From Sedimenticola thiotaurini (GTDB taxonomy: Bacteria > Pseudomonadota > Gammaproteobacteria > Chromatiales > Chromatiaceae): 64,000 bases of DNA. The position numbers and the translations under genes were made by a program. The stretch covers positions 2,170,001-2,234,000 of the forward strand of contig NZ_CP011412.1 in assembly GCF_001007875.1 (NCBI RefSeq), written 5' to 3'. The notes under the pieces were generated by a model. That model saw only the letters and a list, made by a program, of their open reading frames with translations. It searched no databases and was not told where the DNA came from. How positions within the stretch are numbered: position 1 is the first letter of the stretch; each line of letters begins with the position of its first letter. Below are positions 1 to 64,000 of the stretch, in pieces.

Positions 1-1
1 T

Positions 2-295
2 GGCATCGCCTTGCCCCACGCCCGCGTTGCCGGCGTCACGGAAGCCCGCGGTGCCTTTGTCCAGTTGCAGTCAGGGGCGGATTTCGACGCCCTGGACCAA
101 CAACCGGTCGACCTGGTATTCGGACTGCTGGTACCGGAAGAGGCCACCGAAGAGCACCTGCAACTGCTGGCCAAACTGGCCACCCTGTTCAGTGATGAAG
201 CGTTCTGTCAGCGGCTCAGAAAGGCCCGGGACAGCGCCAGCCTGCTACAGGAGTTCATTCTGCAGGAACCCATGCCTATCAGCGCCAGCGGCTGA
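2..295 (+). CDS. ptsN: PTS IIA-Ntr protein PtsN, C-terminal part (5' end outside window)
   Basis: The frame is open from the first bases of the window, so the gene begins upstream. It opens with the residues GIALPHAR, which match the phosphorylation-site motif of type-2 EIIA domains, the His being the phospho-acceptor. The remaining ~95 residues have the end of an EIIA fold. In proteobacteria PtsN is a regulatory phosphoprotein rather than a sugar transporter component. It stands just before rapZ, HPr and enzyme I, the usual neighbourhood downstream of rpoN, which would be expected just left of the window. Confidence 0.88.
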   Translation, partial: GIALPHARVAGVTEARGAFVQLQSGADFDALDQQPVDLVFGLLVPEEATEEHLQLLAKLATLFSDEAFCQRLRKARDSASLLQEFILQEPMPISASG

Positions 296-379
296 CCCGG
301 AGGGCCGACGACGCAGTTCGCTTCAAGGCCCATACGATTGACCCCTTTTGTGCATCTGACCGGAGGTAACGGAGACCCC

Positions 380-1261
380 ATGAAGCTGTCAATCATCACC
401 GGACTCTCCGGCTCCGGAAAGAGTGTCGCCCTGCATACCCTGGAAGATGAGGGCTACTACTGCATAGACAATCTGCCGGTGTTCCTGCTGCCGGCCCTGG
501 CCGGTGAACTGGTCAAGGATCAGGACAAACGGTTCCAACTGGTCGCCATCAGTATCGACTCACGCAACACGCCGGCCGAGTTCGAGAACATTTCCACCCT
601 GCTCCACCCCCTTAAGGCCAAGAAGATCCGCTATGAGGTTATCTTCCTGGAGGCGCGGGACGAGACGTTGATCAAGCGTTTCAGCGAAACCCGCCGACGG
701 CATCCACTGACCGGTGGAGGGCGGCCCCTGGCGGAGGCGATCAGCTATGAACGGGAGATAATGGCGCCATTTCTCAACATCGCCAATATCCGCATCGACA
801 CCAGCGAGACCAATCTGCACGAACTGCGTGATCTGATCCGCTCCCGCATCACGGAACGGCTGGACGCCAATATATCCCTGCTGTTTCAATCATTCGGTTT
901 CAAACAGGGGATTCCCCGGGACGCGGACTTCATCTACGACGCCCGCTGCCTGCCCAATCCCCATTGGCAGCCGGCACTGCGCCCACTCACCGGCAGGGAC
1001 AGCCCGGTACAGCACTTTCTCGGGGAAAACAGCGACGTTCAACGCTACAAGGAGGATCTGGTGCGCTTTCTGGAGCAGTGGATACCCCGCTTTGAAGCCG
1101 AGGGTCGCAGCTATCTGACCATCGCTATCGGTTGTACCGGGGGACAGCACCGGTCGGTCTATCTGGTGGAGCAGTTGGCCGCCCACTTCCGTACCTGTGG
1201 CCGGCAGAGCCAGATCCGCCATCGGGATCTGCCCCGGGTGGCCTCGGCCGATTCCGGTTAA
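380..1261 (+). CDS. rapZ: RNase adapter protein RapZ
   Basis: A 293-residue protein with an N-terminal P-loop (GLSGSGKS) directly after the start and a C-terminal region ending in the family signature GCTGGQHRSVYLVEQL. RapZ binds nucleotides and, in enterobacteria, delivers the GlmZ small RNA to RNase E to control amino-sugar synthesis. The ATG at 380 was chosen over an upstream in-frame ATG at 338 because the conserved sequence MKLSIITGLSGSGKS begins there and GGAGGTAACGGAG-like ribosome binding sequence precedes it. The position between ptsN and the HPr gene is conserved in gammaproteobacteria. The last ~15 residues diverge from what I recall of the family. Confidence 0.93.
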   Translation: MKLSIITGLSGSGKSVALHTLEDEGYYCIDNLPVFLLPALAGELVKDQDKRFQLVAISIDSRNTPAEFENISTLLHPLKAKKIRYEVIFLEARDETLIKRFSETRRRHPLTGGGRPLAEAISYEREIMAPFLNIANIRIDTSETNLHELRDLIRSRITERLDANISLLFQSFGFKQGIPRDADFIYDARCLPNPHWQPALRPLTGRDSPVQHFLGENSDVQRYKEDLVRFLEQWIPRFEAEGRSYLTIAIGCTGGQHRSVYLVEQLAAHFRTCGRQSQIRHRDLPRVASADSG

Positions 1262-1406
1262 GCTGTAACGAATTAGGAAAAGAACTTCCGTTTCCGGCAG
1301 TGACTACCGCAACCGGGGCCTGCACCAAGTGCGGACGGGGCATTTTGTCACTGGCGTGCATTGTGCGATATTGTTTCTCCAGATCAGGGGCTATGTGAGC
1401 TTTTTT

Positions 1407-1676
1407 ATGGTCACCAAACAGATAACCATTATTAATCGTCTGGGCCTGCACGCCCGGGCCGCCGCCAAGTTTATTACCGAAGCAGGGCAATACAGCAGCA
1501 CTATCCAGCTGATCCGCAATGGTCAGCCTGCCAATGGAAAGAGCATCATGGAGGTGATGATGTTGGCCGCCAGCCAGGGAACCGAGTTGACGCTGACAAC
1601 CGAAGGAGAAGATGAGATCGAGGCCGCCAATGCCCTGGAAGCCCTGGTCAACGACCGCTTCGGAGAACCTGAATGA
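1407..1676 (+). CDS. HPr-family phosphocarrier (NPr/PtsO)
   Basis: An 89-residue HPr. His15 in GLHARAA is the phosphorylation site and Ser46 in NGKSIMEVM occupies the regulatory serine position. It would accept phosphate from enzyme I, whose gene overlaps its stop codon by 4 bases, and pass it to PtsN encoded upstream. The start was set at the ATG at 1407 because this gives the canonical positions of His15 and Ser46. The gene context (ptsN-rapZ-HPr) is that of the nitrogen-type PTS, so NPr is the likely role. Confidence 0.92.
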   Translation: MVTKQITIINRLGLHARAAAKFITEAGQYSSTIQLIRNGQPANGKSIMEVMMLAASQGTELTLTTEGEDEIEAANALEALVNDRFGEPE

Positions 1677-3394
1677 CCTTTGCCGGCAACGGCATCGGCA
1701 TAACCTCGGGTATCGCCATCGGCGAAGCCCATATTCTGCGCCCCGGCCTGCTGGAAATCGGCCCACGCCAGATCGACCCGGCCGATATTCCGGCCGAAGT
1801 GCAGCGCTTCCAGCTGGCGGTAAACGGGGCCAGGGGACGACTTCAGCAGACCCGTAAAAAGATCCCCGACAACACCCGCTCAGATATTATCGCCTTCATC
1901 GACACCCACCTGCTGATGATGAATGACGCCGCCCTGGTGGAGGTGCCGATCCAGCTGATTCGTCGCCACGCCTACGCCGCTGAATGGGCACTGCAACTGC
2001 AGCGGGAGTCCCTGGTGCAGGTGTTTGATACCATGGATGATCCCTACCTGCGCACCCGCAAGGATGATGTGGAACATGTGGTCAACCAGATCCAGATTGC
2101 CCTGCAGGAGCTGGATGAGGAAGAGAGCGATGACCTGCAAGGCAAGGTGATCCTGGCCCAGGACCTCACCCCGGCGGATACCATTGTGATGCGTCACCAG
2201 GGAATCGCCGCCTTTATCACCGAATTCGGCGGCCCTATGTCCCACACCGCCATTCTGGCCCGCAGCCTCGATATCCCGGCCATTGTCGGGGTGCACGGCA
2301 TCACCCGGCTGCTACGTCAGGGTGAAACCCTGGTGGTGGATGGGGAGCAGGGGGTGGTATTGGCGGACGCCGACCCGGACACCCTGGCCCATTACCAACG
2401 ACGCATCAACGCCACCCGCAACCGGACCATCCAGCTGCGCAACCTGATCGGCCGGGCCGCCACCACCCGGGAAGGGGTGCGGGTACAATTGATGGCCAAT
2501 ATCGAACTGCCCGAGGATATCGAAACCACCCGTCAACTACAGGCCGACGCGGTAGGGCTCTACCGCACCGAGTTTCTCTATATGAACCGCCAGGGGATGC
2601 CGGACGAGGAGGAGCACTACCAGACCTATCGCCAGGTGGTGGAGGGTCTTGACGGGATCCCGATCACTATTCGCACCCTGGATCTGGGGGCCGATAAACA
2701 GGTGGATGGCTGCACCACCCTGAGCTGCAATCCCGCTCTCGGCCTGCGCGCCATACGGCTCTGTCTCAAGGAGCCGAGAATGTTTCAGCCCCAGTTGCGG
2801 GCCATTCTGCGCGCCGCCGTTCACGGTCCGGTGCGCATCATGATCCCCATGCTCTCCACGCTCCAGGAGGTGCGCAAACTGAAGGCCATACTGGCGGAGA
2901 CGGAAGCGGCCCTGAGCGCGGAAGGGATACCCTTTGCGAAAAATATTCCGATCGGCGGCATGATCGAGGTACCGGCCGCCGCGCTGGCTGCTGACGCCTT
3001 TACCCGTGAACTGGATTTTCTCTCTATCGGCACCAACGACCTGATCCAGTACACCCTGGCCATTGACCGGGTGGACGACGAGGTCAACTATCTCTATGAC
3101 CCGTTGCACCCCTCCATCCTGCGTCTTATCCAGATGGTTATCGACGCCGGCCAGCGAGCCGGCATCCCGATCAGTATGTGCGGGGAGATGGCTGGCGACC
3201 CCCGCTACATCCCGCTGTTGATCGGCATGGGGCTGCGGGAGTTCAGCATGCAACCGGGCTCACTGCTGATTGCCAAGGAGCGACTGCTAGAACTGGAGGC
3301 GGATAAACTGGCCAAACAGACCCGCAAACTGATGAAGCGGCTCGGCGAGAGCGACTACGAACCGTTGCTGGAACAGATCTGTACCCGGCACTGA
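1673..3394 (+). CDS. ptsI: PTS enzyme I (phosphoenolpyruvate-protein phosphotransferase)
   Basis: A 573-residue enzyme I that autophosphorylates from phosphoenolpyruvate and feeds HPr. The active His191 lies in GGPMSHTAI. The PEP-binding barrel follows, with TEFLYMNR, TLDLGADKQ and MCGEMAGDP. There is no N-terminal GAF domain, so this is a PtsI-type and not a PtsP-type enzyme I even though its neighbours are the nitrogen-PTS genes. The ATG overlaps the HPr stop (ATGA), implying translational coupling. No sugar-specific EIIB or EIIC is visible, so the set is likely purely regulatory. Confidence 0.93.
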   Translation: MTFAGNGIGITSGIAIGEAHILRPGLLEIGPRQIDPADIPAEVQRFQLAVNGARGRLQQTRKKIPDNTRSDIIAFIDTHLLMMNDAALVEVPIQLIRRHAYAAEWALQLQRESLVQVFDTMDDPYLRTRKDDVEHVVNQIQIALQELDEEESDDLQGKVILAQDLTPADTIVMRHQGIAAFITEFGGPMSHTAILARSLDIPAIVGVHGITRLLRQGETLVVDGEQGVVLADADPDTLAHYQRRINATRNRTIQLRNLIGRAATTREGVRVQLMANIELPEDIETTRQLQADAVGLYRTEFLYMNRQGMPDEEEHYQTYRQVVEGLDGIPITIRTLDLGADKQVDGCTTLSCNPALGLRAIRLCLKEPRMFQPQLRAILRAAVHGPVRIMIPMLSTLQEVRKLKAILAETEAALSAEGIPFAKNIPIGGMIEVPAAALAADAFTRELDFLSIGTNDLIQYTLAIDRVDDEVNYLYDPLHPSILRLIQMVIDAGQRAGIPISMCGEMAGDPRYIPLLIGMGLREFSMQPGSLLIAKERLLELEADKLAKQTRKLMKRLGESDYEPLLEQICTRH

Positions 3395-3559
3395 GCCGGC
3401 CATACCGGCAAAAGGAATTACCGCGGCGGAACGACCCTGAAGGTCACCAGCCTGACAACGATTTTTCACACCGGGTGTCTCCCGCTTGTCATCTTCAGCT
3501 GTTAGAATCGGCCCCGTCCACACAATTGACCCATCATCCGGCGAGGAACCCTATCGGCC

Positions 3560-4921
3560 ATGTCTGACCAGGCACCCGAACACAACGACAGTACCCGCCT
3601 GGACCGTATGCAGAGGGCCCTGGAGAGCGGTACGCTGCAGCAATCCCGGCGCATGCTCAACGCCCTGCACCCGGGTGAGATAGCGCACCTGCTGGAGTCG
3701 TTGCCGCTGGCCCAGCGCGATATCGCCTGGCGGCTGGTGAACGAGGAGAACGGTGGTGAGGTGCTGATCCTGGTTGCCGACGAGGTTCGGGCGGACCTGA
3801 TCAGCAAGATGGACACGGAAGAGCTGCTGGCCGCCACCGAGGGGTTGGACACCGACGACCTGGCAGACCTGGTCCAGGATCTGCCCCGGGCCATCACCGA
3901 TGAGATCCTCGATTCACTGGATCACCAGCGCCGGGAGCGGCTTGAGGCTGTCCTCTCCTACCCGGAGGACACTGCCGGCGGCCTGATGAATCCGGATGCC
4001 ATCACCGTGCGTCCGGAGGTGACCCTGGACGTGGTGATGCGCTATCTGCGCCACCTGAAAGACAAGATCCCGCCCCAGACCGACATCCTCATGGTGGTCA
4101 ACCGGGACGGCAAGTACCTGGGCGTACTGCCGCTCACCGTGCTGGTGACCCATGGCCTGGACGAGACCGTGGCGGAGGTGATGTCCCTGGATGTACGGGG
4201 CATTCCCGCCACCTGGGATGACGGCAAGGTGGCCAACCGCTTCGAGCAGCATGACCTGATCTCCGCCCCGGTGGTGGATGAGGCCGGCAAGCTGGTCGGC
4301 CGTATCACCATCGACGACGTGGTCGATGTCATCCGTGAAGAGGGGGAGCACCAGTTCATGGGACAGGCCGGCCTGTCGGAAGACGAGGACATGTTTGCCC
4401 CGGTCATGATCTCCACCCGGCGCCGGGCGCTCTGGCTGGGTATCAACCTGATCACCGCCCTGCTGGCCTCCTGGGTGATCGGACAGTTCGAGGCGACCAT
4501 TGAAAAAGTGGTGGCGCTGGCGGTACTGATGCCCATTGTCGCCAGTATGGGGGGCATCGCCGGCAGCCAGACCCTGACCCTGACCATTCGCGGTATCGCC
4601 CTGGGGCAGCTCTCCGCCAAGAACACCCGCTGGCTGATTCTCAAGGAAATGGCGGTGGGCGGCCTGAACAGCCTGATCTGGGCCGGGGTGATGGCGGTCA
4701 TTGCCGGCTTCTGGTTCCACGATGCCAATATCGGCCTGCTGATCGCCACTGCCATGTGTATCAACCTGCTGCTGGCCGCCCTGGTGGGCACCGTGCTGCC
4801 AATGGCCCTGGCCAAGCTGGGGATCGACCCGGCACTGGCCGGTTCGGTGCTGCTCACCACCGTCACCGATATTGTCGGCTTTTTCGCCTTCCTGGGGCTG
4901 GCCACCCTGTTCCTGATCTGA
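3560..4921 (+). CDS. mgtE: Magnesium transporter MgtE
   Basis: A 453-residue protein with the MgtE order: an N-terminal helical domain (residues ~1-130), a pair of CBS domains (~135-260), and a C-terminal block of five hydrophobic helices (~285-453). The membrane part contains MGGIAGSQTLTLTIRG, the conserved pore-helix region. MgtE is a Mg2+-selective channel gated by Mg2+ binding to the N and CBS domains. It follows enzyme I after a 165-base gap in which I see no clear terminator or Mg2+ riboswitch. Association of mgtE with the PTS-Ntr cluster is common in gammaproteobacteria. Confidence 0.94.
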   Translation: MSDQAPEHNDSTRLDRMQRALESGTLQQSRRMLNALHPGEIAHLLESLPLAQRDIAWRLVNEENGGEVLILVADEVRADLISKMDTEELLAATEGLDTDDLADLVQDLPRAITDEILDSLDHQRRERLEAVLSYPEDTAGGLMNPDAITVRPEVTLDVVMRYLRHLKDKIPPQTDILMVVNRDGKYLGVLPLTVLVTHGLDETVAEVMSLDVRGIPATWDDGKVANRFEQHDLISAPVVDEAGKLVGRITIDDVVDVIREEGEHQFMGQAGLSEDEDMFAPVMISTRRRALWLGINLITALLASWVIGQFEATIEKVVALAVLMPIVASMGGIAGSQTLTLTIRGIALGQLSAKNTRWLILKEMAVGGLNSLIWAGVMAVIAGFWFHDANIGLLIATAMCINLLLAALVGTVLPMALAKLGIDPALAGSVLLTTVTDIVGFFAFLGLATLFLI

Positions 4922-5050
4922 ACCGGACCGCCCCGCACGGCAGCGGCGAACGGCCCATCACACCACCCGGCAGCGCTCCAATCAGGGGTTGACGCCGGCA
5001 ACGGATCGGGTCACCTTTAGCGCCTTTTTTCAATCCCGGGAGTCACCCCC

Positions 5051-5332
5051 ATGTTCAAGATCAACCAGTACTTCGACGGCAAAGTCGCCTCTATCGCCTT
5101 TCAGACCGCTACCCTGCCGGCCACAGTCGGCGTCATGGCAGTGGGTGAGTATGAGTTCGGCACCAGCCAGAAGGAGACCATGACGGTGGTCAGTGGTTGC
5201 CTCACCGCGAAGTTGCCGGACAGTGACAGCTGGCGGGATTATCAGGCGGGTGAACAGTTCGTGGTGGAGGCGGGGGAGAAATTCCAACTCAAGGTGGCGG
5301 TGGAGACCGCCTACCTCTGCACCTACGAATAA
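5051..5332 (+). CDS. ppnP: Pyrimidine/purine nucleoside phosphorylase PpnP (DUF1255)
   Basis: A 93-residue single cupin-type protein starting [15 protein letters not shown] with the family block [13 protein letters not shown] and ending CTYE. PpnP (formerly YaiE) phosphorolyses a broad set of nucleosides to base and ribose 1-phosphate. It is full length for the family. It stands alone between mgtE and the convergent DUF924 gene. Confidence 0.9.
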
Positions 5333-5370
5333 GCCGACAGTGAAACGCGCCCGCCTGCCCTGCCGGAAAC

Positions 5371-5919
5371 TCAGCCGGTAAAAGCGCCGTCCGAGGCCAG
5401 GTAGGCCAGCTCCGCCGCACTGCTGGCACGACCCAGGATGGCGTTCCGATGGGGGAACCGGCCAAACCGGCGCACTATCTCCCGGTGATGACGCGCAAAG
5501 GTGAGGCTGGTCTGCAGACCATCCTGTGCATAGAGAGCGACGGACCGCTCCTGATCCTGCAGATCCTCACTGTGCATATAGGGCATATAGAGAAAAGCCC
5601 GCTGGCCACTCTCCAGGCACTGATCAAACTGGCGTTTGATGGCGAATCCAGCCACCTCTCTGGCCTGGGCCTCGGTCCGGAAGCTGTCGGGCCGGCCGCG
5701 AAACATATTGAGGGGGAACTGGTCCAGCAGGATCACCAGCGCCAGGCAGCCGTCGGCACTGGTCATCCAGTGATCCAGCAGTCCGGTGCACGCCTGCCCC
5801 CAGAGTACCTGAAAGCGGTCGCCGATCTCCTGATCCAGCTCGGGAGGTGCAGAAAACCAGTAGCGGGAAACCGGCTCACTGAACCAGAAGTCAATAATCT
5901 CCTGTGGCTCCACTGCCAT
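5371..5919 (-). CDS. DUF924 family protein
   Basis: A 182-residue protein beginning MAVEPQEIIDFWFSEP, the usual opening of DUF924, with ALVILLDQFPLNMFRG and AFLYMPYMHSEDLQDQ typical of the family. Its function is not established. The ATG at 5919 was chosen because a GGGAGGA ribosome binding site precedes it at good distance and because longer versions would run far into the upstream gene. With this start it still overlaps the upstream acetyltransferase by 29 bases, suggesting coupled expression. Confidence 0.88.
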   Translation of the reverse strand: MAVEPQEIIDFWFSEPVSRYWFSAPPELDQEIGDRFQVLWGQACTGLLDHWMTSADGCLALVILLDQFPLNMFRGRPDSFRTEAQAREVAGFAIKRQFDQCLESGQRAFLYMPYMHSEDLQDQERSVALYAQDGLQTSLTFARHHREIVRRFGRFPHRNAILGRASSAAELAYLASDGAFTG

Positions 5920-6454
5920 TGCAGCTATCCTCCCCTGCTGTCTGCTGTTGATGCCGATAGAGGTGCCATACTCCACCCCGAAACGCCAGCGTACGCTCAA
6001 ACATTGCCCCGATCCGCTCCGCCAGGGCGATAGAGGCCCGATTCTCCGCCTGGATCAGACTGATCAGGCGGATGTCAGGCAGCTGCTCAGCGGCCATCTC
6101 CCGCACCGCCAGGGCCGCCTCCAGAGCATAGCCCCGCCCCCAGTAGTCCCGGGCCAGAGCCCATTTGATCTCCGGCTCCGGCCAGTCCAGGGGATACCAG
6201 AGCCCGACCGGACCGATCACCCGACCGGAAGCCCGTTCCACCACCGCATAAGGCCCGTAGCCGCGCATCTCCCAGTGGCCGATCATGCTCGCCAGCACCT
6301 GCCAGGTGGCCGCTTCCCTGAGCGGTTTGCCCACGGTGTGCCGGGTGCACTCGGGATCGGAGTAGTAGGCGTGCAGATCACGCCAGTCCGCCTCCCGGAA
6401 TGTGCGTAGCGTCAACCGCTGCGTCTCCAGGCGCTGGGGAATCCGGTAATCCAT
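5891..6454 (-). CDS. GNAT family N-acetyltransferase (RimJ/RimL-like)
   Basis: A 187-residue acetyltransferase. It opens with ETQRLTLRTFREAD, the typical first strand of RimJ/RimL-like enzymes. The acetyl-CoA-binding region is seen in DYWGRGYALEAA and the last part in NRASIALAERIGA. The substrate cannot be told from sequence; relatives acetylate protein N-termini, aminoglycosides or small amines. Its 3' end overlaps the DUF924 gene. Confidence 0.88.
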   Translation of the reverse strand: MDYRIPQRLETQRLTLRTFREADWRDLHAYYSDPECTRHTVGKPLREAATWQVLASMIGHWEMRGYGPYAVVERASGRVIGPVGLWYPLDWPEPEIKWALARDYWGRGYALEAALAVREMAAEQLPDIRLISLIQAENRASIALAERIGAMFERTLAFRGGVWHLYRHQQQTAGEDSCNGSGATGDY

Positions 6455-6469
6455 CGGACAGGGGGCGAC

Positions 6470-6961
6470 TCAGTGGGTATGGCTATGGTCCATGTCGTGG
6501 TGGACATGGCCATGTTCGATCTCTTCCGCGCTGGCATCCCGCACTTGGATGATCTCCAGATCAAAATTGAGCTCCTTGCCGGCCATCGGGTGATTGCCGT
6601 CCACGGTGACCATCTTGTCATCCACTGCCACCACGGTGACCAGGAACGGAACACCTTCGTCCATTTCGGTCTGGAACTGCATACCCACTTCAATCTGCTC
6701 GACACCCGGGAAGTTCTCCCGGGGCACCCCTTCGATCAGGCTATCATCGCGCTCCCCATAGGCCTCTTCGCAGGGAATGGTTACCGACAGCTTCTCGCCC
6801 TGGCTGTGGCCGGTGAGGGCCCGCTCCAGTGCCGGAATCAGGCTCTCGGTGCCGTGAATATAGGTCAGGTAGCCATCGTTGGCGGAACTGTCGATGATCT
6901 CGCCGCTCTGATCACGGGTCACATAATCAAGGATAACCGCTTTAAAATCACTGATTTGCAT
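6470..6961 (-). CDS. slyD: FKBP-type peptidyl-prolyl isomerase, SlyD-like
   Basis: A 163-residue SlyD-type protein: a split FKBP domain (TYIHGTESLIPALERALTGHSQGE) with an insert-in-flap chaperone domain (residues ~68-130). The C-terminal tail is rich in His (EHGHVHHDMDHSHTH), expected to bind nickel or other metals. SlyD catalyses proline isomerisation, acts as a chaperone and helps deliver nickel to hydrogenase. The ATG at 6961 gives the standard N-terminus; an upstream TTG at 6973 is possible. It lies 15 bases upstream of the acetyltransferase gene on the same strand. Confidence 0.92.
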   Translation of the reverse strand: MQISDFKAVILDYVTRDQSGEIIDSSANDGYLTYIHGTESLIPALERALTGHSQGEKLSVTIPCEEAYGERDDSLIEGVPRENFPGVEQIEVGMQFQTEMDEGVPFLVTVVAVDDKMVTVDGNHPMAGKELNFDLEIIQVRDASAEEIEHGHVHHDMDHSHTH

Positions 6962-7196
6962 GAATAATCTCAAAAGTTGGAGGTTAGGGGAGATAGCGCA
7001 GATACACTGCTGTAACAGGTAACCGGTTGTATAAGGATTTAAAGAATAGCCCGTTGGTGCCGATGCCGTTAAATAATGATCATAATAGCAGTCATCAGGC
7101 TGCCCACCTGCACCATCAGAATAATAAGCTCAACCCGGCAGGCCGGCATTATTTCACGCCGGGGATATGGGTGCAAAATACTAAGGAGAGATCAAT

Positions 7197-10148
7197 TTGT
7201 TCCAGTTCCGCAATCTGATCTGCCGTCTACGCATACGCAAGCTGCTGCTGCTGATGCTGGGTCTGTTGTGCAGTATCGCGATCTCCGCCATCGCCTGGAA
7301 CAGTATCGATGTTATACGACAACATCAGACCGCGAGCCAGCTGGGCCTGGCCAATCTGCTGGCGGACCGGGCACTCAAGCTGAACACGGAGCTGGCCGCC
7401 GAACGGGGCCTCACGGGGATTTTCCTGGCCACATCCAAGCAGCTGTCCACCTCCCAGCTGCTGCTCCTGGAGAACCAGCGCAAACAGACCGACCAGAGCT
7501 ACCACCTGTTCAGACAGCTACTGCCCACCACCCTGGATCCCACCAGCACCATCCCCATCAATCAATCCGACCCGGTCCTGCAGCAGATCTGGCAACGCCT
7601 GCTGCGACTGCGTACCGATGCCGATCTGGCGCTGATGGAGAGGAAGCAGGGGCTTTCAGCTACCCGTTGGTTCGAGCTGATAACCAACGAAATTGAACAG
7701 GTCGCCAAACTGCAACGTTCCATTATTGTATCCAACCGAGAAGGCAGACACCTGCTGAATCACGCCCAGATACTGCGGGATGCGGTGTCCACCATGATGG
7801 AGTATACCGGGCGCGAAAGAGCCACCATCGGCAGCATCATCGCATCCAAGAAGCCGATCCGAATGGATCAGCACCCTACCCTGCTCAAGTACCGGGAGGC
7901 GATAAAGTTCGGTGAAAACCGCTGCCTGGAAATCCTCGCCGCCTATCCGCAAAGCGACGGCATCCAATCCGCCATCACCCGCTACCATGAGGTCTTCCGC
8001 GGTGAATTTGAAAACCTGCGCAACCAGGTTCTGGATGCCAGCAGCCAGGGGAAACCCTACCCGGTGGACGAACTGACCTGGTATTCAGAGGCATCCCGCG
8101 CCATCGCAACCATGTCCGCCCTGTTTGAGGCGGCCAGTGTTCAAAACCTGCAGGATCTTGAAGCCATCCAGCGGAAGGCCGATCAGACAGTCATGAGTAT
8201 GCTGGCCACCATACTGTTGGTTATCCTGCTGTTTGCCACCACCTACATCATCACCTACCGACGTATTCTCACCCCCCTCAAGCTGCTGGAGCAGGCAGCC
8301 CGCACCATCGAGTCAGGCGATCTGGGGGAACCCGTTAAACTCCATTCAAAGGATGAGTTCGGCCAGCTGGGCCAGAGTTTCGAGTCCATGCGGCTCAGCC
8401 TGCTGGCGGATCGCAAGGAGCGGGAGCTGGCGGAGCAGGAGCTGCGCAAACTGCACCAGGCGGTGGAGCAGAGTGTCAGCTCCCTGGTGATCACCGATGC
8501 CGAAGGGGTTACCGAGTATGTCAATCACCGTTTTGAACTGACCACCGGCTACCGCCAGGACGAGATCATCGGCCGCAAATTCAACAAGACCCGTTCCGGG
8601 CAGATACCCCCTGAGCTCTACCAGGAGATGTGGAACACCATCAGATCGGGCAACATCTGGGAAGGCGAGCTGCTCAACCGGAAACGCAATGGCGAACTCT
8701 ACTGGGAGTTGGTCAGCATCTCACCGGTGCGGGACAAACAGGGTAAGATCAGCCATTTCATCGGTATTCAACACGACATCAGCCGCCGCAAGGCGATGGA
8801 GCAGCAGCTTAATTTTCTCGCCTACCACGACGAACTGACCGGCCTGGCCAATCGCAGGCTGTTGACCGACCGGTTTGACCAGATGACCGATCGCCTCCAA
8901 TCCAGTACTCACCAGGGCGCCCTGCTGATCCTGGATCTGAACCGCTTCAAACTGATCAATGACAGCCTGGGACATGACACCGGTGACCGGGTCCTGGTCG
9001 AGATTGCCAACCGCCTGAAAGAGCTGATCCATCCCGACGACACCATTTCACGCTACGGCGGGGCTGAATTTGTCATTCTGGTGTCGAAAATGCAATCAGT
9101 CGACGCAGTCACCGATCTGGCACGGCGCATCAGCCGGACAATCAGCCAGCCGGTAAAAGTGGATAAACGACTGCTGCACGTCAGCTGCAGCCTCGGTATT
9201 GCGCTCTATCCCCGGGACGGCAGGACCCTCGACAAACTGCTGAGCAACGCGGACGCCGCCATGTACCAGGCAAAAACGCGCCATGGGGAGAAACTGCAGT
9301 TCTTTACCGAGGCCCTGAGCAACCAGGTTCAGCAGCGCATGGAGATGGAAAACGACCTGCGCAACGCGCTGCGCAACGGCGAGCTGGAAGTCTACTACCA
9401 ACCCCAGTATGACCAGGTGGCGAAACGGATCATCGGTATGGAGGCGCTGCTGCGCTGGCACCATCCGCGCCGTGGCCTGGTGACACCGGACCGCTTTATC
9501 CCCCTGGCCGAGGAGACCGGGCTGATCCTGCCGATCGGCGAGTGGGTGCTGGAGACCGCCTGCCGACAGCTCAGACAGTTCCATCGGGAGGGCTACCCGG
9601 ACCTGATGGTGGCGGTCAATGTCTCGGTACGCCAACTGGAGGGCCAGGACATGACCGAGATCATCAAGCGGGTACTGGACAAGGTGGCAATCAACCCCGC
9701 CACCCTGGAGATTGAGATCACCGAGAGCACCATGATGGAAGACCCGGAGCGGATGATCGAGGCCCTGGACGCCCTCAAGAGACTCCATGTGCGGCTGGCC
9801 CTGGACGACTTCGGCACCGGCCACTCCTCGCTCTCCTACCTGCAGCGTTTCCCATTCGATAAGATCAAGATCGACCGGGCGTTTATCCGTAACATCACCC
9901 GCTCCGAAGATGACGGCGCCATCGCCACCACCATCGGCGCCATGGCAAAAAGTCTGAAACTGGACATCATCGCCGAAGGCGTGGAAACGGAAGAGCAGAT
10001 GACATTCCTGAAAAATTGCGGCTGCGACAAGATTCAGGGCTATCTGATCAGCAAGCCGATCCCGGCGGCTGAGTTCAGGCATCTGCTGGCCCGGCACCAG
10101 ATAGAGCCCGACTGGATAAAGCAGAACACCGACCCCCAGAAGCCCTGA
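7197..10148 (+). CDS. Membrane NIT-HAMP-PAS-GGDEF-EAL protein, likely c-di-GMP phosphodiesterase
   Basis: A 983-residue signalling protein. Helix 1 is at ~13-35, then a periplasmic region with AAERGLTGIFLA, typical of NIT (nitrate/nitrite-sensing) domains, helix 2 at ~330-352, HAMP, PAS (~415-530), GGDEF-like (~540-700) and EAL (~715-965) domains. The cyclase motif reads GGAEF near residue 620 and has no upstream RxxD inhibitory site, so cyclase activity is probably lost. The EAL domain keeps EALLRW, NVSVRQL, EITEST, DDFGTG, AEGVET and QGYLISKP, so phosphodiesterase activity is likely. The start is a TTG at 7197 with AAGGAGAG 7 bases before it. Confidence 0.9.
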   Translation: MFQFRNLICRLRIRKLLLLMLGLLCSIAISAIAWNSIDVIRQHQTASQLGLANLLADRALKLNTELAAERGLTGIFLATSKQLSTSQLLLLENQRKQTDQSYHLFRQLLPTTLDPTSTIPINQSDPVLQQIWQRLLRLRTDADLALMERKQGLSATRWFELITNEIEQVAKLQRSIIVSNREGRHLLNHAQILRDAVSTMMEYTGRERATIGSIIASKKPIRMDQHPTLLKYREAIKFGENRCLEILAAYPQSDGIQSAITRYHEVFRGEFENLRNQVLDASSQGKPYPVDELTWYSEASRAIATMSALFEAASVQNLQDLEAIQRKADQTVMSMLATILLVILLFATTYIITYRRILTPLKLLEQAARTIESGDLGEPVKLHSKDEFGQLGQSFESMRLSLLADRKERELAEQELRKLHQAVEQSVSSLVITDAEGVTEYVNHRFELTTGYRQDEIIGRKFNKTRSGQIPPELYQEMWNTIRSGNIWEGELLNRKRNGELYWELVSISPVRDKQGKISHFIGIQHDISRRKAMEQQLNFLAYHDELTGLANRRLLTDRFDQMTDRLQSSTHQGALLILDLNRFKLINDSLGHDTGDRVLVEIANRLKELIHPDDTISRYGGAEFVILVSKMQSVDAVTDLARRISRTISQPVKVDKRLLHVSCSLGIALYPRDGRTLDKLLSNADAAMYQAKTRHGEKLQFFTEALSNQVQQRMEMENDLRNALRNGELEVYYQPQYDQVAKRIIGMEALLRWHHPRRGLVTPDRFIPLAEETGLILPIGEWVLETACRQLRQFHREGYPDLMVAVNVSVRQLEGQDMTEIIKRVLDKVAINPATLEIEITESTMMEDPERMIEALDALKRLHVRLALDDFGTGHSSLSYLQRFPFDKIKIDRAFIRNITRSEDDGAIATTIGAMAKSLKLDIIAEGVETEEQMTFLKNCGCDKIQGYLISKPIPAAEFRHLLARHQIEPDWIKQNTDPQKP

Positions 10149-10430
10149 CCGCCGGGCATCCTGCAACGGCAACCGAAGCTTCCCGAATAGTTAATATCAG
10201 TGCAACACGGCGCACCGATACTGATGCCGCACACAGCAGGGTGGTTGAACGGCCCCCTTCCGATGGACAGTGACTCACAGCAAGCACCAATACAGTCCAA
10301 CCGGGACCGGTGGGTGACACCGAAAACCACATCCGCTTAACAGGTGAATACCAGCGCAATATGTGTGTTGATAATAACCAAGCGTAACAGTAAGGTATTA
10401 CCCAATCACCATTTGACAGAAGGAGATCCC

Positions 10431-10598
10431 ATGGAACATCAAACCAGCCAATGCAAAGAGCGGGAGCGGATAGCCGACTTTATTGCACTCTCGGCAGACT
10501 ACATCGGGGTCACACCGCCGTCCGAGCACACCTTCGCACGCTGGACCGCCAACTGCATCTGCCAGCAACCCCGGACCCCGGACCAACTCTCCCGCTAA
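10431..10598 (+). CDS. Small hypothetical protein (55 aa)
   Basis: A short frame starting MEHQTSQCKERERIADF with a strong AGAAGGAG ribosome binding site ideally spaced before ATG 10431. The product is 55 residues, soluble, with two cysteines close together (NCICQQ). I do not recognise it. The good start site and the position in an otherwise empty gap argue for a real gene, but the short length means it could be chance. Confidence 0.5.
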   Translation: MEHQTSQCKERERIADFIALSADYIGVTPPSEHTFARWTANCICQQPRTPDQLSR

Positions 10599-10827
10599 AC
10601 CGGGGAGCAGCCGCCACGTTACCGGAGGCAGCCCAATACCATTAAGCGGTCTTGTCCGGACCTTTCGTGAAGCGGACCGACCGGTTTCTTTCTGAACCCA
10701 CCCATGCTGCTGGAGACCCGCCCGGAGTGACGTCTCCACGCCGATCAGGCCGGCCTGTCACTCCCGCCTGGGAACGGGATCTGATACCTTGATCTGAGGC
10801 CCCGATCTCCTGTACCTTGCAGCCCCA

Positions 10828-11745
10828 ATGGCTGCATTAATCCACATCGAAAATATCTCCCGACACTACGCCGATCACTGTGCGGTGGCGGACATCAGTT
10901 TCGATCTGCAACCGGGTGAGGTACTGGGATTTCTCGGCCCCAACGGCGCCGGCAAATCCACCACCATGCAGATCATCAGCGGTGTCCTGGCCCCGAGCAG
11001 CGGCACGGTGCAACTGAACGGTTTCGATCTGCAGAAAGAGCCAATCCAGGCCAAACGGGCCCTGGGCTATCTACCCGAAGTACCCCCCCTCTACCCGGAG
11101 ATGCGGGTGGACGAGTACCTGCACTACTGCGCCCGGCTGCACCGGGTCGGTTCGTCCGAACTGAACCAGGCGGTCCGCCAGGCCAAACAGCGTTGCGGAC
11201 TGGAGTCCATGGGAAAGCGGGTGATCGGCAACCTCTCCAAGGGCTACCAGCAACGGGTCGGTATCGCCCAGGCGATCATCCACAACCCACGCACCATTAT
11301 TCTGGACGAACCCACCAGCGGCCTGGATCCGAACCAGGTGCGGGAGATCCGGCAACTGATCCGCAGCCTGGCCAGCGAATGCGGTATCCTGCTCTCCACC
11401 CATATCCTGCCCGAAGTGCAGGCGGTCTGTGACCGGGTGCTGATCCTGCATCAGGGTCGGCTGGTCTATTCCGGACCGGTCAGCCGGCAGCAGCAGAACC
11501 GGCTGCTGGTGACCCTGGCCCCGGAGTCGCGGGACAGAGACTATCTGGCCACACTGCCGGATGTGGTGAAGGTGGAACCAATCGGTCCGCAGCAATACTG
11601 CCTGACTCTGGACAGCAACCATCAACCGGGTGAGATCGCCGCGGCCATCGTGGGCCAGGGGGATCGACTCTGTGAGCTGCGCACCGATCAGGACGATCTG
11701 GAGCGGATCTTCACCCAGGTGACACTCGGGGAGAGCGTGCCATGA
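10828..11745 (+). CDS. ABC transporter ATP-binding protein, GldA/CcmA-like
   Basis: A 305-residue ATPase with Walker A GPNGAGKST, signature LSKGYQQRVGIAQA and Walker B TIILDEPTSGLD, followed by a C-terminal domain of ~90 residues as in drug- or Gld-type exporters. It begins a tightly packed set (overlaps of 4 and 11 bases, then a 12-base gap) with a permease, a GldG-like auxiliary protein and a DUF4340 protein. This set resembles the GldA-GldF-GldG gliding-motility ABC system of Bacteroidetes, but in gammaproteobacteria its cargo is unknown. Confidence 0.9.
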   Translation: MAALIHIENISRHYADHCAVADISFDLQPGEVLGFLGPNGAGKSTTMQIISGVLAPSSGTVQLNGFDLQKEPIQAKRALGYLPEVPPLYPEMRVDEYLHYCARLHRVGSSELNQAVRQAKQRCGLESMGKRVIGNLSKGYQQRVGIAQAIIHNPRTIILDEPTSGLDPNQVREIRQLIRSLASECGILLSTHILPEVQAVCDRVLILHQGRLVYSGPVSRQQQNRLLVTLAPESRDRDYLATLPDVVKVEPIGPQQYCLTLDSNHQPGEIAAAIVGQGDRLCELRTDQDDLERIFTQVTLGESVP

Positions 11746-12488
11746 TCCGGGTAGTCGCCGGCAGAGAGTTGCGCGCCCTGTTCCTCTCCCCGCTCGCCTG
11801 GAGCCTGCTGGGGATCGCCATGCTGCTTCTGGCCTGGCTGTTTCTGGTGCAGATTGAGAGCTTCATGCGACTGCAACCCAAGCTGGTGGCCGGGGCCTCC
11901 GAGCTGGGTGTCACCGACCTGGTGATAGCCCCCCTGTTCGATTCCGGTGCCATGATACTGCTGTTGCTGACACCCCTGCTGACCATGCGTCTGCTGTGCG
12001 ACGAGTACCGCAGCGGCACCATCCGGCTGCTGCTCTCTGCGCCACTCTCCAGCACCCGTATCGTGCTCGGCAAATACCTGGCTGTAATGGGTGTGTTTGG
12101 CCTGTTGCTGCTGCTGATCGCCCTGCTGCCCCTGTCACTGCTGCTGGGCAGCACCCTGGACATGGGCCGGCTGGCCAGCAGTCTGCTCGGCCTGGCGCTG
12201 CTGCTGGGCTGCTATGGAGCAATCGGGCTGCTGCTCTCCAGCTTGACCGCACAACCCGCGGTGGCGGCCGTCAGCACCTACGGTGTGCTGCTGTTTCTCT
12301 GGATCGCCAACCTGTCCGGTTCCGACCAGCAGAGTCGCCTGTTTGAATGGCTCTCCCTGGCCAGCCACTACCGGCCCTTTCTCGATGGCCTGGTACGCAG
12401 CGGGGATGTAGCCTACTTCCTGCTGCTGATTATCGGCTCTCTGCTGATGACCATCCACCGTCTGGAGCGTCGGCGTCATGGTGACTGA
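11742..12488 (+). CDS. ABC-2 type permease, GldF-like
   Basis: A 248-residue membrane protein with about six hydrophobic helices and the ABC-2 permease hallmark LCDEYRSGTIRLLLSAPLSSTRIVLGKYLA after the second helix, here quoted only as landmark at residues ~86-107. It overlaps the ATPase gene by 4 bases (ATGA) and the next gene by 11. Together with the ATPase it would form the membrane core of the exporter. Confidence 0.86.
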   Translation: MIRVVAGRELRALFLSPLAWSLLGIAMLLLAWLFLVQIESFMRLQPKLVAGASELGVTDLVIAPLFDSGAMILLLLTPLLTMRLLCDEYRSGTIRLLLSAPLSSTRIVLGKYLAVMGVFGLLLLLIALLPLSLLLGSTLDMGRLASSLLGLALLLGCYGAIGLLLSSLTAQPAVAAVSTYGVLLFLWIANLSGSDQQSRLFEWLSLASHYRPFLDGLVRSGDVAYFLLLIIGSLLMTIHRLERRRHGD

Positions 12489-13839
12489 AGCGATCACCCG
12501 GAAACCTCGCAAACGCCTCGGGCAGCGCCTGGAGGGACTGCTGTTCTATCTGCTGCTGGCAACCGCCATCGGCCTGGCCGGCTGGCTGAGCCAACATTAC
12601 CAGTCCGTGTTCGACTGGAGTGACCGCTCCAGAAACAGCCTCACCAGTGCCAGTCAGCAACTGCTGGAGCGGCTGGAGGGGCCACTGCAGATCCGCTCCT
12701 TTGCCCCCGACGAACCACAACTGCGGCAGCGCATCCGGGCGGTCATCGAACCCTATCAACGGGTGCGTCCCGATATCACCCTGGAGTTCATCAACCCCTC
12801 ACTGCAGCCGGAACTGACCCGGGAGCTGGGGATTCGCCGATCCGGTGAGCTGCACCTCAGCTACCAGGGCCGCAGCGAGAACCTCTCCATCCTGAATGAA
12901 CAGCAGATCAGCAACACCATTCAGCGACTGATCCAGCAGGGCCAGCGCTGGATCGCCACCCTCGAAGGGCATGGCGAACGCCGGCTGAACGGCAAGGCCA
13001 ACCATGACCTGGGGGATTTCGGTACTGCCCTGCGGCGCAAGGGCTACCGGATACAGCCCCTGCAGTTGAGCACACAACCGATGATTCCGCGCAACACCGC
13101 CCTACTGGTCATCGCCGGGCCGCGCATCGACTACCTGCCCAGCGAAACTGCACTGATCCGGGATTATCTTACCCGGGGCGGAAATCTGCTCTGGCTCACC
13201 GACCCCGGTCCGCAACACGGCATTGCGGATCTGCTGTCCGAACTCCAACTCAACATCCTGCCCGGAACGGTGGTGGATGCCAACGCCGCCAGGCTGGGGC
13301 TGGATAATCCCGCCTTCGCCCTGGTCAGCAAGTTCCCGGATCATCCGGCCACCGACCAGTTCCGACTGGTGACCATCTATCCGTTTGCCGCCGCCCTGGA
13401 GGCCAACCCGACCGGTGACTGGCAGGCCACGCCACTGTTACAGACCGCCCCCGGCAGCTGGAACGAAACCAGTGAGCTGGTCGGCGAACTGCAACGGGAT
13501 GGCGATCTGGGCGAACGGCCCGGCCCCCTGACCCTGGGATACGCCTTCAGTCGCCAACAGTCCGACCACACGCAGAGATTGATCGTGTTGGGCGACGGGG
13601 ATTTCCTCTCCAACGCCTACCTGGGCAATGGCGGCAACCTGGACCTGGGGCTCAACCTGGTGCGCTGGCTCAGTGGTGACCACAACCTGCTGGACATCCC
13701 GGCCCGCACCGCCCCTGACACCCGTCTTAACCTGAGCCGGAACGCCGGCGCTGTCATCGGGCTCGGCTTCCTGTTTGTTGTGCCGTTACTGCTCATCACC
13801 ACCGGTCTGTTGATCTGGTGGCGCCGCCGCCAGGCCTAG
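12478..13839 (+). CDS. GldG-like ABC auxiliary protein (ABC_transp_aux)
   Basis: A 453-residue protein with one helix at the N-terminus (~25-42), a large extracytoplasmic domain and a C-terminal helix (~425-447) followed by WWRRRQA. The sequence DWSDRSRNSLTSASQQLLERLEGPLQIRSF is the usual juxtamembrane start of GldG-type auxiliary domains. Its role is unknown outside Bacteroidetes; it probably works with the ATPase and permease encoded immediately before it. Confidence 0.85.
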   Translation: MVTEAITRKPRKRLGQRLEGLLFYLLLATAIGLAGWLSQHYQSVFDWSDRSRNSLTSASQQLLERLEGPLQIRSFAPDEPQLRQRIRAVIEPYQRVRPDITLEFINPSLQPELTRELGIRRSGELHLSYQGRSENLSILNEQQISNTIQRLIQQGQRWIATLEGHGERRLNGKANHDLGDFGTALRRKGYRIQPLQLSTQPMIPRNTALLVIAGPRIDYLPSETALIRDYLTRGGNLLWLTDPGPQHGIADLLSELQLNILPGTVVDANAARLGLDNPAFALVSKFPDHPATDQFRLVTIYPFAAALEANPTGDWQATPLLQTAPGSWNETSELVGELQRDGDLGERPGPLTLGYAFSRQQSDHTQRLIVLGDGDFLSNAYLGNGGNLDLGLNLVRWLSGDHNLLDIPARTAPDTRLNLSRNAGAVIGLGFLFVVPLLLITTGLLIWWRRRQA

Positions 13840-13851
13840 GGAGATGCCGAT

Positions 13852-14691
13852 ATGCGCAGAGCGAGTCTGATCAATCTGCTCCTGTTGCTGCTGGTAGGGG
13901 GACTGGCCCTGTCTGTCTGGCTGACCCCGGATCGGCAGGACGGTCCCGCGACCCGCCCCCTGACCCGGCTCGATCCGGCCGCTGTGCAACAGATCACCAT
14001 CCACAATGGCAAGGCACCCCGATTCATCCTGCAACGGCAGGCCGCCGGCTGGCAGATGACCGAACCCTACCGGGTGGCCGCCAATGGAGCGCGTATCGAG
14101 AAACTATTGGGTCTGCTTACCACGCCGGCCATCGAATCCTTCCCTCTGCCGGCCGATCGACTGGCGGAATTCGGCCTGGAGGAGCCCCTTGCCGAACTCA
14201 CCTTCGACCAGACCCGGATCATTTTTGGTGGCACCCATCCCTACAATCACCGTCGCTATCTGCGTATCGATGACCAGCTCTACCTGATCAAGGACATCTT
14301 CCCCCACCATGCCACCGCCCGGGCGGAAGAGTTCATCAGCCCCAACCTGTTTCCGCCGGGTGCACAGATCAGCGAAGTCAACCTGCCCGACTGGCGCCTC
14401 TACCGGCAACAGCAGCGCTGGGTGCTGGACCCTGACCCCACCGGGACTGATCCGTCACAGCTGGTGCAGAAAGTGACCGACTGGCAGCAGGTCCAGGCCG
14501 GTGGGGTGAGCCGCGCACCCGACACAGTCCCGGAACAGCAGCTCAGCATCCGGCTACAGAACCAGCCACACCCGATCCGGCTGGGACTGATCCGCCAGGG
14601 GTCAGGTATTTTGCTGATCAACCCGGTGCTGGGGTTAGCCTATCGGCTCGACAACGATAACCTGCTGAAACCACCCGGAGAGGGACCCTGA
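13852..14691 (+). CDS. DUF4340 domain protein
   Basis: A 279-residue protein with an N-terminal hydrophobic anchor (LINLLLLLLVGGLALSVWL) and an extracytoplasmic DUF4340 body. DUF4340 proteins regularly accompany GldG-like auxiliary proteins, as here, where only 12 bases separate the two genes. Function unknown; it is likely part of the same envelope complex. mutM begins 1 base after its stop and may be co-transcribed. Confidence 0.84.
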   Translation: MRRASLINLLLLLLVGGLALSVWLTPDRQDGPATRPLTRLDPAAVQQITIHNGKAPRFILQRQAAGWQMTEPYRVAANGARIEKLLGLLTTPAIESFPLPADRLAEFGLEEPLAELTFDQTRIIFGGTHPYNHRRYLRIDDQLYLIKDIFPHHATARAEEFISPNLFPPGAQISEVNLPDWRLYRQQQRWVLDPDPTGTDPSQLVQKVTDWQQVQAGGVSRAPDTVPEQQLSIRLQNQPHPIRLGLIRQGSGILLINPVLGLAYRLDNDNLLKPPGEGP

Positions 14692-14692
14692 C

Positions 14693-15505
14693 ATGCCGGA
14701 ACTACCCGAAGTCGAGACCACCCGCAGCGGCATTGCGCCCCATATTCAGGGACAGCGCATCAGCGGGGTGGTGGTGCGTCAGCCACGACTGCGCTGGCCG
14801 ATTCCCGGCAACCTGGGCGACCTGCTGGGTGGCAGAACGGTTCGTGCCGTGGAGCGTCGGGCCAAATATCTCCTGCTCAGACTCAGCAACGGCAGCCTGA
14901 TTCTGCACCTGGGCATGTCCGGCAGCCTGCGTATCCTGCCCCGGGACACCGTTCCGGGTAAACACGACCATTTCGATCTGCTGTTCAAGCAGTGTTGCCT
15001 GCGCCTGCGCGACCCGCGCCGTTTCGGCGCCGTACTCTGGACCGATCAGCCGGTGGAGCAACACCCGTTGATAGCCCACCTGGGTCCGGAGCCCCTGTCG
15101 GAAGAGTTCAACGGTGTCTACCTGCACCGTCAGGCGCAACAGCGCCGGGTGGCAATAAAGAACCTGATCATGGATGGCCGGGTAGTGGTGGGGGTGGGGA
15201 ATATCTACGCCAACGAAGCGCTGTTCCGAGCCGGCATCCATCCGGCCCGGCCGGCCGGCCGGATCTCGCTGGCACGCTGCGCCCGGCTGGCGGAGGAGAT
15301 CAAGCAGGTGCTGGCGGCCGCCATTATTCAGGGCGGCACCACCTTGCGGGATTTTCAGCAGGAGGATGGCAAACCGGGCTATTTCGCCCAGGAACTACTG
15401 GTTTACGGTAAGGCCGGCAGCCCCTGTCCCGGCTGCGGGAACCCGCTCAAGCAGCAGCGTATCGGCCAGCGTTCCAGCGTCTACTGCAGCCGCTGCCAAC
15501 GCTGA
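14693..15505 (+). CDS. mutM: Formamidopyrimidine-DNA glycosylase MutM (Fpg)
   Basis: A 270-residue base-excision glycosylase/AP lyase for oxidised purines such as 8-oxoguanine. It begins MPELPEVETTRSGI, giving the catalytic Pro2 and Glu3. The H2TH region is present (NLIMDGRVVVGVGNIYANEALF), and the C-terminal zinc finger has CPGC and CSRC pairs with GQRSSVYC. All hallmarks are intact and the length is normal. Confidence 0.96.
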   Translation: MPELPEVETTRSGIAPHIQGQRISGVVVRQPRLRWPIPGNLGDLLGGRTVRAVERRAKYLLLRLSNGSLILHLGMSGSLRILPRDTVPGKHDHFDLLFKQCCLRLRDPRRFGAVLWTDQPVEQHPLIAHLGPEPLSEEFNGVYLHRQAQQRRVAIKNLIMDGRVVVGVGNIYANEALFRAGIHPARPAGRISLARCARLAEEIKQVLAAAIIQGGTTLRDFQQEDGKPGYFAQELLVYGKAGSPCPGCGNPLKQQRIGQRSSVYCSRCQR

Positions 15506-15579
15506 CGGCGGCGGAACAAGCCGGGCAAACCGGTCGTTCGACAAGCGCGGAGCATCACCGGCACGGCCGGTTGCCAATC

Positions 15580-15834
15580 TCACTTGCCGACCGGGATACC
15601 AATACCACCCATCTGGCCCAACTGCTGCTGTTTGCGCACATTTTTTGCCGCCTTGTCACCCACGAACGCGGTAAAATCCTCAACATTCTCATAGCCCATC
15701 TCCACCGCAAACCGGGTGATGGCAAAGACCAGATCCCGGGTCTTGGCGATCTCTTCATGGCTGCGTCCGCAGCCGGAGCAGTGGCTACCCTCCTTGCTAC
15801 AAAAATCTCCACCTTTACAGGGACTGAATTGCAT
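15580..15834 (-). CDS. Small Cys-rich protein related to DUF1289/DUF3079-like families
   Basis: An 84-residue protein starting MQFSPCKGGDFCSKEG with five cysteines in the first third and the block HCSGCGRSHEEIAKTRDLV, reminiscent of the DUF1289 signature (CxGCGRTxEEI), suggesting a small metal- or cluster-binding domain. The C-terminal half is helical. The ATG at 15834 has an AGGAGAG ribosome binding site. Function unknown. It follows the secreted hypothetical gene on the same strand with a 32-base gap. Confidence 0.7.
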   Translation of the reverse strand: MQFSPCKGGDFCSKEGSHCSGCGRSHEEIAKTRDLVFAITRFAVEMGYENVEDFTAFVGDKAAKNVRKQQQLGQMGGIGIPVGK

Positions 15835-15866
15835 AAATACTCTCCTCGCTTTTACAACGGTTACTC

Positions 15867-16343
15867 TCAACGGGCGGTCATCAGACGGGCCGTGCCCAGC
15901 ACCTCTTTCGCACCACCTTCGTGGCTGTCATAGATTCTGAAGAACATTCCGCCCTCGGGCAGTTCCCCTCCGAACCGACCGGTGGCGGCATAGCGCCAGT
16001 CATCCTGGTTGGCCAGCACCTTGTCAAACTTCAGCTTGTCGAACAGCGTCCCTTCGCTGTCCATGATATCCACTTCCAGCCGGTGCTCACCCCGATCCAG
16101 CAACAGGTTGATGACCAGATAGACGGCCACTTGCGGATCCCCTGCTTTCAGTCGGGTGATCACCTGCTCCGGCTGCACCGAATGGTTATCGGATACAATC
16201 CGGTCAGCAAAATAGAGATTGGTAATATAGGCCGCCTGACGGTATTTCCCGGCCACAACCAGACCGGGGAGCAGCACCAGCAGGCAGATAAAGACAGATT
16301 TCCTCAAACTCGACTCTTCCCGGCAGCTACTGAAGGCAGGCAC
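15867..16343 (-). CDS. Hypothetical secreted protein
   Basis: A protein of up to 158 residues with a hydrophobic segment FICLLVLLPGLVVAG followed by a probable signal cleavage site, and an exported domain of ~120 residues (beta-rich by appearance). I do not recognise a family. The start is uncertain: a TTG at 16307, after GGAAGAG, would give a signal peptide of more usual length than the ATG at 16343. It is probably co-transcribed with the small Cys-rich gene downstream. Confidence 0.65.
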   Translation of the reverse strand: MPAFSSCREESSLRKSVFICLLVLLPGLVVAGKYRQAAYITNLYFADRIVSDNHSVQPEQVITRLKAGDPQVAVYLVINLLLDRGEHRLEVDIMDSEGTLFDKLKFDKVLANQDDWRYAATGRFGGELPEGGMFFRIYDSHEGGAKEVLGTARLMTAR

Positions 16344-16420
16344 ATTGAAACCAGATAAGTCCGATTAATCAAGTCGACCCTGTCTGGCAGCCGGGAATCG
16401 GTCAGCCGGATGCGGCTGGC

Positions 16421-16750
<330 letters not shown>

Positions 16751-16888
16751 TCAATCGTTGTAACTATCGGGACTGTCGACAGCCGGTTCCATGGCATAAT
16801 GCCGCACCAGGTCGAGTGGCCAGGCCATTTACCGTTCCTGCGCCGGGCCCGGTCCGGGGATAGCGTCAGATCAAGGATTCCATACATC

Positions 16889-17761
16889 ATGACTGCCGAT
16901 TCAACACCCTCCACCGCGCCCCCCGGCCTGCTGCTGAGTGACGCCGGGCTGGACTCCACCCTGGCCGTCACCTCGCTGGATGAGTATGGCAGTCCCCGTG
17001 ACGGTCATGTGGCGGCGGAGCGGGCCCTGACCCTCTATCTGAACAAGCGTGAACTGGTCACCCTGATGACCCTGGGATCACAACCGGAAATGCTGGTACT
17101 GGGCTGGCTGCGCAACCAGCGCCTGGTGCAACGGGTTGAGCAGGTCGCCGTGATTCAGGTGGACTGGGAGACCGGTGCCGCCGCCATCCAGACCCGGGAG
17201 GAGATTCCCGATCTGGAGCAGCGCCTCAGTCGCAAGACCGTGACCACCGGTTGCGGCCAGGGCACCGTGTTCGGCGATCTGATGGATGACCTGGACCGGA
17301 TCTCCCTGCCAAAGCGTGAGCTCCGGCAATCCCTGATCTACGGCCTGCTGAATGCCCTGGATGAGCACAACCAGATCTACCGGCGGGCCGGCGCCGTGCA
17401 TGGTTGCGCCCTCTGTCAGGGCACCGAGATTCTCCATTTCGTCGAGGAGGTGGGTCGCCACAACGCCGTGGACACCATCGCCGGCCACATGTGGATGAAC
17501 CAGACCCCCGGCCACGACAAAATCTTCTACACCACCGGCAGACTCACCTCGGAGATGGTGATCAAGGTAGCGCAGATGGGTATACCGATTCTGCTCTCCC
17601 GTTCCGGTGTCACCCAGATGGGACTGGAGCTGGCCCAGCGCCTCGGCGTCACCCTGGTGGCCCGTGCCAAAGGCGAACATTTCCTACTCTATCACGGTAT
17701 CGAGCAGTTCCTGTTCGACCAGCCACCCCGCAGAATCAGACCGACAGGTAAAAAAGCATGA
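16889..17761 (+). CDS. fdhD: Formate dehydrogenase accessory sulfurtransferase FdhD
   Basis: A 290-residue FdhD, which passes sulfur to the molybdenum cofactor of formate dehydrogenase-type enzymes. The catalytic CxxC is seen as C173-ALC176 in AVHGCALCQGTEI, followed by VEEVGRHNAVDTIAG, and the C-terminal SRSGVTQMGLELAQRLGVTLVARAKG block is present. The ATG at 16889 was chosen because the conserved part starts shortly after it. It overlaps mobA by 4 bases, so cofactor maturation genes are coupled. No formate dehydrogenase is encoded in the window. Confidence 0.94.
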   Translation: MTADSTPSTAPPGLLLSDAGLDSTLAVTSLDEYGSPRDGHVAAERALTLYLNKRELVTLMTLGSQPEMLVLGWLRNQRLVQRVEQVAVIQVDWETGAAAIQTREEIPDLEQRLSRKTVTTGCGQGTVFGDLMDDLDRISLPKRELRQSLIYGLLNALDEHNQIYRRAGAVHGCALCQGTEILHFVEEVGRHNAVDTIAGHMWMNQTPGHDKIFYTTGRLTSEMVIKVAQMGIPILLSRSGVTQMGLELAQRLGVTLVARAKGEHFLLYHGIEQFLFDQPPRRIRPTGKKA

Positions 17762-18366
17762 GTGACCACCCCTCCCGCGGCTCCATTACCGCGGTTATCC
17801 TGGCTGGCGGCAAGGCCCGCCGCATGGGCGGACAGGACAAGGGCCTGGTGGAGCTGGCCGGCCAGCCCCTGATCGAACATGTGATCGCCCGTATCGCACC
17901 CCAGGTGAACCAGATCCTGATCAACGCCAACCGCAATACTGAACAGTATGCCCGCTACGGCCACCCGGTGGTCAGCGACACCCTGAGCGATTTCCAGGGC
18001 CCCCTGGCCGGCTTTCTGGCCGCCATGCAGCAGGTGGAGAGCGACTTTATCGTCACGCTCCCCTGTGACGGCCCCTGCCTGCCGGCAGATCTGGTCAACC
18101 GCCTCTACCACGCCCAGCAGGCGGCTGGGGCGGAGATCGCGGTGGCCCATGACGGCAACCGCATGCAGCCGGTCTACGCCCTCATCTCCACCCGCCTGCA
18201 ACCGAGCCTGGAAGAGTTCCTGGCCGCCGGGGAACGGAAGATCGACTGGTGGTACCGGAAGCACAACACGGTCACCGCCGACTTCTCCGATATCCCGGAC
18301 ACCTTCCTGAATATCAACACCCTGGAAGAGCGGGACCGGTTCAGGGAGGCCGGCCAACCGGGTTGA
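17758..18366 (+). CDS. mobA: Molybdenum cofactor guanylyltransferase MobA
   Basis: A 202-residue nucleotidyltransferase that joins GMP to molybdopterin to form the guanine dinucleotide cofactor. The nucleotide-binding loop is ILAGGKARRMGGQDKGL near the N-terminus, with LPCDGPCLPADLV for the metal-binding aspartate region. The start overlaps fdhD by 4 bases. The partner fdhD gene upstream supports the assignment. Confidence 0.94.
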   Translation: MSDHPSRGSITAVILAGGKARRMGGQDKGLVELAGQPLIEHVIARIAPQVNQILINANRNTEQYARYGHPVVSDTLSDFQGPLAGFLAAMQQVESDFIVTLPCDGPCLPADLVNRLYHAQQAAGAEIAVAHDGNRMQPVYALISTRLQPSLEEFLAAGERKIDWWYRKHNTVTADFSDIPDTFLNINTLEERDRFREAGQPG

Positions 18367-18394
18367 GCGGGGAAGGGGCCCTCCCGGCGTCCGA

Positions 18395-19582
18395 TCAGGG
18401 CGCGAACGCCTGAATGCCGGTCTGGGCACGGCCCAGGATCAGGGCATGCACATCATGGGTGCCTTCGTAGGTATTGACCGCCTCCAGGTTCATGGCGTGC
18501 CGGATCACATGGAACTCGTCGGAGATCCCGTTACCGCCGTGCATGTCCCGGGCCATACGGGCAATATCCAGTGCCTTGCCGGCGTTGTTACGCTTCATCA
18601 GGGAGATCGCCTCCGGTGCCGCCTGACCGCTATCGAACAGTCGCCCCAGTTGCAGGCAGCCTTGCAGTCCCAGGGTGATCTCGGTCTGCATATTGGCCAG
18701 TTTCAGCTGAATGAGCTGGTTGGCCGCCAGCGGTCGGCCAAACTGTTGGCGATCCAGGGTGTAGTTGCGCGCCCGGTGCCAGCACTCCTCCGCCGCCCCC
18801 AGTACCCCCCAGGCGATACCGTAGCGGGCGCGGTTGAGACAGCCGAACGGCCCCGCCAATCCCTGCACATTGGGCAGCAAGTTCTCCTCCGGCACCAACA
18901 CCTGGTCCATGACGATCTCGCCGGTGATGGAGGCGCGCAGGGAGAACTTGCCCTCGATCTTGGGTGCGGACAGTCCCGGCATTCCCTTCTCCAGGATAAA
19001 ACCGCGAATCACCCCGGCGTCATCCTTGGCCCAGACCACGAACAGGTCGGCAATCGGTGAGTTGGTGATCCACATCTTGGCGCCGGACAGGGCGTAACCA
19101 CCCTCCACCTTGCGGGCACGGGTTTTCATGCCGGCCGGATCGGAACCGTGATCCGGCTCGGTCAGGCCGAAACAGCCCACCAGCTCACCCCTGGCCAGTC
19201 CCGGCAGGTATTTGCGGCGCTGCTGTTCGGTACCATAGGCGTGAATGGGATACATCACCAGGCTGGACTGCACACTCATGGCGGAACGGTAACCGGAGTC
19301 GACCCGCTCCACTTCCCGGGCAATCAGGCCATAGCAGACATAATTGAGCCCGGCGCAGCCGTAACCCTCAATCGTGGCGCCGAGCAGACCCAACTCCCCC
19401 ATCTCGTTCATGATGTCACGATCGAAATGCTCATGGCGGTTAGCCTCCAGCACCCGAGGCATCAACCGCTCCTGACAGTATTTGTGGGCACTGTCCCGCA
19501 CCATCCGCTCCTCCTCGCTGAGCTGTTGATCCAGGAGTAACGGGTCTTCCCATTTGAACGGCGCTCTAGTCTTTGAGTTCAT
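18395..19582 (-). CDS. gcdH: Glutaryl-CoA dehydrogenase
   Basis: A 395-residue acyl-CoA dehydrogenase of the glutaryl-CoA type (oxidation and decarboxylation to crotonyl-CoA). Landmarks are [12 protein letters not shown] for FAD binding, [19 protein letters not shown], and the catalytic base Glu373 in [20 protein letters not shown]. The Tyr before the catalytic Glu is kept, as in the decarboxylating form. It could serve lysine, tryptophan or aromatic (benzoyl-CoA) catabolism. It is convergent with mobA. Confidence 0.93.
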
Positions 19583-19789
19583 AGCGATCTTCTTCAGTGA
19601 ATTGAATTAGCGATTTGACCCCGGCGGGCACCGCTGCCATCCGGTGCTGGTGAGGCGCTTCTGATCAGACCAATCATACGCTCCCCGGTCAAGTCCGCCG
19701 AGACGGTTTAATCTGTGTCCCGGTCCGTTGAACCCCGGCCCATCCCGGAGTATGGTGACAGCTGCATTTTTGGGAGGCTTCCCCCTGTT

Positions 19790-20647
19790 ATGAGTAATCC
19801 ACGTCAATCCCTGTTCTGGATGGGAATCTACCTGGCGCTGGTCACCGGCGTCTGTCTGCTGCTGTTCGTCCCCCTGCAGGCCGCTTTCATGGCCAATCCG
19901 GGATTCAACTCGGTGATCATGGGCGCCCTGTTGATCGGTATGATCATCAACATCCGCCATGTCATTGTGCTGGAGCCGGAGATCCGCTGGGTCACCCTGT
20001 TCCGTTCCGGGGAGGCGGGAATCTCCCTGGCCGAAAGCCCGCGTCTGATGAAGCCCCTGGCGCGTCATCTGCACGGACGCCGCAAAGATAGATTCAGACT
20101 CTCCGCCCTGTCGCTACGCACCGTGCTGGACGGGATTCGCGCCCGCCTCGACGAGTCCCGGGAGATCTCCCGCTACATGATCGGCCTGCTGGTGTTCCTC
20201 GGCCTGCTGGGCACCTTCTGGGGTCTGCTTGGCACCATCGCCTCGGTGAGCAGCGTGATCGACGGGCTGGACGTGGGCAACCGGGATTTTGGCGCCGTCT
20301 TTCAGCAACTGAAAGCCGGGTTGCAGCAGCCTCTGCAGGGTATGGGTACCGCCTTCAGCTCCTCCCTGTTCGGACTCGGCGGCTCCCTGGTGCTCGGCTT
20401 CCTCGACATCCTGGCCGGCCATGCCCAGAACCGTTTCTTCAATGACCTGGAGGAGTGGCTCTCCGGCCTCACCCAGCTGATCGACGAGCCCGGCAGCCAC
20501 CCACCCACCGAAGATGCCGACAACCTGGAGCTACGCCTCAACCAGCAGTTGCGGGAGAAGATGGAACAGCGCAACCGATCAGACCGGGAAGCGCCGCCGG
20601 CGCCTGACCGGATGGCTATCGATCAACCCGACAAAGACGACGGCTGA
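19790..20647 (+). CDS. MotA/TolQ/ExbB-type proton channel subunit
   Basis: A 285-residue membrane protein with two N-terminal helices (~10-32 and ~42-60), a cytoplasmic stretch, and a pair of helices around ~125-150 and ~185-215. The MotA/ExbB core reads FLGLLGTFWGLLGTIASVS and LQQPLQGMGTAFSSSLFGLGGSLVLGFLD. The ATG at 19790 has GGGAGG before it. It is followed after 7 bases by an OmpA-domain partner, giving a stator-like pair. Not flagellar MotA: the loop between helices 2 and 3 and the partner differ. Confidence 0.85.
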   Translation: MSNPRQSLFWMGIYLALVTGVCLLLFVPLQAAFMANPGFNSVIMGALLIGMIINIRHVIVLEPEIRWVTLFRSGEAGISLAESPRLMKPLARHLHGRRKDRFRLSALSLRTVLDGIRARLDESREISRYMIGLLVFLGLLGTFWGLLGTIASVSSVIDGLDVGNRDFGAVFQQLKAGLQQPLQGMGTAFSSSLFGLGGSLVLGFLDILAGHAQNRFFNDLEEWLSGLTQLIDEPGSHPPTEDADNLELRLNQQLREKMEQRNRSDREAPPAPDRMAIDQPDKDDG

Positions 20648-20654
20648 GGAGACC

Positions 20655-21932
20655 ATGTCCGCCTACTCACGCCGCTCCCGGCAGAGCATTAACGTCTGGC
20701 CAGGCTATGTGGACGCCCTGGCCGCCCTGCTGATGCTGGTGATTTTCGTCCTGCTGGTGTTCACCTTTGCCCAGTTCATGCTGTCCCAGATCCTCGCCAC
20801 CCAGGAGAGCGAGCTGGGTGATCTGGAACAGCGGCTCAACCAGCTCACCATCGAGCTCGGCCTGGAGCAGCAGAAGAACCGTGCCCTCACCAGCAACGTG
20901 GAAAATCTCTCCGGTATGATCAGCGAGCTCACCGAGCAGCGTTTCGACCTGACCAGCCAGATCGACCAACTGAAAGAGAGCCAGGCGACCGATCGCCAAC
21001 AGATCGAACAGCAGCTGCTCAATATCGCCAGCCTGCAACAGGACATCGACCGGCTGCGGCAACTGCGTGACCAGCTGGAGGGGGAAATTGGCAAACTGAG
21101 CGCCAATCTCCGGCAACAGAGCGACGAGGCGACCCAACTGCGCGATCGGAACAAGGCGCTGGAGGCACGCCTGGCCGAGGCCAACGAACGCACCCACCTG
21201 GCCCAGGTGGAGATCGAGGAGCGCAAGATTCGTATCCAGGCCCTCAGCGCCCTGGTGGGGGAGCAGTCCGAGGCGCTGAAAGAGCAGCGTCGCCTCTCTG
21301 CCGACGCCCAGGCCGAGATCGCCCTGCTCAAACAGCGCATCGACGGACTCCGTTCCCAACTGGAGGAGATCGGCCAGGCACTGGCGCTGGCGGAACGGCA
21401 GAAGCGGGAACAGGCGGCCGAGATCACCGATCTGGGCAAACGACTGAACGTGGAGCTGGCGCGGCGGGTCAACGAGCTGGAGCGCTATCGGTCGGATTTT
21501 TTCGGCCAGTTAAGCAGCCTGCTGAAATCCAATCCCTACATCCAGGTCAAGGGTGACCGGTTCCTGTTCCAGTCCGAGCTTCTGTTTGATTCGGGATCGG
21601 CCCAGCTGGGCGAGGCGGGTCAACGCCAGCTGGACGAACTGGCCCGGGTACTGCGGGATGTGATCAAGATCATCCCCGAACAGATCGACTGGATTCTGCG
21701 CATCGACGGGCACACTGACCGGGTACCGATCAAGAGCGCCCTGTTCGCCTCCAACTGGGAGCTCTCCACCGCCCGGGCTGTGTCCGTATTGCGCCACCTG
21801 GCGGCGCGGGGTATCTCCGAGCAGCGCATGGCAGCCACCGGTTTCGCCGAGTTCCATCCGCTGAACCCGGCCCATACCGAGGCGGCTTATCGCCAGAACC
21901 GCCGGATAGAGATCAAGCTGACCGCCCGCTAG
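20655..21932 (+). CDS. MotB-like protein with long coiled coil and OmpA peptidoglycan-binding domain
   Basis: A 425-residue protein. A single helix at ~18-42 (ALAALLMLVIFVLLVFTFAQF) follows the MotB-like motif WPGYVDALAAL. A coiled coil of about 225 residues rich in Glu, Gln, Leu and Arg spans ~50-285, and a C-terminal OmpA domain contains IDGHTDRVPI and NWELSTARAVSVLRHL. It would anchor the neighbouring ion-channel subunit to peptidoglycan across an unusually long spacer. The function of this conserved pair is not established as far as I know. Confidence 0.87.
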   Translation: MSAYSRRSRQSINVWPGYVDALAALLMLVIFVLLVFTFAQFMLSQILATQESELGDLEQRLNQLTIELGLEQQKNRALTSNVENLSGMISELTEQRFDLTSQIDQLKESQATDRQQIEQQLLNIASLQQDIDRLRQLRDQLEGEIGKLSANLRQQSDEATQLRDRNKALEARLAEANERTHLAQVEIEERKIRIQALSALVGEQSEALKEQRRLSADAQAEIALLKQRIDGLRSQLEEIGQALALAERQKREQAAEITDLGKRLNVELARRVNELERYRSDFFGQLSSLLKSNPYIQVKGDRFLFQSELLFDSGSAQLGEAGQRQLDELARVLRDVIKIIPEQIDWILRIDGHTDRVPIKSALFASNWELSTARAVSVLRHLAARGISEQRMAATGFAEFHPLNPAHTEAAYRQNRRIEIKLTAR

Positions 21933-21942
21933 CTCCACCGGT

Positions 21943-22167
21943 TCAGCGCTGGCCGGTGCGCAGAAACTCATCCACCAGGGCGTTGACAAGCTGCGCCTCG
22001 GACGCTGCACAGGGACACAGTTTCTGCCGTACTACCTGCAACGCACATTGATAAACTTCCGGGCGGGACCGGGCATTACACTGATCGATGTGCGAGCGGG
22101 CGATCTGCAGCAACTCATCAAAAGGTATCGCCTCCGCATACCAATCCAACGGGGTCGTTTTTGTCAT
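21943..22167 (-). CDS. Hypothetical protein (74 aa)
   Basis: A short helical protein starting MTKTTPLDWYAEAIPFDELLQ with four cysteines, two of them in KLCPCAAS. I do not recognise it. The ATG at 22167 is preceded by CAGGTGA. It is convergent with the OmpA-domain gene, 10 bases apart, which supports it being a real gene in that slot. Confidence 0.55.
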   Translation of the reverse strand: MTKTTPLDWYAEAIPFDELLQIARSHIDQCNARSRPEVYQCALQVVRQKLCPCAASEAQLVNALVDEFLRTGQR

Positions 22168-22647
22168 GGCATCACCTGTGATATCAACCCAAAGGCATTT
22201 CGTCACCACCCGTTACCGGATCAACAATAGAAACAGCGCGTCACCGGTCTGCTCTATGCTGATCTATAGGAAGAGCTTAGACGCCCATTTCAGAAACCCA
22301 TAGGGAACTTGCACCGAACCAAGCCGACAGGGTGCTGTTGATCTGTGCAGCAACTGGAACAGTTGTCTCCCACACAGTTAAAATTCCATGAATTGATACC
22401 CTATTCGGTGAATACAAAACCGATCTCCGCTATGACGCCCTTTTGGCAATCCCCATGTACGTCGCAATGCGCCATTTAAGGGCTCCCCGCACCATAAAAA
22501 AGCAACAAACAGCAGACCGGAAGCTGCGGGGCGGAAGCCGCCCGGCAGCGTCACCGCAATTTTTCAATCAGTTTTGAATCAACCCAACCATTTCCGACCG
22601 ACCTGGTCCACCTGCTGCGGATAATGATCCCTGTCCCACCGCGCCGG

Positions 22648-22669
22648 TAATGATTCATTTGAATCATTA
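22648..22669. promoter_or_regulatory. Perfect palindrome, candidate operator of the RpiR regulator
   Basis: TAATGATTC and GAATCATTA form 9-bp perfect arms around ATTT. The site ends 11 bases before the sigma-54 -24 element, centred about 48 bases upstream of the predicted transcription start. That is too close for a typical enhancer-bound activator and suits a repressor or co-regulator, most simply the RpiR protein encoded just downstream. Confidence 0.6.
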
Positions 22670-22680
22670 TCAATTTCCAG

Positions 22681-22696
22681 TGGCACACCTATTGCA
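22681..22696 (+). promoter_or_regulatory. Sigma-54 promoter for the RpiR/ureohydrolase operon
   Basis: TGGCAC-N5-TTGCA matches the RpoN -24/-12 consensus exactly: GG at 22682-22683 and GC at 22694-22695 with the obligatory 10 bases between. Transcription would start near 22707, 24 bases before the RpiR ATG at 22731. It implies nitrogen-related or enhancer-dependent control of the operon. Confidence 0.82.
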
Positions 22697-22730
22697 ATAT
22701 CGGTTCTGTCAACCCAACAAGGGACCGAAA

Positions 22731-23603
22731 ATGAACCAAGCCGAAGTCACTGCCCAACTCAAAGCGATATACGAGGAGCTGCCACGTCAAGAACGTCTGG
22801 CAGCCAGCTTTGTTCTGGAATATCCGCGAGAAGTGGCGGTGATGTCGATGCGTGAGCAGTCCCGACTGGCGGGCGTTCCACCTTCCACCATGACCCGCCT
22901 TGCAAAGCGGATCGGTTTAAGTGGTTATGACGCCTTGCGGGAAGCATTTATCGATACCATCAGGGCAAAAGGCAATGTATACGAATCCCGTGTGCCTGGC
23001 CTGGTGGCAAAGAATCAGCAAGGGGAAGACTCGCTTCTGCGTGACCTGATCGCAAGCGCGCTTTCTAACACGGAATCTCTCTACCAGCAGGAAATATTTG
23101 AAAGTATTACCCGGGCCAGCAAGTTACTGGGTGATGCACGCACCATATACTGCCTGGGGATGCGTTCATCTTTTCCCGTCGTATTCCATTTTCACCATGT
23201 CAGCTCCTGGTTTACCAATAATGTCCAGCTGATAGATGGTGCCGGTGAGACCGGCATCATGTCCCTTATGCATGACCTGGGACCCAAAGACGTGTTGCTG
23301 GTTGTCAGTCTGGAACCCCATGCACGTCGCACGGTTACCCTATGCCGTCATCTTGCCCAGAAAAAAATACGTATTGTCGCCATTACAGATAACGCCAGCT
23401 CGCCTTTCGCCCGACTGGCCAATGAAAGCATCCTGGTAAAAAAAACCACCACCTCATTTTTTGACTCCCTGACCCCGGCATTTCTGGTCACGGAACTTCT
23501 GATCGCCCTGTTTGCTGCCAACGCACGGATCGATATCCATTCGGCCGTAAAAAAAACCGAAGAGCAGTTATGGGAAGTCGGAGAGTGGTGGAGCCTGGAT
23601 TAA
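22731..23603 (+). CDS. RpiR-family (HTH + SIS) transcriptional regulator
   Basis: A 290-residue regulator: N-terminal RpiR HTH (residues ~1-80, with QSRLAGVPPSTMTRLAKRIGLSG as landmark, residues 44-66) and C-terminal SIS domain (~125-270, with ARTIYCLGMRSSFPV and PKDVLLVVS). RpiR proteins sense phosphosugars or other metabolites. The ATG at 22731 follows GGGACC weakly; it lies just behind the sigma-54 promoter and is the first gene of the catabolic operon, so it probably regulates it. Base composition from here to ~30.8 kb looks lower in GC than the flanks. Confidence 0.9.
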   Translation: MNQAEVTAQLKAIYEELPRQERLAASFVLEYPREVAVMSMREQSRLAGVPPSTMTRLAKRIGLSGYDALREAFIDTIRAKGNVYESRVPGLVAKNQQGEDSLLRDLIASALSNTESLYQQEIFESITRASKLLGDARTIYCLGMRSSFPVVFHFHHVSSWFTNNVQLIDGAGETGIMSLMHDLGPKDVLLVVSLEPHARRTVTLCRHLAQKKIRIVAITDNASSPFARLANESILVKKTTTSFFDSLTPAFLVTELLIALFAANARIDIHSAVKKTEEQLWEVGEWWSLD

Positions 23604-23630
23604 CCAACAACTGTGAGAAGCAGAGTAACC

Positions 23631-24614
23631 ATGAACTATAAACCTGAACTGTTAACCGCCCCTAAACACGGTCACAAAAGTCTCTTTTATTCCGAGTACG
23701 TCAGCGATCTGAATACTCTGGATAGGGTGGATATTGCTGTATTGGGCATCCCCTACGGCTCCCCCTACACAATTGACGAAGTGACTAACGATCAAACCAA
23801 TGCACCGACCGCTGTACGTCAGGCCACTGATCGTGCGGTGCGCAGCATCGAACGTTACGACTTTGACCTGGGTGGTCCCCTGATGGCGGGTCAGGATATT
23901 CGTATGATCGATTGTGGCGACATCGCCGGCGATGCCCGCGCACTCGGACAGCACTATAAAGCAGCCGAAGCGGTCGTCCGCAAAATTCTACAACTCGGTG
24001 GCATGCCCCTGGTGATCGGTGGCGACCATGGTGTGCCCATCCCCGTCATACAGGCGTTAGACGAGTTGGGGGAGACCATTACATTGATCCATATCGATGC
24101 TCATCTTGACTGGCGTGAGGAGGTCAATGGTGTGACCGATGGTTATTCAAGCCCAATTCGCCGTGCCGCGGAAATGTCCCATGTTGGAGAAATCTGGCAA
24201 ATCGGTCTACGTGCCAATGGCTCGGCACGCCAGGAAGAGGTGGATGCGGCGCTCGCCTATGGCGCCAACCTGGTCCCCGCTCACCAATTGCATGATGAAG
24301 GGATAGAGAGCCTGCTGGAAAGAATCCCGGATAACGGACATTACTATATTACCTGCGACGCCGATGGCGTCGACCCCACCATCATGCCCGCAGTCAATGG
24401 CCCTGCCCTTGGGGGCGTTACCTATGATCAGATGCGCAAACTGATTCAAGGCCTGGTCCGGAAAGGAAAGGTGGTCGGTATGGATATCGTCGAGATTACG
24501 CCCAAGAAAGACCTGAATCAGATCACTGCTGTCACAGCCTGCCGCTTCTTCGTAAATCTGATTGGCACCGCCGTACGTGCCGGTTATTTCAACAGAAAGA
24601 AAGACCTGAAATGA
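23631..24614 (+). CDS. Ureohydrolase (agmatinase/arginase family)
   Basis: A 327-residue metal-dependent hydrolase that should release urea from a guanidino compound. All six Mn ligands are in place: His133 (GGDH), Asp156, His158, Asp160 (IDAHLD), Asp243 and Asp245 (CDADGVD); Glu288 of the MDIVEIT motif is also present. The segment DPTIMPAVNGPALGG replaces the classical DPSFAPGTGTP of agmatinase, pointing to a divergent subgroup whose substrate I cannot name. Located between the regulator and a transporter binding protein; substrate may be 4-guanidinobutyrate or another arginine derivative. Confidence 0.88.
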   Translation: MNYKPELLTAPKHGHKSLFYSEYVSDLNTLDRVDIAVLGIPYGSPYTIDEVTNDQTNAPTAVRQATDRAVRSIERYDFDLGGPLMAGQDIRMIDCGDIAGDARALGQHYKAAEAVVRKILQLGGMPLVIGGDHGVPIPVIQALDELGETITLIHIDAHLDWREEVNGVTDGYSSPIRRAAEMSHVGEIWQIGLRANGSARQEEVDAALAYGANLVPAHQLHDEGIESLLERIPDNGHYYITCDADGVDPTIMPAVNGPALGGVTYDQMRKLIQGLVRKGKVVGMDIVEITPKKDLNQITAVTACRFFVNLIGTAVRAGYFNRKKDLK

Positions 24615-24659
24615 AACCTCTTTCCACCCGCAATCACATCAACTGAATAGGTATATGAG

Positions 24660-25448
24660 ATGAAAAAACAATTTGTACTCGCTGCTATTTTGGGAATCAC
24701 CGCCTCGCTCTCCAGCCTGTCCGCTAACGCTGCCGATTTGCTGGATACGATTATGCAAAACAAGGTTGTCAGAATTGCTGTACCCCAGGACTATCCACCA
24801 TACGGCTCTGTCGGCAGCGACATGCAGCCACAGGGTATCGATATCGATACCGCCAGATTGATTGCCGACAAGCTTAACGTAAGACTGCAGTTAATCCCGG
24901 TGACCGGCCCGAACCGCGTACCTTATCTGCAGAGCGGTAAGGCCGACATGACCATATCGTCGTTAGGTAAAACCGAAGAGCGGGCCAAAGTGATCGATTA
25001 CAGCATCGCCTATGCACCGTTCTTCGACGCCGTGTTCGGTAAAGCCGATCTGGATGTCAGTACCGGCGAAGAGCTGGCAGGTAAAACTGTCGCCGTGACC
25101 CGCGGTTCAATGCAGGATGATGAGTTGAGTCAATTCGCACCGAATGCGGTGATTCGCCGTTTCGAGGATAACAACAGCACCATCTCTTCCTACCTTTCCG
25201 GCCAGACCGAGTTGGTCGCCATCGGTACAACGGTGACGGCGGCACTTAAGAAAAAGGATCCGGACCTGGATATCAACCTGAAACTGATCCTGTCAAATGC
25301 CCCCTGTTATGTCGGCCTGCCCAAGGGCAATCCCAAGCTGGTGGCGAAGGTGAACGAAATCCTGCGCGAGGCGAAAGCGGACGGCACCATCGATGCAATT
25401 TCACAGAAATGGCTGGGCGCTCCCGCTGGAGATCTTCCTGAATCCTGA
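24660..25448 (+). CDS. Periplasmic amino-acid-type ABC substrate-binding protein
   Basis: A 262-residue family-3 solute-binding protein with signal peptide MKKQFVLAAILGITASLSSL ending near ANA-ADL. The core shows VRIAVPQDYPPYG, QGIDIDTARLIADKLNV, KADMTISSLGKTEERAKVID and the C-terminal SQKWLGAP. It would deliver a polar amino acid or related compound to the permeases encoded 1.5 kb downstream. The ureohydrolase gene before it suggests a guanidino or arginine-like ligand. Confidence 0.9.
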   Translation: MKKQFVLAAILGITASLSSLSANAADLLDTIMQNKVVRIAVPQDYPPYGSVGSDMQPQGIDIDTARLIADKLNVRLQLIPVTGPNRVPYLQSGKADMTISSLGKTEERAKVIDYSIAYAPFFDAVFGKADLDVSTGEELAGKTVAVTRGSMQDDELSQFAPNAVIRRFEDNNSTISSYLSGQTELVAIGTTVTAALKKKDPDLDINLKLILSNAPCYVGLPKGNPKLVAKVNEILREAKADGTIDAISQKWLGAPAGDLPES

Positions 25449-25616
25449 TCATGAATGGACAGCCGGGGAGCCTGTGGAACGCTCCATGGTCTCCTCGGCA
25501 ATCCATGGCAGGTTCTGACAAATCACCGGCTTGCCGCAACAGGCATCACAACACGACAGAAGCCCACTAACCACCTTTACCATTGCTGACCACAAGCGTA
25601 GTAGTCCGGAGTAACA

Positions 25617-26987
25617 ATGTCCCGCCTCGCAACCCATATTCTGGCAGAACAGGCCACGGCAGTTTCACTGTCAGGTATACCGGACCCAGTCCGGCAGACC
25701 GCTTGCCGGGCGTTGATCGATACGTTCGGAGTAGCCCTTGCGGGTAGCCAGACGCCGGTTGTCCGGCAACTGGTCGCCATACCGATGACCGAAGGTAAGG
25801 CTGGCATCCTGGGATATCAGCAACAAGTCAGCGCCCTTGAAGCGGCCCGTGTAAACGGATGTGCAGCCCACGCCCTGGATTTCGATGATAACTGCTACGC
25901 CGGATTTGTACATGGCTCGGCAGTGATTGTTCCTGCGGCTCTGGCGGTTGCCCAGCAGTGCCATTGCGATGGAGAGACTCTGCTGGCCTCTATCGTTGCC
26001 GGGAGCGAATGCCAGTACCGTCTCGGTGAAGCCCTGGGACGAACACTCTACGACCGTGGCTGGTGGACGACCGGTGTATTGGGTGTCATGGGTGCTGCGG
26101 TGGCTGCTTCGCACCTGCTTGGCTTGGATGTCTCCCGAACAGCCCATGCCATTGCCATCGCCCTGTCAGCCACCGGGGGCAATAAAAGCGCTTTCGGCAG
26201 CGATGCCAAGCCGGTGATGGCCGGGTTAGCGGCGGAGCGTGGCGTGCTCACCGCCTTCATGGCGCAAGCCGGTATCACGGGACCGCTGAACACGCTGGAG
26301 CATCGATACGGTCTCCCCAGGTTGATGAACGGTTCTGACTGGCAACCAGAACGCCTTGACGCATCTGGCTGGCGCCTACTGTCACCCGGCCTGGATATCA
26401 AACGACTCCCGGTCTGCCTGTCATCCCATGCGGCCGTGGATGCTGCCGTGGCACTTGTTCATAAACATGAGATCACACTGGATGAGATTGAAATGATCCG
26501 CTGCGATATTCCGCCCGTAGTCGCCGCCAATCTGATCTATACCAGCCCCTGCACAGCGCAGGAGGCCAGGTTCAGCCTCCAGTACGCCGTCGCAGCGGCA
26601 CTGTACTACGGTGAGCTGACGCTGTCCCAGTTAACACGGGAACCCCTGATACCAGGACCACTCCAGGGCTTGATGGCAAAGGTATCCATGGTGACCAGTT
26701 CGCAGTGGGAGCAGCCTGAACGTCTCAAATCCGCACCCGAGGGGGCAGATGTCACCATCTACTTAAAAGATGGCCAACAGTTCTCTAAGCAGGTTGACCG
26801 GGCCAGAGGCAGTGCCTCCCTGCCACTTAGCGACACAGAGTTGGATGAGAAGTTTCTGGCCTGTGCACAGGCGGCACTCTCACCGCTCCAGAGCAGACGT
26901 TTGCTGAAAGAGTTACGCGCTGTGGACTCCCTCCCATCTGTTTTAGAACTTAATTCGACACTGGAGATTCCAAACCATGAGCTTTGA
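25617..26987 (+). CDS. MmgE/PrpD family protein
   Basis: A 456-residue MmgE/PrpD protein, a family including 2-methylcitrate dehydratase, cis-aconitate decarboxylase and iminodisuccinate epimerase. Landmarks are ALIDTFGVALAGSQTP, NGCAAHALDFDDN, SATGGNKSAFGSDAKPVMAGLAAERGVLTA as a block at ~182-211, and LPVCLSSHAAVDA. It overlaps the first permease gene by 11 bases, so it belongs to the operon. The context does not resemble the methylcitrate cycle (no PrpB or PrpC), so another dehydratase, decarboxylase or epimerase role is likely. Confidence 0.87.
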   Translation: MSRLATHILAEQATAVSLSGIPDPVRQTACRALIDTFGVALAGSQTPVVRQLVAIPMTEGKAGILGYQQQVSALEAARVNGCAAHALDFDDNCYAGFVHGSAVIVPAALAVAQQCHCDGETLLASIVAGSECQYRLGEALGRTLYDRGWWTTGVLGVMGAAVAASHLLGLDVSRTAHAIAIALSATGGNKSAFGSDAKPVMAGLAAERGVLTAFMAQAGITGPLNTLEHRYGLPRLMNGSDWQPERLDASGWRLLSPGLDIKRLPVCLSSHAAVDAAVALVHKHEITLDEIEMIRCDIPPVVAANLIYTSPCTAQEARFSLQYAVAAALYYGELTLSQLTREPLIPGPLQGLMAKVSMVTSSQWEQPERLKSAPEGADVTIYLKDGQQFSKQVDRARGSASLPLSDTELDEKFLACAQAALSPLQSRRLLKELRAVDSLPSVLELNSTLEIPNHEL

Positions 26988-27636
26988 TTTTCTGGCGGTG
27001 TTAAGCCAATGGCCGATGTTATTGAAAGGGATCGCAATAACATTAAGCATGACATTGGCAGCGACGTTGTTCGGTATTGCCCTGGGCATTGCCTGCGGTT
27101 GGGGTCGAAGTCACGGGCCACGCCCGGTGCGTTGGTTGATTGCCTCCTATGTCGAGCTGGTGCGCAACACCCCCTATATCATCCAGTTGTTCTTCATCTT
27201 CTTTGGACTGCCCGCTGTCGGTGTTCAGCTCTCTGCCCTGACCGCCAGCGTGCTGTCTCTGATCCTCAATCTTGGAGCCTATGCCAGTGAAATTACCCGG
27301 GCCGGGATTGACAGCACACCCCGCAGTCAGATAGAAGCCGCGGAGAGCCTGGCACTGAATCGTTGGCAGATATTCACACGCATAATACTGCCTCCTGCCC
27401 TGGGACGGGTCTGGCCGGCGTTAGTCAGCCAGGTGATCATTATCATGCTCGGCTCTGCCGTATGCAGTCAGATTTCCACCGAGGAACTATCGTACAGTGC
27501 CAATCTGATCGCCAGTCGCTCATTTCGCAACTTTGAAGCCTACACCATCGCCGCCCTGGTTTACCTGGTGCTGGCCATCGCTGTGCGCCAGATCCTCAAT
27601 TGGGCAGGTCCGCGCCTCATTTTCCGACGTCGTTGA
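26977..27636 (+). CDS. Amino-acid ABC transporter permease 1
   Basis: A 219-residue polar-amino-acid permease (HisM/GlnP type) with about five helices and the EAA loop IEAAESLALNRWQIFTRIILP. The NTPYIIQLFFIFFGLP block is typical of the family. It overlaps the MmgE/PrpD gene and is followed after 9 bases by the second permease, together forming a heterodimer. Confidence 0.91.
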   Translation: MSFDFLAVLSQWPMLLKGIAITLSMTLAATLFGIALGIACGWGRSHGPRPVRWLIASYVELVRNTPYIIQLFFIFFGLPAVGVQLSALTASVLSLILNLGAYASEITRAGIDSTPRSQIEAAESLALNRWQIFTRIILPPALGRVWPALVSQVIIIMLGSAVCSQISTEELSYSANLIASRSFRNFEAYTIAALVYLVLAIAVRQILNWAGPRLIFRRR

Positions 27637-27645
27637 GGAACTCTT

Positions 27646-28302
27646 ATGATTGATTTTTCACTGTGGGATATCTATCGCAACCTACTGCTGGCACTGCGCT
27701 GGACGATAGGCCTGTCTGCAATCGCCTTTATCGGTGGTGGTGTGGTGGGCGGCATCCTGTTGATTCTCCGCCTCTCCAGTTCGCGAGTGGCCAACTTTTT
27801 TGTTCGCACCTATGTGCAACTTTTTCAGGGCACTCCCCTGCTGCTGCAACTGTTCCTTGTCTATTTCGGGCTTCCGATGATCGGTATTGATACTTCACCG
27901 CTGTTAACCGCCTGTCTCTGTCTGACCCTGTATGCCAGTGCCTATCTGACCGAAATCTGGCGCGGCAGCGTGGAGTCGATTCCCCGCCAGCAATGGGAGG
28001 CGGCGCAGAGCCTCGCGCTCAATTTCCGGGAGCAGTTACGCCACATCATTCTGCCACAGGCCTTACGTATTGCCATTGCCCCCACGGTCGGCTTCCTGGT
28101 CCAGGCGATTAAAAATACCGCCCTCGCATCGGTGATCGGTTTTGTCGAGTTAACCCGGTCCGGGCAGATAATTTCCAATGCCACTTTTTCGCCATTTCTG
28201 GTTTATGGCAGCGTGGCCTTGTTCTATTTCTTTCTGTGCTTTCCACTTTCCATGTGGAGTCGGCACCTTGAACAGCGACTGTCCAGGAGAGCCCATACAT
28301 GA
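27646..28302 (+). CDS. Amino-acid ABC transporter permease 2
   Basis: A 218-residue paralogue of the preceding permease, with FQGTPLLLQLFLVYFGLP and the EAA loop WEAAQSLALNFREQLRHIILP. Its stop overlaps the ATPase start by 4 bases. The two permeases, the ATPase and the upstream binding protein make a complete importer. Confidence 0.91.
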   Translation: MIDFSLWDIYRNLLLALRWTIGLSAIAFIGGGVVGGILLILRLSSSRVANFFVRTYVQLFQGTPLLLQLFLVYFGLPMIGIDTSPLLTACLCLTLYASAYLTEIWRGSVESIPRQQWEAAQSLALNFREQLRHIILPQALRIAIAPTVGFLVQAIKNTALASVIGFVELTRSGQIISNATFSPFLVYGSVALFYFFLCFPLSMWSRHLEQRLSRRAHT

Positions 28303-29039
28303 CAGATACAGCAGATTTTTCCCTGGTCGATATTCAGGACTTACATAAACGGTTTGGTGAAAACGAAGTACTGAAAGGAATCAATCTTCAGATCAAACGA
28401 CAGGAAGTGGTCTGTATTATCGGCAAAAGTGGTTCAGGCAAAAGTACGTTATTGCGCTGTATTAACGGACTGGAGTCATTTCAGGAAGGGGATATACGGG
28501 TAGACGGCAAACCCGCCGAGCCGGATAACCCCAACGCCCTGCGGGAACTGCGTCAGAACGTTGGAATGATATTTCAGAGCTTCAACCTGTTTCCCCATCT
28601 TACTGTCGGAAAAAATGTCATGCTCGCGCCCATGCTGGTGAAGAAGCTCGGCAATAGCCAGGCTGAACGGCGGGCTCGACATCTACTTGAACGTGTCGGA
28701 CTGGCCGACAAATTCGACAGCTGGCCAGACAGCCTGTCAGGCGGGCAGCAGCAGCGTGTTGCCATTGCCCGGTCACTGGCCATGAATCCGGAAATACTAC
28801 TCTGCGACGAAATCACATCAGCACTGGATCCTGAATTGGTGGGTGAAGTGCTGCAGGTAATTGAGTCGCTCGCCCAGGAGGGCATGACGATCATCATGGT
28901 GACCCATGAAATGAATTTTGCCCGAAAGGTCAGTGATCGGGTGATATTTATGCACCAGGGAAAAGTCCATGAAGCAGGTACACCAGAGACGCTTTTCACC
29001 AATCCACAAACCGCGGAGCTTCGCCAGTTCCTGGCGTAA
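28299..29039 (+). CDS. Amino-acid ABC transporter ATP-binding protein
   Basis: A 246-residue GlnQ/HisP-type ATPase with Walker A GKSGSGKST, signature LSGGQQQRVAIARSLA and Walker B ILLCDEITSALDPE. It powers the importer formed by the two permeases upstream and shares a 4-base overlap with the second. Confidence 0.93.
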   Translation: MTDTADFSLVDIQDLHKRFGENEVLKGINLQIKRQEVVCIIGKSGSGKSTLLRCINGLESFQEGDIRVDGKPAEPDNPNALRELRQNVGMIFQSFNLFPHLTVGKNVMLAPMLVKKLGNSQAERRARHLLERVGLADKFDSWPDSLSGGQQQRVAIARSLAMNPEILLCDEITSALDPELVGEVLQVIESLAQEGMTIIMVTHEMNFARKVSDRVIFMHQGKVHEAGTPETLFTNPQTAELRQFLA

Positions 29040-29064
29040 TCCACACAGCAACCAGGAGATAAAC

Positions 29065-29472
29065 ATGGTTCACACACGTATTCGTCCTTTCAACACCAAA
29101 GATACCTACCCTGAACAGAACTTGAATAACGATCTCTGTCAGGCTGTAGTCGCGGGAAACATGGTCTTTCTAAGGGGTCAGATCGGGCAGGATCTGGATA
29201 CCCGCGAATCGATCGGCATCGGAGACATAGCGGCACAGACCGAACAGGCCATGGCCAATATCAAAATGCTGCTGGAAGAGTGCGGTAGCAACCTGGAGGA
29301 GATCTGCAAAATAACAGTCTATCTCACCGATGTACGCTACCGCGAAACGGTTTACCAGATCATGGGGCGCTGGCTGAAGGGTGTGTTCCCGGTTTCCACC
29401 GGACTCATGATCGCCCATCTCGCCCGACCCGAGTGGGATGTTGAGATTGATGTTATTGCAGTAAAGGTATAA
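29065..29472 (+). CDS. Rid (RidA/YjgF/UK114) family protein, catalytic Arg missing
   Basis: A 135-residue Rid protein (NNDLCQAVVAGNMVFLRGQIG, ANIKMLLEECGS, DVEIDVIAVKV). Archetypal RidA deaminates reactive 2-aminoacrylate-type imines using an Arg in the PARS motif; here the equivalent stretch reads FPVSTG, so the Arg is absent. It therefore belongs with the Rid subfamilies without proven imine deaminase activity, and may act on a pathway intermediate. The ATG at 29065 follows CAGGAGA, 25 bases after the ATPase stop. Confidence 0.86.
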   Translation: MVHTRIRPFNTKDTYPEQNLNNDLCQAVVAGNMVFLRGQIGQDLDTRESIGIGDIAAQTEQAMANIKMLLEECGSNLEEICKITVYLTDVRYRETVYQIMGRWLKGVFPVSTGLMIAHLARPEWDVEIDVIAVKV

Positions 29473-29479
29473 CCCACCA

Positions 29480-29505
29480 GCTCTTCCCTGATGACAGGGA
29501 AGAGC
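29480..29505 (+). terminator. Strong hairpin after the Rid gene
   Basis: GCTCTTCCCTG and CAGGGAAGAGC make an 11-bp perfect stem with an ATGA loop, 8 bases after the Rid stop codon. The tail (ATTTC) is poor in U, so it may be a weak terminator or an mRNA 3' stabiliser. It separates the Rid gene from the M20 deacylase. Confidence 0.6.
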
Positions 29506-29698
29506 ATTTCAAACAGAGAGAAAAGACCTCAATCTTCCACCGATAAAGATAATCAGACACACATTACTGCCGCAATCCGGGTTCCCCCGGCGCGGGGCAA
29601 AAACATGTGGCTGTGATCAGATGTAAAAAGACAGGGTAACGTCGGGGTATGCTCAACCAGTACCAGATGTATATTTATAACCTATCCGGAGACAATTC

Positions 29699-30850
29699 AT
29701 GAGCCGCAGCAGAGAGCTACTGGCATCGTTAATCAGTTTTGACACAACCAGTCGGGAATCAAACCTGAAGTTGATCGAGTTTGTAACTGACTACCTTACT
29801 CAGTTCAAAGTCCCCTACGAATTGATATTCAATGACGAGAAGAGTAAAGCCAACCTCTTTGCAACCCTGGGGCCGTCTGACTGTCAGGGTATTGTTCTCT
29901 CCGGACACACGGATGTGGTACCTGTGGATGGCCAGCACTGGTCGACGGACCCTTTTCAACTTACAGAAAAAGAAGGCAGACTGTACGGCAGAGGTACGGC
30001 GGACATGAAGGGCTATATAGCCTGCGTATTGGCCGCAGTACCCGGTTTTTTGGCGGCCCCGCTGCGTATGCCTATCCATATCGCTCTCTCCTACGATGAA
30101 GAGATCGGGTGTCTGGGCGTACGCAGCTTAATAAATGAACTGGAGAAACGTACTCCCAAACCGCAGCTCTGTCTCATCGGTGAGCCTACCACGTTACAAC
30201 CGGTGGTGGGACACAAGGGTAAACTCTCCATGCGCTGTGATGTGCATGGCGCTGCCTGCCATTCTGCCTACGCACCTGAGGGGGTCAATGCGATCGAATA
30301 TGCCGCTGACCTGATCACTCAACTGGGCCGTATTGCCAGGGACCTGCGGGACGCTCGATTATGTGACGCCCGATTCGACCCACCATTTTCCACCGTGCAG
30401 ACCGGTATCGTTCATGGAGGAGAAGCTATCAACATCGTGCCAGCCGACTGCTACTTCGATTATGAAATACGCGCCCTGCCCACACAGGACCCCCGAGAGA
30501 TCAATCAGCAACTGGAACAGTATGCCGAACAGCGGTTATTACCGAATATGCGTGCCGTGAATGCCGCTAGCAGCATCAATTTTTCCGAGCTCTCATCCTA
30601 CCCTGGGCTCCTGACGGATACCCGCAGCGTCGCTGCTCAGTTGATTGCTCAGATCTGTCAGTCTGATGATTTCACCACCGTAGCCTTCGGTACCGAGGGT
30701 GGCCTGTATGATGCTATCGGAATTCCAACACTGATCTGTGGTCCCGGCAGTATCGAACAGGCCCATAAACCCGATGAGTACATCAGCATCCAACAACTCG
30801 CAGATTGTGACAGGATGCTGGAACACCTTACCTTGACTCTGCGTGCATAA
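29699..30850 (+). CDS. M20 family deacylase, acetylornithine deacetylase-like (ArgE/DapE)
   Basis: A 383-residue M20 metallohydrolase. The two-zinc site is intact: His70 (SGHTDVVPVDG), Asp102 (GRGTADMKG), catalytic Glu134 with Glu135 (YDEEIG), Glu162 (IGEPT) and the C-terminal His in IEQAHKPDEY. Such enzymes cleave N-acyl amino acids. It is the last gene of the ureohydrolase/ABC locus, 226 bases after the Rid gene, and has CCGGAGA before its ATG. Together with the ureohydrolase it suggests catabolism of an N-acylated guanidino amino acid, though it could be housekeeping ArgE. Confidence 0.88.
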   Translation: MSRSRELLASLISFDTTSRESNLKLIEFVTDYLTQFKVPYELIFNDEKSKANLFATLGPSDCQGIVLSGHTDVVPVDGQHWSTDPFQLTEKEGRLYGRGTADMKGYIACVLAAVPGFLAAPLRMPIHIALSYDEEIGCLGVRSLINELEKRTPKPQLCLIGEPTTLQPVVGHKGKLSMRCDVHGAACHSAYAPEGVNAIEYAADLITQLGRIARDLRDARLCDARFDPPFSTVQTGIVHGGEAINIVPADCYFDYEIRALPTQDPREINQQLEQYAEQRLLPNMRAVNAASSINFSELSSYPGLLTDTRSVAAQLIAQICQSDDFTTVAFGTEGGLYDAIGIPTLICGPGSIEQAHKPDEYISIQQLADCDRMLEHLTLTLRA

Positions 30851-30953
30851 CCGAAATCCGGAAAACTATGGGGTCAGGTTATTAGCCTGTGATGACTAAA
30901 TTAACCCCCATTGGCCACAGTTTCGCAGACCTCGCTGAAGAGTCGCGACCGAT

Positions 30954-31484
30954 TCACCGGAGAACCGCCACACTACTGACCAACTGCTTGATAACGTGGT
31001 GCCCATCCACACCGGCGCGTTTGGCTGCTTCCTGTATGGTCTGCCCATCATTTGCTATCACCAGTCCCCGCTTGCCGAGTTCATCGATCAACGCCGCTTC
31101 ATCCACCTTGAACAGCACCGCCAGCAAACTGATAGGCGCCTCTTCCAGGGCCCCGGATACCAGGTTGGGATCCTTCGTCTGGCTGACAGCTCCACTGCCC
31201 AGGAAAAGCCCGGTAACCAGCACAATCGATAGGGCCGCGTTTCGGGCCACGCGCTGTCTGAAGTGTTGAGTAATGGCATTCCAGTTGGAGAGAATGTGGA
31301 TCAGCATGAACACCACAAACAGCATCCCCAGCCACTCATGGGCCGACTTGACCAGCCCCTCACCGAAATGGAAAAAGAGCATCCCGCCACTAATGCCGAT
31401 GACCAGCGCCAGTGCTCCCGTGACCGGTGTAATCAGTTTGCGCGGAAACAGCTCAACCACGCGCTTGTGTATTTGACTTGCCAT
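30954..31484 (-). CDS. DUF4405 membrane protein with cytoplasmic or periplasmic tail
   Basis: A 176-residue protein with three hydrophobic helices (~20-42, ~47-68, ~85-103). The second contains HEWLGMLFVVFMLIHILSNW, with the paired His spacing typical of DUF4405 / cytochrome b561-like proteins, so heme binding is possible. The C-terminal ~70 residues are soluble and contain a repeat-like stretch (EAALIDELGKRGLVIANDGQ). Function unknown. It converges with the M20 gene. Confidence 0.75.
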   Translation of the reverse strand: MASQIHKRVVELFPRKLITPVTGALALVIGISGGMLFFHFGEGLVKSAHEWLGMLFVVFMLIHILSNWNAITQHFRQRVARNAALSIVLVTGLFLGSGAVSQTKDPNLVSGALEEAPISLLAVLFKVDEAALIDELGKRGLVIANDGQTIQEAAKRAGVDGHHVIKQLVSSVAVLR

Positions 31485-31841
31485 GTTGTTCCCCCTGTGT
31501 GATTAACGGTGACAGAATACCTGGGGTACTTTTCCGGCCTATGTTTAGTCTGTAACAAATTGTAACCAACCGCCTTCAGCAACGACCTGTCGGATCACCC
31601 GTGACCGGGTCTAAATATGCAATCCCGTCCTGTTCTCTGCTAACCTTGGCTATGATCGACATCGCCTCACTCAACACGGGGAACCGTTCTCCCTGCCACA
31701 GCCCGATCGTGGGACCCTCGCCCGGGAGTGGCAGACCGCCTGTTCCAATGAACAGGCCGACCGATAAAAAAGGCGTGAATGAGGGGCGAGCAGATCAGAT
31801 CCAGCCCCGGATGGACGAAACAGGAAAGGAGAAACATACGG
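31485..31841. other. Intergenic region, nothing recognised
   Basis: About 357 bases between the divergent DUF4405 and hydrolase genes. Both promoters must lie here. I see no clear sigma-54 site, operator palindrome, RNA gene or credible small frame; short frames in it lack a ribosome binding site. Confidence 0.4.
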
Positions 31842-32819
31842 ATGTTATTCATCACCAATCGCTTCCCGAAGCAGAGCATTCGCACCCGAATCGGCCGTAA
31901 ATTCGATTTCGACCTGAATGACAATGCACCCAGCAACTCGGTTTTTTTCTGTGAGAAGACCGGCGACCAGGCCTACACCGAGATAGGCAGTGTCGAATTT
32001 CTTTCCAGGCTCAAAACCGCCTCCTACCGCCAGATACTGATCTACATTCATGGCTTTTCCAACCTGCCGGAAGATGTGTTCAAAGGGGCGGAGGAGTTTC
32101 AGGCACTGTGCGACAAAAAGAAGAAAAAGGAGGTTCTGGTTGTCCCGCTGATCTGGCCCTGTGACAACGATTTTGGCATCGTGCAGGATTACTGGGATGA
32201 TCAGAAAGCGGCCGACTCAAGCGCCTACTCGTTTGCCCGGGTAATGGAGAAGTTTCTCTACTGGCGTAACTCCGAAGCCTACAACCCGCACACCGATCCC
32301 TGCTTCAAGCGGATCAACATACTTGCCCACTCCATGGGCAACCGGGTATTACGGGAAACCCTGGCGGCATGGAACCGTTACGATTTGGCGGACGGAGTGC
32401 CCCTTATCTTCAGAAACACTTTTCTGGTTGCGGCCGACATCGTCAACGAATCCCTGCAGGAGGGCAACAGGGGCGAGCTGATCTGCCACGCCTCACGCAA
32501 TGTGGTGGTCTACTTCGCCTCCGACGACCTGGCGTTGCGGGCCAGCAAAGCCTCCAATCTGAAGAATAAGATCGCCTCCCGACGCCTGGGTCACACCGGC
32601 CCGGAAGATATGCGTCTGACCCCGGCCAACGTCTATACCGTGGATTGCGACGACGTCAATAATATCTACGACCATCCCAAGGGTCACTCCTACTTCAGGT
32701 CCGGCAGAAAACAGGGCCAACCCGGACTGGTTTTCGAACACATTTTCGAAACCCTGCTCTCCGGCCGGGTCTTTCCCGAAGATGAGTTCCGCCGCACCAC
32801 GATCATTCGGGAGGAGTGA
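31842..32819 (+). CDS. Alpha/beta hydrolase (DUF900-like)
   Basis: A 325-residue hydrolase with an oxyanion-side motif YIHGFSN, the nucleophile elbow NILAHSMGNRVL (Ser near residue 164) and candidate acid and base in ASDDLA and KGHSYF. DUF900-type proteins are esterases or lipases of unknown substrate. The ATG at 31842 was preferred because AAAGGAGAA precedes it; the longer reading from 31779 has no ribosome binding site. It appears monocistronic. Confidence 0.8.
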   Translation: MLFITNRFPKQSIRTRIGRKFDFDLNDNAPSNSVFFCEKTGDQAYTEIGSVEFLSRLKTASYRQILIYIHGFSNLPEDVFKGAEEFQALCDKKKKKEVLVVPLIWPCDNDFGIVQDYWDDQKAADSSAYSFARVMEKFLYWRNSEAYNPHTDPCFKRINILAHSMGNRVLRETLAAWNRYDLADGVPLIFRNTFLVAADIVNESLQEGNRGELICHASRNVVVYFASDDLALRASKASNLKNKIASRRLGHTGPEDMRLTPANVYTVDCDDVNNIYDHPKGHSYFRSGRKQGQPGLVFEHIFETLLSGRVFPEDEFRRTTIIREE

Positions 32820-32839
32820 AGCACTATCAAGCCATGGAG

Positions 32840-32884
32840 ACAACCCTGCCGACTCATCTTTCCCGAGGCGACAGGGTTGTTCTA
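32840..32884 (+). terminator. Possible terminator after the hydrolase gene
   Basis: ACAACCCTG (32840-32848) and CAGGGTTGT (32872-32880) are perfect 9-bp arms with a 23-base loop, followed by TTCTATCC. The long loop makes it a weak candidate. Confidence 0.4.
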
Positions 32885-33045
32885 TCCCCCCAAACAGGCT
32901 CTGCCGTTTTGTATCTCTTCGGTCAGTCAAATCACACTGACTGCATACCATTGATCCAGCACTATATGCCTGCCCGCCAGTCTCTGCAGATGTCTGGTTG
33001 GGGTACGGCTTCCCCGATAAATTGGCATCACCACCCCTCATAAAC

Positions 33046-33061
33046 TGTCAATATTTTTTAC
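33046..33061. repeat. 16-bp direct repeat, copy 1 (candidate upstream activating sequence)
   Basis: TGTCAATATTTTTTAC, identical to 34069-34084 on the other side of the PEP-CTERM gene. It lies 53 bases upstream of the -24 element of the PEP-CTERM promoter, a fitting position for an enhancer-binding activator; PEP-CTERM genes are known in other bacteria to be RpoN/PrsR controlled. Confidence 0.6.
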
Positions 33062-33113
33062 AAGAGATTAACAAGTCATCGGCAACTGATTGTTTTTTCT
33101 TGCCAATATCTAC

Positions 33114-33129
33114 AGGCATACATGTTGCT
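33114..33129 (+). promoter_or_regulatory. Sigma-54 promoter of the PEP-CTERM gene
   Basis: AGGCAT-N5-TTGCT with GG at 33115-33116 and GC at 33127-33128, exactly 10 bases apart. Start expected near 33140, 40 bases before the ATG at 33180. The -24 half deviates from TGGCAC at two positions. Confidence 0.65.
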
Positions 33130-33179
33130 TATCTAAACAGGGAGTATTGCAATTAGACTATAAACCGGAGTTATGAACT

Positions 33180-34010
33180 ATGTTTAAGGAACGGAACAGC
33201 CAAGCCCGCCTGCCGGCAATCTTTGGGGCAGTGACACTTGCAGCCGCAGCCCTGCTTCTTCCACAATCGGCCATGGCCACCGCTTTTGACGGTGGTATAC
33301 CCGCCTCCTGGACCTGTACCGGGAACTGCGGCACCCTGGGCGCCGATGGGGACGTCACCACTTCACCGGAAGGTGGTGATTACGGCTGGGTATCCACTGA
33401 TAACGGCGCCTCTAGCTTGGGCAACGACGATCTGAACATCGGCGAAGAGACCAACGGCTCTCTGTTGCGCTCCGGTGTGTTCTCCGCCAACGCTGGCGAT
33501 GACCTGGAATTTTACTTTAACTATGTCACCTCAGACGGCACAGAGTCATATGTAGAGTACGGCTGGGCACGACTGCTTGACGCAGCACTGAACCCGGTAG
33601 CCCTGCTGTTTACCGCGCGCACAAATCCAGTCGGATCAGCCGTGCCCGGTTTTGACCTGCCACCAATCGAGGCAACCATCGATCCCGCAGTTGTAAATAT
33701 TTCCGGCGCAGCCCCCACATGGTCACCGTTGGGTGACGATTCCGGCGAATGCTATGGAGATGGCTGCGGCTACAGCGGCTGGGTGCAATCCCTCTACACC
33801 ATCCCCAATGCCGGCAACTATATTCTGGAGTTCGGCGTCATCAACTGGGGTGATACCGCCTACAACACCGGTATGGCGTTCGATGGTATCACCATTGCCG
33901 GAACCTCTATCGAAGATCCCAGCGGCGACGGTACCGTACCTGCCCCCGCTACTCTGGCACTGTTCGCCATCGGCTTGCTCGGCCTGGGGTATCGGCGTCA
34001 CAACGTATAA
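33180..34010 (+). CDS. PEP-CTERM sorting domain protein
   Basis: A 276-residue exported protein. The signal peptide spans ~1-35 (IFGAVTLAAAALLLPQ, ending SAMATA). The mature domain is Gly/Asp/Ser-rich and beta-like. The C-terminus is the exosortase tripartite signal: VPAPATLALF, hydrophobic helix and YRRHNV, here with PAP instead of PEP. Exosortase would remove the tail and release or attach the protein with exopolysaccharide. No exosortase is encoded in the window. The ATG has CCGGAG before it, and a terminator follows. Confidence 0.9.
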   Translation: MFKERNSQARLPAIFGAVTLAAAALLLPQSAMATAFDGGIPASWTCTGNCGTLGADGDVTTSPEGGDYGWVSTDNGASSLGNDDLNIGEETNGSLLRSGVFSANAGDDLEFYFNYVTSDGTESYVEYGWARLLDAALNPVALLFTARTNPVGSAVPGFDLPPIEATIDPAVVNISGAAPTWSPLGDDSGECYGDGCGYSGWVQSLYTIPNAGNYILEFGVINWGDTAYNTGMAFDGITIAGTSIEDPSGDGTVPAPATLALFAIGLLGLGYRRHNV

Positions 34011-34034
34011 TCAGACGCCCATATCGACCTATAG

Positions 34035-34057
34035 AACCCCGCTTCGGCGGGGTTTTT
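34035..34057 (+). terminator. Rho-independent terminator of the PEP-CTERM gene
   Basis: AACCCCGC-TTCG-GCGGGGTT followed by TTT: an 8-bp stem with a stable UUCG tetraloop, 24 bases after the stop codon. Confidence 0.92.
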
Positions 34058-34068
34058 CTGTTAGTGAT

Positions 34069-34084
34069 TGTCAATATTTTTTAC
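34069..34084. repeat. 16-bp direct repeat, copy 2
   Basis: TGTCAATATTTTTTAC, identical to copy 1 at 33046-33061. Here it lies after the terminator with no convincing sigma-54 promoter downstream; TGGCCAGTGCAAGGCA at 34104-34119 has the GG-N10-GC spacing but a poor -12 half. Confidence 0.6.
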
Positions 34085-34451
34085 CCTTTCCACGAAACCT
34101 GGCCAGTGCAAGGCAAAAGCCCCGCGCCGATGCCGTACCCGCACATTATTAACCGACAAGAAGCCAAGCACTGGTTCCGTCAGACAGGTGACTTGGTCAA
34201 ACGGCAGAGCCCGCCGCTCCCCGTCGCAAGGATCACCAGCCCCCCTTTTCCCGAACCCGCGTAGAGATCAACTCAAACCCCGTTCCCAAAACAGCCACGC
34301 TCCCCAAAACCATTAATTAATTTTATTCCCGCCTTGTGGCTGATCCTGAACGGTAGGTAGAATGGGTCGGTCGACTCCAGAAAACTGGAAGCAGGCAGAC
34401 GCCACTCAACACCAGATAGCTTTTATCTACACAATAAAAACAGAGCAGGTC

Positions 34452-35804
34452 ATGACTTATATTCATCAAACCATCCTCAAGCTGGAACACAGCAGTCCGG
34501 CACAGACGGAGTTTTATCAAGCGGTTGAAGAGGTCCTGGACTCCCTGCGCCCGATTCTGGAAAACGACGAAATCTACCGCCATCAGGCCATCATTGAACG
34601 GCTTGTGGAACCGGAACGCCAGATCATGTTCCGTGTACCCTGGGTGAATGATGCCGGCGAGATCCAGGTCAACAAGGGTTATCGCATCGAGTTCAACTCC
34701 GCCCTCGGCCCTTACAAGGGCGGGCTCCGTTTTCATCCCAGCGTAAACGCCAGCATTATCAAGTTCCTGGGCTTTGAGCAGGTATTCAAAAACGCCCTGA
34801 CCGGCCTGCCCCTGGGGGCTGGGAAAGGGGGCGCCAACTTCGATCCGAAGGGTAAATCGGATGCCGAAATCATGCGTTTCTGCCAATCCTTCATGAACGA
34901 GATGTACCGCCACCTGGGTCCCACCATCGATGTACCGGCCGGCGATATCGGCGTGGGGGCGCGGGAAATCGGTTATCTGTTCGGGCAATATAAACGCTTG
35001 AGCGGTCGCTATGACGGCGTGCTCACCGGCAAGAGCCTGCTCTGGGGTGGATCCCTGGCGCGCAGAGAGGCCACCGGTTACGGTTGCGCCTATTTTGCCC
35101 AGTATATGCTGGAAGCAAAAGGTGACAGCCTGGCTGGAAAACGCTGCCTGGTTTCCGGCGCTGGCAATGTGGCGATCTACGCTATCGAAAAGCTCTATCA
35201 GCTGGGAGCCCTACCAATTACCTGCTCTGATTCCAGCGGCACGCTCTACCACGCCGACGGTATCAACCTGGATACCCTGAAAAATGTAAAAGAGGTACGC
35301 AAGGCACGGCTGAACATCTACCTGGATTCCCACCCGGACGCCAAATTCATTCCGGCCAGCGAATATCCTGAGGATGGCCATGCTGTATGGCGTATTCCAG
35401 GGGATCTGGCATTCCCCTGCGCCACACAGAATGAACTGAGTGCGGCCGACGCGGAGACGCTGCTTGGCAATGGCTGCATTGGCGTGGCCGAAGGAGCCAA
35501 CATGCCCACAACCCAGGAGGCGGCCGATCTGTTCCTGGACGCCAAGATCTGTTTTGGCCCGGGCAAGGCGGCCAATGCCGGTGGCGTATCGGTCAGTCAA
35601 CTGGAGATGGCACAAAACGCCAGCATGCAGTACTGGAGTTTTGATGAAGTGGACAGGCGACTGAAGGAGATCATGGCCCGCATCTACCGAAATACCAGTG
35701 AGACAGCAAAAGAGTTTGGCGAACCCCACAACCTGGTGTTGGGCGCCAATATTGCCGGGTTCAGGCGAGTGGCGGATGCCATGATTGAGCAGGGAGTGGT
35801 TTGA
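34452..35804 (+). CDS. gdhA: NADP-type glutamate dehydrogenase
   Basis: A 450-residue hexameric-type enzyme that aminates 2-oxoglutarate to glutamate. Landmarks are GYRIEFNSALGPYKGGLRFH (2-oxoglutarate site region), PLGAGKGGANFDPKGKSD with the catalytic Lys, DVPAGDIGVGAREIGYL, and the nucleotide-binding VSGAGNVAIYAIEKL. Length and motifs match the small bacterial biosynthetic GDH. The ATG at 34452 gives the family N-terminus; the reading frame continues upstream to 34362 without homology. Confidence 0.95.
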   Translation: MTYIHQTILKLEHSSPAQTEFYQAVEEVLDSLRPILENDEIYRHQAIIERLVEPERQIMFRVPWVNDAGEIQVNKGYRIEFNSALGPYKGGLRFHPSVNASIIKFLGFEQVFKNALTGLPLGAGKGGANFDPKGKSDAEIMRFCQSFMNEMYRHLGPTIDVPAGDIGVGAREIGYLFGQYKRLSGRYDGVLTGKSLLWGGSLARREATGYGCAYFAQYMLEAKGDSLAGKRCLVSGAGNVAIYAIEKLYQLGALPITCSDSSGTLYHADGINLDTLKNVKEVRKARLNIYLDSHPDAKFIPASEYPEDGHAVWRIPGDLAFPCATQNELSAADAETLLGNGCIGVAEGANMPTTQEAADLFLDAKICFGPGKAANAGGVSVSQLEMAQNASMQYWSFDEVDRRLKEIMARIYRNTSETAKEFGEPHNLVLGANIAGFRRVADAMIEQGVV

Positions 35805-35970
35805 GGCGGGAATATCTCGCCGGAACCTGCGTCAGCCAAACTCGCCCTGCGGCCAGAAAGCGGATAGAAGATGGTATTACCAGCCTGAGCGTGCTACAGG
35901 TTAATAGTATGGCGGGGTACAACCGACCCGGCCGGTGTTATATCTTTTCTCAACAGCAACTGGACCTACC

Positions 35971-36444
35971 ATGATTCCGGGAACCGACCGACTCCTTATG
36001 ACCACAATCTTGCTGCTGTTCTCCGGCATCCTGGTTGCCGATGACAACAGCGGTCCACTGAGCCAGTATCAACCCCAGCTGAGCGAGTCGTTCAGACAAC
36101 AACTCAGGGAAGCCGACCTGGCCGCTGGAGAACGCACCTTCATGCGCAAATGCTCCGCCTGCCACGACCATAAAAAACAGGGGGGGCACGGCAAGGGGCC
36201 CCACCTGTGGAATCTGTTCAACCGTAAAGCGGGCAGCATTGACGGTTTCAAATTCTCTGCGGCCATGCGGGACAGTGGCCACACCTGGACCATCAATACC
36301 CTCAACTACTACCTCACCAATACGGAGCGTGCGGTACCGGGCAGACTGATGGAGTTTCGCGGCATCCGTCGGGACCAGGAGCGCGCTAATCTGATCGCCT
36401 TCCTGCTCCAGTTCAATGATAACCCCCCCGCTCTGTCTGACTAG
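35971..36444 (+). CDS. Class I c-type cytochrome
   Basis: A protein of ~157 residues with a signal peptide (LLMTTILLLFSGILVADD) and one heme site CSACH near residue 58. The fold follows the mitochondrial-like cytochrome c pattern: KGPHLWNLFNRKAGSIDGFKF and the probable axial Met in PGRLMEFRG. It is periplasmic and carries electrons to a terminal oxidase or reductase. ATG 35971 chosen; ATG 35998 is an alternative that also leaves a signal peptide. Confidence 0.87.
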   Translation: MIPGTDRLLMTTILLLFSGILVADDNSGPLSQYQPQLSESFRQQLREADLAAGERTFMRKCSACHDHKKQGGHGKGPHLWNLFNRKAGSIDGFKFSAAMRDSGHTWTINTLNYYLTNTERAVPGRLMEFRGIRRDQERANLIAFLLQFNDNPPALSD

Positions 36445-36489
36445 GTGCCAGCGCATTCTGACGTGGTGACCCGCCACCCGGGAATACCG

Positions 36490-37383
36490 TTATTCCGTTA
36501 CCATCCGGCCCATTTTCGGGCGGCGCCAGAAGTGGTGGATAAACAGGGTGTAGATCAACAAGCCAACAGCGGACAGATAACCGATCATGCCGTCGTAGCT
36601 GCCCACCATAAAGCTGAAATCGCTGCTCGGATTAACCTGGGTGAATTCCCGCACGATCTTGATAACAAATACAAACCCCGCATGCAGCCCAATACAGTAG
36701 GCGATGTTGCCGGTACGCTCCCGGATTACCGCGAAAAAGATACCCAGCACAAACAGGGCGAGAAATGAGTCCAGAATCTGCCACTGACTGAACTGCCCGA
36801 AGGCGCCGGAGAGTATCAATAACCCACTGGTCCAGGTGACCGGCTCACTATCCGGAAGCGGGGGCGGACTGATGAAATGGAGGGCCGCATAAAACAGACT
36901 GGAGAGTAGCAGGGCCAGAACAAACCCGTGATCCCGGCGAATGGCTCCATACAGGCCGCCCCGAAAAAAGGTCTCCTCGATAAAACCCACCAGCAAGCCA
37001 CCGACCAGGGCGACCAGGGTGGTTTTCAACAACAGCGGCAACCACTCTGCCGGCAGAGGTGTGATGTCACGTACCCCGAACAGCAAAAGCGACCCACTTA
37101 GCAGCAGCAGTATCCACAGACCACTGTGCCAGCCGCTTAACAGTTCACGCAGAAATGACGCTCTGGGTAAGCCATAACCGAGGCCAACCCGGTTGTCGAT
37201 GGCATAGCGCTGCAGAATCAGAATGAACCCCGGTATGGCGATCAGTTTTGCCACCGTATTGATCAACTTGTTGGGGCCATGGTCCATACCCCCCTGCAGC
37301 AGGCTGTAGAGCGGATAGTTGACCAGGGCACTGAGCAGCAGGGATACCAGCAACAACAGGAGAAAATAGGCGAAGGCACGCAT
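36490..37383 (-). CDS. CPBP family intramembrane metalloprotease (CAAX-like)
   Basis: A 297-residue membrane protein with about eight hydrophobic helices. The CPBP/Abi motifs are GFIEETFFRGGLYGAI (EExxxR) and downstream histidines in AALHFISP and IGLHAGFVFV. Such proteases cleave within the membrane; bacterial substrates are mostly unknown. The ATG at 37383 is used because residues upstream of it are not family-like. Confidence 0.87.
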   Translation of the reverse strand: MRAFAYFLLLLLVSLLLSALVNYPLYSLLQGGMDHGPNKLINTVAKLIAIPGFILILQRYAIDNRVGLGYGLPRASFLRELLSGWHSGLWILLLLSGSLLLFGVRDITPLPAEWLPLLLKTTLVALVGGLLVGFIEETFFRGGLYGAIRRDHGFVLALLLSSLFYAALHFISPPPLPDSEPVTWTSGLLILSGAFGQFSQWQILDSFLALFVLGIFFAVIRERTGNIAYCIGLHAGFVFVIKIVREFTQVNPSSDFSFMVGSYDGMIGYLSAVGLLIYTLFIHHFWRRPKMGRMVTE

Positions 37384-37474
37384 GGATTGAGGTTTCGAAA
37401 ACAGCTCTAGGGATTCGATTAGCGGATAGTGTTCAGAGCCGCATTCTACCCCAATCCAGCCCCTGACGACACGC

Positions 37475-38049
37475 TCAACGGGCAACCAGGCTGCGCACCG
37501 CCTCCCACGTCCCGGGCAGGCCGGCAACAATAGCACTCCATTCGCCATTGACTATAGATGTGGCGCTGAATAACTGGGCCACATAGGATGCGAGTCCAAT
37601 ACCGACCGGATTGACCAGCGCCTGCCGGGGTCGATAGAGGAGTAATTTTGTCTGCGCCTGTTCATCGACATACAGATTCACACCCAGGGTATAGATGAAA
37701 TCCTGGGGCTTCATCCATTCGTTATAGAGCGCAGTCTTGTGCTAATAGCCCGGTTTTCTGTAGTGGCTGGCAAGTGCCCTGTCGGTGCGCAGATAGCCTT
37801 GCCGTTGCAGTGCGGGGATATCGAGCCAGGGAGTGTTGTATAAAAAGCGTTCGATATAACACTCCAGCAGCGCCGCATCGATAGCAGGAAACTTCACCAG
37901 GGATGTTTTACCCTGCGCCGGGCGCACGGTGTTAATACCGGAAGCGATACAATCGAACAGCTGCTCCAGATTCTCCTGCACCCGTGGCAGCCGGCACTAT
38001 CCAGTGCCGCCGTATAGACCTGGTCAATGAGCTGATGCGATCGCTCCAC
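37475..38049 (-). pseudogene. Decayed LuxR-type regulator, N-terminal sensor part only
   Basis: Read on the minus strand from a GTG at 38049 (with AGGA before it): VERSHQLIDQVYTAALDSAG, the usual opening of LuxR-type regulators with a GAF-like sensor domain, then a frameshift near 37980-37985 into a frame running QENLEQLFDCIASGINTVRP... to KPGY, an in-frame TAG at 37742-37744, and continuation in the same frame as HKTALYNEWMKPQDFIYTLG, again a typical LuxR-sensor segment, to a stop at 37475. No HTH follows. Two disabling mutations plus a missing DNA-binding domain indicate a pseudogene. Alternatively the two ~79-codon pieces are independent small genes, which I find less likely. Confidence 0.65.
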
Positions 38050-38186
38050 TGTCTGTATCCTGCGGTGTTAGGTTGCTTCAGGACAGATCAGAATCGAGAT
38101 TTTACCGGACAAACCGGCTTAATCTGTGCTGATCAATGCGCCGAAAATGGGAATGGCCGCCGGAGTGGAGCGAAGGGAAGAGGCGG

Positions 38187-38882
38187 CTATTGGGCAGTCG
38201 CCAGTGCGGATTCAAGCAGCCCCGCCAGCTCCTCCACCTCCTGCAGAAACGACTGCAGCTGTTTCGCCTTCAGGCGCTGACTGAAACGATAAAACAGCAG
38301 ATCCTGGCCACGCCCCTCCACCACCAGGCCGGGATGGTTCAGCAGAAATGTCCGTACTTCGGCAGTAAACAGAGCCCGGCAGCGTTGACTGTCCCGGGTT
38401 AACAGTCGGTAGTCCTGGTTGAACGGACGATCCTCTTCCAACACCAGCGGGGAAAAACCGAACCGGGCAGCGACCTGGCGCTGGTGGCCCCGGCTCGGGC
38501 TGACATCAAAATCGGGAAACAGTAGCGTAGAGCGCAGGTGGATCACGGTCTGGTTGCGCCGCTCCATACCCATCTGGTCATCGGCCGCCGGATGAGAGGC
38601 AAACCCGTCCCCTGCTGAACTGGCATCATAGCTGTAGTCGAAAATATCCAGCCCATAACCCTGTCGCGTGCCGGACATCCGGTTGCCGATCTCACTATTA
38701 CCCTGCACCAGCAGATCGAACCCTGGTGACTCAAGTTCAGGCGGTATCGGCTGCAGACCGGCTGTGAAATCCAGTCCGAGGCGCTTGGCGGTCTGGGCCA
38801 GGTTATTGCCCCGCTGCAGTTCGGTATAGACACCGGCTGCAATAATCAGCGCAATGATGATGAGTATGGCGATTTTGGTCAT
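38187..38882 (-). CDS. Hypothetical membrane-anchored protein
   Basis: A 231-residue protein with one N-terminal helix (IAILIIIALIIAAGVYTEL) and a soluble domain containing FDLLVQGNSEIGNRMSGTRQG and VIHLRSTLLFPDFDVSP. It resembles unnamed membrane-anchored proteins of environmental gammaproteobacteria; function not recognised. It is divergent from the sirtuin gene. Confidence 0.7.
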   Translation of the reverse strand: MTKIAILIIIALIIAAGVYTELQRGNNLAQTAKRLGLDFTAGLQPIPPELESPGFDLLVQGNSEIGNRMSGTRQGYGLDIFDYSYDASSAGDGFASHPAADDQMGMERRNQTVIHLRSTLLFPDFDVSPSRGHQRQVAARFGFSPLVLEEDRPFNQDYRLLTRDSQRCRALFTAEVRTFLLNHPGLVVEGRGQDLLFYRFSQRLKAKQLQSFLQEVEELAGLLESALATAQ

Positions 38883-38983
38883 GGTGCTCCCTGGGGTGAC
38901 ATTGTCCGGCTAACCGGCTGCCCAGCCGGCGCGCTACTACGATACACTATATCCACACACCCGGGGGGAGGACCACCATTCCG

Positions 38984-39796
38984 ATGCAGGCACTTCAGCA
39001 ATTCGTCACCCGACACCGGAAACTGCTGGTACTGACCGGCGCCGGCTGCAGCACCGACTCCGGTATTCCTGACTACCGGGATGGCGAAGGTCGCTGGAAA
39101 CGGCGTAAACCGATCCTCTACCAGGAGTTCATGACCAGCGAGTCGGTACGCCAACGCTACTGGGCTCGCAGCTACCTGGGTTGGCTGCCATTCAGTCAGG
39201 CCAGGCCCAATCCATCCCACCACGCCCTGGCCCAACTGGAGTCCCGGGGTCGGATCGGCCAACTGGTCACCCAGAATGTGGACGGTCTGCACCAGAAGGC
39301 CGGCAGCCAGCAGGTGATCGACCTGCACGGTCGACTGGAACAGCTGCGTTGCCAATCCTGTGGCGAACCGGAGTCCCGCCACTGGATGCAGGAGAAGCTG
39401 GTTTCACTCAATCCCTGGCTTGATACCCTGAACGCCGCCACCGCCCCGGATGGGGATACTGACCTGGAGACCGACTTCAGCCCCATGGTCGTACCCGGCT
39501 GCCCGATCTGCGGCGGCATTCTCAAGCCGGACGTGGTGTTCTACGGTGAACAGGTACCGCGTAGTCGTATCGCGGCGGTTTATGATGCCCTGCACCAGGC
39601 CGATGCACTGCTGGTGGCCGGCACCTCCCTGATGGTGTTCTCGGCGTTTCAGTTCATGCGGGAAGCGGCCCGGCTGGGCAAGCCCATTGCCGCCATCAAC
39701 CAGGGCAAGACCCGGGCTGATCATCTGTTTCAGTTGAAAATTGAACAGCCTGCCGGCGCAACCCTGAGCAATCTGGTCACCAACCTGCCGGAATGA
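38984..39796 (+). CDS. NAD-dependent protein deacetylase, Sir2 family
   Basis: A 270-residue sirtuin with LTGAGCSTDSGIPDYRD for NAD binding, TQNVDGLHQKAGSQQVIDLHG with the catalytic His, and a zinc site of two Cys pairs (RCQSCG and GCPICGG). It should remove acyl groups from lysines using NAD. Between the zinc pairs there is a longer-than-usual insert (~50 residues). Single gene, convergent with phoH. Confidence 0.92.
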   Translation: MQALQQFVTRHRKLLVLTGAGCSTDSGIPDYRDGEGRWKRRKPILYQEFMTSESVRQRYWARSYLGWLPFSQARPNPSHHALAQLESRGRIGQLVTQNVDGLHQKAGSQQVIDLHGRLEQLRCQSCGEPESRHWMQEKLVSLNPWLDTLNAATAPDGDTDLETDFSPMVVPGCPICGGILKPDVVFYGEQVPRSRIAAVYDALHQADALLVAGTSLMVFSAFQFMREAARLGKPIAAINQGKTRADHLFQLKIEQPAGATLSNLVTNLPE

Positions 39797-39822
39797 ACAA
39801 GACTGTCCCGTCCGATAGAATC

Positions 39823-39848
39823 ACCGCCGGATCAACCGATCCGGCGGT
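39823..39848. terminator. Hairpin between convergent sirtuin and phoH genes
   Basis: ACCGCCGGAT-CAACCG-ATCCGGCGGT: a perfect 10-bp stem with a 6-base loop in the 60-base convergent gap. No T-run on either side, so a bidirectional terminator is inferred from position. Confidence 0.5.
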
Positions 39849-39856
39849 CGGTTGCA

Positions 39857-40669
39857 TCAGTTCACGTCACTCAGCTCGTAACGGTCAATCAGGGCCCGCA
39901 CCAGGCCACTGCGGACAATATCCTGACGTTCGAAACGGTGGACATGCACTTGCGGCAGGTCGGCCACCCGAGAGATCCCATCCGCCAGGCCATTGGGACC
40001 CCGGATATCGCTCTGTTCCACATCACCGTTGATCACCACCTTGCACCCTTCACCAATCCGGGTGAGGAACATTTTCATCTGTGCCGGGCTGGTATTCTGC
40101 GCCTCATCCAGTATCACGAAGGTGTTGCGACCCAATGTCTTGCCCCGCATGAAGGCCAGCGGCGCCGCCACGATGCGGCCATGACGCAGGGCGTAATCCA
40201 CCGCTCCGGAACCGAGCCGCTCCACCAGAATATCCCGAAACCCGTCGATGTAGACGGAAAATTTCTCATCCAGATCGCCGGGTAAGAAACCGAGACTCTC
40301 CCCCGCCTCCACGGCCGGTCGGGTCAGGATAATCCGCTCGATACGACCGGACTCCAGCGCCTCTGCCGCCAGGGCGCCGGCGCAGTAGCTCTTGCCGGTG
40401 CCGGCCGGACCGATACCGAAGGTAAGACAGTTGCGCTTGATGGCATTGATGTACTGCTGCTGGGATTCGGTGCGTGCCTTGAAGGGTTCGCGGACTCGTT
40501 GAGGGGAGTAATGGGTTTCCAGATGGTGGAAGGGCACGTTCAATTCGACAATATTCCCATCCTGTGGCTGGCGTCGTTTTGTCGGTCTGTTGCGGGACTC
40601 TCTGTCCCGTTTCGATGCTGTCTGTTTCTGGTTATAGGCCGATCGTCTTGCATGGGATTTTTTCGCCAT
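39857..40669 (-). CDS. PhoH family ATPase
   Basis: A 270-residue PhoH-type P-loop protein: very basic N-terminus (~1-38, MAKKSHARRSAYNQKQ), Walker A GPAGTGKSYCAGALAAEALE at ~95-115, VEAGESLGFLPGDLDEK, and Walker B FVILDEAQNTSPAQMKMFLTR. It belongs to the short PhoH class with no N-terminal PIN or KH domain. Its role is unclear, with links to RNA metabolism and stress. AAGGAGAG precedes the ATG. Confidence 0.9.
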   Translation of the reverse strand: MAKKSHARRSAYNQKQTASKRDRESRNRPTKRRQPQDGNIVELNVPFHHLETHYSPQRVREPFKARTESQQQYINAIKRNCLTFGIGPAGTGKSYCAGALAAEALESGRIERIILTRPAVEAGESLGFLPGDLDEKFSVYIDGFRDILVERLGSGAVDYALRHGRIVAAPLAFMRGKTLGRNTFVILDEAQNTSPAQMKMFLTRIGEGCKVVINGDVEQSDIRGPNGLADGISRVADLPQVHVHRFERQDIVRSGLVRALIDRYELSDVN

Positions 40670-40920
40670 CGTTGCGGTCTCTCCTTCGCTGAAAAACTCG
40701 AATTGAGATCCGGTATACAGGCTGAAAATGACAACAGGATGAATCGCTCCCGCAGAACCAGCGCGCCCGCCGTAGCCAGCGGGTCAATCAGACAATCAAC
40801 GTGACAGATGACCATTATCATTTCTCTACAGTGAACCAGGTGCGATTATAAGTACTGACAATTGGATTAGGCATCACCCGTTGGAAAACCCAAGCGGGCT
40901 ATCAGGCAAGGCTAGCGATC

Positions 40921-42654
40921 ATGGACAGGAAATCCGGAGTTACTGATACAGAAAGCCTCTCACTGGCCATTGTAGGGTCTGGTGGCAGCGGCGTGGTCAC
41001 CACCGGAACCATACTGCTGGAGAGCATCGCCCGGTTTGGTCTGTATGCCCTGATGACCCGTTCATCGGGTCCGCAAATCCGCGGCGGGGAGTCCGCCATC
41101 ATGCTCAGGGTAGCCGACCATCCGGTGGATAACCTGGATGACCGGTTCGACCTGCTGCTGGCTCTGGACTGGCAGCATGTGGATCGCTTCACCGACGAAC
41201 TGCCCATCGACCCGACGTCACTTATTCTGCATGACAACAGCAAGAACGAGGAGGTACCTGCCGCTTTCAATCTTGCCGCTGAACGACAGCTCGCCTTCCC
41301 ATTCGCCAAACTGGCCGCCGATATCGAACATGGGCGCGCCAATATGGTGGCATTGGGTCTGCTGGCACAGCTGATGGGACTGCCCCAGGAGACAGTCAAG
41401 CGCGCTACCCGGGATATGCTGAAGACAAAAGGAGAAGCGGTGGTGATGGCAAGCCTGGGCTGTATCGAGCTGGGTTTTGCACAGGTGCCGACAGAAAAAC
41501 CGATCGCTCCGTTGACCCCGCCCGCTGCCGTCTCCAGACGCTGGAATATCAGTGGCAACGAAGCCAGCGGACTCGGCGCTGTACAGGGTGGCGTACGCTT
41601 TGTGGCCGCCTATCCCATCACCCCCGCCAGCGGTCTGCTGGAGTGGCTCGCTCCCAATCTGGAGCAGCTGGGTGGTGCACTGGTTCAGGCGGAGGATGAA
41701 CTGGCCTCCATCAACATGGCCATCGGCGCCTCTTTTGGGGGTGTCCCTTCCCTCACCGCCACCTCCGGCCCCGGCCTCAGCCTGATGATGGAGGGGCTCG
41801 GCCTGGCGGTGGCCAGCGAGACCCCGGTGGTGGTCAATAACGTGATGCGGGGCGGTCCCTCCACCGGCATCCCGACCAAATCGGAACAGTCGGATCTTAA
41901 TATCGCCCTGTACGGCCTGCATGGCGACGCCCCCCACCTGGTGCTCTCGGCACTTTCGATCCGGGACTGCACCTTCACCACCGAATGGGCGGTAAAACTG
42001 GCCGAGACTCTGCAAAGCGTCGCCATTGTGCTGACCGACCAGTCCCAGGGCCAGGCCCGGGCAGTGATCGATCCACCCAGTTCCCCGGCCCTGGAAGGGA
42101 GACGCAAACAGCCCACCTGCGATGCGCCATACCAGCGTTATGCAGTGACCGATGACGGCATTTCACCCATGGCGATTCCGGGCGAAGCCGAGTGTATGTA
42201 CACCGCCGACGGACTGGAACACAATCAGCGCGGCACGCCCTCGGCCGCCGCCAGCGATCATCAACGGCAACTGGACAAGCGACTGCGCAAGCTGACCGAT
42301 TTCGATTATGGTGATGACTGGGCCGAGCTCAGTGGCGCTGGGGAGATCTGCCTGATCAGCTGGGGTTCCGCCAGCGGCGCCACCCGGGAGGCCGCCGAGC
42401 GGCTCAGCCGTGCGGGCCATCCCGCCCGTTGTATCGCGGTACGGCTGCTGGCGCCACTGCCGACCGAACGGTTCAGCGCAGCCATAGCGGGCGCCACCCG
42501 TCTGCTGGTGGTGGAACAGAATCACGGCGGACAGTTCTACCGTTATCTGAACAGCTGCAAGGTATTGCCATCGGACACGGACTCCCTCGCCCGCCCCGGT
42601 CCGCTACCGTTGCGGCCCCAGGAGATCGTCAACCGCATCATGCAAGGATTGTGA
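40921..42654 (+). CDS. 2-oxoacid:acceptor oxidoreductase, fused gamma-alpha subunit
   Basis: A 577-residue subunit in which the gamma domain (~10-190, GSGGSGVVTTGTILLESIARFG) is fused ahead of the alpha domain (~195-577, with RFVAAYPITPASGLLEWL and GPGLSLMMEGLGLAVASETP). The partner beta subunit follows after 1 base. The complex oxidises a 2-oxoacid such as 2-oxoglutarate or pyruvate with CoA and passes electrons to ferredoxin; KorA is the closest type by architecture. The substrate cannot be fixed from sequence alone. A ferredoxin gene lies just downstream. Confidence 0.88.
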   Translation: MDRKSGVTDTESLSLAIVGSGGSGVVTTGTILLESIARFGLYALMTRSSGPQIRGGESAIMLRVADHPVDNLDDRFDLLLALDWQHVDRFTDELPIDPTSLILHDNSKNEEVPAAFNLAAERQLAFPFAKLAADIEHGRANMVALGLLAQLMGLPQETVKRATRDMLKTKGEAVVMASLGCIELGFAQVPTEKPIAPLTPPAAVSRRWNISGNEASGLGAVQGGVRFVAAYPITPASGLLEWLAPNLEQLGGALVQAEDELASINMAIGASFGGVPSLTATSGPGLSLMMEGLGLAVASETPVVVNNVMRGGPSTGIPTKSEQSDLNIALYGLHGDAPHLVLSALSIRDCTFTTEWAVKLAETLQSVAIVLTDQSQGQARAVIDPPSSPALEGRRKQPTCDAPYQRYAVTDDGISPMAIPGEAECMYTADGLEHNQRGTPSAAASDHQRQLDKRLRKLTDFDYGDDWAELSGAGEICLISWGSASGATREAAERLSRAGHPARCIAVRLLAPLPTERFSAAIAGATRLLVVEQNHGGQFYRYLNSCKVLPSDTDSLARPGPLPLRPQEIVNRIMQGL

Positions 42655-42655
42655 A

Positions 42656-43501
42656 ATGCCCGATCCAGCCCCCCAACCCCCCCGGAAAGCAAAAGACTAC
42701 AAATCGGACGTGAAACCGATCTGGTGCCCCGGATGCGGCCACTTCGCCGTACTGAGCGCCATCACCAAGGCGCTGGCCCAGTTGGCACTGCCCCCGGAGC
42801 AGATCGCCCTGGTCTCCGGCATCGGCTGTTCGTCCCGACTGCCGGCCTACACCCATGTGTACGGCTTCCACGGCGTGCACGGCCGCGCCCTGCCGGTGGC
42901 GACAGGGCTGAAGACGGCACGCCCGGATCTCACTGTGCTGGTAACCGGCGGAGATGGTGACGGCTTCTCCATTGGCGGTAATCACTTCATACACGCCTGT
43001 CGCCGCAACCCTGACCTGACCTATATCGTGATGGACAACCAGGTGTACGGCATGACCAAGGGACAGGCCTCACCCACCACCGCGCCGGACTGGACCCAGA
43101 GCAAGCTGACGCCCCATGGTACCGGCCTGCCGAGATTTAACCCGGCTGCCATCGCACTGGCGGCGGGCGCCGGGTTCATCGCACGCGGCTTTTCCGGTGA
43201 CCCCACCGGGCTGGCCCAGCTGCTGGTGGAGGCGATCCAGTATCCCGGCCTGGCTTTTGTTCATGTACTGAGCCCCTGCGTCACCTTCCAGCCCGAACAG
43301 AAGGCGTGGAAACAGCGCGTACACCAGCAGACCGAATCCACCACCGACGACCCGCTGGTCGCGGCACAACGTATGCTGCAAGGTGACCCCATGACCACCG
43401 GGCTGATCTTCCGGACACCGGCCAGCGTTATCAGTAGGCCCGATGTCGCCGATCAAGCGGCCACACTGACACAGATGCGGGAGCAGTTTTTAAGCGGCTG
43501 A
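42656..43501 (+). CDS. 2-oxoacid:acceptor oxidoreductase, beta subunit
   Basis: A 281-residue thiamine-diphosphate subunit: IWCPGCGHFAVLSAI near the N-terminus, GIGCSSRLPAY, and the TPP/Mg motif TGGDGDGFSIGGNHFIHACRR. No ferredoxin domain is fused, so external ferredoxin is required. It lies 1 base after the gamma-alpha gene and completes the enzyme. Confidence 0.9.
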   Translation: MPDPAPQPPRKAKDYKSDVKPIWCPGCGHFAVLSAITKALAQLALPPEQIALVSGIGCSSRLPAYTHVYGFHGVHGRALPVATGLKTARPDLTVLVTGGDGDGFSIGGNHFIHACRRNPDLTYIVMDNQVYGMTKGQASPTTAPDWTQSKLTPHGTGLPRFNPAAIALAAGAGFIARGFSGDPTGLAQLLVEAIQYPGLAFVHVLSPCVTFQPEQKAWKQRVHQQTESTTDDPLVAAQRMLQGDPMTTGLIFRTPASVISRPDVADQAATLTQMREQFLSG

Positions 43502-43582
43502 GATGTGCACGGCAGGATCAGCCATCTGCAACAGCTGACCACAACTGCGGCGATCAGATAGGGGTTCGGCTCGGGCCGGAAA

Positions 43583-43608
43583 CAAAAAAGACCCTCATAG
43601 CGAGGGCC
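43583..43608 (-). terminator. Terminator of ferredoxin copy 2 (minus strand)
   Basis: On the minus strand CCCTC-GCTAT-GAGGG is followed by TCTTTTTTG, a short stem with a T-run, 32 bases after the ferredoxin stop. Confidence 0.75.
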
Positions 43609-43639
43609 TTGTGAACTCAGTCAGCAGGTTTGAGCGGAT

Positions 43640-43915
<276 letters not shown>

Positions 43916-43929
43916 TCATATCTTTTAGG

Positions 43930-44559
<630 letters not shown>

Positions 44560-44648
44560 TTATTCCTCAGGGAGCGAGATAATAGTATCGGATGAGACAA
44601 TGTCAAATGACAAATCTCATTTTTTCAGGAATTTATCAACCACACGCC

Positions 44649-45221
44649 CTATCGGGTATAAAGCCCATAGGCCACCTGGCCGGCCTTTTTCTGTTTCAGA
44701 TTGACCCACTGTTCCGGCACTTCGGGCGCCGGCCCATGCAGGTCCCACTCCAGGTAGATACGGGGGTCGGGTCTCAACCAGCCGCCCCTATCCAGCTTCC
44801 GGCAGCATTCGCTGAGCAGATGATCGGCAAACGGTGGATCCAGGAATACGATATCGAACGGACTGGCCGGCTGGTCAAGCCAACCCAGGGCATCGGCCTG
44901 GCAAACCTGCATCGAAGAGATGCCCAACAGCGCCCGGTTGGCCTCCAACTGCCCGGCCACCCGGCCATCACGCTCCAACAGGGTGACCTGACCGGCCCCA
45001 CGGGAGGCTGCTTCAAATCCCAGCGCTCCACTGCCGGCAAACAGATCCAGGCATCGGGCACCCGGCAGCCGTGACTGGAGCCAGTTGAACAGGGTCTCAC
45101 GGGTGCGGTCGGCAGTGGGGCGTAATCCGGGACTGTCCGGAAACGCCAGCCGCCGACCCCGATGTTCGCCGCCGATGATACGGATCCGGTTACCCGGACC
45201 CGTGTGAGGCCGTTTGCCCAT
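44649..45221 (-). CDS. rsmD: 16S rRNA (guanine966-N2)-methyltransferase RsmD
   Basis: A 190-residue SAM-dependent methyltransferase with RIIGGEHRGRRLAFPD, the SAM loop LDLFAGSGALGFEAASRGA and the catalytic DIVFLDPPF motif. It modifies G966 of 16S rRNA. It lies 5 bases after the stop of the M16 peptidase gene and before coaD on the same strand, a conserved arrangement. Confidence 0.95.
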   Translation of the reverse strand: MGKRPHTGPGNRIRIIGGEHRGRRLAFPDSPGLRPTADRTRETLFNWLQSRLPGARCLDLFAGSGALGFEAASRGAGQVTLLERDGRVAGQLEANRALLGISSMQVCQADALGWLDQPASPFDIVFLDPPFADHLLSECCRKLDRGGWLRPDPRIYLEWDLHGPAPEVPEQWVNLKQKKAGQVAYGLYTR

Positions 45222-45226
45222 AATCC

Positions 45227-46531
45227 CTACCGGGCCGATGGCTCTCGGCCCACCACCACGGTGAGCAGTTGATCCGGCTTGACGCGGCGTTTGAAGGTCT
45301 CGCGGATCTGTTCGGTGGTTACCGCATTGACCTTATCGACAAAAGTATCGAGATAATCCAGCGGCAGGTCATAGAAACCGAGCATGGCGAGATAACCGAG
45401 AATCTTGCTGTTACTGGCGATACGCAGTGGGAATCCACCGGTGATATTCTGCTTGGCGGCGGTCAGCTCCGCCTCGCTCGGACCCTGTTCGATAAACCGG
45501 GCCAGAGTCTGGCGAATCACATCCAGCGCTTCAGCGGCCTTGGCATTCTGGGTCTGGGCACCGATCAGGAATGGTCCGTTTCGGCGCATGGGTGAGAAAT
45601 AGCTGTAGACACTGTAGGAGAGCCCACGCTTCTCCCGCACCTCTTCACTCAACTGGGAGACCAGCCCGCTGCCGCCCAGGATATGATTACCGACATAGAG
45701 GACGAAGTAGTCCGGGTCACCCCGATGCATACCGGGCTGGCCCATCAGTATGTGGGACTGGCTGGAGGGAAACGGTATGTTCAGCGTCTGCGGGCCGTCC
45801 AGATCGGCAACCGGTGGCAGCTCGGGAGCGGGCTCCCCCGGTTCCAGACCGGCAGTCACCAGCTCGGCCAGCTGTTCCGCCTGGGCACGATCCACTGCAC
45901 CGACTATAGCGATCAGTGCGTTCTTCGCCACGTAGTACTTTTTATAATGGGCCAGCACATCCTCCCGGGTGATGCGCGCCAATGACTCCTTGGTCCCCTC
46001 CACCTGGGAGGCGTAGGGGTGATCACCAAACAGGGTGTTCATGAAGCGCTTCTGTGCCACCGCACCGGGCGACTGCTCATCGTGATTCAGCGACACCAGC
46101 ATCGCCTTGCGATTCCGTTCGAAGGCGTCCATATCAAACCGGGGCGCCCCCAACACCTGGGCGACCGTATCCATGGTTTCGGTCAACGCCCGCTTTTCCG
46201 TCAGGGTGCGTACTGTCAACCAGGCCATGTCACGCTGGGAATCCACCGACATGTTGGCGCCAACGCTATCCAGGCGCCGGGCTATCTCGTTGGCATCCCA
46301 ATCCCCTGCCCCCTCCTCCAGCAGGGCGCTGGTCAGGGCAGCCACACCGGGAATAGTGTCACGGGCACTGCCGCCGTCGAACACCACCCGCAGATCCAGC
46401 ATCGGCAGCTCCGGCGCCGGCACGAACAGCACCCGGGCACCTTTTTCCGTGGTCCAGCTCTGGATCGCCGGCCCGGCCAACAGCTGGCCGGAAAACAGTA
46501 CCAACAACAGTAGAAATACCCGGTAACCCAT
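45227..46531 (-). CDS. M16 family peptidase-like subunit, non-catalytic
   Basis: A 434-residue M16B protein with a signal peptide (VFLLLLVLFSGQLLAG). The region where HxxEH should stand reads GVAALTSALLEEGAGD, so zinc binding is lost, while the R/Y pair region SVYSYFSPMRRNGPF is kept. It probably forms a heterodimer with the active peptidase encoded immediately upstream. ATG 46531 was chosen because GGAGG lies just in front of it; the longer reading from 46546 would overlap the upstream stop. Confidence 0.91.
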   Translation of the reverse strand: MGYRVFLLLLVLFSGQLLAGPAIQSWTTEKGARVLFVPAPELPMLDLRVVFDGGSARDTIPGVAALTSALLEEGAGDWDANEIARRLDSVGANMSVDSQRDMAWLTVRTLTEKRALTETMDTVAQVLGAPRFDMDAFERNRKAMLVSLNHDEQSPGAVAQKRFMNTLFGDHPYASQVEGTKESLARITREDVLAHYKKYYVAKNALIAIVGAVDRAQAEQLAELVTAGLEPGEPAPELPPVADLDGPQTLNIPFPSSQSHILMGQPGMHRGDPDYFVLYVGNHILGGSGLVSQLSEEVREKRGLSYSVYSYFSPMRRNGPFLIGAQTQNAKAAEALDVIRQTLARFIEQGPSEAELTAAKQNITGGFPLRIASNSKILGYLAMLGFYDLPLDYLDTFVDKVNAVTTEQIRETFKRRVKPDQLLTVVVGREPSAR

Positions 46532-46535
46532 TAAC

Positions 46536-47918
46536 TTAACCTCCATGACGCCCCCCTGCTGCTGCCTGCCGGGGCTTGGTATTATCCATCGGCAGCGGAT
46601 CCAGCCGGGTTAGGGTCAGATTGTCATCCCGCAGGTAACGTTGCGCCACTTCGCGCACCTGTTCCGGCGTAATCTTTTTAAGTTCATCCACATAGCGATC
46701 GGCCAGCCGCCAGTCGAGCCCGATGGTCTCCAGCATGCCGATCTCCATGGCCTGATAGAAGACCGAATCGAGTTCATACACCTTGGAGGCAATCACCTGG
46801 TTGCGTACCCGCTCCAGCTCCTCCTCCGTTACCAGTTCGGTACGCAACCGGGCAATCTGGTCCCGTAACGCCTGTTCCAACTGATCGATATCCTGTCCCC
46901 GGGCGGGTGTGCCATCCAGCATCAGCATGCCCGGCAGGCGGGAGAAGGCGTTGTAATCCGCACTGGCCGAAACCGCCACTTCACTGCCACGGATCAGATC
47001 TCTACTGAAGCGGGCACTGTTACCACCATCCAGTATGGCTACCAGCATCTCCAGGGCATAGGGTTCCCAGGCGGTCTCGGCGGTGGTGATCACGGGTGTC
47101 TTGTAGCCCATGATCAGATGGGGCTCGTTGGCGGGGACCCGCACCACGGAACGAACTTCACCCTTCTGCTCCGGCTCACGCAGCGGCTTCAATTCAGGAA
47201 GTTGTTCCCGTTTGAGTGGTCCGAAATAGTGTTTCGCCAGTTTGAAAACCTCTTCAGGCACCACATCACCCACCACCACCAGGGTGGCATTGTTCGGGGC
47301 ATACCAGCGCCGGTACCACTTCGCCAGGTCGTCTACCTGCATATGGTTCAGATCATTCATCCAGCCGATCACCGGATTGGCGTAGGGCAGACTGCGATAG
47401 GCCACAGCCAGGAACTGCTCGTAAAGCTGGCCAGTCGGTTTGTCCTCGGTACGCAGACGCCGCTCCTCCTTCACCACCTCCAGCTCCTTGGCAAACTCTT
47501 CCGGGAGCAGAAGCAGGTTGCGCATGCGGTCTGCCTCCAGTTCAAAGGAGATCTCCATACGATCACTGGCCATGGTCTGGAAGTAGGCGGTGTAGTCCCG
47601 CCCGGTGAAGGCGTTCTCGGTACCGCCATTGGCAGCAATAATACGGGAGAACTCACCGGGGGGGTGGGAGGTAGTCCCTTTGAACATCATGTGCTCAAGG
47701 ACATGGGAGACACCGGTAATCCCATCCGGCTCGTAGGAAGAGCCCACCTTGTACCAGACCTGGGAGACCATGATCGGTGCCCGGTGATCCTCCTTCACAA
47801 TAACCTTCATTCCGTTGTCGAGTACCGTTTCATGCACCTGTTTTTCAGGCAGCACCGACGCATTGACCCATATCGGGCAAGAGAGCATTACAATTGCCGC
47901 ACTAAGGAGTAGTCTCAT
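46536..47918 (-). CDS. M16 family zinc peptidase, catalytic subunit
   Basis: A 460-residue periplasmic M16B peptidase with a signal peptide (MRLLLSAAIVMLSCPIWVNA). The inverted zinc motif HVLEH is in TGVSHVLEHMMFKGT, with the distal Glu expected ~75 residues on in LEVVKEERR. Substrates are probably peptides in the periplasm. Paired with the non-catalytic subunit and divergent from ftsY, as in many gammaproteobacteria. Confidence 0.93.
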   Translation of the reverse strand: MRLLLSAAIVMLSCPIWVNASVLPEKQVHETVLDNGMKVIVKEDHRAPIMVSQVWYKVGSSYEPDGITGVSHVLEHMMFKGTTSHPPGEFSRIIAANGGTENAFTGRDYTAYFQTMASDRMEISFELEADRMRNLLLLPEEFAKELEVVKEERRLRTEDKPTGQLYEQFLAVAYRSLPYANPVIGWMNDLNHMQVDDLAKWYRRWYAPNNATLVVVGDVVPEEVFKLAKHYFGPLKREQLPELKPLREPEQKGEVRSVVRVPANEPHLIMGYKTPVITTAETAWEPYALEMLVAILDGGNSARFSRDLIRGSEVAVSASADYNAFSRLPGMLMLDGTPARGQDIDQLEQALRDQIARLRTELVTEEELERVRNQVIASKVYELDSVFYQAMEIGMLETIGLDWRLADRYVDELKKITPEQVREVAQRYLRDDNLTLTRLDPLPMDNTKPRQAAAGGRHGG

Positions 47919-48120
47919 AATTTATTCCGTGGCCCTGTTTGCCTCGCGGAGGAACGACAGGGATAGGTTGATTCCCCGCAAAATGTTACGATCCGACTTT
48001 AACACTTAAAAACCGGCCTGCAGATTATTTTCAACGTATCGCATAAAGTCCAGGTCCGGATTTCCTTTAAAGAGACAAGACATAATGCCATCAGTTCAAC
48101 GGCATACCGGATAAACCAGC

Positions 48121-49116
48121 ATGTTCGGATTCGGAAAGAAAAAATCGACCCAGGCCGTCCCCGAAGAGGCCGGCACAACACCTGAGCCGGAAGCAAAAGA
48201 GGGCTTGTTCAAACGGTTGAAAAACCGTCTGGTCAAGACCCGCAGTAACTTTACCGATGGGCTCGCCAACCTGGTACTGGGACGCAAGAGTATCGATGCG
48301 GAGTTGCTGGAGGAGCTGGAGACCCTGCTACTGATGGCGGACGTGGGCGTGGATGCCACCACCCGCATCATCGACGACCTGACCGGTCAGGTTAAACGTA
48401 AGGAGCTATCGGACCCGGAACGCCTGACCGCGGCACTGAAAGGGCATCTGGAGCAGATACTGAACGGCTGCGACAAGCCGGTGCGTCAGCCGCAACCGGG
48501 CAAGCCCCAGGTAATCCTGATGGTGGGCATCAACGGCGCCGGCAAGACCACCACCATCGGCAAACTGGCCAAGCGTCTGCAGGACGAGGGGCAGAGCGTC
48601 ATGCTGGCCGCCGGCGACACCTTCCGGGCCGCCGCCGTGGAGCAGCTGCAGACCTGGGGTGAACGCAACCAGATCCCGGTCGTGGCCCAGCACACCGGTG
48701 CCGACTCCGCGTCGGTCATCTTTGACGCCCTGCAAGCGGCCACGTCCCGCGGTATCGATGTGCTGATCGCCGATACCGCCGGGCGCCTGCACACCAAGAG
48801 CAATCTGATGGAGGAGCTGGCCAAGATCGCCCGGGTGATGAAGAAAATCGACCCTGAAGCCCCCCATGAAGTGATGCTGGTACTGGACGCCACCACCGGA
48901 CAGAACGCCCTCAACCAGGCGGTGCAGTTCAACCAGACTCTGGGAATCACCGGCATCACCCTGACCAAACTGGATGGCACGGCGAAGGGCGGCATCGTGT
49001 TCGCCATTGCCGAGAAACTGGGTCTACCGATCCGCTTTATCGGCGTCGGTGAAGCGATTGAGGATCTGCGACACTTTGACGGCACCGAGTTCGTCAACGC
49101 CCTGTTTGCAGAATAA
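48121..49116 (+). CDS. ftsY: Signal recognition particle receptor FtsY
   Basis: A 331-residue GTPase with a short acidic N-terminal A region (~1-35), the N domain and the G domain: [52 protein letters not shown] and [10 protein letters not shown]. It docks ribosome-SRP complexes at the membrane for protein insertion. It heads the conserved ftsY-ftsE-ftsX-rpoH cluster. Confidence 0.96.
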
Positions 49117-49136
49117 CCCCGTACCGGTCACCCCAG

Positions 49137-49814
49137 ATGATCCACTTTGATAACGTTACCAAGCGCTACCCGGGAGGACATGAGGGGCTGAGTAATGTCA
49201 GCTTTCACATCAACCCGGGCGAAATGGTGTTTCTGACCGGCCATTCGGGAGCCGGCAAAAGTACCCTGCTGAAACTGATCGGCCTGCTGGAGAGGAGCAC
49301 CCGCGGCCAGGTACGGGTCGCCGGACGCAACCTGACCCGACTCAGCCGCAGCCAGATCCCCTATCACCGCCGCGAAGTGGGCATGATCTTTCAGGACCAT
49401 CGCCTGCTGTATGACCGCACCGTGTTCGATAATGTCGCCATGCCACTGGTGGTGGCCGGCCTGGGCCATATAGAAATCGGTCGCCGGGTGCGCGCCGCGC
49501 TGGACAAAGTGGGCCTGCTCTCGAAAGAGAAAAACCTGCCGATCACCCTGTCCGGCGGGGAGCAGCAACGGGTCGGCATTGCCCGTGCCGTGGTAAGCAA
49601 ACCACCGGTGGTCCTGGCTGACGAACCCACCGGCAACCTGGATCCCGATCTCTCCCGGGAGATTATGAGCCTGTTTGAACAGTTCAACGATGTCGGCGTC
49701 ACCCTGCTGATCGCCACCCATGACCTGGAACTGATTTCACGCATGAACCGACGTATTCTGGTACTGGAGAAGAGTCACCTGGCCAGGGATACCGCCGCCG
49801 GAGGGCCGCTCTGA
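49137..49814 (+). CDS. ftsE: Cell division ATP-binding protein FtsE
   Basis: A 225-residue ATPase with Walker A GHSGAGKST, the FtsE-typical VGMIFQDHRLL, signature LSGGEQQRVGIARAVV and Walker B VVLADEPTGNLDPD. With FtsX it activates periplasmic amidases during septation. It follows ftsY by 20 bases and its stop overlaps the ftsX start (TGATG). Confidence 0.95.
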   Translation: MIHFDNVTKRYPGGHEGLSNVSFHINPGEMVFLTGHSGAGKSTLLKLIGLLERSTRGQVRVAGRNLTRLSRSQIPYHRREVGMIFQDHRLLYDRTVFDNVAMPLVVAGLGHIEIGRRVRAALDKVGLLSKEKNLPITLSGGEQQRVGIARAVVSKPPVVLADEPTGNLDPDLSREIMSLFEQFNDVGVTLLIATHDLELISRMNRRILVLEKSHLARDTAAGGPL

Positions 49815-50785
49815 TGCGCAAGCCCCGCAGGAGACGTTCAGCACGTATCAGTCCCCGCAGCGTCCTGCGGGTCGATGTCTGGTTGCTGCGCCATCTGCAG
49901 GTGGCGTTGGCCAGTCTGGGACGCCTGATCAGAAACCCCCTCTCCACCCTGATGACCACCCTGGTGATCGGCATTGCACTGGCGCTGCCGACCGGACTCT
50001 ACCTGCTGTTGAACAATGCCGAAACGCTCAGCGGCAGTTGGGATGGGGCCGCCAGCATCTCCCTCTTCCTCAAGCAGGAGACCAGCAACCAACAGGCTCA
50101 ACAACTGGCCAATCGGTTGCGGGAAGACCCCGCTATCGCCCAGGTGCAGTTGATCAGTCGCAGTGAGGCGCTGGAGGAGTTCCGGCAACTCAGCGGCTTT
50201 GCCGGGGTTCTCGACAGTCTGGACGAAAACCCGCTGCCCGCCCTGCTGGTGGTGGAGCCAACAGCGCAGCATGCGGACCCGGTCCCGGCCGAGGCCCTGC
50301 TGGCCAGGATGAAACAGCACAGCGAAGTGGAGTTTGCCCAGCTCGACCTGCAGTGGGTGAAGCGTTTCCACGCCATTACCCGGATTGCCCAGCGCGGCGT
50401 GGTCATCCTCGCCTCCCTGCTCGGACTGTCGGTGCTGTTGATTGTCGGTAACACCATCCGCCTGGAGATCCAGAACCGCCATGCAGAGATCGAAATCACC
50501 AAACTGATCGGCGGCACCAACGCCTTCATCCGACGCCCGTTCCTGTATAACGGGGCCTGGTACGGCCTGTTTGGTGGTATCTCCGCCTGGCTGATGGTGA
50601 GCATCTCATTGCTGCTGCTGGACAACCCCGTGGAACAGCTGGCAGGACTCTACCAGAGCAGCTTTGAATTGCGTGGCATCGGCTTTACCACCCTGTTGAT
50701 GCTGCTTGGCGGCAGTACACTGCTGGGACTGGCAGGCTCATGGATTGCGGTCGGCAGACATCTGCACCAGATCGAACCTTCCTGA
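49814..50785 (+). CDS. ftsX: Cell division protein FtsX
   Basis: A 323-residue permease-like protein: a basic N-terminal tail, helix 1 (~42-62), a periplasmic domain (~75-185, ISLFLKQE and ALEEFRQLSGFAG), and three further helices including the FtsX hallmark NTIRLEIQNRHAEIEITKLIGGTNAFIRRPFLY spanning ~217-249. It forms the FtsEX complex. Start shares one base with the ftsE stop. Confidence 0.95.
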   Translation: MRKPRRRRSARISPRSVLRVDVWLLRHLQVALASLGRLIRNPLSTLMTTLVIGIALALPTGLYLLLNNAETLSGSWDGAASISLFLKQETSNQQAQQLANRLREDPAIAQVQLISRSEALEEFRQLSGFAGVLDSLDENPLPALLVVEPTAQHADPVPAEALLARMKQHSEVEFAQLDLQWVKRFHAITRIAQRGVVILASLLGLSVLLIVGNTIRLEIQNRHAEIEITKLIGGTNAFIRRPFLYNGAWYGLFGGISAWLMVSISLLLLDNPVEQLAGLYQSSFELRGIGFTTLLMLLGGSTLLGLAGSWIAVGRHLHQIEPS

Positions 50786-50825
50786 TTAGGGTGATTTGCA
50801 CCACCTGCCGGAACTTATCCCGCTG

Positions 50826-50852
50826 TTAGCACTCCTATACTGCGAGTGCTAA
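50826..50852. promoter_or_regulatory. CIRCE element (HrcA operator) 1 upstream of rpoH
   Basis: TTAGCACTC (50826-50834), a 9-base spacer, and GAGTGCTAA (50844-50852) match the CIRCE consensus at every arm position. HrcA repressor binds CIRCE and releases it on heat shock. The spacer contains TATACT, possibly a -10 element. Confidence 0.93.
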
Positions 50853-50858
50853 TATGTA

Positions 50859-50885
50859 ATAGCACTTCATATTCAATAGTGCTAA
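50859..50885. promoter_or_regulatory. CIRCE-like element 2 upstream of rpoH
   Basis: ATAGCACTT (50859-50867), 9 bases, TAGTGCTAA (50877-50885): the same 9-9-9 layout with three arm mismatches to consensus. Its centre is 33 bases downstream of the first CIRCE and 36 bases before rpoH starts, consistent with two HrcA dimers acting together. Confidence 0.82.
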
Positions 50886-50920
50886 TATAATACCAGACAA
50901 AAGAACTAGGGTATTCCCAG

Positions 50921-51769
<849 letters not shown>

Positions 51770-51775
51770 AGCAGC

Positions 51776-51808
51776 CGGAAGAACATGAACGATTTTCATG
51801 TTCTTCCG
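51776..51808 (+). terminator. Long hairpin after rpoH
   Basis: CGGAAGAACATGAA and TTCATGTTCTTCCG form a perfect 14-bp stem with a 5-base loop (CGATT), 7 bases after the rpoH stop. It is not followed by a T-run, so it may be an mRNA stabiliser or Rho-dependent end. Confidence 0.6.
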
Positions 51809-52041
51809 ACTCCCCAATATCCTCACAGAGAACTGACACCCCCCTCCGCCACAACCTGCCACAAACCACCCGCTTTCATTTGCAACTATTTTTTTATCCA
51901 CAATCACATAAAGTTAAGTGATTTTTTAAATTTTTTAAAAATAGTGGTTCCACTTCCCGCACGCGGTTGACCACCGTACTCCGTTGCCGTTATGCTCACC
52001 CCTCGAATGCCTATTGCTCAGTAATCAGCAGGGTTTTTATC

Positions 52042-52062
52042 CGACAGGTTGGCAACCTGTCG
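52042..52062. promoter_or_regulatory. Inverted repeat upstream of livJ (9-3-9)
   Basis: CGACAGGTT-GGC-AACCTGTCG, a perfect palindrome about 205 bases before the livJ ATG. It could be a protein operator or an RNA hairpin; no T-run follows. Confidence 0.5.
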
Positions 52063-52093
52063 AACCGGCGATTTCGCAACTCACAGGATCACT

Positions 52094-52116
52094 ATTCCTA
52101 TCTCCTGATTAGGAAT
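52094..52116. promoter_or_regulatory. Inverted repeat upstream of livJ (7-9-7)
   Basis: ATTCCTA-N9-TAGGAAT, perfect 7-bp arms, about 150 bases before livJ and roughly 35 bases upstream of a possible -10 (TATAAC near 52152). The layout suits an operator for a dimeric regulator. Confidence 0.5.
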
Positions 52117-52266
52117 TGATCGGGCAGTAGTTACCACAGTATTCGCACTGTTATAACAAAAAGGTATAGTTGTCGACTGCGTTGGCCGTGCACTGCGCGA
52201 CAGTCCCGACAATCGCATCACCGTAAGAACTTAAAACACAGTGGATTGAGGAGTGATCTTAGTAAA

Positions 52267-53412
52267 ATGAATATCAAAAAAAGCGTATCCACCCTGGCCA
52301 TCGGCGCACTACTGACCCTGGGGGCCGGGCAGGCTTCGGCGGCGGAGCCGATCCGTATTGGTACTTTTCTGTCGGTGACCGGGCCGGCATCGTTTCTGGG
52401 CGATCCGGAGCTGAAGACCCTGCAGATGTATATCGAGAACATCAACGCCAAGGGTGGTGTGGATGGTCGCCCGGTGGAGCTGGTGCACTACGACACCGGC
52501 GGTAATGCCAAGGAGGCGGTCAACTTCGCCAAGCGCCTGATCCAGAAGGACAAGGTGGATGTCATCGTGGGCGGTTCCACCTCCGGCTCCAGCCTCTCGG
52601 TGATGCCGCTGGTCGAGCGCGCCAAGATCCCCTTTATCTCCCTGGCCGGCTCCATCAAGATCATCGACCCGGTACAGAAGTGGACCTTCAAGACCCCCCA
52701 CACCGACCGCATGGCCGCCCAGAAGATCTACGAGGATATGCAGAAGCGCGGCATCACCAAGGTGGCCCTGATCAGCGGCAACGGCGGTTTTGGCAAGTCC
52801 GGCCGTGCCCAGAGCCTGGCCATGGCACCCAACTATGATATCGAGATCGTCGCCGACGAGCAGTACGGCGCCAAGGATACCGATATGACCGCCCAGCTCA
52901 CCAAGATCCGCGACACCGACGCCCAGGCGATCCTCAACTTCGGCTTCGGTTCCGGTCCGGCGATTGTCACCAAGAACGTGCGTCAGCTCGGCATCACCCT
53001 GCCGCTCTACCAGTCCCACGGCGTCGCCTCCAAGAAGTTCATCGAGCTGGCCGGTGACGCGGCCGAGGGCGTACGCCTGCCCGCCGCTGCACTGCTGGTG
53101 GCCGAGAAGCTGCCCCAGAGCGATCCCCAGCGGCCGGTACTGCTCGGTTACAAGAACCTCTACGAGGGCAAGTACGGTGATGTCTCCACCTTCGGCGGCC
53201 ACGCCTATGACGGCCTCATGATCGCCCTGGAGGCGATCGATCGCGCCGACTCCACCGACAAGGCCAAGGTGCGTGACGAGATCGAGAAGACCACCAACTT
53301 CCCCGGCACCGGCGGCGTGTTCACCATGAGTCCCACCGACCACCTGGGTCTGGGGCTGGACGCCTTCCAGATGCTGGAGATCAAAAACGGCGACTGGACC
53401 ATCGTCAACTGA
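52267..53412 (+). CDS. Branched-chain/aromatic-type ABC substrate-binding protein (LivJ-like)
   Basis: A 381-residue periplasmic binding protein of the HAAT family with signal peptide MNIKKSVSTLAIGALLTLG ending ASA-AEP. The mature part begins IRIGTFLSVTGPASFLGDP and has NAKGGVDGRPVELVHYDTGG and VIVGGSTSGSSLSVMP. Ligands of such proteins are branched-chain amino acids, amides, urea or aromatic acids. The adjacent phenylacetate-type genes favour an aromatic acid, but this is inference. ATG 52267 used; GAGGAG lies 12-17 bases upstream. Confidence 0.9.
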   Translation: MNIKKSVSTLAIGALLTLGAGQASAAEPIRIGTFLSVTGPASFLGDPELKTLQMYIENINAKGGVDGRPVELVHYDTGGNAKEAVNFAKRLIQKDKVDVIVGGSTSGSSLSVMPLVERAKIPFISLAGSIKIIDPVQKWTFKTPHTDRMAAQKIYEDMQKRGITKVALISGNGGFGKSGRAQSLAMAPNYDIEIVADEQYGAKDTDMTAQLTKIRDTDAQAILNFGFGSGPAIVTKNVRQLGITLPLYQSHGVASKKFIELAGDAAEGVRLPAAALLVAEKLPQSDPQRPVLLGYKNLYEGKYGDVSTFGGHAYDGLMIALEAIDRADSTDKAKVRDEIEKTTNFPGTGGVFTMSPTDHLGLGLDAFQMLEIKNGDWTIVN

Positions 53413-53422
53413 GTCCGGCGGG

Positions 53423-53443
53423 CGGCCCGGTGTGACCGGGCCG
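53423..53443 (+). terminator. GC-rich hairpin between livJ and livH
   Basis: CGGCCCGG-TGTGA-CCGGGCCG, an 8-bp perfect stem without a T-run, in the 161-base gap after the binding-protein gene. It probably stabilises the binding-protein mRNA or attenuates permease expression. Confidence 0.5.
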
Positions 53444-53573
53444 TCCACCGTCCGCCCGTGGCGGATGGGCCCGACACGCAACCCGTTCAAAAACCCGGGA
53501 GTAGCGCCACCTCACCGCCCTGTCAACCGGCAGCGGTACGGCTGGACAGCTTCCCCGACACAGGATTTCTCGG

Positions 53574-54455
53574 ATGTTCGATCAGATCCTCCAGTTTCTG
53601 CTTACCGGCATCACCGTCGGCTCCACCTATGCCCTGGTGGGACTCGGTTTTGCCATTATCTATAACGCCTCGGATGTGGTGAACTTCTCCCAGGGGGAGT
53701 TCGTCATGATCGGTGCCATGAGCGCGGTGGCGCTCTCTGCCGGCGACAGCGGTCTGCCCCTGTGGGCCGCCGCCCTCGGTGCGGTACTGATCACCACCCT
53801 GGTGGGTATGGCGCTGCAGCGCTTCGCCATCGCCCCGGCCCGGGGCGCCTCGGTGGTCACCACCATCATCATCACCATCGGCGCCTCCATCTTCCTGCGC
53901 GGCGTGGCCCTGCTGGTGTGGGGCAAGGATCTGTTCGCCCTGCCGCCGTTCTCCGGTGATGCACCGATCCAGGTCGGCAACGCCACCGTGCTGCCCCAGA
54001 GTCTCTGGGTCATGGGCGGTGCCGCCGTGCTGGTGTTCGGTGCCCAGCACTTCTTCACCCACACCACCCTGGGCAAGGCGATCCTCGCCTGCTCCTGCAA
54101 CAAGACCGCCGCCCACCTGGTGGGGATCAACGTCAGCATCATGCTGCTGGTCGCCTACGGCCTCTCCGCCGCCCTCGGCGCCATGGCCGGGATCCTGGTG
54201 GCACCGATCACCTTCGCCTCCTATGACACCGGTGTCATGCTCGGCCTGAAGGGCTTCTCCGCCGCCATCCTCGGCGGTATGGGCAACCCCATGGGGGCGG
54301 TCGCCGGTGGCCTGCTGCTGGGCCTGATCGAGTCCCTCTCCGCCGGCCTTATCTCGTCCGGTTACAAGGATGCGATCGGCTTTATCATCCTGCTGCTGGT
54401 GCTGTTCTTCCGCCCCAGCGGCCTGTTCGGCAAAGCGTCCGTGGAGCGGGTATAA
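53574..54455 (+). CDS. livH: Branched-chain-type ABC permease LivH
   Basis: A 293-residue permease with about eight helices. The start QFLLTGITVGSTYALVGLGFAIIYNASDVVNFSQGEFVM, residues ~7-45, is characteristic of LivH. It forms the channel with LivM, whose gene begins 2 bases after its stop. Confidence 0.92.
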   Translation: MFDQILQFLLTGITVGSTYALVGLGFAIIYNASDVVNFSQGEFVMIGAMSAVALSAGDSGLPLWAAALGAVLITTLVGMALQRFAIAPARGASVVTTIIITIGASIFLRGVALLVWGKDLFALPPFSGDAPIQVGNATVLPQSLWVMGGAAVLVFGAQHFFTHTTLGKAILACSCNKTAAHLVGINVSIMLLVAYGLSAALGAMAGILVAPITFASYDTGVMLGLKGFSAAILGGMGNPMGAVAGGLLLGLIESLSAGLISSGYKDAIGFIILLLVLFFRPSGLFGKASVERV

Positions 54456-54457
54456 CC

Positions 54458-55450
54458 ATGAAGCGCCTGAGCGGATTGTTTCTTCTGGCGGTGGCCATCG
54501 TGGTGCTGCCGATCATTTTTCCCGATAACTATTTTGTCACCGTGGTCGGCGTCTCGGCCGGGCTGCACGCCATCCTCGCCGTCAGCCTCAACCTGCTGAT
54601 GGGCTATGCCGGCCAGATCTCCCTGGGCCATGCCGCCTTCTTCGGCATCGGCGCCTACAGCTCGGCCATTCTGACCACCCGCTACGGCTGGAACCCCTGG
54701 CCGAGCCTGCTGGTCGGCCTCGCCTTCACCGGCACCCTGGCCTACATCGTGGCGCGCCCGATCCTCAAGCTCAAGGGCCACTACCTGGCCATGGCCACCC
54801 TGGGCCTGGGCATTATCGTGCACATCTTTATTGTCCAGCTCGGCTGGCTCACCGGCGGGCCGGATGGCCTGGGGGGTATCCCCACCCTCTCCCTGTTCGG
54901 CTGGACGGTGGACAGTGACGAGCGCTGGTATATGGTGATTGGCGGGTTGCTGCTGCTGGTGGTGTGGCTGGCGCTGAACATCATCGATTCCCGCAGCGGC
55001 CGCGCCCTGCGCGCCCTGCACGGCTCCGAGGTGGCGGCCGAGATGATGGGTATCAACACCGCCGCCACCAAGACCGGCGTGTTCGTGCTCGCCGCCCTGA
55101 TCGCCGCCCTGGCCGGCAGCGTGTTCGCCCACCAGCAGGCCTTTGTCAGTCCCGACTCGTTCAGCTTTGCCTTCTCCATCGAGCTGGTCACCATGGTGGT
55201 ACTGGGCGGCATGGCCTCCACCTACGGCGCCGTGCTCGGCGCCATTATCCTCACCTTCCTGCCCGAGCTGCTGGTGGTGTTCGAGGATTACGAGGTGATG
55301 ATCTTCGGCGCCATCCTGATGGGCATGATGATCTTCCTGCCCCAGGGCCTGTTCGTCGGCCTGCTGGAGCTGTTGCGCAAGCTCATCCGTCGCTCCCGGC
55401 CGGCCAACCTCTCTACTCCACAGAAGGAGGATCCCCATGGCGCTGCTTGA
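54458..55450 (+). CDS. livM: Branched-chain-type ABC permease LivM
   Basis: A 330-residue permease with LNLLMGYAGQISLGHAAFFGIGAY, the LivM hallmark, and ALRALHGSEVAAEMMGIN in the coupling loop. Its 3' end overlaps livG by 14 bases. Very GC-rich with strong G/C third positions. Confidence 0.92.
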   Translation: MKRLSGLFLLAVAIVVLPIIFPDNYFVTVVGVSAGLHAILAVSLNLLMGYAGQISLGHAAFFGIGAYSSAILTTRYGWNPWPSLLVGLAFTGTLAYIVARPILKLKGHYLAMATLGLGIIVHIFIVQLGWLTGGPDGLGGIPTLSLFGWTVDSDERWYMVIGGLLLLVVWLALNIIDSRSGRALRALHGSEVAAEMMGINTAATKTGVFVLAALIAALAGSVFAHQQAFVSPDSFSFAFSIELVTMVVLGGMASTYGAVLGAIILTFLPELLVVFEDYEVMIFGAILMGMMIFLPQGLFVGLLELLRKLIRRSRPANLSTPQKEDPHGAA

Positions 55451-56210
55451 GGTCCAGGATCTGACCATCTCCTTTGGCGGTGTGACCGCCATTGCCGATC
55501 TCCACTTCGAGGTCCCGGAGAGCCAGGTCTATGCGGTGATCGGTCCCAACGGGGCCGGCAAGACCACCCTGTTCAACATGCTCTCCGGCATCTACCGGCC
55601 CAACGAGGGGAGTATCCGTTTCCAGGGCCAGGAGATCGTCGGGCGCCGGCCCCACCAGGTGGCCCGGATGGGTATCTCCCGTACCTTCCAGAACCTGCAG
55701 ATGTTCTTCAACATGAGTGTGCTGGATAACGTCAAGGTGGGCTGTCATCTGCGCACCCACAGCCGGCTCTGGAGTGCCGCCCTGCGCCTGCCCAACATCC
55801 GCCGCGAGGAGCGCCAGGCCGAGGAGTGGGCCCGGGAGGCGCTGGTGTTCTGCGGCCTGGAGGCCTATATCGACCAGCCTGCCGATGCCCTCTCCTACGG
55901 GGTGTTGAAGCGGGTCGAGATCGCCCGCGCCCTGGCCGCCCGGCCCAGGCTGCTGCTGATGGACGAGCCGGCCGCCGGGCTCAACGATACCGAGACGGTG
56001 GAGATGCGCGAGCTGATCCGCCGCATCAGCCAGACCGGGGTCAGCGTGCTGCTGGTGGAGCACAACATGGGGCTGGTGATGCAGGTCTCCGACCGCATCC
56101 TGGTGATCGATTATGGCAGTCGCCTGGCCGAGGGGCTGCCGCAGGAGATACAGAACAACCCGAAGGTGATCGAGGCCTATCTGGGTGGGGAGGTGCAGTA
56201 TGCCGTCTGA
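55437..56210 (+). CDS. livG: Branched-chain-type ABC ATPase LivG
   Basis: A 257-residue ATPase with Walker A GPNGAGKTTLFNMLSG, GISRTFQNLQMF, a slightly unusual signature LSYGVLKRVEIARALA, and Walker B LLLMDEPAAGLND. AAGGAGG precedes the ATG inside the end of livM. It pairs with LivF. Confidence 0.93.
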   Translation: MALLEVQDLTISFGGVTAIADLHFEVPESQVYAVIGPNGAGKTTLFNMLSGIYRPNEGSIRFQGQEIVGRRPHQVARMGISRTFQNLQMFFNMSVLDNVKVGCHLRTHSRLWSAALRLPNIRREERQAEEWAREALVFCGLEAYIDQPADALSYGVLKRVEIARALAARPRLLLMDEPAAGLNDTETVEMRELIRRISQTGVSVLLVEHNMGLVMQVSDRILVIDYGSRLAEGLPQEIQNNPKVIEAYLGGEVQYAV

Positions 56211-56922
56211 GGCCCTGTTACAGGTAACCGAACTGACCGCCCATTATGGACCGATCCAGGCCCTGCACGGCATCTCCCTGGAGGTGAAGCCGGGTGAGCT
56301 GGTGGCCATGGTGGGCGCCAACGGTGCCGGCAAGACCACCCTGCTGCACACCCTCTCCAACGTGCACAAGGCGAGTGGTGGCAGCGTGATCTTTGATGGG
56401 CAGGAGATCACCCGCACCGCGCCGCACAAGATCGTCCAGGCCGGTATCTGTCATATCCCCGAGGGGCGTCAGGTGTTCGCGCCGCTGAGTGTGGAGGATA
56501 ACCTGCTGCTGGGCAGTTTTACCCGGCGCAAGGAGAAGGCCTGGGTGGCCGAAGAGCTGGAGCGGATCTACCAGCTGTTCCCGATCCTGCAGGAGAAGCG
56601 CCGCCAGGCGGCCGGTACCCTGTCGGGGGGGCAGCAGCAGATGCTGGCCATGGGCCGGGCGCTGCTGGGCCGGCCCAAGCTGCTGTTGCTCGATGAGCCC
56701 TCCATGGGGCTGGCGCCGCTGCTGGTGGCGGAGATCTTCCGGGTGGTGCGCGAGCTCAACGAGCAGGGCGTGACCATCCTGCTGGTGGAGCAGAACGCCA
56801 AGGCGGCGCTCGGCATCGCCGATCGCGGCTATGTGCTGGAGACCGGCCGGGTGGTACTGAGTGCCGCTGCCGACGAACTGCTGGCCGATGAGGCGGTGCA
56901 GAAGGCCTACCTGGGCCACTGA
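56200..56922 (+). CDS. livF: Branched-chain-type ABC ATPase LivF
   Basis: A 240-residue ATPase with GANGAGKTTLLHTLS, CHIPEGRQVF, signature LSGGQQQMLAMGRALL and LLLLDEPSMGLAPLLV. The ATG at 56200 overlaps the livG stop by 11 bases and has GGGGAGG before it. It completes the importer. Confidence 0.93.
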   Translation: MPSEALLQVTELTAHYGPIQALHGISLEVKPGELVAMVGANGAGKTTLLHTLSNVHKASGGSVIFDGQEITRTAPHKIVQAGICHIPEGRQVFAPLSVEDNLLLGSFTRRKEKAWVAEELERIYQLFPILQEKRRQAAGTLSGGQQQMLAMGRALLGRPKLLLLDEPSMGLAPLLVAEIFRVVRELNEQGVTILLVEQNAKAALGIADRGYVLETGRVVLSAAADELLADEAVQKAYLGH

Positions 56923-56976
56923 TAAACGATGGCCCGGGCCAGCCGGGTGATTAACGAGACCGAGGTTGAAGACGCT

Positions 56977-57636
56977 ATGTATGTGGAACAGATCATGACC
57001 CGCGCCGTGGATACCGTGACGGCCGATATGAAGCTCAGCCATGCGGCCCAGGTGATGCGGGAGAAGAGCCGGCGTTATCTGCCGGTGGTGGATGACAAGA
57101 ACCACCTGGTGGGGCTGTTCAGCCAGAAGGAGCTGGATCGGGCCGAGCCCTCCGCCATCACCACCCTGTCGGTGGGCGAGGTGAACTATCTGACTGCCAA
57201 GATCACGGTCGGTGAGCTGATGGTGCGGGAGGTGATCACCTGCGCCCCCGATACCCTGGTGGAGGATGCGGGCCGGCTGATCCGGGACCGGCGCATCGGC
57301 AATCTGCCGGTGATCGACAACGGCGAGCTGGTCGGGGTGGTCAGTGAGACCGATATCCTGGACTTCTTCCTGGATGTGATGGGCTGCGGGATGGACAACG
57401 CCACCCGCATCGCGGTCAGCCTGCCCAACAAGGCCCGCGCCCTCGGCAGCCTGCTGCATGAGATCAACGACGCCGGCGGCTATATCGCCACCGTGGTGTC
57501 ACCTGTCTCCCAGATGAGCAGCCCCAAACGGGTCGCCATCGTGCGCTATACCGCTGAACAGCCGCAGCAGGTCGATGAGACTCTGCGTCAGCAGGGTTAC
57601 GAGCTGATCAACGAGATACTCCCCCACAGCGATTAG
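56977..57636 (+). CDS. CBS-pair protein with C-terminal ACT-like domain (AcuB-like)
   Basis: A protein of 219 residues: two CBS domains (~1-58, MYVEQIMTRAVDTVTADM; and ~85-145, VREVITCAPDTLVEDAGRL) and a C-terminal ACT-like region (~150-205, IAVSLPNKARALGSLLHEINDAGGYI). CBS and ACT domains sense adenine nucleotides and amino acids or other small ligands. Placed last in the liv operon, it may gate the importer or couple it to energy state. Start ATG 56977 preferred by homology to AcuB-like starts; 56929 is an alternative. Confidence 0.82.
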   Translation: MYVEQIMTRAVDTVTADMKLSHAAQVMREKSRRYLPVVDDKNHLVGLFSQKELDRAEPSAITTLSVGEVNYLTAKITVGELMVREVITCAPDTLVEDAGRLIRDRRIGNLPVIDNGELVGVVSETDILDFFLDVMGCGMDNATRIAVSLPNKARALGSLLHEINDAGGYIATVVSPVSQMSSPKRVAIVRYTAEQPQQVDETLRQQGYELINEILPHSD

Positions 57637-57670
57637 TCAGTCACTATCTGGCAGATTCGTTATGACGCCG

Positions 57671-57705
57671 GTTTGGCGGACTGCTAAAATGCAGCCACGC
57701 CAAAC
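57671..57705. promoter_or_regulatory. Inverted repeat over the presumed paaX promoter
   Basis: GTTTGGCG (57671-57678) and CGCCAAAC (57698-57705) are perfect arms 19 bases apart, with CTGC/GCAG nested inside around TAAAAT (57684-57689), a possible -10. It ends 16 bases before the paaX start, so it could be an autoregulatory operator or a leader hairpin. Confidence 0.55.
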
Positions 57706-57721
57706 CCTGCAATGAGAAACC

Positions 57722-58669
57722 GTGGCCAGCAATCCATTTCAACGACAGCTCAAATCCATCCTGGATGGGTTTCGCAATGAGCCCCCCAGTCGCACACCAT
57801 CTCTGGTCGCCACCCTGTTTGGTGACGTGGTGGAGTCCCACGACCGGGAGATCTGGCTGGGCAGTATCACCGCCCTGCTGGAACCCCTTGGCGTCAATGA
57901 ACGCCTGGTGCGCACCGCCATCTATCGCCTGGCCAAAGACGACTTTGTGGAGAGTACCAAAGTCGGACGCCGCAGCTACTACCGCCTGACCGACAGTGCC
58001 CGTAAAAAAGTGGGCGCCTATGACCGGCTGATCTACTACCCCTCAGAGAAACGCTGGGATGGGGACTGGATTCTGGTGTTTACCGGTACCCAGGGCATCA
58101 AGGCCAAGCAGCGGGCCAGGCTGCGTAAAGAGCTGACCTGGCTCGGCTATGGCATTATCGCGCCCAATGTCTACGGCCACCCCACTGCGCCCATCAGCCA
58201 GACCCAGGCGATGCTGGCCAGAATCGGCGTGACCAGTGAAGTGGTGGTAATGCGGGCACGCAACTATGATCCGATGTACGGACTGGGCACCAAGGGGATG
58301 GTACGCCAGTGTTTCAAGCTGGAGGAGCTGGAGAAGCAGTACAGTGCCTTCATCAAACACTACCGGGCCCTGGCCCGGGCCATGCAGAACCCCCGGCATA
58401 TCGAACAGGCGCAACCGGAACACTGTTTCATACTGCGCATCATGCTGATCCACCACTACCGGCGCATCCTGCTGAAGGATCCCAAGCTGCCACCAGAGCT
58501 ATTGCCGGACAACTGGCTCGGCAAGCAGGCCCAGGATCTCTGCGCCGCCATCTACCGTCCACTGGAACCGATCTCGGAGCAGCACATTCTCGCATTGTGT
58601 GAGAATCAGGCGGGACCGTTCCGGCAGATCTCATCCAGTTTCAGCCAGCGTTTCGCCGCCTGGGACTAG
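57722..58669 (+). CDS. paaX: Phenylacetate-pathway repressor PaaX
   Basis: A 315-residue PaaX-family regulator that, in E. coli, is released by phenylacetyl-CoA. The N-terminal winged helix is seen in TPSLVATLFGDVVESHDREIWLG (~20-42) and LVRTAIYRLAKDDFVESTKVGRRSYYRLT (~62-90), the middle domain in WDGDWILVFTG, and the C-terminus in FRQISSSFSQRFAAWD. Start is a GTG at 57722. It is the only regulator in the paa locus. Confidence 0.91.
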   Translation: MASNPFQRQLKSILDGFRNEPPSRTPSLVATLFGDVVESHDREIWLGSITALLEPLGVNERLVRTAIYRLAKDDFVESTKVGRRSYYRLTDSARKKVGAYDRLIYYPSEKRWDGDWILVFTGTQGIKAKQRARLRKELTWLGYGIIAPNVYGHPTAPISQTQAMLARIGVTSEVVVMRARNYDPMYGLGTKGMVRQCFKLEELEKQYSAFIKHYRALARAMQNPRHIEQAQPEHCFILRIMLIHHYRRILLKDPKLPPELLPDNWLGKQAQDLCAAIYRPLEPISEQHILALCENQAGPFRQISSSFSQRFAAWD

Positions 58670-58722
58670 CAGTCTCAGGGAAACCTCTCGTCCGCACCGA
58701 AACAGCGCTCCCTGGTGACAGG

Positions 58723-58750
58723 AAAAGGCCGGGACCATAAGGCCCGGCCC
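58723..58750 (-). terminator. Terminator of the diiron-reductase transcript (minus strand)
   Basis: Minus strand reads GGCCGGGCC-TTATGGT-CCCGGCCTTTTCC: a 7-bp GC stem followed by TTTT, 28 bases after the reductase stop, in the convergent gap with paaX. Confidence 0.75.
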
Positions 58751-58777
58751 GTGTAGCACGCGACCCTGCCAAACCGG

Positions 58778-59824
58778 TCAGGAGAGCAGGCGATCTGCCG
58801 ACGGGGTCTCGGGGGCCACCTGCTGCTCGAAAAAGCCCTCCGTGTGGATCTTGCTCTCCTTCGCCCCCAGGGCCTTGGCGGCAGCGATACAGGCCTCCAC
58901 AAACTCGGGACTGCCGGCCGCATAGACACTGTAATCGGAAAGATCCTGGAACATCTCCGGCAGAATCGCCGGTATCCGGCCCACCAGCCCCTCACCCTGT
59001 TCCCGGGTCAGGGTACGCACAAACTTGAAATTGCGGTGCTTCGCCTGCCACAGGGCGAGGCGGCCGGTGTCATAGAGATCCGCATCGGTGGGGGCCGAAA
59101 ACAGCACCGTCACCGGTTGCCGGTAACCCCGGCTCAGGGCCGCTTCGGCCAGCGCCATGATAGGTGCCAGCCCGGTGCCGGCCGCCAGGCAGAGTACCGG
59201 TGTCTCGGCTGCCGGATCGCCGATAAAGGTACCGTAGGGCCCGGACAGTTTGACCCGGTCGCCCACTTTCAGGCTGCCGTGCACCCAGTTACTGATAGCG
59301 CCGCCCTCCACCCGGGCGATCTGCAGGGTGATCTCGCCATCCGGCCGGGAGGCGTTGGCGATGGAGTAGGCCCGGGCCGGAACCCGGTTTTCCGGATGGT
59401 GCAGCTGTACATACTGGCCGGGCCAGTAACGCAGGGGTTTGCCCACCGGCCGTAGCCGCAGCTCCACAATACGATGGGTGCGCTCGATGCGCTCGACCAC
59501 CACGAAGGAGACATTCTCCCGGGGTGGGAACAGCTTGGGCTGGGCATCCTCGGTACCCCATTCGATCTCCAGCAGTTCCGACAGCGGCTTGGCCATACAC
59601 ATCAGGCCGAACCCCTGCTCCCGCTCTTCCGGGGCCAGGGCCATATCCAGCACCATACCCTGATCGAACTCCCCCGCCCGGACCTTGATCTTGCATTCGC
59701 CACAGGCGCCGGCCCGGCAGTTGTTAGGCAGTGCGTATCCCGCCTTCTCCAGCGCCGAGAGTACGGTCTCTCCCGGCTGGCACTCCACTTCATGGCCGGA
59801 TGGATATAGTCGGATCTTGTTCAT
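58778..59824 (-). CDS. NADH:acceptor reductase, N-terminal [2Fe-2S] ferredoxin plus FAD/NAD domains
   Basis: A 348-residue (from ATG 59824; 350 from TTG 59830) electron-transfer protein. The plant-type ferredoxin domain comes first: NNCRAGACGECK with the fourth Cys ~32 residues on in GLMCMAKP. Then an FAD domain (RAYSIANAS) and an NAD domain (LAAGTGLAPIMAL). This order is that of phenol hydroxylase and methane monooxygenase reductases; PaaE, the reductase of phenylacetyl-CoA epoxidase, has the ferredoxin at the C-terminus. It follows the diiron gene by 60 bases and most likely reduces that protein. Confidence 0.88.
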   Translation of the reverse strand: MNKIRLYPSGHEVECQPGETVLSALEKAGYALPNNCRAGACGECKIKVRAGEFDQGMVLDMALAPEEREQGFGLMCMAKPLSELLEIEWGTEDAQPKLFPPRENVSFVVVERIERTHRIVELRLRPVGKPLRYWPGQYVQLHHPENRVPARAYSIANASRPDGEITLQIARVEGGAISNWVHGSLKVGDRVKLSGPYGTFIGDPAAETPVLCLAAGTGLAPIMALAEAALSRGYRQPVTVLFSAPTDADLYDTGRLALWQAKHRNFKFVRTLTREQGEGLVGRIPAILPEMFQDLSDYSVYAAGSPEFVEACIAAAKALGAKESKIHTEGFFEQQVAPETPSADRLLS

Positions 59825-59846
59825 AGGCAAACCATAGAGATAGAAA

Positions 59847-59870
59847 ACCGGGAGGCAAAACCCTCCCGGT
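59847..59870 (-). terminator. Attenuating terminator between diiron and reductase genes (minus strand)
   Basis: ACCGGGAGG and CCTCCCGGT, 9-bp arms around a 6-base loop, followed on the minus strand by TTTTC. It lies within the 60-base gap and would lower reductase expression relative to the diiron protein. Confidence 0.7.
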
Positions 59871-59884
59871 AACAGGGAAAAGAA

Positions 59885-60910
59885 TCAGAATATCGGAATG
59901 ATCTCATCCATATCAACATCCAGTATCTCTTCGCCGGTGATTCCCACTTCAGGGATGGCGGGGAACGGGATATCGTAGCGATCCAGCACACCTTTCAGGT
60001 TCAGCATCGCCTTGCGCCAGTTCTCCAGTTTGTCCTCGGTGGCGGGAATGCCGAAACCGGCCTTGCGGGCGGTCTCCTCCGCCTGACGCTGCACGGCGAT
60101 GAAATCATCCGGCAGATCCCAGAACTCCATGGGGGGTTCGTACAGTACCGCTGAAAGGAACAGGTAGCCGGCCCGGATCTGCTTGGTGATGATGGACTTG
60201 TTCTCTTCCTGCAGTCCCGGGTAGTCACGCTCCATCAGGGCCATACAGATGGCCATGTGACGACCTTCGTCACGACCGATATTGCGGAACGCCTCCTGGA
60301 ACACCTCCTCTTCGCAGCTTTTCGCCATCTGGTGGAAAATGGTGGCGGCGGCGATTTCGCCCATCAGGAAGGAGCTGAACAGCACCGCCAGGCTGTACTT
60401 GGGTACCGCCTTCTTGTAGCCGTTCCAGTACCGCCCGCCATTGAAGTAGAGCCACTTGGCATTGCGTTGCAGCTTCCTGCCCAACTCGGTCTTCGGGGTG
60501 TAGGTGATGGGATCGGGGTGATCCAGCAGCTTGGTGATGGCCAGGCCACACATCTGCTCATGGTTCTGCTCATCCCGGGTCACCGAGAAGAAACAGCGTC
60601 GTACCGGATCCTCTTCGTGATCTTCGTAGGTCTTGATCATGGCTTCGGCAAATACCGGCGGCGCAGAGGCGTCGAATACCGACAGCAGGGTCCACCAGTA
60701 GGCGATCGACTCCCGCTCCTCCCAGCTGTACTGATCCGGATCAAAGGTGTCCCAGGGGAGTTTTTCCGGATCCCAGTATTCGCGCTGGGCGGCTTCCCAG
60801 ACCTCCTGCATCTTGGTGGTTTCACGCACCCAGCTCAGGGGATAGATATTGGGTTGGGGGGTCTCCGGCGGAAACTCCATGGTCTCCGCTAACCGCTCTT
60901 TTTCACTCAT
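59885..60910 (-). CDS. Ferritin-fold diiron protein, predicted oxygenase of the aromatic-CoA pathway
   Basis: A 341-residue acidic protein with two ferritin-type iron motifs: E114-x2-H117 (VTRDEQNHEQ) and E215-x2-H218 (IGRDEGRHMA), each preceded by a helix with a candidate carboxylate ligand (Glu89 in FAEAM, Glu185 in FLMGEIAAA). This is a carboxylate-bridged diiron pattern as in monooxygenases, N-oxygenases and RNR R2. It is too short for BoxB (~470 residues) and is not PaaA by sequence that I recall. Start ATG 60910 has CGAGGAG before it. It stands between paaZ and a dedicated reductase and behind the paa operator-like repeat. Substrate is inferred. Confidence 0.78.
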   Translation of the reverse strand: MSEKERLAETMEFPPETPQPNIYPLSWVRETTKMQEVWEAAQREYWDPEKLPWDTFDPDQYSWEERESIAYWWTLLSVFDASAPPVFAEAMIKTYEDHEEDPVRRCFFSVTRDEQNHEQMCGLAITKLLDHPDPITYTPKTELGRKLQRNAKWLYFNGGRYWNGYKKAVPKYSLAVLFSSFLMGEIAAATIFHQMAKSCEEEVFQEAFRNIGRDEGRHMAICMALMERDYPGLQEENKSIITKQIRAGYLFLSAVLYEPPMEFWDLPDDFIAVQRQAEETARKAGFGIPATEDKLENWRKAMLNLKGVLDRYDIPFPAIPEVGITGEEILDVDMDEIIPIF

Positions 60911-61017
60911 TTTTATCGCTCCTCGTCTCTCTGATAACCAGGCGGATCGAGCCGCCTGGATAGACAAACCACATGCGACTTGCTGCGCATGGGGGAAACA
61001 TACCAAGCATTTTTAAA

Positions 61018-61056
61018 TGATACAAATATTTTTTTTATTTTTTTATTTTTGTATCA
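61018..61056. promoter_or_regulatory. Paa-locus operator candidate, site 1 (upstream of diiron gene)
   Basis: TGATACAAA (61018-61026) and TTTGTATCA (61048-61056), perfect 9-bp arms with a 21-base AT-rich spacer, 108 bases before the diiron start codon. Geometry and sequence are repeated at 63331-63369. PaaX is the obvious candidate ligand. Confidence 0.72.
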
Positions 61057-61140
61057 ATTTATTTTCATAAGCCATGTTAAATGCCCTATTTACTGGGACA
61101 GCGGGGCGGCCGCAACGTTACCGGACCGCCCCACCAGGGG

Positions 61141-63162
61141 TCATACCATCTGCTGTTTCGCCACCAGGGTCAGTACGTCATAGGTGGCCACCAGATCCCC
61201 ATTCTGATTGCGCACCTGACAGTCCCAGCGCACCTCCCCGTAAGCCTCATTCACCCGGGGTACTTTCTGCTTGCAGGTAAAGGTCACCTGGATGGCATCA
61301 CCGGGATTGAGTGGAGTTAAAAAGCGCAGGTGTTCCAGACCATAGTTGGCCAGAACCGGCCCCGGAGCGGGATCGACAAACAGTCCGGCTGCCGCTGAAA
61401 CGATGAAATAGCCGTGTGCCACCCGGCCCTCGAAGAAGGGGTTCGCCTTGGCCGCCGCCTCGTCCATGTGGGCATAGAAACGATCCCCGCTGAAATCGGC
61501 GAAATGTTCAATATCTTCCAGTGTAATGACGCGCTGATCAGAGACGATACTTTCACCGATACGCAGCTCCTCCAGGCTCTTGCGGAACGGATGCACCGAA
61601 TCCTCGATGCGCCGGGCACCGGGAATCCACTTGTCGGTGACGGCGGTCAGAATACTGGGTGATCCCTGCAGTGCCACGCACTGCATATAGTGTAGTACAC
61701 CCCGGATACCGCCCATCTCCTGGCCACCGCCGGCGCGCCCGGGTCCGCCGTGGATCAGGTACGGCAGCGGCGAGCCGTGGCCGGTGGACTCCCGGGCACA
61801 GTCGCGGTTGGCGATCAGCATGCGGCCATGCCACGCACCCAGCCCCAGCACCATGGCCCGGGCGAAGTCATCATCATAGGTAAACACGGAACTGACCAGA
61901 CTGCCCTGCCCCATACCGGCCAGGGCAACCGCCTCATCCACGCCGTCGTAGGGCACCACGGTGCTGACCGGGCCAAACGCCTCGATGTCGTGCACTTCAC
62001 GATGCTGCAGCGGCTGATCACAATAGAGTAGCACCGGGTTCATGAAGGCACCCTCGCCGGCCGGCGTCTCGTTTGGATCGCCGTAGACGATCTCACAGCT
62101 TTTGGCCAACTCGCTGATGCGCCCCCGTACTTCATTGCACTGGTCACCACTGGCCAGGGCACCCATGGTGACACCCTCCTGATCCGGATCACCCACCACC
62201 ACCTTGGCCAAACGTGCCTTCAGGGCCTCGATCACCGCCGGGGCCAGTTGGCGTGGCACCAGGGCGCGCCGGATGGCGGTACACTTCTGTCCGCACTTCA
62301 CCGTCATCTCCCGAACCACCTCTTTGACGTAGAGATCAAACTCTTCCGTGCCCGGTTTGGCATCGGGCCCCAGAATAGAGGCGTTGAGGGAATCGGCCTC
62401 CATGGTGAAGCGTACCGAGTTATCCAGGATAGCCGGGTGGCGGCGCAACATCTGGCCGGTGGAGGCGGAGCCGGTGAAGGTGACCGCATCCTGGCAGGTG
62501 ACATGATCCAGCAGGTCACCCACGCTGCCACAGATCAGTTGCAACGAACCCTCCGGCAGGATACCTGATCCGATCATGTGCCGGACCATCAGTTCGGTCA
62601 GATAGGCGGTCTGGCTGGCCGGCTTGATAATACAGGGCACGCCGGCGATGAAACTGGGGGCCAGCTTCTCCAGCATACCCCAGCAGGGGAAGTTGAAGGC
62701 GTTGATATGGATCGCCACCCCTTCCAACGGCACATGGATATGTTGTCCGACAAAGGTACCTTTGCGGGACAGCATCTCCGGCTGACCATCGATATAGACG
62801 TGGCTGTTGGGCATCTCCCGCCGCCCCTTGCTGGAGTAAGCAAACAGGGTGCCGGTGCCGCCTTCGATATCGATCCAGGAGTCGGAACGGGTTGCGCCGG
62901 TGTGCCGGGAGAGTGCATAGAACTCCTCCTTGCGCTCCTGCAGATAGAGACCCAACTCCTTCAGTTTATAGGCGCGTTCATGAAAGGTCAGCGCCCGCAA
63001 CGCCGGTCCACCCACTTCCCGGCCGTAACGCAGCATGGCCTGGAAATCCACCCCCTGGCTGTCGATCTCCGCCACCGGCTCCCCGGTCACCGCGCTGTGC
63101 AACACAGTACCCTGCCCCGTCCCCTCTACCCATGCGCCACAGGCATAACTCTTCAAACGCAT
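61141..63162 (-). CDS. paaZ: Bifunctional aldehyde dehydrogenase/enoyl-CoA hydratase PaaZ
   Basis: A 673-residue fusion enzyme that opens the oxepin-CoA ring and oxidises the resulting aldehyde in phenylacetate degradation. The aldehyde dehydrogenase part (~1-520) has the catalytic Cys in [16 protein letters not shown] (~residue 292) and Glu in TMEADSLN. The MaoC-type hydratase part (~530-673) has the Asp/His pair in [13 protein letters not shown]. The first residues [14 protein letters not shown] are typical of PaaZ. Start ATG 63162 has GGAGGAG before it. Convergent gap to the diiron gene is 230 bases. Confidence 0.94.
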
Positions 63163-63515
63163 CGCTCGCTCCTCCGGCCCACCAGGGCCTGCTTTCATGC
63201 TGTTGGTTACTTGCTAAAAGTATGGACTGCCGGACCGCTCCGACCACCCCGACTGGGAAAGGGGCTATGCTGACGACAGCGGCTTGCAGTGCTACAGATG
63301 GCTGACCGGATAGTAGCCCGTCATCTAAAACGATACAATAAATTATCAATTATTTTATTTTTTGTAGCATTTTAAAACGGAGTTGTGTTAAAACAGGAAC
63401 CATCATTGGATCATCGCCCGGATACCCGCCCAAGACGGGTAACCCCTGATAAAAACCTTAAAAAACAGGGACAAATTATCCGACGCGATATCCACAGGTG
63501 AGGAGAGGAGATGAC
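63163..63515. other. Divergent promoter region paaZ/paaF
   Basis: About 350 bases between divergent start codons. It contains operator site 2 (63331-63369) in an AT-rich block. GGAGAGGAG at 63502-63510 is the ribosome binding site for the downstream gene. No small gene seen. Confidence 0.6.
63331..63369. promoter_or_regulatory. Paa-locus operator candidate, site 2 (between paaZ and paaF)
   Basis: CGATACAAT (63331-63339), 21-base spacer, TTTGTAGCA (63361-63369). Same 9-21-9 layout as site 1 with three arm differences. It lies 169 bases before paaZ and 147 before paaF and could control both. Confidence 0.68.
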
Positions 63516-64000
63516 ATGACAGCCTATTCGGACATCCTGCTGGATACGCCCCACAATGGCGTCCAACTGATACGGCTGAATCGGCCCGAGGCCCGTAATG
63601 CGTTGCGCAATACCCTGTTGGGTGAGCTGGCCGATGCGCTGCAAAACGCGGCCCGGGATGAGCAGATCAGGGCCGTGGTCATTACCGGATCGGATCAGGT
63701 ATTCGCCGCTGGTGCGGACATCAAGGAGATGGCGGCACTGGATGCGGTGGGACTCTGGAAAGATCCCCGTCCGACCTACTGGAAGGCTATCCGCACTTTT
63801 CCCAAACCCCTGATCGCCTCGGTCAACGGATACTGTCTCGGGGGTGGCATGGAGCTGGCCATGCACGCCGACATCATCATTGCCGGCGAAGATGCCCAAT
63901 TCGGCCAACCCGAGATCAACCTGGGCATCATCCCCGGCGCCGGCGGCACCCAGCGGTTGATACGGACGGTCGGCAAGGCGCTGGCCATGAGACTGGTCCT
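63516..64000 (+). CDS. paaF: Enoyl-CoA hydratase/isomerase, PaaF-like (3' end outside window)
   Basis: The first ~161 residues of a crotonase-fold enzyme, starting MTAYSDILLDTP and running off the window. Landmarks are IRLNRPEARNAL, GSDQVFAAGADIKEM for CoA binding and the oxyanion hole, and the two catalytic Glu in GGGMELAMHAD and GQPEINLGIIPGAGGTQRL. 2,3-Dehydroadipyl-CoA hydratase (PaaF) is the best guess because it is divergent from paaZ; a PaaG-type isomerase is possible. GGAGAGGAG precedes the start. Confidence 0.85.
   Translation, partial: MTAYSDILLDTPHNGVQLIRLNRPEARNALRNTLLGELADALQNAARDEQIRAVVITGSDQVFAAGADIKEMAALDAVGLWKDPRPTYWKAIRTFPKPLIASVNGYCLGGGMELAMHADIIIAGEDAQFGQPEINLGIIPGAGGTQRLIRTVGKALAMRLV

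Follow-up and report, generated by a model that had tools for sequence, protein, structure and literature searches.

Which enzyme epoxidises phenylacetyl-CoA in a bacterium whose paa cluster lacks PaaABCDE? This question is raised by the genome of Sedimenticola thiotaurini, from which a stretch of 64,000 nucleotides (the window) was analysed. An earlier note had observed that a diiron protein and a reductase stand where PaaABCDE is expected and had read this pair as an alternative, two-component oxygenase. The locus is organized as follows (coordinates in the window):

52246..57636, plus strand: branched-chain-type ABC transporter and CBS protein, proposed phenylacetate uptake
57722..58669, plus strand: paaX repressor (TIGR02277, 267 bits for a curated cut-off of 264.6)
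58778..59824, minus strand: reductase, proposed electron donor (N-terminal 2Fe-2S, then FAD and NAD domains, the MmoC/BenC order)
59885..60910, minus strand: R2/AurF-like diiron protein of 341 aa, proposed oxygenase component
61018..61056, no strand: palindrome that precedes the diiron gene, a proposed operator for PaaX
61141..63198, minus strand: paaZ, oxepin-CoA hydrolase / semialdehyde dehydrogenase (TIGR02278, 1033 bits for a cut-off of 563)
63331..63369, no strand: another copy of this palindrome, in the promoter shared by the divergent paaZ and paaF genes
63498..63998, plus strand: start of paaF, which continues past the window edge

A phenylacetate cluster without PaaABCDE

The paaX gene is oriented opposite to paaZ, the diiron gene and the reductase gene, all on the minus strand. 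The identities given earlier for paaZ and paaX hold when judged by the curated NCBIfam cut-offs. Downstream of the window, the cluster continues with paaF, paaG, paaH, paaJ, paaK, a second transporter, paaI, paaK2 (a second PaaK-like ligase) and the indolepyruvate ferredoxin oxidoreductase genes iorA and iorB; paaF, paaG, paaJ and paaK all score above curated cut-offs (427 for 345 in the case of paaG, 738 for 646 in that of paaK). The paa genes are flanked by a 5.3-kb direct repeat with 99.6% identity (52266-57600 and L001:8484-13818) that carries the branched-chain-type transporter and the CBS gene on both sides; recombination between its copies would remove the phenylacetate pathway.

A Pfam model search of the whole S. 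thiotaurini genome gives zero matches to the PaaA_PaaC family (PF05138), so that neither paaA nor paaC is found anywhere in it, one of the points on which the earlier note had made its proposal depend; no match to PaaB or PaaD is found within the paa cluster. As the other paa genes are present, the pathway is complete apart from the epoxidase. The genome of strain SIP-G1 is closed (chromosome of 3,928,944 bases, chromosome and plasmid of 3,962,284 bases) and the lack of PaaA and PaaC is therefore not an assembly gap; its announcement describes a strain without complete aromatic pathways (PMC4472907).

BoxB is ruled out as the missing epoxidase, as none is encoded in the S. thiotaurini genome, and the weak PF05138 matches (about 27 bits, 506 aa) of other Sedimenticola are BoxB proteins whose genes adjoin boxC. 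According to the abstract of a Sedimenticola study, paaABCD could reportedly not be detected in strains CUZ or NSS, and the lack of PaaA/C in this genus may already be known. In a review, Sedimenticola selenatireducens CUZ and strain NSS are described as degrading phenylacetate via aerobic pathways (PMC5748585) and PaaA and BoxB have been reported not to cross-react (PMC4498308); taken together, these data imply that another enzyme is needed.

The diiron protein and its reductase

The start of the diiron protein was placed at an ATG conserved among its relatives, which gives 341 aa. In the draft genome of Sedimenticola BM503, an internal TAG lies about 290 codons into the diiron gene (L012 / G017:C77:8203-9267), which may be a draft error or a sign of a decaying gene. 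The two ExxH motifs noticed earlier, E114xxH117 and E215xxH218, are borne out, and the residues that are invariant in the family down to 48% identity also include D80 and E185. These residues would make up a complete R2-type ligand set, D80 being a candidate first ligand from its spacing relative to E69/E102 of R2lox. Two ExxH motifs, acidic ligands and a four-helix bundle are the features that characterize the R2/AurF-like diiron superfamily, and all are found here.

Within this superfamily, the protein scores below the gathering cut-offs of AurF (PF11583, 21.4 bits for 29.6) and ribonucleotide reductase R2 (PF00268, 23.3 bits for 33.6) and just reaches that of the Pfam rubrerythrin model. 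COQ7, encapsulated ferritin and rubrerythrin were rejected as identities because their matches are weak and local only. Neither the protein sequence nor its profile retrieves a significant match from the PDB. An AlphaFold2 model built from 21 sequences (moderate pLDDT of 79.6, pTM of 0.82) has as its best fold matches the R2-like ligand-binding oxidase (Z 17.0), a type of protein known for its Mn/Fe cofactor and Tyr-Val crosslink, and VlmB (Z 16.9). Aldehyde-deformylating oxygenase is also among the matches, and a Sulfolobus phenylacetic-acid-degradation-like protein and methane monooxygenase score slightly lower (both 15.6); Foldseek alone gives an E of about 2e-3. Comparison of profiles with PaaA, PaaC and BoxB alignments reveals no similarity (hhalign probability of 0.4% for BoxB, whose profile consists of two sequences only). 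Fold matches without profile similarity indicate that the protein shares the common fold of the superfamily yet lies outside the PaaA and BoxB families.

In the reductase, FAD and NAD domains follow a 2Fe-2S domain with a CX4CX2C ligand set, in agreement with its earlier description as a ferredoxin-FAD-NAD reductase; the protein scores far under equivalog cut-offs (167 bits for 430 in the case of BenC). A scan of about 85,000 GTDB species returned 520 relatives of the diiron protein; at the loci of the best 80 of these, the reductase gene adjoins the diiron gene on the same strand within 300 bp in 77. The pair thus has the dedicated reductase, encoded alongside, that is expected of a two-component diiron oxygenase.

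Replacement, co-occurrence and proposed regulation

The relationship between the pair and PaaABCDE was examined among 93 related genomes, true PaaA/PaaC being defined as matches above 200 bits and true PaaZ as matches above 860 bits. PaaZ is encoded by 16 of them, the diiron protein by 12 and PaaA/PaaC by four. The 16 PaaZ genomes comprise 12 with the diiron protein only and four with PaaA/C only, none having both or neither, and none of the 93 has the diiron protein outside this set (Fisher's exact p = 0.0005 on the 16 PaaZ genomes, with relatedness ignored and 9 of the 12 diiron genomes belonging to one genus). The co-occurrence with paaZ in genomes lacking paaA, proposed earlier as a check, is thus observed. 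A same-family genome (G018) carries paaJHG, divergent paaZ-paaABCDE, then paaX; two others (G017 and G053) and the window carry paaJHG, divergent paaZ-diiron-reductase, then paaX. Within one family, the pair and paaABCDE hold the same slot directly after paaZ, which confirms the placement made in the earlier note.

In even samples, the diiron protein is rare (1 of 369 genomes in the class and 2 of 398 in the phylum, its own genome counted), and no relatives were found in viral contigs. Its relatives do not lie mostly away from paa genes, another outcome that had been considered damaging: among the best 80 of the 520, 64 loci include one or more of paaZ, paaN, paaG, paaK, paaX and paaABC within 10 kb. 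A layout conserved in hundreds of genomes is not due to chance. True PaaA and PaaC are nevertheless encoded by 28 of the 50 diiron-positive genomes that were checked and are lacking from 22. Among 82 Azospirillaceae, 29 have the diiron protein, including 24 with PaaA/C; five have PaaA/C alone and 48 neither. The plasmid pVF1 of Vitreoscilla filiformis encodes the diiron protein alongside PaaABCDE. A strict replacement of PaaABCDE everywhere is rejected in view of such frequent co-occurrence: the diiron protein accompanies the phenylacetate pathway, in which it takes the place of PaaABCDE in some genomes and occurs together with it in others. The earlier view of the pair as an alternative to PaaABCDE therefore stands as a replacement in the neighbourhood of Sedimenticola and fails in about half of the other genomes.

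Several loci depart from these layouts. Three Azospirillum genomes without true PaaA/C (Azospirillum isscasi L055, A. soli L063 and G1079) encode a divergent PaaA_PaaC-family protein (about 280 aa and 83 bits) beside paaX and the diiron pair. Some loci are isolated among housekeeping genes, a point against a phenylacetyl-CoA epoxidase; in Parazoarcus communis (L103:10001-12255), for instance, the pair has no paa genes beside it but pilin genes on one side and arginine biosynthesis genes on the other, and an FNR-type box lies 94 bp upstream. One Azospirillaceae genome (G1070) encodes the diiron family twice, with a copy of 708 bits and a divergent one of 448 bits (C11, C118).

Upstream of the S. 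thiotaurini diiron gene lies a perfect palindrome, TGATACAAA-N21-TTTGTATCA (61018-61056); its second copy (63331-63369) has three mismatches and the same 21-bp spacer. These are its only two matches in the 64 kb, and both are located at paa promoters. Of 79 loci, 53 carry the palindrome ahead of the diiron gene, and many of these have a TTGACA-like -35 bracketed by it; shuffled controls give no match. The obvious protein to bind the palindrome would be PaaX.

With no more than one mismatch allowed, FNR/Anr-type boxes precede the diiron gene in 19 of 79 loci, compared with 2.4 expected from dinucleotide shuffling. Their density is 0.80 per kb upstream of this gene and 0.038 per kb in the rest of the loci, and most lie 90 to 145 bp ahead of its start. 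They are commoner where PaaA/C are present (14 of 28 versus 3 of 22, p 0.008, uncorrected) and, mapped on the diiron protein tree, require about six changes, with at least three origins or losses. None was found upstream of the diiron gene of Sedimenticola itself. The co-occurrence with PaaABCDE and the FNR-like boxes point to a low-oxygen isoenzyme in the genomes concerned, which suggests such a role in Marinospirillum, Azoarcus relatives, Azohydromonas and Hydrogenophilus; we infer both FNR binding and oxygen affinity here.

Proposed function and known systems

The diiron-reductase pair is probably a two-component phenylacetyl-CoA 1,2-epoxidase that has no sequence relationship to PaaABCE. 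Gene context supports the earlier proposal of a phenylacetyl-CoA oxygenase, and from it we infer activity, substrate, product and electron route. The reaction could proceed as follows. The reductase would take electrons from NAD(P)H and deliver them, through its FAD and 2Fe-2S groups, to the diiron site, the diiron protein would activate O2 and epoxidise the ring of phenylacetyl-CoA, and PaaG and PaaZ would then form and open the oxepin as usual. The pair would be the sole epoxidase in Sedimenticola, some Azospirillum, Castellaniella, Azonexus and others, and a second epoxidase in many other genomes, probably a low-oxygen form where an FNR-type box precedes it.

The main rival reading is that the pair acts, in Sedimenticola as elsewhere, on another CoA ester of the same network, a substituted phenylacetyl-CoA or other arylacetyl-CoA. 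The presence of PaaA/C in 28 of the 50 genomes and in 24 of the 29 Azospirillaceae implies that a related substrate could be used, and the Sedimenticola cluster also contains iorAB and a second ligase. Moreover, a subfamily with about 50% identity, found with the same kind of reductase on Variovorax plasmids (L022, L023) and in Nonomuraea (L024), has different neighbours in Variovorax (other ligases, a thiolase, a hydratase, a transporter and a fused indolepyruvate ferredoxin oxidoreductase) and is a possible oxygenase for another arylacetyl-CoA. However, the swap is located at the very position of paaABCDE and the PaaA/C-free genomes keep PaaG, usually with PaaZ or PaaN and PaaK, so that they need a phenylacetyl-CoA epoxidase. 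The known substrate of PaaG is the epoxide, and PaaG scores above its curated cut-off in 21 of 24 diiron-positive genomes without true PaaA/C, the other three being two Bacteriovoracaceae and one Castellaniella draft. This rival is thus unlikely. Still less credible is an accessory role of the diiron protein, whether in removing peroxide or epoxide or as an oxidase akin to R2lox, with an unrecognised enzyme attacking the ring: R2lox is among its fold neighbours and the rubrerythrin model is just reached, but the diiron gene almost always has as its neighbour a gene for a dedicated reductase of the oxygenase type (2Fe-2S/FAD/NAD), and the inspected paa clusters of PaaABCDE-free genomes hold no other oxygenase candidate.

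A broader proposal can be made, which we hold with less assurance although we favour it: an undescribed family of single-subunit, two-component aryl-CoA epoxidases with the R2/AurF fold would be a second evolutionary solution to the epoxidation of phenylacetyl-CoA, controlled by FNR-type regulators and PaaX and working when oxygen is low, and would have replaced PaaABCDE in place in several lineages of microaerophilic and denitrifying bacteria. Such a pair would be much simpler than a four-protein complex for a hard dearomatising epoxidation, would offer a testable candidate for aerobic phenylacetate degradation by Sedimenticola and might explain, at the level of genes, how oxygenases can serve denitrifiers when oxygen is scarce. 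In the literature searched, to which the main Sedimenticola study does not belong, no described enzyme of this kind was found, the earlier note likewise naming no described system with this layout, and the replacement of PaaABCDE by the pair appears undescribed. In 2026, a study put PaaA and PaaC forward as markers by which the phenylacetate pathway can be robustly recognised (PMC13186573); more than 20 genomes have the rest of the pathway without PaaA/C and are missed by surveys that rely on these markers.

Compared with PaaABCE, the pair has the same place in the pathway and the same operon slot after paaZ. Both combine a diiron site with an NAD(P)H/FAD/2Fe-2S reductase, have PaaG and PaaZ acting downstream and have genes that share a PaaX-linked cluster with paaG and paaZ. 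However, no sequence relation is detectable, the pair has one diiron subunit and its reductase has the order 2Fe-2S-FAD-NAD whereas PaaE has FAD-NAD-2Fe-2S. The pair resembles BoxAB in having a single-subunit diiron epoxidase of aryl-CoA, as proposed here, and a separate reductase, but BoxA is a reductase with two 4Fe-4S clusters, unlike the 2Fe-2S/FAD/NAD reductase of the pair, and phenylacetyl-CoA is reportedly no substrate of BoxB (PMC4498308). The diiron protein shares with R2lox, AurF/VlmB and R2 a ferritin-like bundle with ExxH...E...ExxH ligands, but differs from them by its low identity (10-16%) and by its association with a reductase and paa genes. Lastly, its reductase has the same 2Fe-2S, FAD, NAD order as the MmoC/BenC-type reductases.
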